From the NCBI GenBank assembly GCA_902775105.1, contig CACYLC010000004.1, positions 1 through 51,651 of the forward strand: a DNA stretch of 51,651 nt, given 5' to 3'. Shown here piece by piece: positions 1 to 51,651 of the stretch. The translations under genes and the position numbers were made by a program. Position 1 is the first letter of the stretch, and each line of letters starts with the position of its first letter. The DNA is from Oscillospiraceae bacterium. GTDB lineage: Bacteria > Bacillota > Clostridia > Oscillospirales > Oscillospiraceae. The notes under the pieces were generated by a model, which did no database searches, was not told the origin of the DNA, and saw nothing but the letters and a program-made list of their open reading frames with translations.

Positions 1-316
1 GGGAGTTGTATCGGACGACCTTCGTACGCCCGTCGGCAAGACGGTTCTTTTTCTCTGCGTCCTCCGTCATGGCCCAGATAAAGCGGTAGTCCTCATAGGC
101 GGGGTCGGAGCGCATCTCCTCAAAGAGCGCCTTGGGGCTGCAGGTATACTGCCGACCCTGGAAGGCGTCAAAGAGGACCAGATGCCTGTCCAGCCGGGTA
201 GTCAGACGGGCGATGCCGTACAGCGCCCGGACGCCCAGCCGATAGACCTTATAAATCGCCCGAAACAGCGGCGATTCCCGTTTCAGACCGCTGCGAATCG
301 TATCTTTTATGCTCAT
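1..316 (-). CDS. CDP-glycerol glycerophosphotransferase family protein, N-terminal part (cut by window edge)
   Basis: Only the first 105 codons are present; the gene runs off the left edge. The visible protein starts MSIKDTIRSG and carries LVLFDAFQGRQYTCSPKALFEEM followed by YRFIWAM. This matches in order the LFCSYHGKSASCSPRAIYDRL and YRFVWAV of the gene just upstream, so the two are paralogues. Members of this family (TagB/TagF-like) transfer polyol-phosphate units from CDP-glycerol or related donors to teichoic acid or other wall polymers at the inner membrane face. The ATG lies 4 bases after the stop of the upstream gene, so the pair is one operon. Substrate cannot be told from this fragment. 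Confidence 0.75.
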   Translation of the reverse strand, partial: MSIKDTIRSGLKRESPLFRAIYKVYRLGVRALYGIARLTTRLDRHLVLFDAFQGRQYTCSPKALFEEMRSDPAYEDYRFIWAMTEDAEKKNRLADGRTKVVRYNS

Positions 317-320
317 CGTT

Positions 321-1565
321 TCAACCCTCTTCCAATAGTGCGTGGATCACCCGATCGGCTGCCCGTCCGTCGTCCAACGGGGCAAACCGCTGACGAAAGG
401 CCTCCCAGCGCCCGTCCCAGACGAACTGCTCCGCCCTGAGAATGGCGGGTGCCAGCTCCTCCGATCTGGTCAGAATGGGGCCGGGCAGCTCGTGAAGGTC
501 AAAGTAGAACCCCCGCAGGTGATCCCGATACTGCGCTAAATCGTACATATAAAACAGAATCGGCCGCCGAAGTACGGCGTAGTCGAACATCGTGCTGGAA
601 TAGTCGGTGATCATCAAATCAGAGGCAAGGTAGAGGTCGTTGATCTCCGCAACCCCCGACACGTCCAGCACAAAGCCCGGATAGGCGGAAAAATCAAAGG
701 CGGAGGCCACCAGATAGTGGGCCCGGAACAAAACCACATATCCATCTCCCAACGCACGGCGCAGGCTGTCAAAATCCACAGCGGGACGGTAGGCATAGCC
801 CTCGCCGGAGATGTGCTGGTCGTCCCGGAAGGTGGGAGTGTAGAGGATCGCCCGCTGACCCTCGGCAATGCCCAGCTTTTCCCGCAGCGCAGAGCGTTCT
901 GCCTCTGTGGCATTGACCAAACGGTCATTCCGGGGATAGCCCGTCTCTAACACGGCATTGCCCTTGCCCCGGCGCTCCAGCTGCCACGCCGAACGAAAGC
1001 ACTCCGACGCAAAGGGGGAGGGGGAGAGAAAGAAGTCCAGCTTTTCCCCCTCCAGTTTGTACTTCCGGTGGATCTCCGAGAGGGAGTTCATGGCGTTTCC
1101 GTCCTCACGGATGTCGTAGCCCAGGCGCTTGAGCGGCGTGCCGTGCCAGCACTGGAGGTAGGTCTGTCCCCTGCGGGGGCTGATGTGCTCCGGGAGCGTG
1201 ATGTTGAAAATCCAGTACCCTGACCGCGCCATGGCCCGCTCAAAAATAGCACCGCCAAAGGGGACGACCTGGGTTCGGGGGTCGTCTGCCAGCGCTGCGT
1301 ATCTCTCCGGGTCACTCACTGCCCAGACAAAGCGGTAAGTCTCATATTCAGGCAAGGTCAGCAGCCGGTCATAGATCGCTCTGGGGCTGCAGGACGCGCT
1401 CTTGCCGTGGTAGGAGCAGAACAAAATGACATGGGGATCGGGCCGAATCCCCGCCGTCCGGAGACGGTACGCCCCCGCCCGGAGGACACGGAGCAGCCTG
1501 CGCAGCGTCAGCCGAAGGCCGGGAAAACGCTTCATCACATCAAATGCAGTTTTTTTAAGCGACAT
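321..1565 (-). CDS. CDP-glycerol glycerophosphotransferase family protein (TagB/TagF-like)
   Basis: The 414-residue protein has the features of the Glyphos_transf family: an N-terminal block with HVILFCSYHGKSASCSPRAIY, a central LQCWHGTPLKRLGYDI, and a C-terminal LMITDYSSTMFDYAVLRRPILFYM. The WHGTPLK and TDYSS blocks are the usual donor-site signatures. Such enzymes add glycerol-phosphate or similar units during teichoic acid or capsule synthesis at the cytoplasmic membrane. I chose the ATG at 1565 because GGAAAGGAGG sits just upstream. The open frame continues much further, to 2471, but that part lies antisense to mutY and is not credible. It is followed after 4 bases by a second family member, which suggests a wall-polymer operon continuing to the left. 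Confidence 0.85.
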   Translation of the reverse strand: MSLKKTAFDVMKRFPGLRLTLRRLLRVLRAGAYRLRTAGIRPDPHVILFCSYHGKSASCSPRAIYDRLLTLPEYETYRFVWAVSDPERYAALADDPRTQVVPFGGAIFERAMARSGYWIFNITLPEHISPRRGQTYLQCWHGTPLKRLGYDIREDGNAMNSLSEIHRKYKLEGEKLDFFLSPSPFASECFRSAWQLERRGKGNAVLETGYPRNDRLVNATEAERSALREKLGIAEGQRAILYTPTFRDDQHISGEGYAYRPAVDFDSLRRALGDGYVVLFRAHYLVASAFDFSAYPGFVLDVSGVAEINDLYLASDLMITDYSSTMFDYAVLRRPILFYMYDLAQYRDHLRGFYFDLHELPGPILTRSEELAPAILRAEQFVWDGRWEAFRQRFAPLDDGRAADRVIHALLEEG

Positions 1566-1642
1566 GACCGCTCCTCCTTTCCCGGTTCCGCTGCCCCATT
1601 GTACCCTCTCCGCCGCAAGGTTGTCAAGGCGGCAAATCCGGT

Positions 1643-1671
1643 TTGCAATTCCGACACAGGACGGATATAAT
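1643..1671 (+). promoter_or_regulatory. Sigma-A type promoter for mutY
   Basis: TTGCAA at 1643-1648 and TATAAT at 1666-1671 are separated by 17 bases. The site lies 32 bases before the mutY ATG and faces away from the minus-strand wall-polymer genes. Confidence 0.7.
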
Positions 1672-1703
1672 ATCCCCATCAGAACAAAAGGCAGGTGAAT
1701 CCC

Positions 1704-2774
1704 ATGCCCCAACAGCCGGGACAACTGGGCGACATTATCTTTCCCCTTCTGGACTGGTATCGTTCCAACGCACGCACCCTTCCGTGGCGGAGCGATCCCC
1801 GGCCCTACAAGGTATGGGTGTCGGAGATCATGCTCCAGCAGACCAGAGTGGCCGCCGTGCTGGGGTATTTTGCCCGGTTTATGGAGGCGCTTCCTTCGGT
1901 TGCGGATCTGGCGGAGGTGGAGGAGGAGCAGCTCCTCAAGCTGTGGCAGGGACTTGGCTACTACAACCGGGCCAGGAACCTGCAAAAGGCCGCCCGTCAG
2001 GTCATGGCGGACTATGGCGGCGCCTTTCCCTCCCGGCATGAGGAGATCATCAAGCTCTCCGGGGTGGGCGATTACACGGCGGGAGCCATTGCCTCCATCG
2101 CCTTTGGAGAGGCTGTCCCGGCGGTGGACGGCAACGTCCTCCGGGTCATCACCCGTATCACGGCGGATCCCTCTGACATCGGGCGACCGGAGACGAAGGC
2201 GGCCATCCGTACTGCCCTCAGTGAGATCATCCCGCTGGACTTCCCCGGTCAGTTTAATCAGGCACTGATGGAGTTGGGGGCGCTGGTGTGCCTGCCCAAC
2301 GGAGCGCCGCTGTGCGGTCAGTGCCCGCTCGCCCGTCTTTGCCGGGCGCATCTGGAGGACAAAACGGCGGACATTCCCCATAAGGCCCCCAAAAAAGCCC
2401 GCCGCATCGAGGAGCGGACGGTGTGCCTGATCTTCCGTGGGGACAGAGTGGCTCTCCGTCAGCGGCCTCAAAAGGGACTGCTGGCCTCTCTGTGGGAGTT
2501 TCCCAACTATCTGACGTCAGACGGGATGCCGTGGGAGCTGTCCGTCCAGCGCATGGAGCAGGCGGGGAGGGGCAAGCATATCTTTACCCACATCGAGTGG
2601 CGAATGGAGGGCGTGAGCCTGGAGCTCTCGGATGACTGTCTGCCGGAGGACTGGGTCTGGGCCAGCAGGGAGGAGCTGAGGCAGCGCTACGCCATTCCGA
2701 ATGCTTTTGGGGCGTTTCTCCCTGTGGTGGAAGCCCGGTTGGGAGAGGGGGAGACCTATGGATTTTCTCTGTGA
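1704..2774 (+). CDS. mutY: A/G-specific adenine DNA glycosylase MutY
   Basis: MutY removes adenine mispaired with 8-oxoguanine in base-excision repair. The 356-residue protein shows the HhH-GPD fold: WVSEIMLQQTRV with the catalytic Glu near residue 41, the hairpin GVGDYTAGAIASIAF, and the catalytic Asp in PAVDGNV near residue 142, followed by LMELGALVC. Four cysteines in VCLPNGAPLCGQCPLARLC (spacing C-x7-C-x2-C-x5-C) would bind a 4Fe-4S cluster. The C-terminal third, with LRQRPQKGLLASLWEFPNY, is the Nudix-like domain that recognises 8-oxoG. ATG 1704 is preferred over GTG 1695 because GGCAGGTG, which overlaps that GTG, is the likely ribosome site. The stop overlaps the next gene by 17 bases, so the two are translationally coupled. 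Confidence 0.95.
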   Translation: MPQQPGQLGDIIFPLLDWYRSNARTLPWRSDPRPYKVWVSEIMLQQTRVAAVLGYFARFMEALPSVADLAEVEEEQLLKLWQGLGYYNRARNLQKAARQVMADYGGAFPSRHEEIIKLSGVGDYTAGAIASIAFGEAVPAVDGNVLRVITRITADPSDIGRPETKAAIRTALSEIIPLDFPGQFNQALMELGALVCLPNGAPLCGQCPLARLCRAHLEDKTADIPHKAPKKARRIEERTVCLIFRGDRVALRQRPQKGLLASLWEFPNYLTSDGMPWELSVQRMEQAGRGKHIFTHIEWRMEGVSLELSDDCLPEDWVWASREELRQRYAIPNAFGAFLPVVEARLGEGETYGFSL

Positions 2775-3639
2775 CCTCTGCCCCCGACTCTGCCGCGCAA
2801 GGCGGACAGAGACGGCGGGAGCGGGCTTTTGCGGGATGCCCAGCCTCCCGGTAGTGGCGAGAGGCGCCCTCCATCACTGGGAGGAACCGCCCATCTCCGG
2901 GGTCAACGGCTCGGGCACCGTCTTTTTCTCCGGCTGCAATCTCCAGTGCGTCTTTTGCCAGAATGACGAGATCAGCCGGCAGAAATTCGGAAAAGCGGTT
3001 TCGGTGGAGCGAATTCGGGAGATCTGCGAGAGCCTCATTCAGCAGGGCGCCCACAATATCAACTTCGTCACCCCCACCCACTACGCCCATGTGGTGCGCA
3101 CTGTTCTGGACGAGCCCCTGCCCGTCCCGGTGGTGTGGAATTCCGGCGGCTACGAGCGGGCGGAGACGCTTCGTGCCATGGAGGGGAAGGTGGACATCTA
3201 CCTGCCCGACCTCAAGTACGCACGGGATGCCGACGCCCTCCGCTACTCCAATGCCCCCGACTATGTGGAGACGGCCAAGGCGGCCATTCGGGAGATGGTG
3301 CGCCAGACGGGGCCCTGTGTGATGGAGGACGGCCTTTTGAAGCGGGGCGTCATCATCCGTCACCTCGTTCTTCCCGGCAAGGCCGCCGCCGCCAAGGAGG
3401 TCATGGACTGGGTGGCGGAGACCTTCCCGCCCAAAACGGTACTCTTCTCCCTTATGAGTCAGTATCTCCCGTGGGGGAGAGTGCCTGGGGAGTTCCCGGA
3501 GCTGAACCGCCGTCTCCGAACAGGGGAGAGCAGAAGCGTTCGGGAGTACATGGAAAATCTGGGTTTGGAGGGCTTTGCGCAGGAGGGGTCGTCCGCCCGA
3601 AGTGAGTATATCCCCTCCTTCGATCTGACAGGAATATAA
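2758..3639 (+). CDS. Radical SAM protein, PflX-like (COG1313 type)
   Basis: This 293-residue protein has the radical SAM signature CNLQCVFC (Cys 60, 64, 67), which binds the 4Fe-4S cluster that cleaves S-adenosylmethionine. Four further cysteines at the N terminus (CDLCPRLC plus FCGM, residues 5, 8, 12 and 25) are typical of the PflX-like subfamily. FINxxTPTHY-like (INFVTPTHY) and VWNSGGYE motifs also fit. It resembles pyruvate formate-lyase activating enzymes, but the substrate of this branch is not established and no partner glycyl-radical enzyme is nearby. The ATG lies inside the 3' end of mutY, so the start at 2758 gives a coupled operon. A strong bidirectional terminator follows. Confidence 0.88.
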   Translation: MDFLCDLCPRLCRARRTETAGAGFCGMPSLPVVARGALHHWEEPPISGVNGSGTVFFSGCNLQCVFCQNDEISRQKFGKAVSVERIREICESLIQQGAHNINFVTPTHYAHVVRTVLDEPLPVPVVWNSGGYERAETLRAMEGKVDIYLPDLKYARDADALRYSNAPDYVETAKAAIREMVRQTGPCVMEDGLLKRGVIIRHLVLPGKAAAAKEVMDWVAETFPPKTVLFSLMSQYLPWGRVPGEFPELNRRLRTGESRSVREYMENLGLEGFAQEGSSARSEYIPSFDLTGI

Positions 3640-3646
3640 TAGTATA

Positions 3647-3684
3647 AAAACCCGGACAGGCTTTCCACAGCCTGTCCGGGTTTT
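3647..3684. terminator. Bidirectional intrinsic terminator
   Basis: AAAACCCGGACAGGC pairs perfectly with GCCTGTCCGGGTTTT around an 8-base loop. A/T tracts on both sides let it end both the mutY operon (+) and the thioredoxin operon (-). Confidence 0.9.
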
Positions 3685-3694
3685 ACAAATCGGC

Positions 3695-4021
3695 TCAGCC
3701 CAGCGCCTCGTCCAGCAGAGCGGCCAAAGCGTCGTAGGGGCGAACGCCAACCACACGGTTCAGCTCCACGCCGTCCTGAAAGACAATGATGCAGGGGATG
3801 CTCATAATGCCGGCCTCCTGTGCCACATCGGTGAGCTGATCCACATCCACCTTGCCGACCACGGCCTTGCCTGCGTAGGCGTCTGCCAGCTTCTCAATGG
3901 CGGGGGCGATCATCTTGCAGGGGCCGCACCAGGTGGCCCAGTAATCCACCAGAACGACAGAGTTGCCGTCAACGGCGGCTTCCAGCTCTTTCTTGGAATG
4001 AAAATGAATAACGTTAGACAT
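3695..4021 (-). CDS. trxA: Thioredoxin
   Basis: This 108-residue protein is the usual thioredoxin length and holds the redox-active WCGPC motif with Cys 32 and Cys 35, the buried Asp in VLVDYWATW, and the cis-proline segment SIPCIIVF. It reduces protein disulfides in the cytosol. It follows the reductase-like gene by 24 bases on the same strand, so the two form a reductase-thioredoxin pair transcribed from the promoter at about 4950. One oddity is an extra Cys directly after the cis-proline (IPCI), where Thr is common. Confidence 0.95.
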   Translation of the reverse strand: MSNVIHFHSKKELEAAVDGNSVVLVDYWATWCGPCKMIAPAIEKLADAYAGKAVVGKVDVDQLTDVAQEAGIMSIPCIIVFQDGVELNRVVGVRPYDALAALLDEALG

Positions 4022-4045
4022 AATAATAGACTTCCTTTCTGTAAT

Positions 4046-4900
4046 TCATTTTTGGGATTCGGCCTCAATGGCCTCAGCTGCGGCCTCTCCGGCGATGAGA
4101 CCCTCTCCCACCGCCTTGGCGATCTGGAGGGGCTTGCCGGTGCAGTCTCCTGCGGCGTAGATGCCGGGGAGGTTGGTCTCCATCTGGCGATTGACCTTGA
4201 TATAGCCATCCTGAATTGCCAGCTCCGGCAGCAGGTCGTTAGGGGCAACCGACTCCCGGAGGACAAAGACACCGTCGCAGGGGATCACGGCTCCGTTTGC
4301 CCGAACACCGGTGACAGAGCCATCTCCCAAAATCTCCAGGCGGTTCGCCCGGACAGTGGGGATCTGTTCCTCCAGTCCCACCGGCTCTGTGGGGCTGACG
4401 TAGGTGACCTGACAGCCGATCTGACTGAGATAGTTGGCCTCCAGCGGGGCGTCCTTCGCTCGACCGATGACCACCACCGGACGTTTGCGGTACAACATTC
4501 CGTCGCAGGTGGCGCAGTAGCTGACGCCGTTTCCCAGCAGCTCTGCCTCGCCGGGGTATTTCTGTCCCCGCTGGACGCCGCCGGCGAGGATCAGCTTTTT
4601 GCCCTCGTAGACGTCGCTGCCCACGGTGAGGTAAAAGACGCCGTCCAGTTCCATTACCGTCAGCACCCGCCCGGTGCGCAGCTCTGCCCCCATGCTGAGG
4701 GCGTGGGAGAGAAACTCCTCCAACATCGCTCCGCCGCTTTTGCCGGGCATGCCCAGATAGTTGTGGATGACAGGTGCCTTTGCCAGCGGATTCTGACTGC
4801 CGGAATTGGAAATCACCAGACACTGCTTGCCCCGACCCTGGGCCGCAACAGCTGCGGAAAGACCTGCAGGGCCGCTGCCGACGATCAAAATATCATACAT
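4046..4900 (-). CDS. Thioredoxin reductase-like flavoprotein lacking NADPH motifs
   Basis: This 284-residue protein has an N-terminal FAD-binding GSGPAG (residues 8-13), the redox-active CATC (129-132) and a C-terminal FAD segment GIYAAGDCTGKPLQ. These place it with low-molecular-weight thioredoxin reductases. The NADPH domain is unusual: where the family has GGGDSA there is VIGRAKDAPLEA (144-155), and the HRR phosphate-binding motif is replaced by VSPTEP (168-173). The protein is also shorter than usual (about 310). Clostridial ferredoxin-linked flavin thioredoxin reductases (FFTR) lose just these motifs, so reduction by ferredoxin is plausible here. It is encoded directly upstream of thioredoxin, its likely partner. 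Confidence 0.85.
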   Translation of the reverse strand: MYDILIVGSGPAGLSAAVAAQGRGKQCLVISNSGSQNPLAKAPVIHNYLGMPGKSGGAMLEEFLSHALSMGAELRTGRVLTVMELDGVFYLTVGSDVYEGKKLILAGGVQRGQKYPGEAELLGNGVSYCATCDGMLYRKRPVVVIGRAKDAPLEANYLSQIGCQVTYVSPTEPVGLEEQIPTVRANRLEILGDGSVTGVRANGAVIPCDGVFVLRESVAPNDLLPELAIQDGYIKVNRQMETNLPGIYAAGDCTGKPLQIAKAVGEGLIAGEAAAEAIEAESQK

Positions 4901-4934
4901 ATCGAGTCCTCCTGCTGTTTGTTAGCCTGACCGT

Positions 4935-4963
4935 ATTGTACCCTTTTATACAAGAAATTGCAA
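4935..4963 (-). promoter_or_regulatory. Sigma-A type promoter for the thioredoxin operon
   Basis: On the minus strand TTGCAA (4963-4958) and TACAAT (4940-4935) are 17 bases apart. They lie 35 bases upstream of the reductase-like gene start. Confidence 0.7.
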
Positions 4964-5084
4964 CCGATAGCGCAATATAATTTCATTGTATGCAATCTTT
5001 TTTCCGGCGAATATTTCCAAGCATACTTCCCGATGTTTTTTCCAATCCTTCTAACAGAATGATTTGGAAAGGGGCGTATGTCCG

Positions 5085-6443
5085 ATGTTTTCTGCTTTTA
5101 GCCGGAGGGGACGGGTGAGGATCGTCAGTTTTCTGTCCGCCGCCTTTGCGGTGCTGTGCGGCACAGCGATCAACGAGCATATTCAGACCATCCGTCTCCA
5201 GCAGGCAGTGACCAACAGCTATCTTCACGCCTTTTCAGAGGTGACGGCCAGTCTGGATCAGATGGAGGCCGCCCTGCAAAAGGGCGTCTATGTGACCTCA
5301 TCCCCCATGCTGTGTTCGCTCTGCGACGAGGTGTATGCTGAGGCATCCACTGCTCAGATGGCCTTGGGACAGCTCCCCTTCGGCAGTGTGGAGCTGGAGC
5401 AGACTGCCTCCTTCCTTGCTACGGTGGGTGACTACGCCCAAAGCCTCTCCCGCACGTCGGCGCTGGAGGGCGCCTGTCCCGGGGATCAGGATCGGGAGAA
5501 CTGGAAGGAGCTTTCGACGGCTGCCCGGCAGCTCTCCGACCAGCTGGATGAGCTGGAACTTCAACTTTTTGACGGTTCCTTCTCCATTGACAATGTGGAG
5601 GTGGTAGAGGAGCGTCTGTCCCAGCGGCAGGACGTGTCCGGCGAGACGGATTTGGACGGCTTTCAGATGGTGGAGGCCGATTTCCCGGAGCTGCCCAGCC
5701 TGATCTACGACGGCCCCTTCTCCCAGCACCTGATCGGCCGCACACCCGTCATGCTGGAGGGGCAACAGGAGGTTTCTGAGCAGGATGCCCTTGCCGACGC
5801 CTGCCGGATGACAGGCTGGGAGGACCTGAATGTGACAGGTGAGGTGGAGGGTACACTCCCCGCCTACACCTGTTCCAGCGCCGATGGAACCCGGACGGTG
5901 CAGATCAGCCGGGAGGGCGGCATGCTCCTCTCCTGCTTCACGCAGGGGTGCCCGGACGGGATCCGCCTCACGGCGGACGAGGCAGTGGAAAAAGCGCAGG
6001 AATTCCTGACGGCCCTGGGGCTTTCCGACATGGAGGAGAGCTATTACTCCATCCACAATAATATTCTCACCGCCAACTTCTGCTACGCCCCGAACGGCGT
6101 GCGGTGCTACCCCGATTTGGTCAAGGTCTCCGTCTCCCTGGCGGACGGCGGTATCTGGGGCTATGAGGGGCAGGGATACCTGACCAACCACCGGGAGCGG
6201 GAGCTGGCGCAGCCTGTCATCTCTCAGGAGGATGCCGAAGCCTGTGTTTCCCCCCTCTTGGAGGTGCTGGATCGCCGCCTCGCTGTCATCCCCACCCGGG
6301 GCGAGAACGAGGTGGAGTGCTGGGAGTTCCTGGGCGAGGCCGAGGACGGCAGCCATGTGCTCTGCTATATCAACGCCCAGACGGGGGCGGAGGAGAAAAT
6401 GCTCCTGCTCATTGAGGACGAGCATGGGACGTTGACGATATAA
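5085..6443 (+). CDS. ypeB: Germination protein YpeB
   Basis: This 452-residue protein begins with a basic segment and one hydrophobic helix (about residues 12-30, IVSFLSAAFAVLCGTAI). A long helical region follows, then the YpeB signature IYDGPFSQHL, and then two PepSY-like repeats (for example LTADEAVEKAQEFLTALG and ISQEDAEACVSPLLEVL). YpeB is a spore protein that stabilises the cortex-lytic enzyme SleB during germination. In most Firmicutes ypeB directly follows sleB; here no sleB lies upstream within the window. The ATG at 5085 with AAAGGGG ahead of it is preferred to an in-frame TTG at 5064. This gene is good evidence for a spore former. Confidence 0.92.
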   Translation: MFSAFSRRGRVRIVSFLSAAFAVLCGTAINEHIQTIRLQQAVTNSYLHAFSEVTASLDQMEAALQKGVYVTSSPMLCSLCDEVYAEASTAQMALGQLPFGSVELEQTASFLATVGDYAQSLSRTSALEGACPGDQDRENWKELSTAARQLSDQLDELELQLFDGSFSIDNVEVVEERLSQRQDVSGETDLDGFQMVEADFPELPSLIYDGPFSQHLIGRTPVMLEGQQEVSEQDALADACRMTGWEDLNVTGEVEGTLPAYTCSSADGTRTVQISREGGMLLSCFTQGCPDGIRLTADEAVEKAQEFLTALGLSDMEESYYSIHNNILTANFCYAPNGVRCYPDLVKVSVSLADGGIWGYEGQGYLTNHRERELAQPVISQEDAEACVSPLLEVLDRRLAVIPTRGENEVECWEFLGEAEDGSHVLCYINAQTGAEEKMLLLIEDEHGTLTI

Positions 6444-6493
6444 TAGAAACACGGTAAGCCGCCAATCGATTGCTTCGTCGGCTGATTGCCACA

Positions 6494-6528
6494 CCAAAAC
6501 CGCTCCCCGTGACGGGGAGCGGTTTTGG
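6494..6528. terminator. Bidirectional intrinsic terminator between ypeB and ABC transporter
   Basis: CCAAAACCGCTCCCCG and CGGGGAGCGGTTTTGG form a perfect 16-bp stem with a 3-base loop. The A and T tracts in the stem ends serve both convergent genes. Confidence 0.9.
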
Positions 6529-6545
6529 TATCTGTGTGATCAAAT

Positions 6546-7340
6546 TTACCCCAAAATCATCCGGTCATTATCCAGCGTATCCCCGGAGGCCACGGAGAAC
6601 TTCTCCAGCAGTTCCTCTACGGTGAGCTTTTTCTTCTCCTCGCCGGAGATGTCCAGAATGATCTTGCCGTCCTTCATCATCACCAGACGGTTTCCGTGGG
6701 CGATGGCGTCCCGCATATTGTGGGTGATCATGAGGGTGGTGAGCTTATGCTCCGAGACGATGCGATCTGTCAGCTCCAGTACCTTGGCGGCGGTCTTGGG
6801 GTCAAGGGCGGCGGTGTGCTCGTCCAGAAGCAGCAGCTTGGGCTGCTTCAGCGTTGCCATCAGCAGGGTGATGGCCTGCCGCTGTCCGCCGGAGAGGAGG
6901 CCGACCTTGCTGGTCAGCCGATCCTCCAGGCCCAGATCCAGACCGGCCAGCAGCTCCTTGTACTGAGCCTGTTCCTTTTTGGTAACGCCCCACTTCAGCG
7001 TGCGGAGGCGTCCCCGGCGGGCGGCCAGCGCCAGATTTTCGTCAATGCCCATAGTGGCGGCGGTGCCGGTCATGGGATCCTGAAACACCCGGCCCAGATA
7101 GGCGGCCCGCTTGTGCTCCGGGAGCTGGGTGACATTCTTGCCGTCAATAATGATATTGCCCTCATCTACCGGCCAAACGCCGGCAATGGCGTTGAGCATG
7201 GTGGACTTGCCGGCGCCGTTGCCGCCGATGACGGTGCAGAAGTCGCCGGGATTCAGATGAAAGGTGAGACCGTCCAGCGCCGTCTTTTCGTTGACGGTGC
7301 CGGGGTTAAAGGTCTTGCTGACACGGTTGATCTCCAGCAT
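6546..7340 (-). CDS. ABC transporter ATP-binding protein (TrpXYZ/COG1101 type)
   Basis: This 264-residue ATPase has Walker A GGNGAGKST (39-47), the Q-loop VFQDPMTGT, signature LSGGQRQ, Walker B LLLLDEHTAALD and switch His in ITHNMRDA. It energises the importer encoded upstream, with only one base separating it from the permease stop. The DEHTAALDP wording and the 264-residue length are typical of the ATPases that work with COG2984 binding proteins and COG4120 permeases, for which tryptophan or other aromatic amino acids are known substrates in some streptococci. The substrate in this organism is unknown. Confidence 0.9.
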   Translation of the reverse strand: MLEINRVSKTFNPGTVNEKTALDGLTFHLNPGDFCTVIGGNGAGKSTMLNAIAGVWPVDEGNIIIDGKNVTQLPEHKRAAYLGRVFQDPMTGTAATMGIDENLALAARRGRLRTLKWGVTKKEQAQYKELLAGLDLGLEDRLTSKVGLLSGGQRQAITLLMATLKQPKLLLLDEHTAALDPKTAAKVLELTDRIVSEHKLTTLMITHNMRDAIAHGNRLVMMKDGKIILDISGEEKKKLTVEELLEKFSVASGDTLDNDRMILG

Positions 7341-7341
7341 C

Positions 7342-8310
7342 TTACTGTCCCTCCTTCTTCTTGCGCATGGGGCGGGTCATGTACTTGACGGCATAGCTCT
7401 TGGTAAAGTATTTGCCCTTGAGATAGGGGACGGCGAGGAAGATGGCTACCACGATGGCGGTCAGCAGCTTCATGTCGTCTGCGGGGAACTTGAGCCACAG
7501 GACAAAAACATAGACGATGTAGTAGATAATGCCGCCGATGACGACCCACAGCAGCCGCAGGGCCATATTCAGCCGCTTGCCCAGAATTGCCTCGCCCAGC
7601 ACCTCGCCGATGATGACGGCAGCAAGACCGATGACAATAGCGCCTCTGCCCATATTCACGTCGGCAAAGCCCTGATACTGGGACAGAATACCGCCGGAGA
7701 GAGCGACCACGCCGTTACTCAGCGCCAAACCGATCACCTTCATCAGGTTGGTGTTGATGCCCTGAGCGCGGGACATATTTGGATTGGTGCCGGTAGCACG
7801 AATGGCGGAGCCGAACTCCGTCCCCAAAAACCAGTAGATCAAAGCGATGAGTACCGCGCAGACCACCGCCACCAGAACAATGGTGCGAAGCAGCAGCTTG
7901 GAGTTGGAGGTAAACAGGAAGGTGACCTTGTTCACGTTCACCGACTGGTTGGCCTTACCCATAATGTTCAGGTTGATGGAGTACAGGGAGATCTGGGTCA
8001 GGATGCCCGCCAGAATGTCCGGAATACCCAGTGCCGTATGGAGCAGGCCGGTAATGAGTCCTGCGGCCAGTCCGGCGAAGAAGGAGATGAGCAGAGCCAA
8101 CTGGGGGTTCCAGCCGCTCAGCACCAGCATAATGCACACAGCGCCGCCGGTGGCGAGGGAGCCGTCCACCGTCAGGTCGGCCACATCCAGCACGCGAAAG
8201 GTCAGATAGACACCCAGCGCCATAATGCCCCAGATAAGTCCCTGCGCCACGCCGCCGGGACAGGAGTTCAGCAGCGCCAGAGGGGAGAGAGACGAGAAAT
8301 AAGCCAGCAT
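7342..8310 (-). CDS. ABC transporter permease (COG4120 type)
   Basis: This 322-residue membrane protein has about eight to ten hydrophobic segments and the branched-chain-type permease segments GLIWGIMALGVYLTFRVLDVADLTVDGS and ATGTNPNMSRAQGIN. The second is the cytoplasmic loop that docks to the ATPase. It forms the membrane channel of the importer with the ATPase (one base downstream) and the lipoprotein (109 bases upstream). A terminator-like hairpin in that upstream gap should lower its expression relative to the binding protein. Confidence 0.9.
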   Translation of the reverse strand: MLAYFSSLSPLALLNSCPGGVAQGLIWGIMALGVYLTFRVLDVADLTVDGSLATGGAVCIMLVLSGWNPQLALLISFFAGLAAGLITGLLHTALGIPDILAGILTQISLYSINLNIMGKANQSVNVNKVTFLFTSNSKLLLRTIVLVAVVCAVLIALIYWFLGTEFGSAIRATGTNPNMSRAQGINTNLMKVIGLALSNGVVALSGGILSQYQGFADVNMGRGAIVIGLAAVIIGEVLGEAILGKRLNMALRLLWVVIGGIIYYIVYVFVLWLKFPADDMKLLTAIVVAIFLAVPYLKGKYFTKSYAVKYMTRPMRKKKEGQ

Positions 8311-8363
8311 GAAAAATCCTCCAGTTCTCTTGCGTTCAAAAGATCAAAAGACATTATAATACA

Positions 8364-8398
8364 AAATCCCGGCCAATGAAAGAGTTGGCCGGGATTTT
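8364..8398 (-). terminator. Intercistronic terminator/attenuator hairpin
   Basis: AAAATCCCGGCCAA and TTGGCCGGGATTTT form a 14-bp perfect stem with an 8-base loop. It lies between the binding-protein gene and the permease gene on the same strand, so it probably ends most but not all transcripts and sets the ratio of binding protein to channel. This function is inferred from position. Confidence 0.8.
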
Positions 8399-8419
8399 CA
8401 TCAAAAAAGGTACCGCAAA

Positions 8420-9415
8420 TTACTCGGCGACGTAAGCGGTATAGCCGTCGGGAACAGTGAAGCCGATGGCCTCGGCGTACTCGGGATTGTACTCCTTGAC
8501 GGGATCGGCGGCATAGCCGATGGGCAGGGTGGAGACATCAGCGCCGTTGGCCAGAATCTCAACCGCCTGCTTGCCGCACTCATAGCCGATGTCGTAGTAG
8601 CTGATGGAGACGGTAGCCAGACCGCCGTTTGCCATCATGTTCTCCTCGCCGCAGATGACGGGAATGCCGGCAGGCTCGGTGACACCGGCAACGATGGTCA
8701 TGTTGGAGGCGGCGGTGTTGTCGGTGGGGATGTAAAGGACGTCGGCGTCGGCGACAGCGGCAGTTACGACGGACTGGATGTCGTTGGAGTCAGCGAAGGT
8801 GTAGGTGCTGACGGAGAAGCCCTCCTGAGTGGCAATCTCGGTGAACTGGTCAGCCTGCAGGACAGAGTTGGCCTCGGCGGAGCAGTACAGAATGGAGATG
8901 TTCTGAGCGTCAGGAACCAGATCCTTGACCATATCCACATACAGCTGAGCGGGCACACCGTCAGAGGTGCCGGAGACGTTGATGCCGGTGCCGGCAGCGG
9001 GATCCAGATCCTTGTCGCTCAAAGCCTCGCCGTAGTCGGTGACGGAGGTACCCAGAATGGGAATCTCGGTGGTGGCGGAGACAGCAGCCTGCAGAGCGGG
9101 CGTGGCGTTTGCCATGATGAGGTCATAGCTGTTGGCCACAAAGCCGGTGGCGATGGTGGAGCAGGTGGCGGGGTCGCCCTGAGCGTTCTGCAGGTCGAAG
9201 GTCACGTTCTCCTCGCCCAGACCGGCGACGACAGCGTCCTGGAAACCCTGAGTGGCGGCATCCAGAGCGTCATGCTGCACCAGCTGGCAGATACCGATGG
9301 TGTAGTGCTTGCTGCTGTCGCCGTCGTTGGAAGCGTTATTTCCGCCGCAGGAGGCCAGCGCAAGACACATGACCAGAGCCAGCACAAGAGCCGGCAGTTT
9401 CTTTGTCAGTTTCAT
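8420..9415 (-). CDS. ABC transporter substrate-binding lipoprotein (TrpX/COG2984 type)
   Basis: This 331-residue protein opens with a lipoprotein signal, MKLTKKLPALVLALVMCLALASC, with the lipidated Cys at 23 and a GGNN spacer. The mature part contains YTIGICQLVQHDALDAA, VANATPALQ-like (IMANATPALQAAVSATTEIPILGTSVTDY) and YIPTDNTAASNM. These are hallmarks of the COG2984 binding-protein family, some members of which bind tryptophan or tyrosine. It captures the solute outside the membrane for the permease and ATPase encoded downstream. ATG 9415 is preferred over 9433 because AGAGGA lies nine bases before it and nothing suitable precedes 9433. Confidence 0.92.
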   Translation of the reverse strand: MKLTKKLPALVLALVMCLALASCGGNNASNDGDSSKHYTIGICQLVQHDALDAATQGFQDAVVAGLGEENVTFDLQNAQGDPATCSTIATGFVANSYDLIMANATPALQAAVSATTEIPILGTSVTDYGEALSDKDLDPAAGTGINVSGTSDGVPAQLYVDMVKDLVPDAQNISILYCSAEANSVLQADQFTEIATQEGFSVSTYTFADSNDIQSVVTAAVADADVLYIPTDNTAASNMTIVAGVTEPAGIPVICGEENMMANGGLATVSISYYDIGYECGKQAVEILANGADVSTLPIGYAADPVKEYNPEYAEAIGFTVPDGYTAYVAE

Positions 9416-9483
9416 GTTTTCATTCCTCTTCATTTCATAGTTTCAAGCAGACAATTTAACACTTTGCTGCTTTTATGTGCTAA

Positions 9484-9511
9484 ATTATATCACGGATATG
9501 CGGTTTGTCAA
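9484..9511 (-). promoter_or_regulatory. Strong sigma-A promoter for the ABC importer operon
   Basis: TTGACA (9511-9506) and TATAAT (9489-9484) on the minus strand are perfect consensus hexamers with a 16-base spacer. Confidence 0.85.
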
Positions 9512-9564
9512 GGTGATTTCCCTCTCTGTTCTGCACAAAAGAGAAGATTTTCACAAAAATGCAG

Positions 9565-9594
9565 CCGCCCCGGAAGAAAAGTCCTCCGGGGCGG
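9565..9594 (-). terminator. Intrinsic terminator of thiT
   Basis: CCGCCCCGGA and TCCGGGGCGG form a 10-bp stem with a 10-base loop. On the minus strand it is followed by a T-rich stretch and lies 16 bases past the thiT stop. Confidence 0.8.
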
Positions 9595-9610
9595 TACAAT
9601 GATGCAAATA

Positions 9611-10171
9611 TTACGGCTCTTCGAACAGCTTGGGAGCCACCTTGTAAAGCAGGGCAGCGGCCACAGCCAGAATGATCATATCAGGTACCATATAGCTGCC
9701 ATTGTAGGCAAGGCTGTACAATGCGGGAGACCAGCCCTCCCACGCATAGCTGCCCCAGAGCAGCCAGCCGGACAGGAAGGAGCAGGCAAAACGCAGCAGC
9801 CCGACCGCAACACTGCCGACGACGACACCGGCCAGCTTCTGTTCACCAAAGCGCTTGCTTACCAGGGATGCCAGACCCAGCACGGTAAAGGCCAGCAGGT
9901 AATCCAGCAAAATGCAGCCGATCTGAGCGGCCAGCGTGTTGCAGTACAGCACATTGTTGAAGCCGATGATCATCTGGATCAGGCCGTGGACAAAGCCGGT
10001 AAAGCAGCCCCACTTGGGGCCGTTGCGCAGGCCCATCACCACCAGCGGGATCATCTCCAGCGTGATGGATCCGCCCTGAGGCAGGTCAAACAGCTTGAGA
10101 TAGGAAAGGACGATGGCAATGGCGATCATCAATGCGCCTTCCACCAACGTGCGGGTTTTTGTTCTCTTCAT
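9611..10171 (-). CDS. thiT: Energy-coupled thiamine transporter ThiT (ECF S-component)
   Basis: This 186-residue protein has six hydrophobic segments and the ThiT landmarks GGSITLEMIPLVVMGLRNGPKWGCFTGFVHGLIQ, LLDYLLAFTVLGLA and GSYMVPD, which line the thiamine pocket in known structures. ThiT binds thiamine at the membrane and works with the shared ECF energising module, which is not in the window. The gene is preceded by a TPP riboswitch with a terminator, which independently supports thiamine as the ligand. ATG 10171 follows GGGAGGG; the open frame can be extended upstream to 10204, but that part would lie in the terminator stem. Confidence 0.94.
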   Translation of the reverse strand: MKRTKTRTLVEGALMIAIAIVLSYLKLFDLPQGGSITLEMIPLVVMGLRNGPKWGCFTGFVHGLIQMIIGFNNVLYCNTLAAQIGCILLDYLLAFTVLGLASLVSKRFGEQKLAGVVVGSVAVGLLRFACSFLSGWLLWGSYAWEGWSPALYSLAYNGSYMVPDMIILAVAAALLYKVAPKLFEEP

Positions 10172-10185
10172 AAAGAGCCCTCCCA

Positions 10186-10226
10186 AAAAGAAAAAGTACC
10201 GCATTGCGTCCAGAACAATGCGGTAC
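10186..10226 (-). terminator. TPP riboswitch expression platform (terminator)
   Basis: GTACCGCATTG and CAATGCGGTAC pair as an 11-bp stem with a 9-base loop, followed on the minus strand by TTTTTCTTTTT. It lies between the aptamer and the thiT ribosome site, so ligand binding probably favours transcription termination. Confidence 0.85.
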
Positions 10227-10253
10227 GAAAGCAGACAAAATACTACAGAAACA

Positions 10254-10346
10254 GCTTCCTACGCCGGCATTACCCGGATCAGGTTCGAGGTGCCGAGAGC
10301 TGCAATTTGCTCTCATCTCAGCCGGGGATGTCCCCCAGCGCCCCTG
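10254..10346 (-). ncRNA. TPP riboswitch aptamer (THI element)
   Basis: Read on the minus strand, the segment contains the THI-box landmarks in order: a GGGGCGCTGGGGGA 5' arm, GGCTGAGATGAGAG, then GAACCTGATCCGGG and TAATGCCGGCGTAGGAAG. The CUGAGA and ACCUGAUC/GUAAUGCCAGCGUAGG-type elements are the conserved thiamine pyrophosphate pocket. It sits 80 bases upstream of thiT with a terminator between them. Confidence 0.95.
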
Positions 10347-10374
10347 TGTTTGGATTCAATTACGGTCTGCCTTT

Positions 10375-10402
10375 ATTTTACACAAAACAGTACCCGTGTC
10401 AA
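10375..10402 (-). promoter_or_regulatory. Sigma-A promoter for riboswitch-thiT transcript
   Basis: TTGACA (10402-10397) and TAAAAT (10380-10375) on the minus strand have a 16-base spacer and lie 29 bases before the aptamer. Confidence 0.75.
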
Positions 10403-10408
10403 GTACAA

Positions 10409-11323
10409 TCACTCCGCCTCCCGCCGCAGCTTTGCCAGCTGCGCTTCAAACCAATCCGGCAGGGGAGCGGTGAGGGTCATCGTCTCCCCGCTGCGGGGGT
10501 GGGAAAAGGTGAGCGCCTTGGCAAAAAGGCACTGCCCGGCAAGTCCCTTGATCGGCTTTTTCGCCCCGTAGACGGTGTCGCCCAGAAGGGGATGACCGAT
10601 GTGCGCCATATGCACCCGGATCTGGTGGGTGCGGCCGGTTTCCAACCGGCATTCAATGTGGGTATAGCCCTCGTAGCGGCCTAAAACCTGCCAATGGGTG
10701 ACGGCTCTGCGTCCCGTGGGATCCACAGCCATTCTCTTTCGATCCGTCTTGTGCCGGGCAATGGGGGCGTCCACCGTGCCGGTATCTTCCCGAAACCGCC
10801 CCACGGCAATGGCCTCATAGGTGCGGGCGAGGGAGTGATCCTGCAGTTGAGCCGACAGTGCCAGATGGGCAGCGTCGTTTTTGGCGGCAATGATAAGGCC
10901 GCCGGTGTCCCGGTCAATGCGGTGTACGATGCCGGGGCGAATCTCCCCGTTGATGCCGGAGAGGGAGTCTCCGCAGTGGTAGAGCAGAGCGTTGACCAGC
11001 GTGCCGTCCGGATGCCCCGGAGCGGGATGCACCACCAGCCCCACAGGCTTGTTCACCACAACGACATCCCCGTCCTCATAGACCACATCCAGCGGGATGT
11101 TCTGAGGCGCTACGTCCAGCGGCTGAGGCTCGGGGAGGGAGACCGCCAGAACCGTCCCCGCATCCAGCTTGGCGTTCTTTTTGACCGCCTTTCCGTTCTG
11201 GGTGACAGCGCCCTGCTCCAGCAGCTTCTGGGCGGCGGAGCGGGTCAGCTCCTCCACCGAGCGGCTGAGAAACTGGTCCGCCCGCTCACCGGACAGATCG
11301 GCGGTCAGGGTGAGCACGGTCAT
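10409..11323 (-). CDS. RluA/RluD family 23S rRNA pseudouridine synthase
   Basis: This 304-residue enzyme has an N-terminal S4 RNA-binding domain (about residues 13-60, ADQFLSRSVEELTRSAAQKLLEQG) and the catalytic motif HRIDRDTGG (134-142), whose Asp 139 attacks uridine. Two further family motifs, RTYEAIAVG and ETGRTHQIRVHMAHIGHPLLGD, are present. RluD-type enzymes make pseudouridines in helix 69 of 23S rRNA; the exact target here is inferred. Its ATG overlaps the stop of lspA by four bases, the common lspA-rluD arrangement of Firmicutes. Confidence 0.93.
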   Translation of the reverse strand: MTVLTLTADLSGERADQFLSRSVEELTRSAAQKLLEQGAVTQNGKAVKKNAKLDAGTVLAVSLPEPQPLDVAPQNIPLDVVYEDGDVVVVNKPVGLVVHPAPGHPDGTLVNALLYHCGDSLSGINGEIRPGIVHRIDRDTGGLIIAAKNDAAHLALSAQLQDHSLARTYEAIAVGRFREDTGTVDAPIARHKTDRKRMAVDPTGRRAVTHWQVLGRYEGYTHIECRLETGRTHQIRVHMAHIGHPLLGDTVYGAKKPIKGLAGQCLFAKALTFSHPRSGETMTLTAPLPDWFEAQLAKLRREAE

Positions 11324-11802
11324 TTCGACTGCTCCTTCTTTTCAGAGGATTTGTCCCCTTTTTCAAAGAACAGGAGATAGACTGCCAGCAAAATCGTCCC
11401 CACTACCACGCAGCAGTCCGCCACGTTAAAGACGGCGAAATTCATGAAGAGGGTCTGGATCATGTCGGTGACGTAGCCCAGAAAGACCCGGTCGATGAGG
11501 TTGCCCACAGCGCCGGCCAGAATCAGCGTCAGCATCCACTGACAAAAGGGCGCAGGAAGCCAGCACTTTTTGATGGCAATTACCAGCAAAACGGAGACGA
11601 CAAAACTGAGCGCCGCCAGCACCGCGGTATAGCGGCTAAAAGCAGAAAAGGCCATGCCGGTATTTTCCACATAGGTCAGGCCTACTACATGGGGAATGAC
11701 CACCACGGTGCCCTGTCCTGCCAGATAGGCACGGGTCAGCAGCTTGGTCACCTGATCGAGCACCACCAGTAATGCGGCTGCGAGATAATAGACAACGGTC
11801 AT
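11320..11802 (-). CDS. lspA: Lipoprotein signal peptidase (signal peptidase II)
   Basis: This 160-residue membrane protein has four hydrophobic helices and the aspartyl-protease motifs of the family: LTYVENTGMAF, GAVGNLIDRVFLGYVTDMI and FAVFNVADCCVVVG. The two catalytic aspartates are in NLIDR and NVAD. It cuts signal peptides from lipidated prolipoproteins at the outer face of the membrane, for example those encoded at 8420-9415 and 47579-48175. The helicase stop is one base upstream of its start region and its own stop overlaps the rluD-type gene by four bases, so the three form one operon. Confidence 0.95.
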   Translation of the reverse strand: MTVVYYLAAALLVVLDQVTKLLTRAYLAGQGTVVVIPHVVGLTYVENTGMAFSAFSRYTAVLAALSFVVSVLLVIAIKKCWLPAPFCQWMLTLILAGAVGNLIDRVFLGYVTDMIQTLFMNFAVFNVADCCVVVGTILLAVYLLFFEKGDKSSEKKEQSK

Positions 11803-11803
11803 A

Positions 11804-13780
11804 TCAGTTCTTCCTCTTGGAATCGGAGAGATAGTAGGGATGGATCAGGCTCTTGCCGCTCTCGGCGCCCTCGGACTTTGCCGGGGGAGCAGACCTCCGC
11901 TGAGCGGGACGGGACTGCTTGTGGGGCTGCTGCCGTGCTTTTTGGGGCTGCTGAGGGGCAGAGGCTGCGGCCTGAGGCTTCCGATTCGGGGCGGAGCGGC
12001 GCTTTTTGCCGCCTGCACCCTTCGGCTGCTCCTCTTTGGCGGGCGTTGCCTGAGAGGGAGCGGGCTGCTGCACCTGCTTTTGGGCGTTGGGACGCTCCTT
12101 CCGGGCGGAGCGGCGGCGGGCGGTTTTGCTCTCCCTGGGAGCCAGTTCTTGGGAAACCTCCGGCTCCTCCGGAGCGCTGCCCTTGAGGAACATCCGGGCG
12201 GTGGCGTCCATCACCTTGCCGCCGGAGATGCCCTTGCGGGCTTTGGGGGGCTGCTTGCCGATCCGGTCATAGCCCAGCTCATCGGCAAAATCCGGCAGAG
12301 CCAGCAGCTCGTCCAGTGCAGCGGCGGAATAGGGCTTGCGCTCAGGCTGACGGGCGGCGGAGCGGTACTTCACCCAGTCGGCGTAGCTGCCTACGTCCTC
12401 CTCCGGCTTTAAGACCGGCTCATTGGCGGCGATAGAACGCTTTTGGGGCGTTTCCTTCCGACTTTTTGCAGGGCGGTTTTTCTGCTCCGGTTTGGAATCC
12501 GGCTTTGGAGCGGCAGGGGCGGCCTTGGATGGCTCCTTGCCTTCGGCGTTCTCATGGCGCTTCCGGTTCCGCTCTCTGGCGGCGGCTCTGGCCTCGGCGT
12601 CCTCCGGGTTGATGGGTCTGCCGTGCTTGTCTTTCATCGGTACCTCCAGTTCCTCCATTGGATAGGGATGGGTCTCGACGGTGGGGATGGGTCGTTTCAG
12701 CTGTTTTTGGATGGCGGTCAGCTCCTCCAGCTCACTGACATCGCAGAAGGAGAGGGCGATGCCCGCCTGTCCCGCTCTGCCGGTGCGGCCGATGCGGTGG
12801 ACGTAGGTCTCCGGCACGTCGGGCAGATTGTAGTTCACCACGCAGGAGAGCCCCTCGATGTCCAGTCCTCTGGCTGCAATATCGGTGGCCACCAGTACCC
12901 GCAGCTTGCCGGACTTGAAGTCCGCCAGCGCTGCCTGACGGGCGGTCTGGGACTTATTGCCGTGGATGGCGGCGGCGGTAATGTCCGCTTTTTCCAGATC
13001 TCTCGCTACCCGGTTGGCTCCGTGCTTGGTGCGGGTAAAGACGAGGACAGAGGGATAGTCGTTTTCCCGCAGCAGCCAGATCAGCAGCTTGATCTTCTTG
13101 CTCTTGTCCGTGCGGTAAAGCCGCTGCTCAATGGCGTCCACGGTGGAGTTCACCGGATCGACGGCAATGCGGACGGGGTGGTGGAGGAGCTGATCGACCA
13201 GACTTTGCACTTCTTTCGGCATTGTGGCGGAGAAGAACAGAGTCTGCTTTTTCTCCGGCAGCCACTGAAGGATTTTCCTCACATCGTGGATAAAGCCCAT
13301 ATCCAGCATCCGGTCGGCCTCGTCCAGCACGAAAATTTCCAGATGAGAGAGGTCAATATACCCCTGCTGATAGAGGTCAGAGAGCCTGCCGGGGGTGGCG
13401 ACCAGAATGTCGGTGCCCTTTTGCAGCGCCTCTACCTGAGGGTTCTGTCCCACGCCGCCGAAGATCACGGTACTGCGGAGAGGAAGATAGGCTCCGTAGG
13501 CGGCAAAACACTCCTGATTCTGGAGGGCAAGCTCCCGGGTGGGGGTGAGCACCAGCGCCCGAATGGGGTGGTTCTTGGAGGGAGCTTGATTGAGACGGGT
13601 GAGAATGGGGGTGGCAAAGGCGCAGGTCTTGCCGGTGCCGGTTCTTGCACAGCCCAGCACGTCCCTGCCCTCCAGCGCAGGGGGGATGGCCTTGGCTTGA
13701 ATGGGAGTGGGGGTCTCGTAGCCCTGCTCGGACAGTGCCCGGAGAATGGGCTTTGGGAGATTCAATTCAGTAAACTTCAC
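11804..13780 (-). CDS. DEAD-box RNA helicase with long basic C-terminal tail (RhlE-like)
   Basis: This 658-residue protein has a complete helicase core: Q motif YETPTPIQ (21-28), ARTGTGKT (45-52), DEAD (153-156), SAT (184-186) and HRIGRTGR (329-336). These enzymes unwind RNA in ribosome assembly or mRNA decay. After about residue 380 comes a tail of roughly 280 residues rich in Lys, Arg, Pro, Ala and Gln with no fold that I recognise. It is likely disordered and RNA-binding, and it is far longer than in most RhlE proteins. The start is a GTG with AAAGGA eleven bases upstream. The gene leads the lspA operon. Confidence 0.92.
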   Translation of the reverse strand: MKFTELNLPKPILRALSEQGYETPTPIQAKAIPPALEGRDVLGCARTGTGKTCAFATPILTRLNQAPSKNHPIRALVLTPTRELALQNQECFAAYGAYLPLRSTVIFGGVGQNPQVEALQKGTDILVATPGRLSDLYQQGYIDLSHLEIFVLDEADRMLDMGFIHDVRKILQWLPEKKQTLFFSATMPKEVQSLVDQLLHHPVRIAVDPVNSTVDAIEQRLYRTDKSKKIKLLIWLLRENDYPSVLVFTRTKHGANRVARDLEKADITAAAIHGNKSQTARQAALADFKSGKLRVLVATDIAARGLDIEGLSCVVNYNLPDVPETYVHRIGRTGRAGQAGIALSFCDVSELEELTAIQKQLKRPIPTVETHPYPMEELEVPMKDKHGRPINPEDAEARAAARERNRKRHENAEGKEPSKAAPAAPKPDSKPEQKNRPAKSRKETPQKRSIAANEPVLKPEEDVGSYADWVKYRSAARQPERKPYSAAALDELLALPDFADELGYDRIGKQPPKARKGISGGKVMDATARMFLKGSAPEEPEVSQELAPRESKTARRRSARKERPNAQKQVQQPAPSQATPAKEEQPKGAGGKKRRSAPNRKPQAAASAPQQPQKARQQPHKQSRPAQRRSAPPAKSEGAESGKSLIHPYYLSDSKRKN

Positions 13781-14069
13781 TTAGCTTCGATTCCTTTATA
13801 ATAGAATGCACCGGGGATCGGGCACGCTGCGGCCCCGGCGGGGTCATGCTGTCTCATGTCAATGCGTGCTTATAGAAAGACAGTATAAGTATAGCAGGAA
13901 TTGCCGCCCAAAACAAGCCGAAGAACGGCACAGGAGGGAAAAGACAAAAATTTCAGCGGGTTTGGCGGCGGGAAACAGTTCTTTTTCGCCAAACAGCGCC
14001 GCTGGGCGGTTGCATTTTGCCCGGCGGGATGGTAGAATAGCCTTGCCGTCCGGACGGGCGGCGCAATGA
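13781..14069. other. Intergenic region between helicase operon and tRNA-Arg
   Basis: I see no convincing gene in these 289 bases. They must hold the promoters for the minus-strand helicase operon (an A/T-rich TATTATAAAGG lies just upstream of it) and for the tRNA, but I cannot point to clear hexamer pairs. Confidence 0.4.
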
Positions 14070-14143
<74 letters not shown>

Positions 14144-14147
14144 TGGC

Positions 14148-14184
14148 AGACGGTGCTTGCGTTGGCAGGCGCCGTCTTGTTGAT
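14148..14184 (+). terminator. Probable terminator of the tRNA transcript
   Basis: AGACGGTGC and GCGCCGTCT (one G-T pair) form a 9-bp stem with a 12-base loop, followed by TTGTTGATT. It starts four bases after the tRNA. Confidence 0.6.
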
Positions 14185-14193
14185 TATGCAGGA

Positions 14194-14216
14194 TTCGTAC
14201 GGGACGCCATCCCCTG
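14194..14216 (+). repeat. Possible short fragment of the same dispersed repeat
   Basis: TTCGTACGGGACG (14194-14206) equals 13 bases of the repeat at 38050-38114, and is followed by CCATCCCC. It lies between the tRNA terminator and the copper operon. The match is short, so chance or a decayed copy are both possible. Confidence 0.4.
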
Positions 14217-14264
14217 GGCACGTTTATTTGAAATCCCGGCAAATAGGGAAAGCGGCACTTTCCC

Positions 14265-14293
14265 TTGACAACCCATACTGACAATACTATACT
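14265..14293 (+). promoter_or_regulatory. Sigma-A promoter of the copper operon
   Basis: TTGACA (14265-14270) and TATACT (14288-14293) have a 17-base spacer, near-consensus. The site is 73 bases upstream of the copA ATG. Confidence 0.85.
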
Positions 14294-14302
14294 GTTCTCA
14301 TA

Positions 14303-14325
14303 ACACCCCTCCGGGGTGGGGTATC
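14303..14325 (+). promoter_or_regulatory. Candidate CsoR operator
   Basis: ACCCC and GGGGTA lie eight bases apart (14305-14309 and 14318-14323), with an inner ACCCC-TCC-GGGGT repeat. CsoR sites are GC-tract pseudopalindromes of this kind. The site overlaps the expected transcription start, and csoR is the last gene of the same operon. The assignment is by form and context only. Confidence 0.55.
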
Positions 14326-14366
14326 ATGCGAGTACCCTTCCCCTCTCCGATAGAAAGGACATTCCC

Positions 14367-16913
14367 ATGAAACAATCCTTTGACGTCACCGGCATGAGCT
14401 GCGCCGCCTGCTCCGCCCATGTGGAAAAGGCGGTCAGCGCTCTCCCCGGCATCCAGTCCGTCAGCGTCAATCTGCTGGCAAACTCCATGCAGGCGGAGTA
14501 TGACGAAACGCAGCTGTCCTCCGCTGAGATCTGCAAGGCAGTGGCGGACGCCGGCTACGGTGCCTCCCCGCAGGGCGGCAAGGCGGCGAAGGCCAACCGC
14601 GCCCCGCAGGAGGATGCGGTGGAGCAGGAGATTCGCGCCATGAAGTACCGGCTGATCTGGTCGGTGGTCTTTCTCGTGCCGCTGTTCTATCTGGGTATGG
14701 GACATATGATGAATTTTCCCCTGCCTGCGGTATTAAAGGGCGTGGAGAACTCCATGGTCTACGCTCTGGCTCAGCTGGTACTGGTACTGCCCATCCTCTG
14801 CCTCAACGACAAATACTTCATTAACGGCTTTCAGGCCATGCGCCGGAGGGCGCCCAATATGGATTCCCTCATTGCCGTGGGCGCCGCCGCCGGCATGATC
14901 TACTCCGTCTATGCACTCTTTGTCATCGCCTACGCCCTCGGTCACGGCGACATGGCCACCGCCGAGGATTACCACATGAATCACCTGTATCTGGAGTCGG
15001 CGGGCATGATCTTGACCCTCATCGACGTGGGCAAGTATCTGGAGACCCGGAGCAAGGGCAAGACCTCCGACGCTTTGAAGCACCTGATGAACCTCCAGCC
15101 CAAAACGGCCAATGTCCTGCGAAACGGGGAAGAGCGTTCCATCCCCGTGGAGGAGGTTCAAGTGGGGGACGAGCTGATCGTCCGCCCCGGACAGGGTATT
15201 CCGGTGGACGGCGTCGTCCGCTCCGGCGCCACCTCGGTGGACGAGTCTGCCCTCACCGGCGAGCCCATCCCGGCGGAAAAGCACCCGGGGGACAAGGTCT
15301 CGGTGGGTACCGTCAACGGAAACGGCACCTTTACCTTTACTGCCAGCCGGGTGGGCGAGGACACGACGCTGTCCCAGATCATCCGTCTGGTGCAGGATGC
15401 CTCCGCCTCCAAGGCGCCGATTGCCAAGCTGGCGGATCAGGTAGCGGGCATCTTTGTCCCGTTGGTGCTGGGGATTGCCGCTTTCACTGCCATGATCTGG
15501 CTCATTGTCACCCACTCCGTCACCGCCGCCCTGACGGCAGGCATGGCAGTCGTCGTCATCTCCTGTCCCTGCTCGCTGGGGCTGGCGACCCCGGTCGCCA
15601 TTATGGTGGGCACCGGCAAGGGCGCTGAGCTGGGCATCCTGTTTAAGTCCGCCGAGCGTCTGGAGACGCTCCACAAAATCGACACCGTGGTACTGGACAA
15701 GACCGGCACCATCACCGAGGGCAGACCCACCGTCACCGACCTGCTCCCCGCCCAGGGGCGCACCGAGGAGGAGCTGCTCAATCTGGCTGCATCGCTGGAG
15801 GCCGCCTCGGAGCATCCACTGGCGGAGGCGATCACTGCACTGGCGAAAGAGCGGAATATCCCTCTCTGCCCCGTCACCGACTTTGAGGCAAAGCCCGGTC
15901 TGGGTCTGACGGCGCAGATCGACGGAGACGCCTACGCTGCCGGCAACCGCCGCCTGATGGAGCAGCTGGGCATCGCCATCGACCCCAGACAGGCGGAGGG
16001 ACTGGCGGATTCCGGCAAGACGCCCCTCTATTTCAGTGAAAACGGCAGGTATCTGGGCACGGTCGCCGTGGCCGATCCGGTGAAGGCTACCAGCGCAGAG
16101 GCCATTGAAACCCTCCGGGCGCAGGGGATTGAAGTAGTCATGCTCACCGGCGACAACGGCCGGACGGCAAAGGCGGTGGCGACGGGACTCGGCATCGACA
16201 AGGTCATCTCCGACGTGCTGCCCCAGGACAAGGAGCGGCAGATCGCAAAGCTCCGGTCTGAGGGCAAAAAGGTGGCCATGGTGGGCGACGGCATCAACGA
16301 CGCCCCGGCGCTGGCAAGGGCGGATGTGGGCATTGCCATCGGTGCGGGCACCGACGTGGCCATTGAGTCCGCTGACGTGGTGCTGGTGAAATCCGACCTG
16401 AGAGACGTGACGGTCGCCCATCAGCTGTCGAAAGCGACCATTCGCAATATCAGGCAGAACCTGTTCTGGGCGTTTTGCTACAACTGCCTGGGCATCCCGC
16501 TGGCTGCCGGACTGTTCTATCCCATCTTCGGCTGGCAGCTTGACCCCATGTTCGGCGCGGCGGCAATGAGCCTCAGCTCCTTCTGCGTGGTGTCCAACGC
16601 CCTGCGGCTGCGGCTGTTCAAGCCCAAGGCCGCCTCTGTAAAAGCAGTTCCCGTCAACCCGACACTGACCTCTGCGGAGGCAAAGGAAAAGGAGGAAATT
16701 CCCATGAAAAAAGTGCTCACCGTCAACGGTATGATGTGCGCCCACTGCAAAGCCAGAGTGGAAAAGGCACTCTCCGAGGTGGAGGGCGTGGCGTCCTGCG
16801 CCGTCGATCTGGAGGCCAAGACCGCCACTTGCGCCCTCTCCACCCCGGTAGAGGACAAGACCCTCTCCGATGCCGTGACCGCCGCCGGTTACGAGGTCGT
16901 CTCGGTGCAGTGA
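14367..16913 (+). CDS. copA: Copper-exporting P1B-type ATPase with C-terminal CopZ domain
   Basis: This 848-residue protein begins with a heavy-metal-associated (HMA) domain, GMSCAAC (9-15), then has the eight membrane helices expected for CopA. The catalytic parts are TGEP ([12 protein letters not shown]), the Cu(I)-transport motif CPC (400-402), DKTGT with the phosphorylated Asp 444, SEHPLAEAI and [11 protein letters not shown]. It pumps Cu(I) out of the cytosol. Unusually, residues 780-848 form a second HMA domain, GMMCAHC (788-794), after the last helix, instead of a separate CopZ. The codons joining the two contain AAAAGGAGG and an ATG, so CopZ may also be made alone. ATG 14367 follows GAAAGGA. 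csoR starts one base after the stop. Confidence 0.95.
16687..16706 (+). promoter_or_regulatory. Internal ribosome binding site and start codon within copA
   Basis: AAAAGGAGG at 16687-16695, eight bases, then ATG at 16704-16706 lie in frame inside copA, exactly at the start of the C-terminal HMA domain. Initiation here would yield a free 69-residue CopZ-like chaperone (16704-16913). The ribosome site is stronger than that of copA itself. Confidence 0.65.
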
Positions 16914-16914
16914 G

Positions 16915-17181
16915 ATGCAGGCGGATCAGAAGCAGATCACCCGGCTGCTGAAAACAGCCCAGGGGCAGCTGGCCGGCATCCTCAAAATGGTGGAGGAGGA
17001 CCGGTACTGTATCGACATCTCCAACCAGCTTATGGCCACCCAGTCCATCCTCTCCAAGGCCAACGCCGAGATTTTGAAGGCGCATATGCACTGCTGCGTC
17101 CGCTCCGCCGTGGAGGCGGGGGATGCTGAGGAGAAGCTGGAGGAGATCGAGGCTGTGCTGGATAAGCTGGCAAAGCGGTGA
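16915..17181 (+). CDS. csoR: Copper-sensing repressor CsoR
   Basis: This 88-residue all-helical protein of the CsoR/RcnR family has Cys 32, His 57 and Cys 61. These have the same spacing as the Cu(I)-binding Cys-His-Cys triad of Mycobacterium CsoR (C-x24-H-x3-C). The N-terminal RLLKTAQGQLAGILKMVEEDRYC is the family signature. Apo-CsoR represses copper genes and leaves DNA on binding Cu(I). It starts one base after the copA stop, so it is cotranscribed and probably autoregulated through the GC palindrome at about 14314. Confidence 0.94.
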   Translation: MQADQKQITRLLKTAQGQLAGILKMVEEDRYCIDISNQLMATQSILSKANAEILKAHMHCCVRSAVEAGDAEEKLEEIEAVLDKLAKR

Positions 17182-17239
17182 ACGGATCATTTTGTTCCCC
17201 CCGTTCCAAGCAGCCTCTGCCGTAAAATTCTCATCTGTA

Positions 17240-17301
17240 TTGCTGAATTTGCAACCCGGAATTGCCGAACTGCAAACTCGGCTTGCTGGTCTGCAACCGG
17301 G
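17240..17301 (+). repeat. Three tandem 21-22 bp imperfect repeats upstream of XRE regulator
   Basis: Copies start at 17240, 17262 and 17283, each with TTGCYG followed 9-10 bases later by TGCAAMC and a C/G run (TGCAA at 17250, 17271 and 17292, exactly 21 bases apart). The spacing keeps all copies on one face of the helix. They end nine bases before a TATACT (17310-17315), so they look like an operator array for the gene that follows. Confidence 0.6.
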
Positions 17302-17363
17302 GAATACGCTATACTGCACTCATCACACGGAGGGACATCCCCTCCCGTTGAGGAGGTCAAACC

Positions 17364-18356
17364 ATGATATTAGCAGATAAGATTGTCAATTTACGAAAGA
17401 AGCTGGGTATGTCTCAGGAGGAGCTTGCGGAACAGATGAACGTCAGCCGCCAATCCATTTCCAAGTGGGAGAGCGCCCAGGCGGTGCCCGATCTCACCAG
17501 AATCATCGCCCTGTCTCAGATCTTCGGCGTCACCACCGACTACCTGCTCAAAGACGAGCTGGAGATTGCGGAGTTTACCGACAGCTGTGCCGACGAGACG
17601 GCAGGCAGCGCCCGCCGGGTGTCTATGGAGGAGGCCGCCGCCTATCTCCAGACCGCCAGGAGTTCCGCTCAGCCCACCGCTCTGGGCGTGGCGCTGTGCA
17701 TCCTCTCGCCCATCTGTCTGATTCTGCTGGGCGGCGCCTCAGAGAGCGGATTGATCCCATGGAGCGAGACCCAGACGGGCAGCATTGGCGTGATTACGCT
17801 GATGATCCTGGTAGCCTGCGCCGTCGCCCTTTTTCTCTCCAATGGTTTTCGGCTCCAGCCCTTCTCCTATCTGGAGGAGGAGCCCATCGAGACGGAGTAT
17901 GGCGTGTCCGGTATGGTCACGGAGCGTCGGGAGGGTTATACCGCTCAGCACACCAGAGAGCTGACGGTGGGCATTTTGCTGTGTGTTCTCTCCGTCATCC
18001 CCATTTTCCTCGCCGCTGTCTTTTCAGAACGTGAAATCGTGCTGATCACCGGCCTCTGTCTGCTGCTGGCCGTGGTTGCGGTGGGCGTTTTTCTCATCGT
18101 ACGCACCTCCATTATCTGGGACAGCTTTCAAAAGCTGTTGGAGGAAGGCGATTACTCCAAAGAGAACAAGGCGCTGGGAAAATCGCTGGGGTATGTGGCA
18201 GGCGCCTACTGGCTGCTGGCGACGGCCATCTATCTGGGCTACAGCTTTGTCACCAACCGCTGGGATTCCAGCTGGATCATCTGGCCGGTGGCCGGAGTGC
18301 TGTTCCCCGTGGTGATGATCGTAACCAAAGCGATCGTGGAACGGAAAAGTGAGTAA
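17364..18356 (+). CDS. XRE-family regulator with C-terminal membrane domain
   Basis: Residues 1-66 of this 330-residue protein are a helix-turn-helix of the Cro/CI type ([39 protein letters not shown]). A linker follows, then about six hydrophobic segments (for example [19 protein letters not shown] and [19 protein letters not shown]). Membrane-anchored XRE proteins are common in Clostridia and are thought to sense envelope or metabolic signals, but the signal is unknown. The ribosome site is GGAGG. Three tandem 21-22 bp repeats upstream may be its own operator. It has no same-strand partner gene. Confidence 0.85.
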
Positions 18357-18364
18357 TACCGGGC

Positions 18365-18400
18365 AAAAACAGCGGACGACACAGGTCGCCCGCTGTTTTT
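18365..18400. terminator. Bidirectional intrinsic terminator
   Basis: AAAAACAGCGG-ACGAC and GTCG-CCCGCTGTTTTT pair with one small mismatch around ACAG. It lies between convergent genes ending at 18356 and 18405. Confidence 0.85.
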
Positions 18401-18404
18401 CAGC

Positions 18405-18968
18405 TTATTCCCCCGGCCAGATCCCCCGGTACAATCTCCAATACTCCTCCCACGCAGGATATTCCGAGAGACATTCCAGCGTCTCCCCCACCTCCCAATA
18501 ATACCATGCGTGGGCGGCGGGGTCTTTTTGGTGGAAGCTGTCCCACAGCTTATCCCCGCATTGCAGGCAGTCCCGGTACAGCGCCCGGAGGTTGGAGAGC
18601 TTGTCTCCCATGACAATGATCTTGACCTCAAGGCGTTTCTCCCGGCGGAGACGGTCGATCGTCTCCTGTTTCCGGAGCCGCCACGTCTCCTCCGCCGGAA
18701 GCTCAGGCCGCTTGTCCTCCGTCTCGGCGGCGACGAATGATGCGATCCGATCCCCGAACCGCTCTCGCAGTTCCTCCAGCGTATGGGGCGTGTCCTCCAC
18801 CACATCGTGCAGGACAGCGGCGGCCAGCACCTCCAAATCATCCGTCATCGTGGCGGCGATAGAGGCGGCCTCCAACGGGTGGAGGATATAGGGGACTTTG
18901 CTCCCCTTGCGGCAGGCGCCGCTGTGGGCTTCGGCGGCAAAGACAATGGCCTTGTCCAGAATTGTCAT
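18405..18968 (-). CDS. HD-domain hydrolase, candidate small alarmone hydrolase
   Basis: This 187-residue protein matches the hydrolase domain of RelA/SpoT enzymes: VPYILHPLEAA (His 30), LHDVVEDT (His 54, Asp 55, Glu 58, Asp 59) and VKIIVMGDKLSNL. These are the metal and (p)ppGpp-binding residues of that family. It lacks a synthetase, TGS or ACT domain, so it would be a free-standing hydrolase of (p)ppGpp or a related nucleotide, which lowers the stringent-response signal. The substrate is inferred from sequence likeness only. It is a single-gene unit with its own upstream region. Confidence 0.8.
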   Translation of the reverse strand: MTILDKAIVFAAEAHSGACRKGSKVPYILHPLEAASIAATMTDDLEVLAAAVLHDVVEDTPHTLEELRERFGDRIASFVAAETEDKRPELPAEETWRLRKQETIDRLRREKRLEVKIIVMGDKLSNLRALYRDCLQCGDKLWDSFHQKDPAAHAWYYWEVGETLECLSEYPAWEEYWRLYRGIWPGE

Positions 18969-19006
18969 AGCGGCGGCTCCTCTCTAAACAAAAGATGCCA
19001 GAACAA

Positions 19007-19048
19007 AACGTTGACCCCTATCCACCACTCTGGACAGGGGTCAACGTT
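19007..19048 (-). terminator. Intrinsic terminator of the structured RNA
   Basis: AACGTTGACCCCTATCC and GGACAGGGGTCAACGTT form a 17-bp stem (one G-T pair) with an 8-base loop. On the minus strand TTGTTCTGG and TTTTGTTT follow. Confidence 0.85.
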
Positions 19049-19304
19049 CTGAATTCTTGATATCTAGCATCCCTTGTTACCCTCACTTTCCTAGATTCGT
19101 GAGTCCCGAACTCTTTTCAGATACGCCTTGTTCTCATCTGCCTGCCGCAACCTTTGCACTTCCTTGTGCCTGCCCCATACGGGCTTCTTGCCGGATCTGT
19201 GAGTCCCTGCCGTTCTGAAAAGCTCACGTTGGCGGCGAACCGTACCTCGTTCACCTCGGGATTTGGGGGACTTTCCTCTTTGAAAGCTCCCTTTCTTTCT
19301 GTGC
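19007..19304 (-). ncRNA. Structured stand-alone non-coding RNA, family not certain (raiA motif is one candidate)
   Basis: About 300 bases on the minus strand have a promoter at one end and a strong terminator at the other, but no plausible protein. Read 5' to 3', GGGAGCTTTC pairs with GAAAGTCCC, and GGTGAAC pairs with GTTCGCC. An 8-bp long-range helix joins CTTTTCAG (19222-19215) and CTGAAAAG (19120-19113). TCTAG pairs with CTAGA near the 3' end. Purine-rich joints such as AAAGAGGAAAG are typical of folded RNAs. It is not tRNA, 6S, SRP or tmRNA by eye. It shares GAGGAAAGTC with RNase P, but none of the other conserved RNase P regions. Size and host fit the raiA motif of Firmicutes; this is a guess that a covariance search would settle. 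Confidence 0.65.
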
Positions 19305-19305
19305 C

Positions 19306-19337
19306 ATTATAGTAGCACATCTCCCTTCTTTTGTCAA
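19306..19337 (-). promoter_or_regulatory. Sigma-A promoter of the structured RNA
   Basis: On the minus strand TTGACA (19337-19332) is followed after 17 bases by TACTAT (19314-19309) and after 20 bases by a consensus TATAAT (19311-19306). Either could be the -10 element. It faces away from the thrH promoter at 19406-19434. Confidence 0.75.
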
Positions 19338-19405
19338 TGGCTTTTTGCAAATATTTTTAGAAAAATTTTGTGATCGGAGCTCCTTCGGGGAGGATGTTTT
19401 CTCGG

Positions 19406-19434
19406 TTGCGTTGGGGCGAAAAGTGTGATACAAT
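19406..19434 (+). promoter_or_regulatory. Sigma-A promoter for thrH
   Basis: TTGCGT (19406-19411) and TACAAT (19429-19434) have a 17-base spacer and lie 43 bases before the thrH ATG. Confidence 0.65.
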
Positions 19435-19476
19435 TCCCTCAAATTTGAGACATTTACTGTCAAAGGAGAGAGCGAT

Positions 19477-20082
19477 ATGTATATCACCTGTTTGGATTTA
19501 GAGGGCGTTTTGGTTCCGGAGATCTGGATCGCCTTCGCCGAAGCCAGCGGCATTCCTGAATTAAAGCGTACCACCCGGGACGAACCGGACTACAATAAGC
19601 TGATGAACTGGCGGCTGGGCATTTTGAAGGAGCACGGTCTGGGTCTGAAGGAGATCCAGGAGACCATCGCCAAAATTGACCCCCTGCCCGGGGCGAAGGA
19701 ATTTCTGGACGAGCTGCGGAGCTTCACTCAGGTCATTATCATCAGCGACACCTTCACCCAGTTCGCAACGCCCCTGATGAAAAAGCTGGGTTGGCCCACC
19801 ATCTTCTGCAACTCTCTGGAGGTCGCCGAAAACGGCGAGATCACCGGATTCAAGATGCGGATCGAAAACTCCAAGCTCACCACCGTCAAGGCGCTCCAGT
19901 CCATCGGATACGAGACGATTGCCAGCGGCGACAGCTATAATGATCTGGGCATGATTTTAAACAGCAAGGCAGGCTTCCTCTTTAAGAGCACCGACAAGAT
20001 CAAGGCGGACTATCCCGATCTGCCCGCCTATGAGACCTACGACGAGCTGATGGACGCCATCAAGGCTGTCATCAACGGCTGA
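19477..20082 (+). CDS. thrH: ThrH: phosphoserine phosphatase / phosphoserine:homoserine phosphotransferase
   Basis: This 201-residue HAD-superfamily enzyme opens with CLDLEGVLVPEIW; Asp 7 is the nucleophile, and Glu 9 stands where most HAD enzymes have Asp, as in ThrH. Motif II is IIISDTF and motif IV GDSYNDLGMI. ThrH enzymes remove phosphate from phosphoserine or pass it to homoserine, linking serine and threonine synthesis. The ribosome site is AAAGGAGAG. The gene stands alone, with its own promoter and a terminator 15 bases after the stop. Confidence 0.92.
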   Translation: MYITCLDLEGVLVPEIWIAFAEASGIPELKRTTRDEPDYNKLMNWRLGILKEHGLGLKEIQETIAKIDPLPGAKEFLDELRSFTQVIIISDTFTQFATPLMKKLGWPTIFCNSLEVAENGEITGFKMRIENSKLTTVKALQSIGYETIASGDSYNDLGMILNSKAGFLFKSTDKIKADYPDLPAYETYDELMDAIKAVING

Positions 20083-20096
20083 ATTTCATCTTTTTC

Positions 20097-20126
20097 TCCG
20101 CTCCTGCCGGCAGGGGCGGATTTTTT
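20097..20126 (+). terminator. Intrinsic terminator of thrH
   Basis: TCCGCTCCTGCC and GGCAGGGGCGGA form a 12-bp stem (one G-T pair) with little or no loop in the full pairing, followed by six T. Confidence 0.85.
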
Positions 20127-20179
20127 ATGCTCTCTGGCGCATACACTGTACCAACTCGGACAGACAGGAGGGCTATTTG

Positions 20180-21274
20180 ATGCGAAAGATCATGCTCATT
20201 TTCGGAACCCGGCCGGAGGCGATCAAGATGTGTCCGCTGGTAAAAGAACTGCAAACTCGGACAGGCTTTCGGGTGACCGTCTGCGTCACGGGGCAGCACC
20301 GGGAGATGCTGGATCAGATTTTGCAGGTCTTTGACGTCCGGCCGGACTATGATCTCGCCGTTATGAGAGCGGGGCAGACCCTTTTCGACATTACCTCCGC
20401 TGTCCTCACCCGGCTCAGGCCGATACTGGAGGCAGCCCGTCCCGATCTTGTCCTCGTCCATGGGGACACCTCCACCGCCTTTGCCGCCGCACTGGCCTGT
20501 TTCTATCTGCAAATTCCCGTGGGACATGTGGAGGCAGGGCTGCGCACCTATGACCTCTCCTCCCCCTTCCCGGAGGAGTTCAACCGTCAGACGGTGGATC
20601 TGCTGTCCCGCTGGCACTTCGCCCCCACCGAGACAGCAAGGCAGAATCTGTGCAGAGAGGGCAGGGCAGAGGAGCGTATTTATGTCACCGGCAACACCGG
20701 CATTGACGCTCTTCGCACCACCGTCCGCCCCGACTACACCCACCCGGATCTGGACTGGGCATCCGGCAGCCGCCTGCTCCTCATCACTGCCCATCGGCGG
20801 GAGAATCTGGGCATGCCCATGCGGCATATGTTTGGAGCGATCCGCCGGGTACTGGAGAAATACTCTGATGTGAAAGCAATCTTTCCGGTGCACCGCAACC
20901 CGGCCGTCCGGGAGACGGTTCGGGCGATTCTGGGCGGCAATGACCGCATCCGTCTCATTGAGCCGCTGGACGCTGCGGATTTTCACAATTTTCTCAGCCG
21001 GTGCTATCTGGTGCTGACCGACTCCGGCGGTATTCAGGAGGAGGCGCCGGCGCTGGGCAAGCCTGTCCTCGTCCTGCGTGATACCACGGAGCGGCCGGAA
21101 GGAGTGGCTGCCGGTACGCTGCTGCTGGCCGGAACGAGTGAGGAGGGGATCTATCGGGCGGCTTGCCGGATGTTGGAGGATGAGGCGTCCTATCGTCAAA
21201 TGGCCCGTGCCGTCAATCCGTATGGAGATGGATGGGCATGCAGGCGAATTGCGGACATATTGGAGCTTCCCTAG
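20180..21274 (+). CDS. wecB: UDP-N-acetylglucosamine 2-epimerase (non-hydrolyzing)
   Basis: This 364-residue enzyme converts UDP-GlcNAc to UDP-ManNAc for surface polymers such as teichoic-acid linkage units. Family motifs are all present: FGTRPEAIKMCPLV, VTGQHREML, LVHGDTSTAFA, VGHVEAGLRT, PFPEEFNR, HRRENLG, DSGGIQEEAPALGKPVLVLRDTTERPE. ATG 20180 is used instead of the TTG one codon earlier; GGAGGG is the ribosome site. It is not next to other sugar genes, though the TagB/TagF-like genes at the window start could use the same wall-polymer pathway. Confidence 0.94.
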   Translation: MRKIMLIFGTRPEAIKMCPLVKELQTRTGFRVTVCVTGQHREMLDQILQVFDVRPDYDLAVMRAGQTLFDITSAVLTRLRPILEAARPDLVLVHGDTSTAFAAALACFYLQIPVGHVEAGLRTYDLSSPFPEEFNRQTVDLLSRWHFAPTETARQNLCREGRAEERIYVTGNTGIDALRTTVRPDYTHPDLDWASGSRLLLITAHRRENLGMPMRHMFGAIRRVLEKYSDVKAIFPVHRNPAVRETVRAILGGNDRIRLIEPLDAADFHNFLSRCYLVLTDSGGIQEEAPALGKPVLVLRDTTERPEGVAAGTLLLAGTSEEGIYRAACRMLEDEASYRQMARAVNPYGDGWACRRIADILELP

Positions 21275-21356
21275 GGGCGCACGCCGTGCCCCCTGCAAAG
21301 CCACCGGCAAACTTGAAACATTCTGCAAACTTTGCCCAAATTCCAACCCCGTCCCC

Positions 21357-21384
21357 TTGCATTTCAACCAAAACCGGATATAAT
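21357..21384 (+). promoter_or_regulatory. Sigma-A promoter for the COG0523 GTPase operon
   Basis: TTGCAT (21357-21362) and TATAAT (21379-21384) have a 16-base spacer. I see no clear Zur-type palindrome around it. Confidence 0.65.
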
Positions 21385-21421
21385 AAAAAGTAATGCGAAT
21401 TTATGAATAGAGGTAATTAGT

Positions 21422-22489
21422 ATGACAACCATCGACATTATTTCCGGTTTCCTGGGTGCGGGCAAGACCACCCTCATTAAGAAGCTGATTTCCGAATCCT
21501 TCCAGGGTCAGAAGCTGGTGCTGATTGAGAACGAATTTGGCGAGATCGGCATTGACGGCGGCTTTATGAAGGACGCCGGCATCGAGGTCACCGAGATGAA
21601 TTCCGGCTGTATCTGCTGCTCTCTGGTGGGCGACTTCGGCGTTGCCCTGAAGCAGGTGCTGGAGACCTATGCCCCCGACCGCATCATCATTGAGCCCTCC
21701 GGCGTGGGCAAGCTGTCCGACGTGGCCAAGGCTGTGGGCAGAGTGGCTCAGCAGTCCGAGCTGCAGCTGGGCAGCGCCATCACCGTGGTCAACGCCAAAA
21801 AGGCCAAGATGTATATGAAGAACTTCGGCGAATTCTTTGACGATCAGGTGCAGCACGCCGGCACCATCATTCTCAGCCGTACTGCCGACATCAAGGAGGA
21901 CAAGCTGGAGGAGGCGGTCAGCCTGCTTCGAGCCCAGAACGCCGATGCCGTGATTATCACCACCGACTGGGATCAGATCACCGGCGACCAGATCCTCTCC
22001 GCCATGGAGCGCCATTCTCTGGCGGATGAGCTGCTGGCACAGGCCAAGGCGGAACATCATCACCACGACCACGATGAGGAGGAGCACGAGCACCACCACC
22101 ATCACCACGACCACGATGAGGAGGAGCACGAGCATCATCATTACGATGAAAACGGCGTCTGCTCCTGCGGCCACCATCATCACGACCATGATGGCCACCA
22201 CCATCACCACCACGCTGACGACGTGTTCTCCTCCTGGGGTACCGAGTCTCCCCGGAAGTTTACCCCGGCAGAGATCAAGACTGCGCTGGAGGGGCTGGAC
22301 ACCGGCGCTTACGGCCAGATCCTCCGGGCCAAGGGCATTGTCCCCAACGTGGACGGCAGCTGGATCCACTTCGATTTCGTGCCGGGCGAGATTGATATCC
22401 GTTCCGGCGCTGCGGACGTGACGGGCCGTCTCTGCGTCATTGGCGCTGAGCTGAAGGAGCAGGACATTCAGGCCCTGTTCCGTCTGTAA
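21422..22489 (+). CDS. COG0523 (CobW/YciC-like) metallochaperone GTPase with His-rich insert
   Basis: This 355-residue protein has Walker A GFLGAGKTT (9-17), switch EFGEIGID, and the metal-binding CxCC motif GCICC (62-66) that defines COG0523 GTPases. These use GTP to deliver zinc or another metal to client proteins. Residues 212-264 are packed with His and Asp/Glu, including a duplicated HDHDEEEHEHHH unit, then CSC (247-249) and a second His cluster. The guanine-specificity loop is LSRTAD where NKxD is usual. A short C-terminal CobW_C-like domain follows. It heads an operon with a second GTPase and rex. The metal is unknown; zinc or nickel are the likely choices given the His tract. Confidence 0.88.
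   Translation: MTTIDIISGFLGAGKTTLIKKLISESFQGQKLVLIENEFGEIGIDGGFMKDAGIEVTEMNSGCICCSLVGDFGVALKQVLETYAPDRIIIEPSGVGKLSDVAKAVGRVAQQSELQLGSAITVVNAKKAKMYMKNFGEFFDDQVQHAGTIILSRTADIKEDKLEEAVSLLRAQNADAVIITTDWDQITGDQILSAMERHSLADELLAQAKAEHHHHDHDEEEHEHHHHHHDHDEEEHEHHHYDENGVCSCGHHHHDHDGHHHHHHADDVFSSWGTESPRKFTPAEIKTALEGLDTGAYGQILRAKGIVPNVDGSWIHFDFVPGEIDIRSGAADVTGRLCVIGAELKEQDIQALFRL
22060..22213 (+). repeat. CAC/GAC-rich coding repeat (His/Asp tract) with near-perfect tandem copy
   Basis: The block around CACGACCACGATGAGGAGGA occurs twice, about 39 bases apart (starting near 22063 and 22108), followed by further CAT/CAC runs. It encodes the metal-binding tract of the GTPase. Such tracts are prone to length change by slippage or unequal exchange. 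Confidence 0.7.
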
Positions 22490-22499
22490 GAGGTGCGTC

Positions 22500-23456
22500 A
22501 TGCCGGTACAGCAGCAGCCCATCCCAGTCTATCTCGTCTGCGGATTTTTAGACGCAGGCAAGACCAACTTTATCGCCCCCATGCTCTCCAACGACGAGTT
22601 TACCAAGGATGAGCGCACGCTCCTGCTGATCACGGAGGAGGGCGAGGAGGAATATGACTCTCAGGCGCTGGCACACTACGACGTAGAGTGTCAGGTGCTG
22701 GAGGATCAATCTGAATTCACCCGGGAAAACCTCTTTCAGCTGACCCGGAAGTACAAGCCCACCCAGATCGTGCTGGAATATAACGGCATGTGGCAGCTTC
22801 AGGACATTGAGGACGCCTTCCCCCCCAACTGGGCACTGTATCAGGTGGTCACGGTGGTGGAGGCCCCTACCTTTGAAGCCTACGCCAAAAATGTGGCCAG
22901 CCTGATGATGGAAAAGCTGCGCAACGCAGATATGCTCATCTTTAACCGGGTCACGGACGAGCTGGCCGACCAGCTGCGTCAGCGGAACCTCAAGATGCTC
23001 AACCGCCGGGCGGAGATGTATCTGGAATACGCCGGCGGCGAGCGGGTGGAGGACTATGACAACGGCCTGTGTCCCTTCGACCTCTCCAAACCGGTTTTGG
23101 AGCTGAGCGATGAGGACTTCGGATTCTGGTATACCGACTGCATGGACAATATGGAGCGCTATGAGGGCAAAACCGTTCGCTTCCGGGGCATGGTGGCAAA
23201 GTCGGCCAAGTTCCCCAAGGGCTGCTATGCGGTGGGGCGCTTTGCCATGGTCTGCTGCGCTCAGGACACCACCTTTTTGGGCGTTCTCTGCAACGGCTCT
23301 GAGCTGAGATGGCTGAACAACAAGGAGTGGGTGGAGGTCACCGGCAAGGTGCGGCTGAAAAAGCTCCCCATCTATCAGGGAGAGGCCGGCCCTGTCCTCT
23401 ACACCACCGAGGTCAAGCCTGCCGAGCAGCCCAAGGACCCTATGGTCTACTTTTAA
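22500..23456 (+). CDS. CobW-like GTPase fused to a DUF1980/TIGR03943-like C-terminal domain
   Basis: The 318-residue protein has a P-loop GFLDAGKT (15-22) and a GTPase fold like its upstream neighbour (LVTEEGEEEYD-like LLITEEGEEEYD, VLEYNGMWQ, VVTVVEAPTFE, IFNRVTDE). It lacks the CxCC metal motif. From about residue 205 there is a different domain, with MERYEGKTVRFRGMV, YAVGRFAMVCCAQDTT and WVEVTGKV. It resembles the OB-like C-terminal part of YcgQ/TIGR03943 proteins, which partner a permease and are linked to metal uptake in Bacillus. It starts ten bases after the first GTPase stop. A joint role in metal allocation is inferred from fusion and context. Confidence 0.75.
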   Translation: MPVQQQPIPVYLVCGFLDAGKTNFIAPMLSNDEFTKDERTLLLITEEGEEEYDSQALAHYDVECQVLEDQSEFTRENLFQLTRKYKPTQIVLEYNGMWQLQDIEDAFPPNWALYQVVTVVEAPTFEAYAKNVASLMMEKLRNADMLIFNRVTDELADQLRQRNLKMLNRRAEMYLEYAGGERVEDYDNGLCPFDLSKPVLELSDEDFGFWYTDCMDNMERYEGKTVRFRGMVAKSAKFPKGCYAVGRFAMVCCAQDTTFLGVLCNGSELRWLNNKEWVEVTGKVRLKKLPIYQGEAGPVLYTTEVKPAEQPKDPMVYF

Positions 23457-23492
23457 TCAGTCTGAACGTCAGGAAAGGCGGTGGAATGCGGG

Positions 23493-24128
23493 ATGAAACG
23501 GGATAAGATCTCCAATGCGGTCATTCGCAGGCTGCCCCGCTACTGCCGCCATCTGGCCGCCCTGCGCCGAGAGGGCGTGGAGCGCATCTCCTCCTCCGCT
23601 CTGGGGGACAAAATGGGGCTCACCGCCTCTCAGATCCGGCAGGATCTCAGCTGCTTCGGCGAATTTGGCCAGCAGGGCTACGGCTACAATGTGGGGACCC
23701 TCTATCAGGAGATTCGGGAGATTCTCCACCTCAATCAACAGAAAGAGGGCATCCTCATCGGCGTGGGCAATCTGGGCCGGGCGCTGCTCCGGAACTTCAG
23801 ATTTGCCGACAGTGGCATCCACCTCGCCGCCGCCTTTGACGTGGCTCCTGAATGCATCGGCACGGAGGTAAACGGTGTCGAGGTTCTGGATGCGGCAGGG
23901 CTTGCCAATTATCTGGACGACCACGACATCTCGGTGGCTGTGCTCACGCTTCCCGCCCGATTTGCGGAGGAGACGGGACGGCTGCTGATTGAGCATGGCA
24001 TCCGGGGCATCTGGAACTTCACCAGCGTCGATTTCGAGGCCGGGGAAGATCACGCTGACGTGGTGGTAGAGAGCCTGCACTTCTCTGACTCTCTTCGGGT
24101 GCTGAGCTATCTGATCGGGGCATTTTGA
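23493..24128 (+). CDS. rex: Redox-sensing transcriptional repressor Rex
   Basis: This 211-residue regulator has an N-terminal winged helix (AVIRRLPRYCRHLAALRREGVERISSSALGDKMGLTASQIRQDLSCFGEFGQQGYGY) and a Rossmann domain with GVGNLGRAL that reads the NADH/NAD+ ratio. DSLRVLSYL at the C terminus is the domain-swapped helix of the family. Rex represses fermentation and respiratory genes when NADH is low. It lies 36 bases after the second GTPase gene, in the same direction. ATG 23493 was chosen over GTG 23481, which would place AGGAAAG only three bases away. Confidence 0.94.
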   Translation: MKRDKISNAVIRRLPRYCRHLAALRREGVERISSSALGDKMGLTASQIRQDLSCFGEFGQQGYGYNVGTLYQEIREILHLNQQKEGILIGVGNLGRALLRNFRFADSGIHLAAAFDVAPECIGTEVNGVEVLDAAGLANYLDDHDISVAVLTLPARFAEETGRLLIEHGIRGIWNFTSVDFEAGEDHADVVVESLHFSDSLRVLSYLIGAF

Positions 24129-24130
24129 AT

Positions 24131-24175
24131 CATCAAAAAACCGAGCCGGGGTTGATCCCAGCTCGGTTTTTGATG
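24131..24175. terminator. Bidirectional intrinsic terminator
   Basis: CATCAAAAAACCGAGC and GCTCGGTTTTTGATG pair around a 14-base loop, between the convergent rex and BIG2-protein genes. Confidence 0.9.
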
Positions 24176-24194
24176 ATTTTATTTGCAATTTCGA

Positions 24195-25478
24195 TCAGCG
24201 CACTCTGGCAATGGCGGAGGCAGTGGCGCCGTCCGGGCCGGTGGCGGTGATGGTAGCCGTCCCCTTGCCTACGGCGGAGACGACGCCGGACTCACTCACA
24301 GTGGCAACGTCGGCATTGGAGGTGCTCCAGGTGACCTGATCCGCGTTTTCGCCCATCACCTGATAGCTCTCGCCCACGTTGAGGGTGAAGTCATCCTTTC
24401 TGAGTACGATGTCAATGTGTTCGCCGCCGGTCGGCTCGTCCACCGGCTCCGTATCGGTCTCGTCCGGCTCCTGAGTCTCTTCGTCAGCGACGCAGTAAAC
24501 GATGCAGGAAGCGGAGGGCGCATCAGAGCCGTCTGCCGGCTTGACTCCTGCCATCACGGCAATGGCGCATTCGCCTTCACCCACGTAATCCACCTGAACC
24601 GTGGTGGGGCCGAGCTGGGTCATCTTGACGATCGACTCGGTTTTGTCGCTGGAGGCCCAGGCAAGCAGTCCGTCCCAGCCCTCCACGTCCAGCGAGGCGG
24701 TGAGGACAACGCTCTCGCCCGAATGCAGCTCGATCTCCGCTGCGTCTAACGTGACGGAGGTGGGATCCTGCACCTGAACCTCAGGCTCTGTGGACGGCTC
24801 TACCGGATCTGCAATCTGTTCCTCCGGATCGGGTACCAGCCCCAAAACGGTGGACACGCCGGGGATCTTGGACAGATCCGGCAGATTCCAGCCCAGGGAG
24901 GGGCCGAGGATATAGACCATTCTTGCGCCCAGTACCAAAGCGGCGATGACCAAAATCACCACCAAAAAGGTAAGCACCTTGCTCAGTGCCGTCTTGCGCC
25001 GCACCGGCTTTTCGTCTACCAGCGTGGGGAGACGATCTGTGTCCCGGTGAGCGGGACGGGCGGGACGGAAGGACTGGGTCTGGGCGGGGTCACGCATATT
25101 GTACGGGTCAGAGGGCGGAACGGTATTCTGGCTCTGAACCGCAGTGCGACGGCGCATGGCGCTGGCGGCGGCCTCGTACTCGTTCTCCCGGGCGGGGCGA
25201 TGGACGGCAGTGGCATCCTCAGCGCTCGGAACAGCAGGCTGGGCGTCGGGCGCCTGAACCGTCTGACGGGGGGCAGGCACCGGGGTGCTGCTCTGTTCGG
25301 AGATGGAGCGGAGGATATCGTCTACCACCACATCATCCACGCCGGCAGCGGGTTTTGAGCCGCCGGGAATGACGATGGTGGCGTCCAGGTCGCCGGTATT
25401 GGAGGCGGAAGAGGGGGTATATGGCTGGACCGGACGGCTTCCGGCAAGGCGGCGTCCGCCCTTAAACTCATTGGCCAT
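24195..25478 (-). CDS. Membrane-anchored protein with extracellular BIG2 (Ig-like) domain
   Basis: This 427-residue protein has a long polar N-terminal part (1-165) rich in Pro, Ala, Gln and Arg that would lie in the cytosol, then basic residues and one membrane helix (about 168-190, VLTFLVVILVIAALVLGA). Outside the membrane is an acidic stalk (DPEEQIADPVEPSTEPEVQ). It is followed by a first Ig-like domain (SVTLDAAEIELHSGESVVLTASL) and a C-terminal BIG2 domain (TLNVGESYQVMG, VTWSTSNADVATVSESGVVSAVGKGTATITA). BIG2 domains are adhesive or spacer modules. Function unknown. The ATG follows AGAAAGGAAG. The gene is single and convergent with rex. Confidence 0.8.
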   Translation of the reverse strand: MANEFKGGRRLAGSRPVQPYTPSSASNTGDLDATIVIPGGSKPAAGVDDVVVDDILRSISEQSSTPVPAPRQTVQAPDAQPAVPSAEDATAVHRPARENEYEAAASAMRRRTAVQSQNTVPPSDPYNMRDPAQTQSFRPARPAHRDTDRLPTLVDEKPVRRKTALSKVLTFLVVILVIAALVLGARMVYILGPSLGWNLPDLSKIPGVSTVLGLVPDPEEQIADPVEPSTEPEVQVQDPTSVTLDAAEIELHSGESVVLTASLDVEGWDGLLAWASSDKTESIVKMTQLGPTTVQVDYVGEGECAIAVMAGVKPADGSDAPSASCIVYCVADEETQEPDETDTEPVDEPTGGEHIDIVLRKDDFTLNVGESYQVMGENADQVTWSTSNADVATVSESGVVSAVGKGTATITATGPDGATASAIARVR

Positions 25479-25709
25479 GGTCTTACTTCCTTTCTTCAAA
25501 ACAGAATTATAGGAAAACGGGAGTAAACCCGCATATTTCGATTATCTTCTTTATCATACCTCTGTTTTCCCGCTTCGTCAACACCCCGGCGCAAATTCGG
25601 GCACATTCGACAAAAACGCGGGAGAATGGGAAAGGAACCATTTCGGCAGAAAAAATGCGGTTCAGACAAAAAATTCCACCGTCCGACGGTTTATTTGTCC
25701 CGCGGCCTA

Positions 25710-25718
25710 TGTTATAAT
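25710..25718 (+). promoter_or_regulatory. Extended -10 promoter for zapA
   Basis: TGTTATAAT gives a TG-n-TATAAT extended -10 element 44 bases before the zapA ATG. No good -35 hexamer is present, as is usual for extended -10 promoters. Confidence 0.55.
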
Positions 25719-25762
25719 GAGTGCAACAACAAACCTCTCGAAATGAATCACAGGAGGAAGCT

Positions 25763-26080
25763 ATGAAAAACAAGATTACCGTCACCATTGCGGGACGACC
25801 CTATACCCTCGTCACCACCGATGAACAGGCCGGCGTAGAGGCTGCCGCCGCTCAGGTGGATCAAATGATGACCTCTGTCCTCCAGCAGAGCCACGTCTCG
25901 GCGCTGGATGCCGCTGTACTGACCGCCATCAACGCCGTGGACTCGGCCAGTAAGGAGAACGAGACGGCTCAGTCTCTCCGGGCGCAGCTGAAGGACTGCC
26001 TGGAGGAGAGCACCAGGGTCAAGCAGGAGCTGGCCGATACCCGCCGGGAGCTGACCCGTCTGAAGAAGAACCGTAAGTAA
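25763..26080 (+). CDS. zapA: Cell division protein ZapA
   Basis: The 105-residue protein has the ZapA pattern: a short N-terminal beta domain (KITVTIAGRPYTLVTTDEQAGVEAAAAQVDQMM), a helix with LDAAVLTAINAVD, and a C-terminal coiled coil ending in a basic tail. ZapA cross-links FtsZ filaments at the division ring. It has a textbook ribosome site (AGGAGG, six bases before ATG). It leads a run of genes for cell division and cell shape, separated from the next by a terminator hairpin. Confidence 0.88.
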   Translation: MKNKITVTIAGRPYTLVTTDEQAGVEAAAAQVDQMMTSVLQQSHVSALDAAVLTAINAVDSASKENETAQSLRAQLKDCLEESTRVKQELADTRRELTRLKKNRK

Positions 26081-26092
26081 GAGAAAAACACA

Positions 26093-26120
26093 GGGGCTGG
26101 TCATACAGCCCCGATTTTTT
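26093..26120 (+). terminator. Terminator between zapA and U32 gene
   Basis: GGGGCTG and CAGCCCC pair around GTCATA and are followed by GATTTTTT. The T run touches GGAGG, the ribosome site of the next gene, so the hairpin may limit readthrough or hold the site partly closed. Confidence 0.75.
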
Positions 26121-26134
26121 GGAGGAACAAGCCG

Positions 26135-28207
26135 ATGATGGAAATTCTTTCCCCCGCAGGCGCCTATGAGGCGGCGGTGGCAGCCGTCCAGAGCGGAGCC
26201 GATGCCATCTATCTGGGCTACGGAAAATTTAACGCCAGAAGAAACGCCGCCAATTTCGACGAAAACGGCCTCAAGACTACGGTAGACTACTGTCATCTGA
26301 GAGGCGTCAAGGTCTATCTGACTTTGAACACGCTCCTCTCGGACAGGGAGCTGCAGCAGGCGGCGAAGCTGGTGCGCTTTTGCAGCGACATCGGCGTAGA
26401 CGCCCTCATTGTGCAGGATCTGGGCGTGGCCGAGCTGGTACGGCAGATCGCCCCCGACCTTCCGGTCCACGGCTCCACCCAGATGACGGTGCACAATCTG
26501 GACGGTGTCATGGCCTGCGCCGCACTGGGCATGGAGCGGGTGGTGCTCTCCAGAGAGCTGTCCCGAGAGCAGATCCGCTATATCTGCCGCCATTCACCCA
26601 TTGAGATTGAGGTCTTTGTCCACGGAGCGCTGTGTATGTGCTATTCCGGGCAGTGCTTCCTCTCCTCCGTCATCGGCGGGAGAAGCGGCAACCGGGGGAT
26701 GTGCGCCCAGCCCTGCCGGATGAAATACGGCTGGGACGGCTCGGCGGACAGCTATCCCCTCAGCCTGAAGGATATGGCGTTGGTCAGCCACCTGAAGGAA
26801 CTGGAGGACATGGGCGTCGCCAGCGCCAAGATCGAGGGACGGATGAAACGGCCGGAGTATGTGGCCATCGTCACGAGGGTCTATTCCGACGCCCTCCGGG
26901 AGAGGAGACTGCCTACCCGGCAGGAGCTGGACGACCTGACCGCCGCCTTTAACCGTCAGGGCTTTACCGACGGATATTACGAGGGCAGGACGGGCAGACA
27001 CATGTTCGGCATCCACGAAAAGGAGCAGGTGCCGGAAAAGCTCTTCGCCAAAACCCGGCAGGAGTATCACAAGGAGCATCCCAGGGTGCCGGTGACGCTG
27101 CATGTCCGGATGAAAGCAGGGCGGCCGCTGTGCATTACGGTGGAGGACGAGGCAGGAAACCGGGCATCGCTGGAAGGCTCCAGACCGGAGACTGCCCTTC
27201 ACCGTGCGGTGACGGAGGAGGACATCCGCCGTCAGTTAGAGCGCACCGGCGGCACCCCCTACTATGTGGAGAAGATGGAGATTGACGCCGATAGCGGTCT
27301 GTCTGTCCCGGTGTCCGCCCTGAACAATCTCCGGCGGAGACTGCTGGACGAGCTGAGCCAGCAGCGCATCCGACCGCCCAAGCGGCGCAGCGGCAGCCCT
27401 GTCTCCCTGCCGAAAGAGACGGGCTATACCGAGCCGCCGGCCTACACCGTTGCCCTCCGTTCGGCGGAGCAGCTGACAGAGGGACTGATCGCCTGCAAGC
27501 CTCAGGTGATTTACCTCACTCCGGAGCATATTTTGGAAAAGAGGGAGCTTGTCGCCTGTGCCATAGAGCAGGGCATTGAGGTCTGTGCCGCCATGCCCCG
27601 GATCCTGTTTGACAACGAACGGCGGGCGCTGGACGAGATGCTGGAGCAGGTCAAGTCGCTGGGGGTCTACACCGCACTGGTGGGAGAACTGGGCGCATTG
27701 ACGATCGCCGTGAGCCACGACTTTACCTGCCGGGGGGACTTTGGCCTGGGGGTCTACAACTCCCTGACGCTTGCAAAGCTGACGGAGATGGGGCTGATCT
27801 CGGCCACCCTGTCCTTCGAGCAGAGACTTGCCCGCATCCGGGATCTGAATAAGCCGCTGGATACGGAGATCATCGCCTACGGACGTTTGCCCCTGATGAT
27901 TACAGAGAACAGCATCGTCCGGAAGGGAGACGGACGCTACGGCGCCAACACCCTCACTGACCGTACCGGAGCCCAGTTCCCTGTGCTTGCAGCCAGAGGA
28001 GGCAGGGGCGAGATTTTCAACTCCAAGAAGCTGTTTCTGGCGGATAAGCAGGAGAGCTACCGGAATCTGGGTCTCTGGGCGGCACGGCTGAGCTTTACCA
28101 CCGAGAACCCCAGAGAATGCGTCCAGATTTTGGAGCGCTATCAGGGCAAGGGGAGTTATACCCCCATGGACATCACCCGGGGACTGTATTTCCGGGATGT
28201 AGAATAA
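26135..28207 (+). CDS. U32 family protein with DUF3656-like region (RlhA-like RNA hydroxylation candidate)
   Basis: This 690-residue protein begins MMEILSPAGAYEAAVAAVQSGADAIYLGY and carries the U32 signature VFVHGALCMCYSGQCFLSS followed by GNRGMCAQPCR, whose cysteines bind an Fe-S cluster in characterised members. The middle and C-terminal parts match the longer U32 proteins that contain a DUF3656 domain. U32 proteins were named as peptidases, but RlhA and TrhP are now known to hydroxylate 23S rRNA C2501 and tRNA uridine-34. Length and architecture are closest to RlhA; the true substrate is not shown by sequence. GGAGG lies nine bases before the start. It is followed 18 bases later by dut. 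Confidence 0.85.
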   Translation: MMEILSPAGAYEAAVAAVQSGADAIYLGYGKFNARRNAANFDENGLKTTVDYCHLRGVKVYLTLNTLLSDRELQQAAKLVRFCSDIGVDALIVQDLGVAELVRQIAPDLPVHGSTQMTVHNLDGVMACAALGMERVVLSRELSREQIRYICRHSPIEIEVFVHGALCMCYSGQCFLSSVIGGRSGNRGMCAQPCRMKYGWDGSADSYPLSLKDMALVSHLKELEDMGVASAKIEGRMKRPEYVAIVTRVYSDALRERRLPTRQELDDLTAAFNRQGFTDGYYEGRTGRHMFGIHEKEQVPEKLFAKTRQEYHKEHPRVPVTLHVRMKAGRPLCITVEDEAGNRASLEGSRPETALHRAVTEEDIRRQLERTGGTPYYVEKMEIDADSGLSVPVSALNNLRRRLLDELSQQRIRPPKRRSGSPVSLPKETGYTEPPAYTVALRSAEQLTEGLIACKPQVIYLTPEHILEKRELVACAIEQGIEVCAAMPRILFDNERRALDEMLEQVKSLGVYTALVGELGALTIAVSHDFTCRGDFGLGVYNSLTLAKLTEMGLISATLSFEQRLARIRDLNKPLDTEIIAYGRLPLMITENSIVRKGDGRYGANTLTDRTGAQFPVLAARGGRGEIFNSKKLFLADKQESYRNLGLWAARLSFTTENPRECVQILERYQGKGSYTPMDITRGLYFRDVE

Positions 28208-28225
28208 AGAGAGAGGAAACGACTG

Positions 28226-28678
28226 ATGAAACTGCAATGGAAAGCCGTATCTCCCAAGATCGGCAGGGAAATTCCCGCCCCCTACTACGCAAGCCGCGGC
28301 GCTGCCGCCATGGATCTCCACGCCTGTCTGGACGAGGCGGTCACCATCCCGGCAGGGGGCAGAGCGCTGATCCCAACCGGCATTGCCATCGCCTTGCCGT
28401 CTCCTGACTACGTGGCGCTCATCTTTGCCCGCTCCGGTCTCGGCATCAAGTTCGGCATCGCCCCTTCCAACTGCGTGGGCGTCATCGACAGCGACTACCG
28501 GGGAGAGATCAAAGTCGGTCTCCACAACAGCGGAGACGCTGATTATACCGTTCAGCCCGGCGACCGCATTGCCCAGATGGCAATTTTGCCGGTGGTACAG
28601 GCGGTCTTGGAGCAGGCGGATGAATTGGACGAGACGGAGCGTGGCGCCGGCGGCTTCGGCTCTACGGGAAGGAACTGA
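28226..28678 (+). CDS. dut: dUTP diphosphatase
   Basis: This 150-residue trimeric dUTPase has all five family motifs: AAMDLHA, FARSGLG, GVIDSDYRGE (with the catalytic Asp), GDRIAQM and the C-terminal RGAGGFGSTG. It hydrolyses dUTP to dUMP, which keeps uracil out of DNA and feeds thymidylate synthesis. The ribosome site is GAGAGGA, and maf starts five bases after its stop, so the two house-cleaning nucleotide hydrolases are cotranscribed. Confidence 0.96.
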   Translation: MKLQWKAVSPKIGREIPAPYYASRGAAAMDLHACLDEAVTIPAGGRALIPTGIAIALPSPDYVALIFARSGLGIKFGIAPSNCVGVIDSDYRGEIKVGLHNSGDADYTVQPGDRIAQMAILPVVQAVLEQADELDETERGAGGFGSTGRN

Positions 28679-28683
28679 GATAT

Positions 28684-29256
28684 ATGAAGATCATTCTGGC
28701 GTCCCAGTCTCCCCGGCGGCGGGAACTGCTGGGTCTGATGGGCCTGACGGACTTTGCCATCATCCCCGCACAGGGGGAGGAGGATCTGTCCGCCGGACTG
28801 CCCCCTGACAAGCTGGTGGAGGCATTGGCCGCCGCCAAGGCAAAGGAAGTGGCGGCGCAGGCTGACCCCTCAGATGTGATCATCGCCGCAGATACCATCG
28901 TTACGCTGGATGGGAAGGTATTGGGAAAGCCCCACAGCGGGGAGGAGGCATTTGAAATGCTCCGCATCCTCTCTGGGCGTACCCACCGGGTCTATACCGG
29001 CGTCGCCGTGCTGCAAGGGCAGCGGTTGGAGTTGCTCCACGAGGCCACGGAGGTGGTATTCCGCCCCCTGACGGAGGGGGAGATCTCCCGCTATATTGCC
29101 ACCGGAGAGCCCATGGACAAGGCGGGGGCTTACGGCATTCAGGGTCGTGGCGCTCTGCTGGTAGAGGGCATCCGGGGAGACTATTTTAACGTGATGGGTC
29201 TGCCTGTGTGCAGGCTGGGGCAGATGCTCAAAGCGTTTGGCATCGTAACACTGTAA
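28684..29256 (+). CDS. maf: Maf-family nucleoside triphosphate pyrophosphatase
   Basis: The 190-residue protein shows ILASQSPRRRELL at the N terminus, then AADTIVTLDGKVLGKP, LSGRTHRVYTGVAV and DKAGAYGIQGRGALLVEGI, the Maf signatures. Maf proteins hydrolyse non-canonical or excess nucleotides (dTTP, UTP or modified ones) to monophosphates and are often next to mreBCD, as here. It lies between dut and mreC with short gaps of 5 and 16 bases. Confidence 0.94.
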   Translation: MKIILASQSPRRRELLGLMGLTDFAIIPAQGEEDLSAGLPPDKLVEALAAAKAKEVAAQADPSDVIIAADTIVTLDGKVLGKPHSGEEAFEMLRILSGRTHRVYTGVAVLQGQRLELLHEATEVVFRPLTEGEISRYIATGEPMDKAGAYGIQGRGALLVEGIRGDYFNVMGLPVCRLGQMLKAFGIVTL

Positions 29257-29272
29257 GGGTGAGGAATCCGCT

Positions 29273-30109
29273 GTGAGGGAATTCTTTCGAAAAAACGGAA
29301 TTGTTGTGATCATTGTCGCCCTCCTGCTGACGGCAGTGGTCTCCATTGGCTCGGCGCTGCTCCCGGTAAGCCCCCTGGCAAATGCGCTGGGCGTTCTGGC
29401 CACCCCCTTTCGAGCCGTGGGCACCGCTGTGACCTCTTGGGGACAGGGGGTCTATCGCTATGCCACGGAATACGGCGCACTGCAGCAGCGGGTGGCGGAG
29501 CTGGAATTACAGGTAGCCCGGATGGAGCAGGAGAACCGCCAGGCCAACGCAGCGCTGCGGGAAAACGAGCGGCTGCGGCAGCTGCTGGAGTTGCGGGAAA
29601 AGCGGTCTGATTTCGTCTTTGAGTCCGCTGCTGTCACCGGACGCACCGTCACCAGCTGGTCGTCTACCCTCACCATCAGCAAGGGAACTGCCCACGGCGT
29701 CAGCGAGGGGGACTGCGTCATTACGGAAGCCGGCTATCTGGTGGGCGTTGTCCGGGAGGCGGGACTGAACTGGTCTACGGTGGCCACGGTTCTCGATCCG
29801 GACATCTCCATAGGCGCCAGAGCCTTCCCCACCGGAGAGGACGGCATTTTGGAGGGGGACCTTGCCCTCATGCCTGAGGGAAAGTGCCGCCTGTCCTATC
29901 TCTCCGCCCAGTCGGAGCTTGAGCCGGGAGCCGAGGTGCTGACCTCCGGCATGGGAGGCATCTACCCCTCCGGGCTGGCGATTGGCACGGTGGAGACGGT
30001 GGACTACACCCCCTCCGGGGCGGAGCGGTACGCGGTGCTGAAGCCATCGGCGGAACTGAACCGGCTGGAGGAGGTCTTTGTCATCAAGGACTTCGAGATC
30101 GTAGAGTGA
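29273..30109 (+). CDS. mreC: Rod shape-determining protein MreC
   Basis: This 278-residue protein has one N-terminal membrane helix (VVIIVALLLTAVVSIGSALL region), a coiled coil (about 65-105, LQQRVAELELQVARMEQENRQ) and a C-terminal beta domain (SWSSTLTISKGTAHGVSEGDCVI, VLTSGMGGIYPSGLAIGTV). It organises the elongation complex that builds the side wall. The start is GTG at 29273 with GTGAGGA upstream. mreD and the PBP2 gene follow; mreB is not in this window. Confidence 0.95.
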   Translation: MREFFRKNGIVVIIVALLLTAVVSIGSALLPVSPLANALGVLATPFRAVGTAVTSWGQGVYRYATEYGALQQRVAELELQVARMEQENRQANAALRENERLRQLLELREKRSDFVFESAAVTGRTVTSWSSTLTISKGTAHGVSEGDCVITEAGYLVGVVREAGLNWSTVATVLDPDISIGARAFPTGEDGILEGDLALMPEGKCRLSYLSAQSELEPGAEVLTSGMGGIYPSGLAIGTVETVDYTPSGAERYAVLKPSAELNRLEEVFVIKDFEIVE

Positions 30110-30119
30110 GGGAGACGAG

Positions 30120-30635
30120 ATGACCAACACAGACCGCACGCTCCCCAAGTGGCTGACCTACTCGGCGGCATTCTTCCTCTGCTTCTTTTTGGAGCGGTGT
30201 ATTCTGAACCGATTCCCTCTCTGGGGCGCCCTGCCGATGCTGGCTCCCCTGACTGCGGCGGCAGTCGGCTTTTTGGAGGGGGCGTTTCCCGGCTCCGTCT
30301 TTGGACTTGCGGCGGGACTTTTCAGCGCACTGGCATTGGGGCCGGGACACGCAAGACTCATCTGGTGCAATACCCTCATCGGCCTTTTCTGCGGCGCAAC
30401 CGTAAACAAAGCCATCGGGCGCACGTTTCACGGCTATCTCCTCTGCGCCGGGGGAAGCCTTGCCTTTTTGGAGGGACTGGAGCTGCTGCTGCGACTGTTT
30501 TTTGACGATCAGGCGGCAGGACCGGTGCTTTCCATGGCGGGAGCGGAGGGGCTGTACTCCTTTCTGTTCTCGCCCCTCGTCTATCTGCTCTTTTGGCATA
30601 TTTACCGCCGGTTTCGTTCCGACTTGGAGTTTTGA
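30120..30635 (+). CDS. mreD: Rod shape-determining protein MreD
   Basis: This 171-residue, very hydrophobic protein has about five membrane helices and the MreD features LNRFPLWGALPML near the N terminus and GFLEGAFPGSVFGLAAGLFSAL. It is a membrane part of the elongasome together with MreC and PBP2. Sequence conservation in MreD is low, so position between mreC and PBP2 (gaps of 10 and 3 bases) is a main support. Confidence 0.88.
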   Translation: MTNTDRTLPKWLTYSAAFFLCFFLERCILNRFPLWGALPMLAPLTAAAVGFLEGAFPGSVFGLAAGLFSALALGPGHARLIWCNTLIGLFCGATVNKAIGRTFHGYLLCAGGSLAFLEGLELLLRLFFDDQAAGPVLSMAGAEGLYSFLFSPLVYLLFWHIYRRFRSDLEF

Positions 30636-30638
30636 CCC

Positions 30639-32714
30639 ATGATAAAACAAAAAGCATTTCGATTTCGGGGGCGATTTATCGCCTGCATCGCCGCGGCGGT
30701 GACGCTGCTCTTTCTGGGCATCCTTTATGACGCCCAGATTCGAAACGCCATCGACATTGACGAGTCCACCGCCGCCAATACCGTGGTCACGCAGGCGGCG
30801 GTAGAGGCGGCCAGAGGTGAGATCACGGACCGCAACGGCAACGTGCTGGTCGCCAACGAGACGGTCTATCAGGTGGTGCTGGACGTAGACGCCATGGGAG
30901 ACTATGCCCGCCAGACAGATACCGTTCGGCGTCTTTTGGAGCTGTGCCAGCGGTCGGGCATCACTCCCGGCGAAGGCGGCCTTCCCGTCACATGGAGCGG
31001 CGGCGAATGGCACTACGTCTCCGACGAGCCCTTCTCTTATCTGGATGAGGAGGGCGTTGCCACCCAGACCCGCTTTGCCCGGCTCTGTGAGGAGATGGAA
31101 TGGCCCATGGCGGCGGACGACCCGGCAAAGACGGCGGAGGCCATGCTGGCGACCTTCGGGCTGGAGGGGCATGAGGATGCGGACGTTTTGGATGTCCTCT
31201 ACGCCTGCTATCTCCGGGAGCGGGAGATCCTCTTTACCACATGGTACTTTGCCGAGAATGTGGACATTGGATTTATCACCCGGGTGAAGGAGGAGCGGCT
31301 CCCCGGCGTGGAGATTCGTACCTCCACCCGGAGAGTTTACGAGACGCCCTACGCCGCCCATCTGCTGGGTCAGGTGGGTGCCATCTCGGCGGAGAACTGG
31401 GAGACGGGAGAGAATTACAAGGAGCGGGGTTACGCCATGGACGCCGTTGTGGGTATCTCCGGGGCGGAGTACGCCTTTGAGGACTATTTGCAGGGAACGG
31501 CAGGGGTCGCCCGGCAGATCACGGGGCTGGACGGGACGCTGCTCAGTCAAGACTACGCCGAGCTGCCGGTGGCGGGGGATACCGTCTCCCTCACCATTGA
31601 CATTGACCTTCAGGCGGCGGCGGAGCAGGCATTGGCACAGCACACCGAGGAGATCAACGGCGGCGAGGGCGGCAGCGCCGTGGTGGTCATGGACGTCCGG
31701 GACGGCAGTGTGCTGGCGGCGGCATCCTGGCCGACGTTTGATCTGGCCACTTATCGGGAGGACTACCAGGAACTGGTACAGGACGAGAAAAAGCCCCTTT
31801 ATAACCGTGCCTTTCTCGGCACTTACGCCCCCGGCTCCACCTATAAGATCGTGACCGCCACCGCCGCACTGGATACGGGGCTGATCACTCCTTATGACAC
31901 CATCCGATGTGACGGCAAGATGGAGTATCTGGACACCACCTTCCGCTGCTGGATCTACCGCCAGAGCGGCGGGAGACACGGAGAGGAAAACGTCAGCGAC
32001 GCCATTCGGGATTCCTGCAACATCTTTTTTTATACCATGGGCATTCAGCTGGGGATCGACACCCTGACGGAGTATGCCAGAGCCTACGGACTGGGACTGC
32101 CCACCGGCATCGAGCTGAGCGAGTCTACAGGCGTCAACGCGGGGCCGGAATACAGCGAACGGATCGGGACGATCTGGTACCCCGGCAACACCCTCTCCTC
32201 CGCCATTGGCCAGAGCGACAACCAGTTTACGCCCCTTCAAATCTGCAACTATATCGCAACTGTGGTCAACGGCGGCCATCGCTACACAGCTCACCTGCTC
32301 CGGAGTGTCAGCAGCTACGACGGGTCGGAGACGGTATTCCGTTATGAGCCGGAGATACAAAACACCGTCCCCCTCTCCGACACGGACCGAGCCGCCATAA
32401 TACAGGGCATGGATGAGGTGGTAGAGAGCACCGCCACGGTGCGGGAGGCATTTTCCACCCTCACCGCCGGAGGCATTCAGGTAGGCGCCAAGACCGGCTC
32501 CGCTCAGGTCTCCGGTCAGGAAAACGCCAACGGACTCTTTGTCTGCTTTGCCCCTCTGGACGATCCTCAGATCGCCGTCTGCGTGGCGGTGGAAAAGGGC
32601 GGCTCCGGCGCTGCCACTTCTGTGATCGCCGCGGATATTCTGCAGCAATATTTTGCCGACCGGCTGTCGGTGGCTGCTCCGGAGGACGAAGAGATTCCGG
32701 TGGGAGGAAGGTAA
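30639..32714 (+). CDS. mrdA: Penicillin-binding protein 2 (elongation transpeptidase)
   Basis: This 691-residue class B PBP has one N-terminal helix (FIACIAAAVTLLFLGILY), a pedestal domain with RGEITDRNGNVLV, and a transpeptidase domain with PGSTYK (active Ser about 400), SCN (about 458) and KTGSAQ (about 618). It cross-links peptidoglycan during side-wall growth. Location right after mreCD supports an elongasome PBP2 over a sporulation SpoVD or division PBP3. The N-terminal domain is long, as in Clostridia. Confidence 0.92.
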   Translation: MIKQKAFRFRGRFIACIAAAVTLLFLGILYDAQIRNAIDIDESTAANTVVTQAAVEAARGEITDRNGNVLVANETVYQVVLDVDAMGDYARQTDTVRRLLELCQRSGITPGEGGLPVTWSGGEWHYVSDEPFSYLDEEGVATQTRFARLCEEMEWPMAADDPAKTAEAMLATFGLEGHEDADVLDVLYACYLREREILFTTWYFAENVDIGFITRVKEERLPGVEIRTSTRRVYETPYAAHLLGQVGAISAENWETGENYKERGYAMDAVVGISGAEYAFEDYLQGTAGVARQITGLDGTLLSQDYAELPVAGDTVSLTIDIDLQAAAEQALAQHTEEINGGEGGSAVVVMDVRDGSVLAAASWPTFDLATYREDYQELVQDEKKPLYNRAFLGTYAPGSTYKIVTATAALDTGLITPYDTIRCDGKMEYLDTTFRCWIYRQSGGRHGEENVSDAIRDSCNIFFYTMGIQLGIDTLTEYARAYGLGLPTGIELSESTGVNAGPEYSERIGTIWYPGNTLSSAIGQSDNQFTPLQICNYIATVVNGGHRYTAHLLRSVSSYDGSETVFRYEPEIQNTVPLSDTDRAAIIQGMDEVVESTATVREAFSTLTAGGIQVGAKTGSAQVSGQENANGLFVCFAPLDDPQIAVCVAVEKGGSGAATSVIAADILQQYFADRLSVAAPEDEEIPVGGR

Positions 32715-32745
32715 AATACCTCTTTCCACGGGGGGGAAGCTGTGT

Positions 32746-32791
32746 TATACTTATCATAATGTCCGCTAAATCAACCGCTTTGCGGTTGATT
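32746..32791 (+). promoter_or_regulatory. Extended -10 promoter and 10-bp palindrome upstream of GH13 gene
   Basis: TGTTATACT gives an extended -10 (TATACT at 32746-32751). From 32769 to 32791, AATCAACCGC and GCGGTTGATT form a perfect 10-bp inverted repeat with a 3-base centre. It has no T run, so an operator just after the transcription start is more likely than a terminator. The regulator is unknown. Confidence 0.5.
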
Positions 32792-32861
32792 CGTGGGACG
32801 GACGCCGCACAATTCTGTGGCCTTTTGAGAAGAGAAAAGCAGATCGAAGGAGTTCGATAGT

Positions 32862-34724
32862 ATGCAAGATAACCGGATCTTTAATTCCCGCAGCCTGGAC
32901 TACAAGCGTCCCTACGGTGCGGTGACGCCGGGGACAAAGGTGGAGTTTACCCTGCGCCCCCAGCGGAGCGAGGGGTTTTCCAGAGGTACGCTGGTGGTCA
33001 AATACGAGTTCGACGACAATCTTTCCCGGAACATCCCGCTGGTCTGGACAGACACGGATCGGGGTCGGGACGTCTTTACCGCCTCGCTGGAGGTGGGGGA
33101 CTATGTGGGCCTGATCTGGTATTCCTTCCGGCTGGAGGGGTTGAACGGGCAGTACCGGGAGCTGGGCGGTTATCAGCTCACCGTCTATGACCCCACAGAC
33201 GCAGTGCCCGACTGGTTTGGCAAGGGCATGTGCTACCAGATTTTTCCTGACCGCTTCCGCCGGACTGCGGTACCCGATCCCACCGGCATGGTGGGCGGCC
33301 GCACGGTGCATGAGGATTGGAACGACGAGCCGGTCTGGCGTCCCAACGAGCGGGGCGAAGTGCGCAACCGTGACTTCTTCGGCGGCAGTCTCAAGGGCGT
33401 GGAGGAGAAACTGGACTACATCGCCTCGCTGGGCGTGGAGACCATCTATTTCTGCCCCATTTTCGAGGCACCGGAAAACCACCGCTACGGCACCGCTAAC
33501 TACGACAACATCGACCCCATGCTGGGCAGCAACGAGGATTTTAAGGATCTCTGCGATGCCGCCCACAAGCGGGGCATTCACATTATGCTAGACGGCGTAT
33601 TCAACCACACCGGCTACGTCAGCCGCTATTTTAACGGCGACGGATTCTATGACACTGTGGGCGCCAGCCAGAGCAAGGACTCTCCCTACTACGACTGGTT
33701 CTGCTTCAAAAACTGGCCGAAGGATTACGAATCCTGGTGGGGCATTTACTCCCTGCCCGCAGTAAACGAGCATTGTCAGAGCTATCGGGATTTTATCTTC
33801 GGTGCGGAGGACTCCGTCATCCGCAAGTGGCTCCGGGCGGGGGCTGACGGTTGGCGGCTGGACGTGGCTGACGAGCTGCCCGACGACTTTGTCCACGGCA
33901 TCCACGATGCCGCCCGGCTTGAAAATCCCAACGCCGTGGTCATCGGCGAGGTCTGGGAGGACGGCTCCAACAAGGTGGCCTACGGCGTCCGCCGCAAACA
34001 CCTGCTGGGCCACCATCTGGACGGTCTGATGAACTACCCCTTCCGCTCCGCCCTCATCGATTTCCTGCTGGGCGACGCCGGGGAACACTTCCAGCAGCGG
34101 ATGGAGACCATTCGGGAGAACTATCCTCCCTTCGCCTTTTATTCCGCCATGAATGCTCTGGGTACCCACGACACCCTCCGCATTCTCACGTATCTGGGTA
34201 CCGGCTCTCAGCGCAACGACTGGAGCAAGGAGAAGCGGGCGGAGTACCGACTCTCCGATCAGGAGGCCGAGTGGGGCTGGAAACGGCTTAAGCTGGGTCT
34301 GGCGGTGCTCTTCACCTTCCCCGGCGCACCTACCGTCTACTACGGCGACGAGGTGGGCATGACCGGATTTGAAGATCCCTTCAACCGCCGCCCCTTCCCC
34401 TGGGGAGAAGAGGACGAGACCTTCCTCGCCTACTATCGGGAGCTGGGCAACCTCCGCAAGGAGAACGAGTGTCTCCGCTCCGGCGACTTCGTCTGGGGCC
34501 ACTGTCAGAGACAGTACATCTCCTTTGCCCGTGTGCTGGAGGACGAGGCCATCGCCGTCTCTGCCAACGCAGGCACCGAGGCTGCCAAAGTGACTATTCC
34601 GTGGAGCTTCCCCACGGCGGTCGATTTGGACAGCGGAGACCAGCTGGAGGCAAAGAACGGCGCACTGTATCTCAGCGTGCCGCCCATGAGCCGCAGGATC
34701 CTGCGGTACCGCAAAAAAGGATAA
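32862..34724 (+). CDS. Glycoside hydrolase family 13 (neopullulanase / cyclomaltodextrinase-like)
   Basis: The 620-residue enzyme has an N-terminal beta domain (1-120) and a catalytic barrel. It shows FDRFR-like YQIFPDRFRR, region I DGVFNHTGY, region II GWRLDVADEL (nucleophile Asp), region III VIGEVWED (acid/base Glu) and region IV ALGTHDTLRIL, then a C-terminal beta domain. There is no signal peptide, so it works in the cytosol on imported maltodextrins or cyclodextrins. The start follows AAGGAG by nine bases. No sugar transporter is adjacent, and control may run through the palindrome at 32769-32791. Confidence 0.9.
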   Translation: MQDNRIFNSRSLDYKRPYGAVTPGTKVEFTLRPQRSEGFSRGTLVVKYEFDDNLSRNIPLVWTDTDRGRDVFTASLEVGDYVGLIWYSFRLEGLNGQYRELGGYQLTVYDPTDAVPDWFGKGMCYQIFPDRFRRTAVPDPTGMVGGRTVHEDWNDEPVWRPNERGEVRNRDFFGGSLKGVEEKLDYIASLGVETIYFCPIFEAPENHRYGTANYDNIDPMLGSNEDFKDLCDAAHKRGIHIMLDGVFNHTGYVSRYFNGDGFYDTVGASQSKDSPYYDWFCFKNWPKDYESWWGIYSLPAVNEHCQSYRDFIFGAEDSVIRKWLRAGADGWRLDVADELPDDFVHGIHDAARLENPNAVVIGEVWEDGSNKVAYGVRRKHLLGHHLDGLMNYPFRSALIDFLLGDAGEHFQQRMETIRENYPPFAFYSAMNALGTHDTLRILTYLGTGSQRNDWSKEKRAEYRLSDQEAEWGWKRLKLGLAVLFTFPGAPTVYYGDEVGMTGFEDPFNRRPFPWGEEDETFLAYYRELGNLRKENECLRSGDFVWGHCQRQYISFARVLEDEAIAVSANAGTEAAKVTIPWSFPTAVDLDSGDQLEAKNGALYLSVPPMSRRILRYRKKG

Positions 34725-34729
34725 CAATG

Positions 34730-34763
34730 AGCCCGGCTCCCTCAATTAGGGAGCCGGGCTTTT
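34730..34763. terminator. Bidirectional intrinsic terminator
   Basis: AGCCCGGCTCCCT and AGGGAGCCGGGCT form a 13-bp perfect stem with a 5-base loop, followed by TTT. It separates the convergent GH13 and hydrolase genes. Confidence 0.85.
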
Positions 34764-34779
34764 GCGTAAAGAAGGCGCT

Positions 34780-35760
34780 TTATTCTTCTTCCAGAAAGCT
34801 GAGGATGTCCGTGAGGAACTGCGCCAGCGTGTCATTAGAGCTGCGGTAAATATCGTGCTTGGCGTTGTGATAGACAATTTTTCGCCCCTTGGGGAGCAGG
34901 TGTACCAGATCATCCTGAGGCGGTAGGTTGACGATGGTGTCCAGCTGTGCCTGACAGAGGAGGACGGGAACCTGCACGGAATAGGCTTGGGCGAGAATGG
35001 GGTACTGGATATTGACGGCCTCTTTGGCCCAGGAGTAGGTGGCGGCGGAGTTTTGCAGATTGATGTCCTGCCGCTGCTGGTTCAGATACCAGAGATAGCG
35101 GGCTTTGGAGGTGGTGCAGTTGTTATCTTCCCAGTGATCCTCGCCGTCAAAGGGCTTTTGGATCATAATGGGCTTTTCTCCCTGGCCGAGCATGCACATA
35201 AAGCTGGCCAGCGCCCCACCGAGAAAGTCCGGCATATTGCCTGCCAGGGGAGAGACCATAGGAGAGGAGAGGACAGCCTTTTCAAAGATGCCGGGATGCT
35301 GCTCTAAGTACAAAATGGCAATGGCGCCGCCCATGGAGTGGCCGTAGAGATCACGCTTTTTTCCCTCGGTCATGGGGAGAAATACATGCTCGATCAGGTA
35401 GTGCATATCCTTGATGTAGTCGGAAAAGGAGGTAATGTGAGTCAGCCATGTCTCCCGCACCAGACGATAGGACTTGCCGTGTCCCATGTGGTCGCAGATA
35501 AAGACCCCGTAGCCCACCTTGAGAAAATAAGCGATGAGCTCGGAATACTCCAGAGTGGACTCGGTAAAGCCGTGGCTTAGAAAGATCACTTTGTCGCACC
35601 CGGCGTCCGGCGCATAGTACTCCCAGTAGATGCCGAGATTTTCAATGCGGGCGCAGATACCGGTGGCCTGACGCAGCTGTTCCAGCCGCAGCAGTACCTG
35701 CTCCATTTCGGCGTTGTAGTTCTCCTCCGAGAGGAGCGTAAAGGGAAGTGCGGTGACCAT
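34780..35760 (-). CDS. Alpha/beta hydrolase (monoacylglycerol lipase / lysophospholipase-like)
   Basis: This 326-residue protein has the alpha/beta-hydrolase pattern VIFLSHGFTESTLEYSELIAYF, ICDHMGHGKS and the nucleophile elbow GHSMGGAI. The acid is in LLCQAQLDTIV and the His is in NAKHDIYR. These are the marks of lysophospholipase L2 / monoglyceride lipase relatives (COG2267), which release fatty acids from glycerol esters. No signal peptide is seen, so it is cytosolic. It is 25 bases downstream of the cytidylate-kinase-like gene, in one operon; the functional link is not obvious. Confidence 0.85.
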   Translation of the reverse strand: MVTALPFTLLSEENYNAEMEQVLLRLEQLRQATGICARIENLGIYWEYYAPDAGCDKVIFLSHGFTESTLEYSELIAYFLKVGYGVFICDHMGHGKSYRLVRETWLTHITSFSDYIKDMHYLIEHVFLPMTEGKKRDLYGHSMGGAIAILYLEQHPGIFEKAVLSSPMVSPLAGNMPDFLGGALASFMCMLGQGEKPIMIQKPFDGEDHWEDNNCTTSKARYLWYLNQQRQDINLQNSAATYSWAKEAVNIQYPILAQAYSVQVPVLLCQAQLDTIVNLPPQDDLVHLLPKGRKIVYHNAKHDIYRSSNDTLAQFLTDILSFLEEE

Positions 35761-35785
35761 TCCAATTCCTCCTGTTTCAGATCAC

Positions 35786-36385
35786 TCATTCGCCGGACTT
35801 GGCGAACAGATAGCTTTTGATGACAGTTGCCGTCTCCTCCGGAGTGAGCTTGTCGGTACAGACGCAGAGGTCGTAGGCGCTCATGTCGCCCCATGCGTGG
35901 TGGGAGAAGAAGCTGTGGTAGGCAGAACGGCTGTGGTCGATCTGGCGGATAAACAGCGCCGCCATCTTGGAATTGACCCGCTTTTTGCGGGCAGTGTTTT
36001 CGATCCGTTTTGCCTCCGAGGCATAGATGTAGACATTGACTACATTGGGAAACTCCCGCAGCACCGTGTCGGCGCAGCGTCCGACAATGACGCAGGGGCC
36101 TTCCGCCGCCATCTTGCGGATGATCTTGGACTGAGCCTGGAAAAGGGCGACGTTGATGGGCGTATTCTGGGCGGGCAGCCCCTGCTCCAGACGGTCCAGC
36201 AGCTCGGCGGCGGAGGTCTCGGCCTGCTCAAAGAGGGAGGGGGAAAGTCCACTCTCCCTGGCGGCACGGGAAAGGATCTCGTAGTCGTAATAGGGAACCC
36301 CAAGCTGATCGGCCAGCAGACGTCCGGCCTCACGGCCCTGACTGCCGGACTGACGGCTGATGGTGACAATAGGCAGCGTGCTCAT
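35786..36385 (-). CDS. Cytidylate kinase-like family protein
   Basis: The 199-residue protein begins with a P-loop-like TISRQSGSQGREAGRLLADQLG and has VIVGRCADTVLRE and RKKRVN-type Arg-rich lid residues, as in cytidylate_kin2 (Pfam) proteins. These are common in gut Clostridia, and their nucleotide substrate is mostly untested. ATG 36385 is chosen because AAGGAAAGG abuts an alternative ATG at 36394 too closely to serve it. The gene has its own promoter and is followed by the alpha/beta hydrolase. Confidence 0.85.
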   Translation of the reverse strand: MSTLPIVTISRQSGSQGREAGRLLADQLGVPYYDYEILSRAARESGLSPSLFEQAETSAAELLDRLEQGLPAQNTPINVALFQAQSKIIRKMAAEGPCVIVGRCADTVLREFPNVVNVYIYASEAKRIENTARKKRVNSKMAALFIRQIDHSRSAYHSFFSHHAWGDMSAYDLCVCTDKLTPEETATVIKSYLFAKSGE

Positions 36386-36420
36386 AGTGCACATCCTTTC
36401 CTTAGAATCATTGTAATTAT

Positions 36421-36448
36421 ATTATAGCGGTGAAAATAAAAAAATCAA
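36421..36448 (-). promoter_or_regulatory. Sigma-A promoter for the cytidylate kinase-like operon
   Basis: TTGATT (36448-36443) and TATAAT (36426-36421) on the minus strand have a 16-base spacer. Confidence 0.7.
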
Positions 36449-36469
36449 TAGGATTTCTAAAAGTTCCAC

Positions 36470-36511
36470 AAAAAACATCATTCCCCCTATCAAAGGACAT
36501 GGGGAATGATG
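36470..36511 (-). terminator. Intrinsic terminator of the MoxR/VWA operon
   Basis: CATCATTCCCC and GGGGAATGATG form an 11-bp stem, followed on the minus strand by TTTTTT. It lies 11 bases past the MoxR gene stop. Confidence 0.85.
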
Positions 36512-36521
36512 AAAAAAGCAT

Positions 36522-38012
36522 TTATTCCAACTCGTCGAGGATGGATCTGCTGCGTCCGCCCAGCAGCAGCGCCTGATTGTAGCCGGAAAATGTCGCGTTT
36601 CCGTTGTCGGAAATAAATTTCATGGAGTAGGGGTTCATCGTCAGTTTGGTAAGGAAGATGACCAGCTCCTGCCCCTCGCCGAAGGCGGCCTCGATCAAAG
36701 CAAAGGCTCGATCCAGCCGGAGAGAGCCGGTTTCAATCATGGCCTTCCGCCGAGCCACTGCCTCCCGGAAGAAGGAGCGCACCAAATCGACGGCGCTGCC
36801 CGCTGCGCCTGCGGTACGGACAGCCTGACGATAGTCGGAGAGGGTGTCCAGCACCCGGTTCAGCCCCAGATTTTCCTCCTGCGTCAGCAGACCGGACCGG
36901 CGCTTTTCCGCCTGCACCCGCTCAGCGTCCTCAATGACGGCGGCAAAGGCGTCCGGGGCGGGGACACCGGACTCCAGAGCGCCGATCAGTTTTTTCAGCC
37001 TTTGATGGAGCGCCGTGACATAGGCGTCCTCCTCGTTGGCCTCCCGTGAGGAGCGAAACAGAGCGTCCAGCACCAGAGACAGGGCGGAGAGCCGCTCGTC
37101 AAAGGGAGCGAGGCGGAGCCGGCTCACCGTCTGTTCGGTCAGGTGCCCGCTGAGGATGGACTCCACGTCATAGTCGGACTGATATTTCCGATAGAGGTCG
37201 TAGTAGTTGGCAAAGTCCTTAGCGATGGCGGGGTGCTGAATGTACTGGGCTACAACCTGCTCGTTGGTGGGGATGTCCAGCTGTTCGTGGACGGAAATGA
37301 GCCGGCTGAGATCCTCCCAGCCTCTTGCGGTGGCGAACCGCTTGCCGTCTACTGTGGTCTCCAGCTGGTAAAAATTACGGGGCTTTAATTCCAGATAGGC
37401 CAGCACGGCGGGATGCACCTGACGGAGATAGGCGTACTCCTTCCAGGGCTGGAAGCTGGCCTCAATATCCAGACGCCGCACACGATCCAGCGTCACAATG
37501 TCAAAGTCCCGGACAGAGCGGTTATACTCCGGGGGATTGCCTGCCGCCACAATGATCCAGCCCTCCGGGAGCTGGTGGCTGCCAAAGGTCTTGCACTGCA
37601 AAAACTGGAGCATGGCGGGGGCCAGCGTCTCAGATACGCAGTTCACCTCGTCCAGAAAGAGAATACCGTTTTCCAGCCCTGTCTCCTCCATGGCACGGTA
37701 GACGCTGGCGATGATCTCGCTCATGGTGTATTCGGTGATCTGGAAGGTTCTGTCCCGATAGGCGGCGGTGTGGATGCTGGGAAGGCCGATGGCGGACTGC
37801 CGGGTGTGATGGGTGATCGTATAACTCACCAGAGCAACCCCGCACTCCCGGGCTGCCTGCTGGGCGATGGCGGTTTTGCCCACTCCGGGAGGCCCCATCA
37901 GCAAAATGGGACGCTGAGCCACCACGGGAACTGCCCAGCCGCCGTATTTGTCCTTTGTCAGATAGGCCTTGACGGTGTGGATGACCTGTTCTTTTGCCTG
38001 TTTGATGTTCAT
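36522..38012 (-). CDS. MoxR-like AAA+ ATPase
   Basis: This 496-residue protein has Walker A GPPGVGKT (40-47), Walker B GILFLDEVN, sensor 1 IIVAAGNPPEYNRSVRDFD and a sensor-2 region with TARGWEDLSRL, as in MoxR ATPases. About 200 further residues at the C terminus are helical and have no motif I know. MoxR ATPases work with VWA-domain proteins as chaperones that assemble or activate metal or cofactor enzymes, and a VWA gene lies just upstream. What this pair acts on is unknown. It is separated from the VWA gene by a palindromic repeat. Confidence 0.88.
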   Translation of the reverse strand: MNIKQAKEQVIHTVKAYLTKDKYGGWAVPVVAQRPILLMGPPGVGKTAIAQQAARECGVALVSYTITHHTRQSAIGLPSIHTAAYRDRTFQITEYTMSEIIASVYRAMEETGLENGILFLDEVNCVSETLAPAMLQFLQCKTFGSHQLPEGWIIVAAGNPPEYNRSVRDFDIVTLDRVRRLDIEASFQPWKEYAYLRQVHPAVLAYLELKPRNFYQLETTVDGKRFATARGWEDLSRLISVHEQLDIPTNEQVVAQYIQHPAIAKDFANYYDLYRKYQSDYDVESILSGHLTEQTVSRLRLAPFDERLSALSLVLDALFRSSREANEEDAYVTALHQRLKKLIGALESGVPAPDAFAAVIEDAERVQAEKRRSGLLTQEENLGLNRVLDTLSDYRQAVRTAGAAGSAVDLVRSFFREAVARRKAMIETGSLRLDRAFALIEAAFGEGQELVIFLTKLTMNPYSMKFISDNGNATFSGYNQALLLGGRSRSILDELE

Positions 38013-38049
38013 GTAGCTCGCTCCTGATTCAAAAAGGTAAGCGGTGGTT

Positions 38050-38114
38050 AGCGGGACGTCAAGGACGCTGTCCCGTACGAAGGGGCGTAAGGGACAGCCT
38101 CTGGACGTCCCGCT
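38050..38114. repeat. Palindromic intergenic repeat (long stem-loop)
   Basis: AGCGGGACGTC (38050-38060) pairs with GACGTCCCGCT (38104-38114), and an inner GCTGTCCC (38067-38074) pairs with GGGACAGC (38091-38098). The loop holds TACGAAGGGGCG. On the minus strand, TTCGTACGGG and the following GCGTCC..GACG..CCCGC match the element at the right window edge (51588-51625), so this is a dispersed family. Confidence 0.75.
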
Positions 38115-38123
38115 TAGAAGATG

Positions 38124-39479
38124 CTATTCGATTTCCAGCTCCTCCAACCCCAGGATCACTCGGATCGCCCAGGGCGGTGTTGGGGGGGCGGCGTAGTCCT
38201 CCTTGAAAAAGACAAAGGCCACGTCGTAGTCCGGCTGACCCTCCGGATAGGTGCCAAAGCCGTCGGTAAAGTAGAGCAGTCCCTTCAAATCGGTCAGCTC
38301 GCCCCGTTCTATGAGCTGGTTGACATAATAGAATGCGGGTCGGAAGTCGGTGCCGCCAAAGCCCCGAACTTCAAAATGCTGGCAGAACAGCTCCAATTCC
38401 TGGGCAGAGTGGACGACGGTATCCGTCTGCACCCCGGCGTCAGCCTGAATGATGTGCAGATTGGCGTCCTCAAAGAACAGCCCTTCCGCTGACAGCACGG
38501 ACCGGGTCTCCTCCAAAAACCGCTGGATGACGCCGTCCGAGCAGGAATCCGAGGTGTCGATGACGATGACGAAGTCCCGTATCTTCCGGCTCTCCCGGTA
38601 TTCCAGCGGCTCAATGAGCGGAATGTCGCCGTACAGCTCCAGTCCCAAGGCGTAGTAGGCGTAGTCAAAGCTGTCCGTGTCCACCCGCATTTCTTCCCTC
38701 GTGGTAACAAACCTGCGGAGAAAGCTGCGGTAGTCGTAGCGCTCCCGGTTCTCAATGGTGAGAGACTGCAAAATGTCTCCCGCCTGATTGCCGTGGTCTG
38801 CAAAAAAGGTCTCCAGGTTGGTCTGGGTCTTTTCGCCCAGATGCTGCCACTTTTGTTCCAGTTCCTGACGGCGGTCGTCCGAATCGCCGTTCCCCTCGCC
38901 GTCCGAGGACTGACTGTCGGGCCCATTCTGCTCTTTTTGCTCGTCTCGAGGCCAGAACCGGTGGTCGTCCCGACAAAACTCTCGGATCAGGGCGAATTGC
39001 TGATCGTAATCCGGCTTTTGCTGCCCCAGATAGCGGTAGATGGCCTCGGCGGTGAGGACAGGCATGGCAGATTTTAAATCGGCATAGGTGTCCTCCCGAA
39101 GGTTGGAGGGGAGGAGTCTGACACAGCGGTTCTCGATAGAATCCAGAATGGACTCCACCGCAATGTCGCAGGCCAGATCCCACCGCTCCTCCTCCCGCCC
39201 GTCCCGATGAAGGGGGTGGCGCAGGAGACAGTGGAGCAGCATATGGAGATAGACCCGGTTGAGCAGCACCAGATCCTGCTGATATAGCTCAATCAGGTGC
39301 CGGGGGTTGAACTGGACGGAAAAGCCGTCGGTGCCTACCGTGGGCGTATTCAGATTCATGGCGTAGTCCAGACCGGAGAGGGCAATGTCCAGAAAGCGCA
39401 TATTCAGGTAGATCTCGTTTCGGGCAGAGGAGAGAATTGCCCTGCCGATGCGATCCAGTTTTTCGTGGGTTTCGTGCAT
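38124..39479 (-). CDS. VWA-like domain protein with DUF2201-type N-terminal region
   Basis: The 451-residue protein has an N-terminal part like the putative metallopeptidase domain of DUF2201 proteins: YLNMRFLDIALSGLDYAMN, then YLHMLLHCLLRHPLH. The latter keeps two of the His but has Met where the HExxH catalytic Glu would be. A charged Gln/Asp/Ser linker (about 195-230) follows, then a VWA-like domain with a MIDAS motif VIDTSDSCS and FGGTDFRPAF. These pair with MoxR ATPases. The next gene in the operon is the MoxR ATPase at 36522. Function unknown; a metal-dependent assembly role is inferred. Confidence 0.85.
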   Translation of the reverse strand: MHETHEKLDRIGRAILSSARNEIYLNMRFLDIALSGLDYAMNLNTPTVGTDGFSVQFNPRHLIELYQQDLVLLNRVYLHMLLHCLLRHPLHRDGREEERWDLACDIAVESILDSIENRCVRLLPSNLREDTYADLKSAMPVLTAEAIYRYLGQQKPDYDQQFALIREFCRDDHRFWPRDEQKEQNGPDSQSSDGEGNGDSDDRRQELEQKWQHLGEKTQTNLETFFADHGNQAGDILQSLTIENRERYDYRSFLRRFVTTREEMRVDTDSFDYAYYALGLELYGDIPLIEPLEYRESRKIRDFVIVIDTSDSCSDGVIQRFLEETRSVLSAEGLFFEDANLHIIQADAGVQTDTVVHSAQELELFCQHFEVRGFGGTDFRPAFYYVNQLIERGELTDLKGLLYFTDGFGTYPEGQPDYDVAFVFFKEDYAAPPTPPWAIRVILGLEELEIE

Positions 39480-39520
39480 GAAAACAGCCTTTCGAAGGAA
39501 ATGTACAAAAAACGGCGGGT

Positions 39521-39579
39521 CATTCGTAAATCGCCCCTACGATTTTCCCGTATTTGGGCGTAGGGGCCATTCACGAATG
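39521..39579. repeat. Near-perfect 21-bp inverted repeat, intergenic
   Basis: The 21-base arm at 39521-39541 (starting CATTCGTAAATCGCC) pairs with the arm at 39559-39579 (starting CGTAGGGGCCATTC) at 19 of 21 positions, with a 17-base loop. It lies between the Mrp and VWA genes with no T run and looks like a miniature repeat element, not a terminator. Confidence 0.75.
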
Positions 39580-39598
39580 GTCCGTCCGTGTATCCTTG

Positions 39599-40432
39599 CT
39601 ATTCCGGCATCTGCCCGTCAATATAAATTGCGGCGCCCATGAGGTAATTCTCGGCATTTTCCATCTCCCCGGCGTCGCAGGCGGCGGCCAGCGCCGGGTC
39701 TATGGGAAGCTGGGCGAGGACAATGACCTTATTCTCCGCAGCGACCTGGGCAATTTTGCTCTCGCCAAAGATATGGTGGCGCTTGCCGCAGTCGGGACAC
39801 TGGAAATAGCTGAAATTTTCCACCAGACCGAGGACGGGGATCTTCATCATCTGCGCCATCCGCAGGGCTTTGGTCACGATCATGGAGACCAGATCCTGAG
39901 GAGAAGTGACTACCACGATGCCGTCCACCGGGAGGGACTGGAATACGGTCAGCGGCACGTCTCCGGTTCCGGGAGGCATATCCACAAAGAGATAGTCGAT
40001 GTCGCCCCAATAAGTGTCCGTCCAGAACTGCTTCACGCAGCCGGCGATCATGGAGCCCCGCCAGACCACCGGGTCGGTCTCGTCCTTCGTCAACAGGTTC
40101 AGGGACATGACCTTGATGCCCCCCGCAGATTTCGGGGGGAGCATCCCGTTATCGTCCGCCACAACAGGCCCCTTCAGCCCAAAGGCTCGGGGGATGGAGG
40201 GACCGGTGATGTCGGCGTCGAGAATGCCGACCTGTTTGCCGAGACGGCTCATGGCAATAGCGAGAGAAGTGGTGACCATACTCTTGCCCACGCCGCCTTT
40301 GCCGCTGACGATGCCGATGACGTGCTTGATGTGGGAGGCGGCGTTGGCCGGGGCTTTCAAATCCTGAGGCTGGGTGCGGGAGGGGCAGTTCGAACCGCAG
40401 GTGGAACAATCATGGGTGCAGTTTTCTGGCAT
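39599..40432 (-). CDS. Mrp/NBP35-family ATP-binding protein (Fe-S cluster carrier)
   Basis: This 277-residue protein has a Cys-rich N terminus (CTHDCSTCGSNC), a deviant Walker A GKGGVGKS in IGIVSGKGGVGKSMVTTSLA, VGILDADITGPSIPRAFGL and FVDMPPGTGD, plus a CPDC motif near residue 212 that bridges a 4Fe-4S cluster in the dimer. Such carriers hand Fe-S clusters to target enzymes. The N-terminal cysteines resemble the NBP35 type. It stands alone between two repeats or non-coding gaps. Confidence 0.92.
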   Translation of the reverse strand: MPENCTHDCSTCGSNCPSRTQPQDLKAPANAASHIKHVIGIVSGKGGVGKSMVTTSLAIAMSRLGKQVGILDADITGPSIPRAFGLKGPVVADDNGMLPPKSAGGIKVMSLNLLTKDETDPVVWRGSMIAGCVKQFWTDTYWGDIDYLFVDMPPGTGDVPLTVFQSLPVDGIVVVTSPQDLVSMIVTKALRMAQMMKIPVLGLVENFSYFQCPDCGKRHHIFGESKIAQVAAENKVIVLAQLPIDPALAAACDAGEMENAENYLMGAAIYIDGQMPE

Positions 40433-40557
40433 GGGAATTGGCTCCTTTATAGAAGGGGATAGAGGAAAAGCGATATTCGTAGGGGATGGCGCAGCATACG
40501 TCCGGGAGAAGGATGCGCCCGTTTAGTATACCACAAATCCCCAAAAGGTAAAGCCCG

Positions 40558-41493
40558 TCAATGCCGGTCAAAGGTGCCGCCGCCGATAAACTCCCGGATG
40601 AGGGAATCCTTTGCCACCAGCGTATCGTCAATGGGGACGAACCGGTCAAAGGCCCAAATCATCTCCAAAATCTCCCGCCGGCGGATATTCTCCTCGGGAA
40701 TGGCCTGAAACAGCGGCTCGGCGTACTGGCGCAGGACGTTGACCTCATAGGGCAGGGCGGAGTCAAAGATCAGATCAGCTCGATCCTTGTAGGGGGAGAT
40801 GTAGCGCTTTTCTCCCCGGCGGACGTTTGCCCACATGGATAGGGTGTCCTCTACCGGATTGCCCCGGAAGTTGTAGTCCCGCACCGCCCGACGGGTCAGC
40901 CGCATCCAGGTACCCTTAAAGATAATATGCCCCAGCCGCATCACATTGGAGCGGGCGGAGATATAGACCATAAAGGCGTCTGCGTGTTTGCCCGCCAGAT
41001 CGTCACTCAGGGCGTGAATGCCCTCAAAGACGGCGATCTCGTCCCTACCCAGCCGCAGGGGGGTGAACCGCTCGGAGGAGCGGCGCTGGTGGACAAAATC
41101 GTACTCCGGCACCTGAATTTCCTCCCCCTGTTCCAGAGCGGAAAAGTGCTGATCCAGCAGCGCCATGTCAAGGCACCGGGGAGACTCAAAGTCGTAGTCC
41201 CCCTCCGGGGTTCTGGGGCCGTTGACCCGGTCGGGGGTCATATAGTAGTTGTCTAGCGCAATGGCGTGGGTCTTGACGCCCTGCCGCTCCAACTCCCGCT
41301 CGATTTTCAGGGCTGTGGTGGTCTTGCCGGAGCCGGAGGGGCCGGCCAGCAGGACAATAGGGCTGCGGCTGCAGTTTTCCAGAATTTGCTCCGCTGCCTG
41401 AGAGACGTGACGCTGGAAGGAGCGGTCGCTCTCCTCCAAAAAGGCCACGGGGTCGCTGGCGGCACGCCGGTTGATGTCGTTGAGCAGATACAT
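40558..41493 (-). CDS. Uridine kinase / phosphoribulokinase family nucleoside kinase
   Basis: The 311-residue protein has Walker A AGPSGSGKTT, then HAIALDNYYMTPDRVNGPRTPEGDYDFESPRCLD, the lid region with PEYDFVHQRRS, and IAVFEGIHALSD. These match the uridine kinase family. Firmicutes often have this longer form, some with a TGS domain in front, which is absent here. It phosphorylates uridine or a related nucleoside; the substrate is inferred. ATG 41493 is chosen because AAAGGAGG lies eight bases upstream. hemZ ends 34 bases before it, so the two are probably cotranscribed. Confidence 0.88.
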   Translation of the reverse strand: MYLLNDINRRAASDPVAFLEESDRSFQRHVSQAAEQILENCSRSPIVLLAGPSGSGKTTTALKIERELERQGVKTHAIALDNYYMTPDRVNGPRTPEGDYDFESPRCLDMALLDQHFSALEQGEEIQVPEYDFVHQRRSSERFTPLRLGRDEIAVFEGIHALSDDLAGKHADAFMVYISARSNVMRLGHIIFKGTWMRLTRRAVRDYNFRGNPVEDTLSMWANVRRGEKRYISPYKDRADLIFDSALPYEVNVLRQYAEPLFQAIPEENIRRREILEMIWAFDRFVPIDDTLVAKDSLIREFIGGGTFDRH

Positions 41494-41527
41494 GCGTGAT
41501 GCCTCCTTTGCCGCAATTTTGTTCCCA

Positions 41528-43012
41528 TTAACGGAAAAGCGCACGGAAAAAGGGGATCATAGGCTCCTTCTCCTGACAGATGCCGTCAATGCGCTCAATA
41601 TATTCATACGGGTATTTGGGATTGGTGATGCGTACGATTTTGCCGGTGTTGGGGTCGGTCAGCTTGGTGGAGCCGCCGGCGCCCAGCGCCACAATGGAGT
41701 GCAGCTCCTCCATAATACAGACGTTGTAAAGTCCCTCAAAGCCCGGCCTGCACCAGCCGATATTTTCCAGCGCTCCGGACATATACTTCTGCCGGTAGAG
41801 GTAGTAGGGGCGGTAGCCCGCTGCCTCCAGCCGCGTCCATGCGTAGTCCAGCATCTGGGCAGTCTCCTCCCCGGAGGGCAGTCCATGCCGCTCCATGATG
41901 AGCCGGGAGCCTTTTTTCAGTGCCAGCGTGTGGACAGTGATGTTCTCCGGAGCCATATCCAACACCGTGTCCAGCGTGTAGCGGAAGCCCTCCACGGTGT
42001 CTTTGGGAAGCCCGGCAATCAGATCCATATTGACCGCCGGCAGCGCCGCTTTCCGCACGATCTCATAGGCGGTTTTGATGTCCTCCGCCGAATGCGCCCG
42101 GCCCATGGCTTTTAGCACCTCGTCCCGCATGGACTGGGGATTGACGGAGACCCGGTCTACCCCGTAGCGGCGCAGTACCTCCATCTTATCCGCTGTGATC
42201 GTGTCCGGCCGCCCGGCCTCCACCGTGAATTCCGACAGCCGGGAGAGGTCGAAGGCGGAACGGATGTGGGAGAGCAGATGCTCCAACTGGGGAGCGGTCA
42301 GCGTGGTGGGTGTGCCGCCGCCGATGTAGACAGAGCGGATGACCGTCCCTGCCTTGGGGAGCAGTTCTGCCACCGCGTCGATCTCCCGATCCAGCGCCTC
42401 CAGAAACGGATCTACCAATTTCAGCGCCCGCTGGACGTCGGCGGAGACAAAGGAGCAGTAGGCGCACCGGGTGGGACAGAAGGGGATGCCGATGTAGAGG
42501 CTCAGCTCCTCGGGCCGCAGGGAGCGCTTGATCTCCAGACCTGCCTTCGCCGCCTCCAACGCAAGTCTCGTGCGCCGGGGGGAGACAAAGTATTCGTGTA
42601 AAAAGCGCTCTGTGACCTCCTGCTCAGTCAGCCCCTCCTCCAGCGCTCTGGAGGCCAGCTTGGCGGGGCGGATACCGGTGAGGGCGCCCCAGTCCGGGCG
42701 CTTCGGCAGAAGCTGGACGGCGGCCTTGTAAAAGGACTGTTTGAGGATGCGCTGCAACGTGCGGTCATAGACCAGCGCCTCGGAGGGATCCGGGGCGGGC
42801 GCTTCGGAGCAGGCGGAGACGGTTCTGCCGTCCCTGTGAAGCTCCGTCTCAGCAACCGCAACGCCGTCTCTGACCGTCAGCGTCGAACGGCAGGCGTTTT
42901 TGGCCGCCTGAAAAGGTGTGTCAGCATACTCCGGCCGCTCCTCAGGAAAGAGCACCAGCAGGATCTGTTCCACCGCATATTGATAGTTGTGTCCTTGCAG
43001 ATAGAGTTTCAT
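41528..43012 (-). CDS. hemZ: Oxygen-independent coproporphyrinogen III oxidase-like HemZ
   Basis: This 494-residue radical SAM protein has CPTRCAYC, the family's CxxxCxxC cluster site, preceded by LYIGIPF. Downstream are YIGGGTPTTL, SVNPQSM and NMDLIAGLPKDT. About 160 residues precede the radical SAM domain, as in HemZ (coproporphyrinogen dehydrogenase-like proteins of Firmicutes). HemN/HemZ proteins are associated with anaerobic haem synthesis, but many homologues do other jobs, and no other haem genes are seen here. It starts divergently from the EamA gene. Confidence 0.9.
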   Translation of the reverse strand: MKLYLQGHNYQYAVEQILLVLFPEERPEYADTPFQAAKNACRSTLTVRDGVAVAETELHRDGRTVSACSEAPAPDPSEALVYDRTLQRILKQSFYKAAVQLLPKRPDWGALTGIRPAKLASRALEEGLTEQEVTERFLHEYFVSPRRTRLALEAAKAGLEIKRSLRPEELSLYIGIPFCPTRCAYCSFVSADVQRALKLVDPFLEALDREIDAVAELLPKAGTVIRSVYIGGGTPTTLTAPQLEHLLSHIRSAFDLSRLSEFTVEAGRPDTITADKMEVLRRYGVDRVSVNPQSMRDEVLKAMGRAHSAEDIKTAYEIVRKAALPAVNMDLIAGLPKDTVEGFRYTLDTVLDMAPENITVHTLALKKGSRLIMERHGLPSGEETAQMLDYAWTRLEAAGYRPYYLYRQKYMSGALENIGWCRPGFEGLYNVCIMEELHSIVALGAGGSTKLTDPNTGKIVRITNPKYPYEYIERIDGICQEKEPMIPFFRALFR

Positions 43013-43023
43013 GGGAAAAATCC

Positions 43024-43051
43024 TTGCAAATACGAAAAATTTTGGTATGAT
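43024..43051 (+). promoter_or_regulatory. Sigma-A promoter for the EamA gene
   Basis: TTGCAA (43024-43029) and TATGAT (43046-43051) have a 16-base spacer, 29 bases before the ATG at 43081. Confidence 0.6.
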
Positions 43052-43080
43052 ATTGCGGAATGAGAAAAGGAAGTGTTGGC

Positions 43081-43974
43081 ATGAATCGAAAAGCGACGGC
43101 GTCTGTCATTTTGGCAGGCGTCCTTTGGGGAACCATCAGCATTTTTGTCAAGACCCTGTCCGCCGCCGGGCTGAGTTCTCTTGAGATCTCTCTGGTTCGT
43201 ATGGCAGTTGCGGCGGTGGGCTTTACCGCAGTGGTAGCTGTCCGTGCACCGGAAAAGCTGAAAATACAGCTGCGGGACATCTGGATGTTCGTGGGTACCG
43301 GGATCGTCAGCGTGGTACTCTTTAACGTCTTTTATTTCAGCACCATTGTGAGCAGTCAGGCGTCGGTGGCGGTGGTGCTGCTCTATACCTCCCCCATCTT
43401 TGTTATGCTGCTCTCTGCCGTCATCTTCAGGGAGAAGATCACCCGCCGCAAACTGATTGCCCTTGCCATGACCTTTTTGGGGTGCGTTTTCGTGGCCGGG
43501 CTGGCGGGAGGGGGATATTCCATCCCGCCTCTGGTGCTGCTGACCGGACTCGGCTCCGGCCTGTTCTACGCCCTCTATACCGTCTTTGGCCGGTTCGCAC
43601 TGGAAAAGTACGACACAATGACGGTGACGGCCTACACCTTCCTGTTTGGTCTTGTGGGCTCACTGCCCATGGGGCATCCCGGCCGCGTGCTGCGCATTGT
43701 GTCCGCACAGCCGAGCCTGATTCTCTGGTGCCTGGGCGTGGGGGTGATCTGCGCCGTCCTGCCCTATTTCTTCTATACATGGGGACTGCAGCGGATGGAG
43801 TCCGGCCGAGCCGCCATTCTTGTTGCGGTGGAGCCGCTGGTGGGAGCGGTCATCGGCATGACCGTCTTTCACGAGAGTCATGACCTGCTCAAGCTCATCG
43901 GCATTGCCCTCATTCTGGGTGCCATCGTTCTGCTCAATGGGGGAGATCAAAGCCCCAGCGCCTCGCGCAGATAG
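43081..43974 (+). CDS. EamA-family (DMT) transporter
   Basis: This 297-residue membrane protein has about ten hydrophobic helices made of two EamA repeats. The first begins ASVILAGVLWGTISIFVKTLSAAG and the second VLLTGLGSGLFYALYTVFGRFAL, with the usual end GIALILGAIVLLNG. Such proteins export or import amino acids, drugs or nucleotide-sugar compounds; the substrate cannot be read off. ATG 43081 follows AAAAGGA and is preferred to ATG 43060. Its last 28 bases overlap the 3' end of the opposite-strand MBL gene. Confidence 0.9.
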   Translation: MNRKATASVILAGVLWGTISIFVKTLSAAGLSSLEISLVRMAVAAVGFTAVVAVRAPEKLKIQLRDIWMFVGTGIVSVVLFNVFYFSTIVSSQASVAVVLLYTSPIFVMLLSAVIFREKITRRKLIALAMTFLGCVFVAGLAGGGYSIPPLVLLTGLGSGLFYALYTVFGRFALEKYDTMTVTAYTFLFGLVGSLPMGHPGRVLRIVSAQPSLILWCLGVGVICAVLPYFFYTWGLQRMESGRAAILVAVEPLVGAVIGMTVFHESHDLLKLIGIALILGAIVLLNGGDQSPSASRR

Positions 43975-44576
43975 GGATTGCTCTGCCGTTCCCGCTCCAG
44001 AGTCGAGCAGCTGCCGTGGCCGGGGCAGACGGTGAGGTCGCCCTCCAGCTCACCCAGCTTTTTCAGAGAGGACAGCATAGCCTCCGGGTCGCTGTTCACA
44101 AAGTCCGTCCGCCCGCAGGAGCCGGCAAAGAGCGTGTCTCCCGTAAAGAGAACATCCTCCACCCGGTAGGTCAGACCGCCTCCGGTGTGGCCGGGGGTCT
44201 CCAGTACGGAGATGGTGAGGCTGCCCAGCGTCAGCGTATCTCCTTCTGTGAGAAAGCGGGCCTCCTCCAATTCACCCAGCCCTGCCCCAAAGGCGGAGAC
44301 GTGGAAGTTGGTAGGGCTGAGGGGGTAGTCCTTTTCGCTGATGTAGACGGGAAGGGAGCCGGACTGAGCCAGAAAATCCCGGACACCGTTCACATGGTCA
44401 AAGTGGCCGTGGGTCAACAGGATCATGGCGGGGGCATAGCCCGCCTCCCGGAGCAGCTGATAGATGCGCGCACCCCGGTCGCCCGGATCAATGACAGCGG
44501 CCAGTCGGGTCTCCTCGTCCCCCAGCAGATAACAGTTGGTAGCCACAGGCCCCACAGTGACAGATTTCAAATACAT
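43947..44576 (-). CDS. MBL-fold metallo-hydrolase (glyoxalase II-like)
   Basis: The 209-residue protein has the metallo-beta-lactamase motifs THGHFDH, ETPGHTGGGL, FTGDTLFAGSCGRTDF and CPGHGS, which bind two metal ions. This short form is common in Firmicutes and is like hydroxyacylglutathione hydrolase, but lacks its C-terminal substrate domain, so the thioester substrate is unknown. It follows the LRR gene by 12 bases on the same strand. Confidence 0.9.
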   Translation of the reverse strand: MYLKSVTVGPVATNCYLLGDEETRLAAVIDPGDRGARIYQLLREAGYAPAMILLTHGHFDHVNGVRDFLAQSGSLPVYISEKDYPLSPTNFHVSAFGAGLGELEEARFLTEGDTLTLGSLTISVLETPGHTGGGLTYRVEDVLFTGDTLFAGSCGRTDFVNSDPEAMLSSLKKLGELEGDLTVCPGHGSCSTLERERQSNPYLREALGL

Positions 44577-44588
44577 GAGAAAACCTCC

Positions 44589-45725
44589 TCAAAGGTCAAA
44601 TTCCTTGTCCGCACCGCCGCCCAGGCTGATGCGGGCTTGTAATATGCGGCTGACAAACCGCACCTTACCCCACCGGCTTGCCAGAGCGGAAAGGCGGTCG
44701 AGCTGCTCCGGGGAGAGGGAGAGCAGGGAGAACATGGCCTCCAACCCCTCCTCATCCTCTTGCTCCATCAAAAAGCGGAGCAGTTCGTCGCAGTGCGCTG
44801 TGACGTGGGAGAGGTAGATTTCTTTCTCCTTGCCCAGCCCATAGGGCCAGCGGAGCCGATACCAGGCGATACGGACGGTGTCTTTCAAATCATCCTGTTT
44901 TAACGCCAGATCGAAGTAGCTCTCGTAGAGGTCAAAGTCAATGTCCCGGCTGGAAAAGCACTCCCGGTAGAGCTGCCCTGAGCCGTAGGTAATGGTGCGC
45001 CACATACGGGGGGCGTTGATGTCCTCATATTCGTAGGAAAAGCCGGGGAGAAAGAACCGGGCGACTCCGTCCGGGCAGCGCACGGACAGATCCAGATCGT
45101 TGGAGAGATCGGAGAGCAGTACGCTGAGATTGACCCCGAGGGGCAGGGTCAGCCGGGAGAGCGTCTTGCAGTTCATAAACAGTCCTCCGCCCACAAAGGT
45201 GACGGAGTCGGGAATTTCCAGCGCCTGAAGCGCCACGCAGTTATAAAAGGCGTGACTGCCCAGCGAGACCATGCCGGAGGGCAGCGTCACCCGCTCCAGC
45301 CTGCGGCACTGGGAGAAGGCGTAGTCCGGCAGGGCGGTGATCCCTTCCGGCAGTTCAATATGCTCCAGACTGCCGCACTGGTCAAAGACCCGCACACCCA
45401 AATCGCACAGGGAGCGGGGCAGGGTCAGCCGCCGCAGCTGACCGCAGCGGGCGAAGGCTCGGTCGCGGATGGAGGTGATGGAATCCGGGAGGGAAATGCG
45501 GCAGAGGGTGCCGCCCGACCGGGAGACGGGAGGCAGCCGGGAGGGCTCCGTGGAGATCAGCCGATCCTCCGTCTCAGCGCCGCCGCTGCCGAAGCAGTCC
45601 GGCCCGAGGCTTGTCACGGGACAGCCTGCAATGGACTCGGGGAGCGTGAGCGGCGACCCATCTCCCACGCAGCGGAGAATGGCGGCCTTTCCGCAGTCAA
45701 TGTGATAATAGATGGCCCAGCCCAT
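44589..45725 (-). CDS. Leucine-rich repeat (BspA/LRR_5 type) protein without signal peptide
   Basis: This 378-residue protein has about five LRR_5 repeats between residues 70 and 200 (for example LCRISLPDSITSIRDRAFARCGQLRRLTLP and LERVTLPSGMVSLGSHAFYNCVALQ). Its N terminus starts with YYHIDCGKAAILRCVGDG. The C-terminal half is helical and not repetitive. Most proteins with these repeats are secreted; here the N terminus lacks a signal peptide, so a cytosolic role is likely. Function unknown. It leads an operon with the MBL hydrolase. The ribosome site is AAAGGAGG. Confidence 0.8.
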   Translation of the reverse strand: MGWAIYYHIDCGKAAILRCVGDGSPLTLPESIAGCPVTSLGPDCFGSGGAETEDRLISTEPSRLPPVSRSGGTLCRISLPDSITSIRDRAFARCGQLRRLTLPRSLCDLGVRVFDQCGSLEHIELPEGITALPDYAFSQCRRLERVTLPSGMVSLGSHAFYNCVALQALEIPDSVTFVGGGLFMNCKTLSRLTLPLGVNLSVLLSDLSNDLDLSVRCPDGVARFFLPGFSYEYEDINAPRMWRTITYGSGQLYRECFSSRDIDFDLYESYFDLALKQDDLKDTVRIAWYRLRWPYGLGKEKEIYLSHVTAHCDELLRFLMEQEDEEGLEAMFSLLSLSPEQLDRLSALASRWGKVRFVSRILQARISLGGGADKEFDL

Positions 45726-45765
45726 GGAGCGAGCCTCCTTTGGTGAAAATGATCATACATGTCCC

Positions 45766-45794
45766 ATTATAATTAGAAAACAGACTTTTGGCAA
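45766..45794 (-). promoter_or_regulatory. Sigma-A promoter for the LRR/MBL operon
   Basis: TTGCCA (45794-45789) and TATAAT (45771-45766) on the minus strand have a 17-base spacer. Confidence 0.7.
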
Positions 45795-45833
45795 CTGCAT
45801 TTTTAAAATGGCTGCCTGGGGATGGATAAACAG

Positions 45834-45878
45834 CGAAAAAATTTGCCGATTCGGGTGTTGCACCCAAATCGGCAAATT
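45834..45878 (-). terminator. Intrinsic terminator of the ilv operon
   Basis: AATTTGCCGATT-GGGTG and CACCC-AATCGGCAAATT pair (one mismatch) around TTG. On the minus strand the stem runs into TTTTTTCGC. It lies 12 bases past the ilvD stop. Confidence 0.85.
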
Positions 45879-45890
45879 GCAGTGTTCGGC

Positions 45891-47555
45891 TTATCCTTCC
45901 AGTACAGCGCCCTTGTCGGCGGAAGTCACCAGCTTGGCATATCTTGCCAAGTATCCGGATTTAACCTTTGGCTCGGGCATGACCAGGTTCGCCTTCCGCT
46001 CGGCCAGCACGGCGTCGGAAACCTCCAGCGTGACCTTGTGGTTGGGGATGTCGATGGAGATGATGTCTCCCTCTTCTACCAGACCGATGGTACCGCCGGC
46101 GGCAGCTTCCGGAGAGACGTGGCCGATGGCGGCGCCCCGGGTGGCGCCGGAAAAGCGCCCGTCGGTGATGAGGGCCACGGAGCTGCCCAGTCCCATGCCG
46201 CAGATGGCGGAGGTGGGGTTGAGCATCTCCCGCATACCGGGGCCGCCCTTGGGGCCTTCGTAGCGGATGACCACCACGTCGCCGGGATGGATGCCGCCGG
46301 CGTAGATGACACGGATGGCCTCCTCTTCGGAGTTAAAGACTCGGGCGGGGCCGGAGTGCTGCATCATCTCGGGAGCCACGGCGGACTGCTTGACCACGCA
46401 GCCGTGTTCTGCCAGATTGCCGAACAGCACAGCGATGCCGCCGGTGGCCAGATAGGGATTGTCGATGGGGCGAATGACCTCCGGGTTGCGGTTTTCTGCA
46501 TTCGCAATATTCTCCCCCACCGTCTTGCCGGTGCAGGTGATGAGGTCGGTTTTGATGAGCCTCGCATCCGCCAGCTCCTTCATGACGGCGTAAACGCCGC
46601 CGGCTCTGTCCAGATCCTCCATAAAGGTGGCGCCTGCGGGCGCCAGATGGCAGAGGTTGGGGGTGCGGGCGTTAAAGTCGTTGACATGGTTCAAGTCGAT
46701 CTCAATGCCGCACTCGTGGGCGATGGCGGGGAGATGCAGCATGGTGTTGGTAGAGCAGCCCAGCGCCATGTCCACGATCTCAGCGTTGTGGAAGGCCTCC
46801 TCCGTCATAATGTCACGGGGGCGGATATCCCGTTTCAGCAACTCCATGATCTGCATACCCGCCTGCTTGGCCAGCCGAATCCGGGCGGAGTAGGGGGCGG
46901 GGATGGTGCCGTTGCCCCGAAGACCCATGCCAATGGCCTCGGTCAGACAGTTCATGGAGTTTGCGGTGTACATACCGGAGCAGGAGCCGCAGGAGGGGCA
47001 GCAGTTCATCACGTACTCCTCCACGCCCGCCTCGTCCAGTGTCCCGGCGTGGTAGGCGCCCACAGCCTCGAACATATCGCTGAGACAGGTGCGTCGTCCG
47101 TCGTCCAGATGCCCTGCCAGCATGGGGCCGCCGGAGACGAAAATGGTGGGGACATTGATGCGGGCGGCGGCCATTAAGAGACCGGGGACGTTTTTGTCAC
47201 AGTTGGGGATCATGACCAGGGCGTCAAACTGGTGGGCAATGGCCATGCACTCGGTGGAGTCGGCAATCAGGTCACGGGTGACCAGAGAGTACCGCATGCC
47301 GATGTGCCCCATGGCAATCCCGTCGCAGACGGCGATGGCGGGGAATTCGATGGGGGTTCCTCCGGCCAGACGGACGCCTGCCTTGACCGCCTCGGCAATC
47401 TTGTCCAGATTCATGTGGCCGGGAACGATTTCGTTATGGGAGCAGACGATGCCCACCAGAGGGCGGTCGGTCTCCTCTTTTGTATAGCCCAGAGCGGCAA
47501 ACAGGGAGCGGTTGGGGGCACGCTCCACGCCCTGGGTGACGTTATCAGAACGCAT
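45891..47555 (-). CDS. ilvD: Dihydroxy-acid dehydratase
   Basis: This 554-residue enzyme performs the fourth step of valine and isoleucine synthesis, dehydrating dihydroxyacids to keto acids, with an Fe-S cluster. Motifs are [64 protein letters not shown] and the C-terminal [27 protein letters not shown] 47555 with CAAGGAGGA upstream is preferred to the longer frame start at 47582, which would overlap the stop of the preceding lipoprotein gene. It is the last gene of the ilv operon. Confidence 0.96.
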
Positions 47556-47578
47556 GGTAGTTCCTCCTTGGACTCGGA

Positions 47579-48175
47579 TCAAGCGGGCTGCCGGTCCGCC
47601 TGCGCAGCGGTAAAATAGACAAAGTGGACGTCACCGGTGGTGTCGTCATCAAACTCCTCCAGATAGGCGATGGCAAAATCCTCGCAGTCCTGGGGGACGG
47701 TATAGACCAGATAGCCGGTGGTGCGCTCGCCGCTGGCAAGGTCGTAGGCCTCGGGAAGGATTCCCTCCATATCCAGATCGGACATCGGCCAGCCGTAATC
47801 CTCGTCGCCGTCGCCCCACTGAATCTGGAAGTCCGTGTCATACATGGTGATCTCGCTATGGAAGGTGTTGCGCACCATCAGCTCCACCACCAGCATCTGA
47901 TAGCCATCCTCTGCAGAGTAGTCGCCCAGCTCATGGGTCAGATAGGCATCGTCCACCCGGAAATCAAAAAAATAGGTCTCTACCGTGTCGCCGATGCCGT
48001 TGGCGGCGTTGTAATCGGAGTCATAATCGTAGTCCTCGTCGTTGTTGCCGGTAAACCCGTCGGCGTCGTAGTTATTGGACGGGTTGTCCTTGCGGCCCAG
48101 CAGGTCAGCCAGATTACATCCGGTGAGGGAGAGCATCATCAGAACTGCCAGCAGCATTGCGGTCAGTTTTTTCAT
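47579..48175 (-). CDS. Predicted lipoprotein inside the ilv operon
   Basis: This 198-residue protein has a lipoprotein signal, [20 protein letters not shown] (Cys 20). It is followed by an acidic, Asn/Asp/Tyr-rich linker ([13 protein letters not shown]) and a C-terminal beta-rich domain ([55 protein letters not shown]). The last part resembles the DUF4352-type Ig-like domains of Firmicutes lipoproteins: conserved VVELxVRN, then GYLVYTVP. It would sit on the outer face of the membrane. Its job is unknown, and it has no obvious link to branched-chain amino acids despite lying between ilvC (79-base gap) and ilvD (23-base gap). Confidence 0.8.
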
Positions 48176-48254
48176 GTCAGATTCCTCCTTTCAAAGAGCG
48201 CCAACAGAGCGGACGCCGGGCCCGCCCTGTCAGGAAAATCAGATGCAATTTCGA

Positions 48255-49830
<1,576 letters not shown>

Positions 49831-49843
49831 CGCTCTTACCCCC

Positions 49844-51547
49844 TTACTTCAGCAGGAAATCGGTGATGTTGCCGCCGCCGGGCACCATAGGCCGCACCAT
49901 CTCGTCAATGTCCAGCACGCAGTCGATGACGTAGCCGCAGCCGGCAGAGAGTGCCTCAGCCATGGCCTCTTCCATCTCCTGAAGGTTCGTCACCCGCTTG
50001 CCCCGCAGCCCGTAGGCCTCCGCCAATTTGACGAAGTCGGGGCCTCTATCCAGCGTGGTCTCGGAGAACCGCTTCTTGTAAATCAGGTTCTGCCACTGAC
50101 GTACCATACCCAGTGTACCGTTATTAAAGACCACGGTAATAATGGGCAGGCCGTAGTGCTCCACGGTCGCCAGCTCATGGCAGTTCATGCGGAAGCAGCC
50201 GTCGCCGGTGGTGTGAACGACCACCTTATCCGGATTGCCGCACTTGGCGCCGATGGCGGCGCCGAGACCGAAGCCCATGGTGCCGAAGCCGCCGGAGGTG
50301 AGCAGCTGTCCGGGATAGTCGAAGTGGAAATACTGGATGGACCACATCTGATGCTGTCCCACGTCGGTGGCAACGATGGTGTCCTGAGGAGCCATTCGCC
50401 GAATCGTCTCCAGCACCTGCTTAGGCGTCAGCGTTTCGCTGTCCTCAGCCACCTGAGGCTGCCGGAGCGGAATAATGTGCTCCTTCCACGACCTGTGGTC
50501 GTACTGGCCAATGCGCTCATTTAAAAGCTCCAGCACTCTCCGGGCATTGCCTACGATATGGTGATCGGTGAGGACATTTTTGTCGATCTCCGCCCGGTCA
50601 ATATCGATGTGGACGATTTTAGCCTGTTTGGCAAAGGTTTTCGGATTGAGCGCCACCCGGTCGGAGAACCGGCAGCCCACGGCAATCAGCAGGTCGCACT
50701 CGTGGCAGGCCTGATTAGAGGCCCGGCTGCCGTGCATGCCCACCATGCCGGTGGAGAGGGGATGGGCTCCGGGGAAGCCGCCGCCGCCCATGAGGGTGAT
50801 GGCCACGGGAGCATCCAGCTTTTCAGCCAGCTCCCGGAACTCCCTGTCCGCCCTGCCCCGGACAACACCGCCGCCGCAGATGAGCAGGGGCTTTTCGCTC
50901 TGGGCGATCATCTCCGCCAGAATGTCGATATCCTGATGGTCCGGCTCCGGGGCCTTGAGGCTGTGGCTCTCACTCAGCTCCCGGACGCTGCCCCAGGTGC
51001 GGTTTTCATACCACGGGATGAACTCGTAGTCGATGAGCTCGGTGGGATTGGTGACATTTTTCAGAAAGTCGATCAGCACCGGGCCGGGTCTGCCTGTGGC
51101 CGCCACGGCGAAGGCCTGCCGCATAATGTCCGGGATGGACTGGGCGTCCCGGACCAGATAGGTGGCTTTCGTAATCGGCATGGCAATGCCGGTGATGTCC
51201 ACCTCCTGAAAGGAATCCTTGCCCAAAAGAGGCTCTGTCACGTTGCAGGTGATAAAGACTACGGGGGAGGAGTCCATCATGGCGGTGGCGATGCCGGTGG
51301 TGAGATTGGTCGCTCCGGGACCGGAAGTCGCAAAGCAGACGCCCACCTTGCCGGTAGACCGGGCGTAGCCGTCGGCAGCGTGGGAGGCGCCCTGCTCGTG
51401 GGCGGTCAGGACGTGCCTGATTTTATCTTTATAGTTGTACAGCTCGTCATAGACGTTGAGAATGGTACCGCCGGGATAGCCAAAGACGGTGTCCACCTCC
51501 TGCTCCAGCAGGCACTCCATGATGGCTTGGGTGGCTCGGATTTTCAT
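49844..51547 (-). CDS. ilvB: Acetolactate synthase large (catalytic) subunit
   Basis: This 567-residue thiamine-diphosphate enzyme joins pyruvate with pyruvate or 2-ketobutyrate, the first step of valine, leucine and isoleucine synthesis. It has FGYPGGTILNVYDEL with the catalytic Glu in LTAHEQGASHAADGYARSTGKVGV. The TPP motif is GDGCFRMNCHELATVEHYGLPIITVVFNNGTLGMVRQWQ, and the C-terminal substrate segment is GYVIDCVLDIDEMVRPMVPGGGNI. ATG 51547 with GAGGGGAG nine bases upstream is chosen. Upstream DNA to the window end is a palindromic repeat; any leader or T-box lies beyond it. Confidence 0.96.
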   Translation of the reverse strand: MKIRATQAIMECLLEQEVDTVFGYPGGTILNVYDELYNYKDKIRHVLTAHEQGASHAADGYARSTGKVGVCFATSGPGATNLTTGIATAMMDSSPVVFITCNVTEPLLGKDSFQEVDITGIAMPITKATYLVRDAQSIPDIMRQAFAVAATGRPGPVLIDFLKNVTNPTELIDYEFIPWYENRTWGSVRELSESHSLKAPEPDHQDIDILAEMIAQSEKPLLICGGGVVRGRADREFRELAEKLDAPVAITLMGGGGFPGAHPLSTGMVGMHGSRASNQACHECDLLIAVGCRFSDRVALNPKTFAKQAKIVHIDIDRAEIDKNVLTDHHIVGNARRVLELLNERIGQYDHRSWKEHIIPLRQPQVAEDSETLTPKQVLETIRRMAPQDTIVATDVGQHQMWSIQYFHFDYPGQLLTSGGFGTMGFGLGAAIGAKCGNPDKVVVHTTGDGCFRMNCHELATVEHYGLPIITVVFNNGTLGMVRQWQNLIYKKRFSETTLDRGPDFVKLAEAYGLRGKRVTNLQEMEEAMAEALSAGCGYVIDCVLDIDEMVRPMVPGGGNITDFLLK

Positions 51548-51587
51548 TGAGCGTTCTCCCCTCTTATAAGCATTTGGACGCTTGAAG

Positions 51588-51625
51588 CCCCATTTCGTAC
51601 GGGGCGGCGTCCTCGACGCCCCGCC
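51588..51625. repeat. Copy of dispersed palindromic repeat upstream of ilvB
   Basis: CCCATTTCGTACGGGGC followed by GGCGTCCTCGACGCCCCGCC matches the minus-strand reading of the repeat at 38050-38085 at most positions (TTCGTACGGG, GCGTCCT, GACG, CCCGC shared). The element may continue to the right. Confidence 0.7.
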
Positions 51626-51651
51626 GATCACGGAAATCCGGCGATCATCGA

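Follow-up and report, generated by a model that had tools for sequence, protein, structure and literature searches.

A probably uncatalogued stand-alone RNA family, probably of Oscillospirales, with a short reading frame joined to its terminator

The RNA gene described here lies in a stretch of 51,651 nucleotides from an Oscillospiraceae bacterium (the window, meaning the whole stretch that was analysed), and we consider it rather probable that it belongs to an unlisted family of stand-alone RNAs with a translated short frame that is controlled by the leader and coupled to the terminator, and with a product that acts in trans. On the best reading of the comparisons, each family RNA would be a tiny regulated mRNA or a dual-function RNA. 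The family is probably uncatalogued, and in the genomes sampled it is restricted to a single order of gut Clostridia, which record names suggest is probably Oscillospirales. A typical gene is predicted to have a promoter of its own and a leader of some 130-550 bases, then a strong Shine-Dalgarno (SD) site, a frame of 8-10 codons, and a terminator stem that starts inside the last codons. In the window, the predicted RNA runs on the minus strand from about 19302 to about 19000 (roughly 300 bases), and its features are listed below with the kind of evidence for each; R1 is a covariance model of the 3' module.

19309..19337, minus strand: promoter TTGACA-17-TACTAT with TG before the -10 box (extended -10); sequence scan
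19287..19300, minus strand: 5' purine tract AGAAAGAAAGGGAG just past the transcription start, no AUG here; sequence and relatives
19256..19261, minus strand: possible pseudoknot helix, 5' strand UCCCGA; one-sided changes only
19216..19228, minus strand: long-range helix, 5' strand CGUGAG-CUUUUCA; covariation
19113..19119, minus strand: long-range helix, 3' strand UGAAAAG; alignment of relatives
19104..19109, minus strand: possible pseudoknot helix, 3' strand UCGGGA; 10-sequence alignment
19098..19103, minus strand: long-range helix, 3' strand CUCACG, with GUGAG at the SD site as alternative partner; alignment
19080..19090, minus strand: SD site GAAAGUGAGGG of the short frame; 16S-tail pairing and R1 alignment
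19041..19070, minus strand: short frame ATG CTA GAT ATC AAG AAT TCA GAA CGT TGA, that is MLDIKNSER and stop; conserved in relatives
19007..19048, minus strand: intrinsic terminator hairpin of 18 bp with the stop codon within its 5' arm, then a U-rich tail; minimum free energy (MFE) fold, alignments and R1
18405..18968, minus strand: HD-domain hydrolase gene, start codon 44 bases past the stem; shared as neighbour by 8 of 10 clade copies

An earlier note, made from the letters of the window, had described this region as a noncoding RNA transcription unit with a TTGACA promoter, a densely paired body and a 17-bp terminator. The promoter is present at 19337-19309 (minus strand) with 10 of 12 consensus matches, though the call is weak by itself, because the scan for promoter-like sequences gave 1 site against 0.6 expected from shuffles; promoter-like sites stood in the same position in relatives. 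The terminator was found with 18 pairs in the MFE structure (19007-19024 with 19031-19048), and the hairpin was not among the calls of a simple terminator scan of the region. The dense pairing was borne out for the whole element (z = -5.5 against shuffles, minus strand), but it is partly the terminator, since the opposite (plus) strand scored -4.5 and the body without its ends and terminator scored about -2.6 (30 shuffles). The stand-alone nature of the unit is supported by compensatory changes in relatives and by the mostly unrelated genes that flank family members.

The earlier note had also found no useful frame inside the element. It had dismissed a 77-aa frame (19117-19350); neither this frame nor a 107-aa frame of the region matched any Pfam family. 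It had overlooked the nine-codon frame at 19070-19041, which lies on the same strand, has a good SD site, and has its stop codon inside the terminator stem. The pairing energy of GAAAGUGAGGG was -13.0 kcal/mol against what we take to be the 16S tail of these bacteria. Over the family, the 3' SD site had a median of -13.7 kcal/mol (n = 133), and nearby gene starts had a median of -9.2 kcal/mol and a tenth percentile of -14.1 (n = 391, the best of five starts being taken for each). Extended SD motifs are the subject of PMC13009471. The noncoding reading is not supported by the comparison, because a conserved short frame forms part of the 3' end. The MLDIK start resembles the start of seryl-tRNA synthetase; a leader of that gene was rejected, as 14 serS upstream regions, read by eye, lacked the module (the serS of the window genome, L052, lay outside this set).

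Comparison of family members showed how the frame is conserved. We tabulated 133 distinct copies chosen by an SD-plus-frame pattern, in which the conservation of GAAAGnGAGG and of much of MLD(I/T)K is built in by the pattern itself. Their stop codons were TGA (91), TAA (35) and TAG (6), with one cut. Codon 3 was GAT in 133/133 copies although the pattern allowed GAC, so that constraint acts at the RNA level as well. The pattern placed no constraint on codon 9, the stop codon or the terminator part of the module. For this part, 86 of the 133 copies passed filters on loop length, truncation and similarity, and 47 of these were aligned (alignment A2). An 18-pair helix starts in codon 8, spans codon 9 and the stop codon, and continues into CCCUUG; 95.9% of its cells were paired, and double changes were found at 16/18 pairs. 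Its covariation, with codon 9 and the stop codon included, was 0.543 against 0.225 in shuffled and at most 0.130 in slid alignments. The stop codon's middle base forms either G-C (26) or A-U (20), and the last base of codon 9 forms A-U (21), G-C (10) and other pairs.

Model R1 was built from A2, so its training copies were chosen by pattern, and the window was not among them; it scored the window at 85.9 bits (E 8.3e-15). By fetching 74 more stretches (76 R1 matches were listed) we obtained 63 new distinct copies, which brought the total to 196. The stop codon lay in or beside the terminator arm in 189/196 of them (5 did not, and 2 had no helix), where start codons of covariance-model matches were chosen by SD spacing; the seven weakest of the 74 fetched stretches (L285-L291), mostly unlike the family, were omitted from this count and from the promoter and 5'-end counts below. 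Frame length was 7-11 codons in 192 of the 194 distinct copies that have the helix. In this set, the third positions of the Asp and Lys codons were more variable than the first and second. The same length was still read in 53 of 54 distinct copies outside the scan pattern, with peptides such as MKLDTKISEK, MTLDTKITEK, MVLDFKSEQK, MLEPASEMK, MLEPAHEMK and MIEPKSFGK. Exceptions that break the frame were L272 and one of the L082 copies, with a shift of one base and 11 codons, and L246 and L280, where the usual stop position reads TGT and TGG, respectively. The commonest peptide form is M-L-D-I/T-K-x-x-x-K, with divergent forms of the type M-I/L-E-P. The frame and a related peptide persisted where codons changed synonymously, where whole codons were inserted and where one stop codon replaced another, off-pattern copies included; this comparative evidence for a conserved, putatively translated frame is strong.

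Upstream of the frame, the window's clade has a long-range helix. The 8-bp helix that had been proposed between 19113-19120 and 19215-19222 is real, and longer than claimed: 19222-19216 pairs with 19119-19113, and 19228-19223 with 19103-19098. In an alignment of the ten strong copies from the genus, window included (A1), it was 100% paired in 10/10 sequences, and compensatory changes were present, with both sides changed at 5/13 pairs. The whole A1 structure had a covariation of 0.241, compared with 0.147 in shuffled and no more than 0.080 in slid alignments, and a count of pair types gave no excess over shuffles (14 against 14.3). The support that these ten related sequences give to the helix is good but not overwhelming. 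A possible pseudoknot (19261-19256 with 19109-19104) was also 100% paired in the ten sequences, with variation on one side only. Segments shared in A1 were a GUGAGCUUUU-like stretch, CCGGCA...UGCGGC, UCGGG.CUC and GAAAGnGAGG, plus the short frame. The 3' strand of the long-range helix sits just upstream of the SD site in this clade. We rejected a switch of the riboswitch kind, with CUCAC masking the SD site, because the alternative hairpin with GnGAG is mismatched in several clade sequences and the long-range helix is paired in all ten.

Across the family, structure of the RNA body was weak (mean z -1.34, above 0 in 22/151 copies). A body conserved across subgroups was not found; motifs such as CACGGCGGUG (present in 18 of 158 bodies, with 20 copies aligned) were confined to subgroups. 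Doubly changed long-range pairs upstream of the SD site were found in type A, where they were tested with controls, and also in type B and the CACGGCGGUG subgroup, from a helix scan that had no controls.

In many copies the 5' end carries a second ribosome-site-like element. The window tract AGAAAGAAAGGGAG pairs moderately with the 16S tail (-9.6 kcal/mol), and the window's clade keeps the purine tract and has no AUG after it. Many relatives have at the same place an SD site and a very short frame, such as MYR, MI or MNK, each followed by a stop. Among 191 copies with a called promoter, which were not de-duplicated, 113 had an SD-like stretch and a short frame after the -10 box, against a mean of 7.8 and a maximum of 12 in mononucleotide shuffles. 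These frames had three codons in 79/113, their ATG lay at a median of 24 bases past the -10 box, and the median SD pairing energy was -13.1 kcal/mol (n = 100). A helix scan of 8 type B sequences, which had no shuffle control, showed pairing between codons of the 5' frame and the strand that precedes the SD site. A general link between the 5' frame and the SD zone was rejected: the relation came from the type B scan only, and over 139 copies the own partner was the stronger one in 70, 65, 75 and 67 for four choices of zone.

Both ends of the RNA bear on an alternative that we regard as unlikely, in which a structured RNA acts in trans, the ribosome sites are only docks that bind or stabilise it or are titrated, and the peptide is inert. 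In favour of such docking are the strong SD sites that many copies carry at each end, the 5' frames that mostly have two to four codons (100/113) and could hardly give a useful peptide, nucleotide conservation that exceeds coding need, and covariation of the long-range helix. The docking reading is at odds with the 3' frame, whose related peptide survives all the kinds of change listed above, also in copies outside the pattern.

In the reading we prefer, that of a leader-controlled and terminator-coupled short mRNA, ribosomes would load at the 3' SD site and translate some 8-10 codons. Use of this site may be set by long-range pairing of the leader and, in many copies, by the 5' start-stop frame. 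In type B, translation of the 5' frame could open the helix upstream of the SD site, since its codons pair with that strand. A ribosome that ends the short frame would occupy the foot of the terminator hairpin, which would put translation and hairpin formation in competition. The product, which may be the peptide, a ribosome-bound RNA or both, would then act in trans, and the RNA perhaps has a second, RNA-level function beside its role as a tiny mRNA. Much more tentatively, and as a rather unlikely reading, we suggest a new kind of autonomous, translation-sensing RNA gene, in which the 5' start-stop frame and the terminator-fused frame of about nine codons would let the fold, the end and the peptide output of the transcript report ribosome activity as a signal in trans, with no downstream gene.

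Neighbouring genes raise another possibility for the window's clade, namely a leader in which a ribosome on the short frame makes a weak terminator fail, so that transcription continues into the gene for the HD hydrolase. In 8/10 clade copies this gene begins 44-88 bases past the stem, and 6 of these 8 have a poor U-tract (3-5 U in 12, against 8-9 as the commonest family values); therefore a leader role specific to this clade is possible, and the RNA may also lead into the HD gene here. We consider it quite unlikely as the explanation of the element, since in two clade copies (G011 and G013) the tail is rich in U and the 192 and 507 bases examined contain no HD gene, the genes downstream of family copies have no orientation bias, and the neighbour is explicable by conserved synteny alone. 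Syntenic groups of copies do exist, and the window's group is among them. The orientation count covers 108/133 copies (for the other 25 there was no called gene or less than 900 bases of downstream sequence), and its genes are longest-frame calls with some antisense frames among them; the nearest gene was in the same orientation in 60 and opposite in 48. Recurrent neighbours in the window's genus were the HD hydrolase (8 loci) and a convergent, presumably GIY-YIG-like gene (6 loci). A convergent gene of this kind ends at the RNA terminator in type B loci L030, L031, L032, L035, L043, L044, L024 and L026, and in L031 both stop codons, read by eye, are UGA at the stem base. Outside the genus, six loci (L079, L099, L105, L129, L150 and L151) have what we take to be a PurE-like gene some 1.1 kb upstream. 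A presumably TraX-like gene follows on the same strand in five of these six, and at L121 it lies downstream on the opposite strand; this setting looks like the synteny of one clade.

The distribution of the family was determined by several searches. In 59 related genomes, searched at the DNA level, there were 10 strong copies including the window, all in the window's genus, and the SD-plus-frame pattern matched 15/59 genomes (two of them, G009 and G052, by parts of longer genes), against 0 for the reversed pattern. A stricter form of the pattern matched at least 118 stretches in genome_contigs, and the record titles listed for these matches were metagenome-assembled or uncultured Clostridia, mostly Oscillospiraceae and one Lachnospiraceae. 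In viral_contigs the pattern had no exact match that would point to a phage origin. R1 at E <= 0.01 found the module in 74/394 genomes and 38/168 genera of the order, where about 4 matches are expected by chance and the weakest few look like chance; in a sample of the phylum it matched 4/398 genomes, which were the window genome and three marginal ones. Two or more family loci were present in about 23 of the 74 positive genomes (counted by eye). The window genome has a second copy (L278, G000:C37:8862-8966, minus strand), with 5' frame MYRNEAPW and 3' frame MVEPKEAR, each ending in a stop. Loci L077, L082, L098, L107 and L121 have two RNA copies per contig, 0.46 to 5 kb apart.

The Rfam models placed the element in no known class. 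The raiA motif (ModT RNA) had been the leading guess, and it agrees with the element in size, host phylum and stand-alone transcription only. Its model (RF03072, gathering score 101.3 bits) had no match in the region at E <= 10, where four sub-threshold matches to other families reached at best 18.5 bits, and no Rfam family attained its gathering score. Nor did RF03072 match in any of the 59 related genomes, in a search whose control matched nowhere either; the same model found 22/199 genomes elsewhere in the phylum, 17 over the cut-off. The guess is thereby rejected at the level of the Rfam model, and we give it virtually no weight. The raiA/ModT RNA is transcribed in Bacillota from a stand-alone gene of at least about 200 bases that has a promoter and a terminator to itself, and the phrase "open reading frame" is absent from the main text of the paper on it (PMC11706538); our element is alike in these respects of transcription and differs in having no match to RF03072.

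Rfam 15 gave 6 matches on 18 family loci, none overlapping the element, and sub-threshold matches only on three loci searched separately. The earlier statement that the RNA could not be matched to known classes held for 6S RNA (RF00013), whose match in this genome lies elsewhere (G000:C22:22857-23049, 73.9 bits), and for tmRNA, as ARAGORN found in the window one tRNA, elsewhere, and no tmRNA. Among the papers listed by the literature searches none described the family, and there was nothing on MLDIK; supplements of structured-RNA surveys and preprints were outside its scope, so an earlier unnamed listing is possible.

The RNA family behaves most like a dual-function small RNA or an attenuator without its gene. 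SgrS/SgrT, SR1/SR1P and RNAIII/hld are dual-function small RNAs that encode peptides. They share with our family a promoter and terminator of their own (here read from sequence), a size of a few hundred bases, and one small frame, which in them is translated. In contrast to them, the frame of our family has only about 8-10 codons and is placed at the extreme 3' end, where its stop falls within the terminator stem; often there is another, very short frame near the 5' end. In the ribosome-mediated attenuators bmrCD, tnaC and cat-86, which have leader peptides, a short leader frame likewise directly precedes a hairpin that a ribosome can block. These attenuators have a regulated gene directly downstream on the same strand; membership of our family fails because its copies have no downstream gene in common (nearest genes 60 against 48 in orientation), with the HD gene of 8/10 clade copies as the nearest approach. 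The microcin C gene mccA has 7 codons, and is alike in being a gene of fewer than 10 codons followed by a terminator; our family differs in lacking shared modifying-enzyme genes alongside and in ending, in most copies, with Lys/Arg and not Asn. PMC8040213 was also consulted for the comparison with known systems.

If the frame is translated, the family would represent a conserved bacterial gene with no more than about 8-10 codons, present in 38/168 sampled genera of the order. Such a frame is too short for ordinary gene callers, and the family is absent from Rfam 15. Because stop codon and terminator are fused in 189/196 copies, a specific coupling of translation to the transcript end can be tested directly.

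Some other features were recorded. The window contains a TPP riboswitch (10238-10355, minus strand, 58.8 bits), a tRNA-Arg with anticodon CCT (14070-14143, plus strand), and a long frame with a very histidine-rich stretch (21422-22489, plus strand), which presumably resembles a metal-handling G3E-type GTPase. At L096:3960-4031 (plus strand), opposite in strand to the family RNA, there is a weak sub-threshold match to the F. prausnitzii HDV ribozyme family. A Gut-1 RNA was found at L073:2186-2262 (minus strand, 90.4 bits); a family copy lies some 0.4 kb upstream of it on the same strand.
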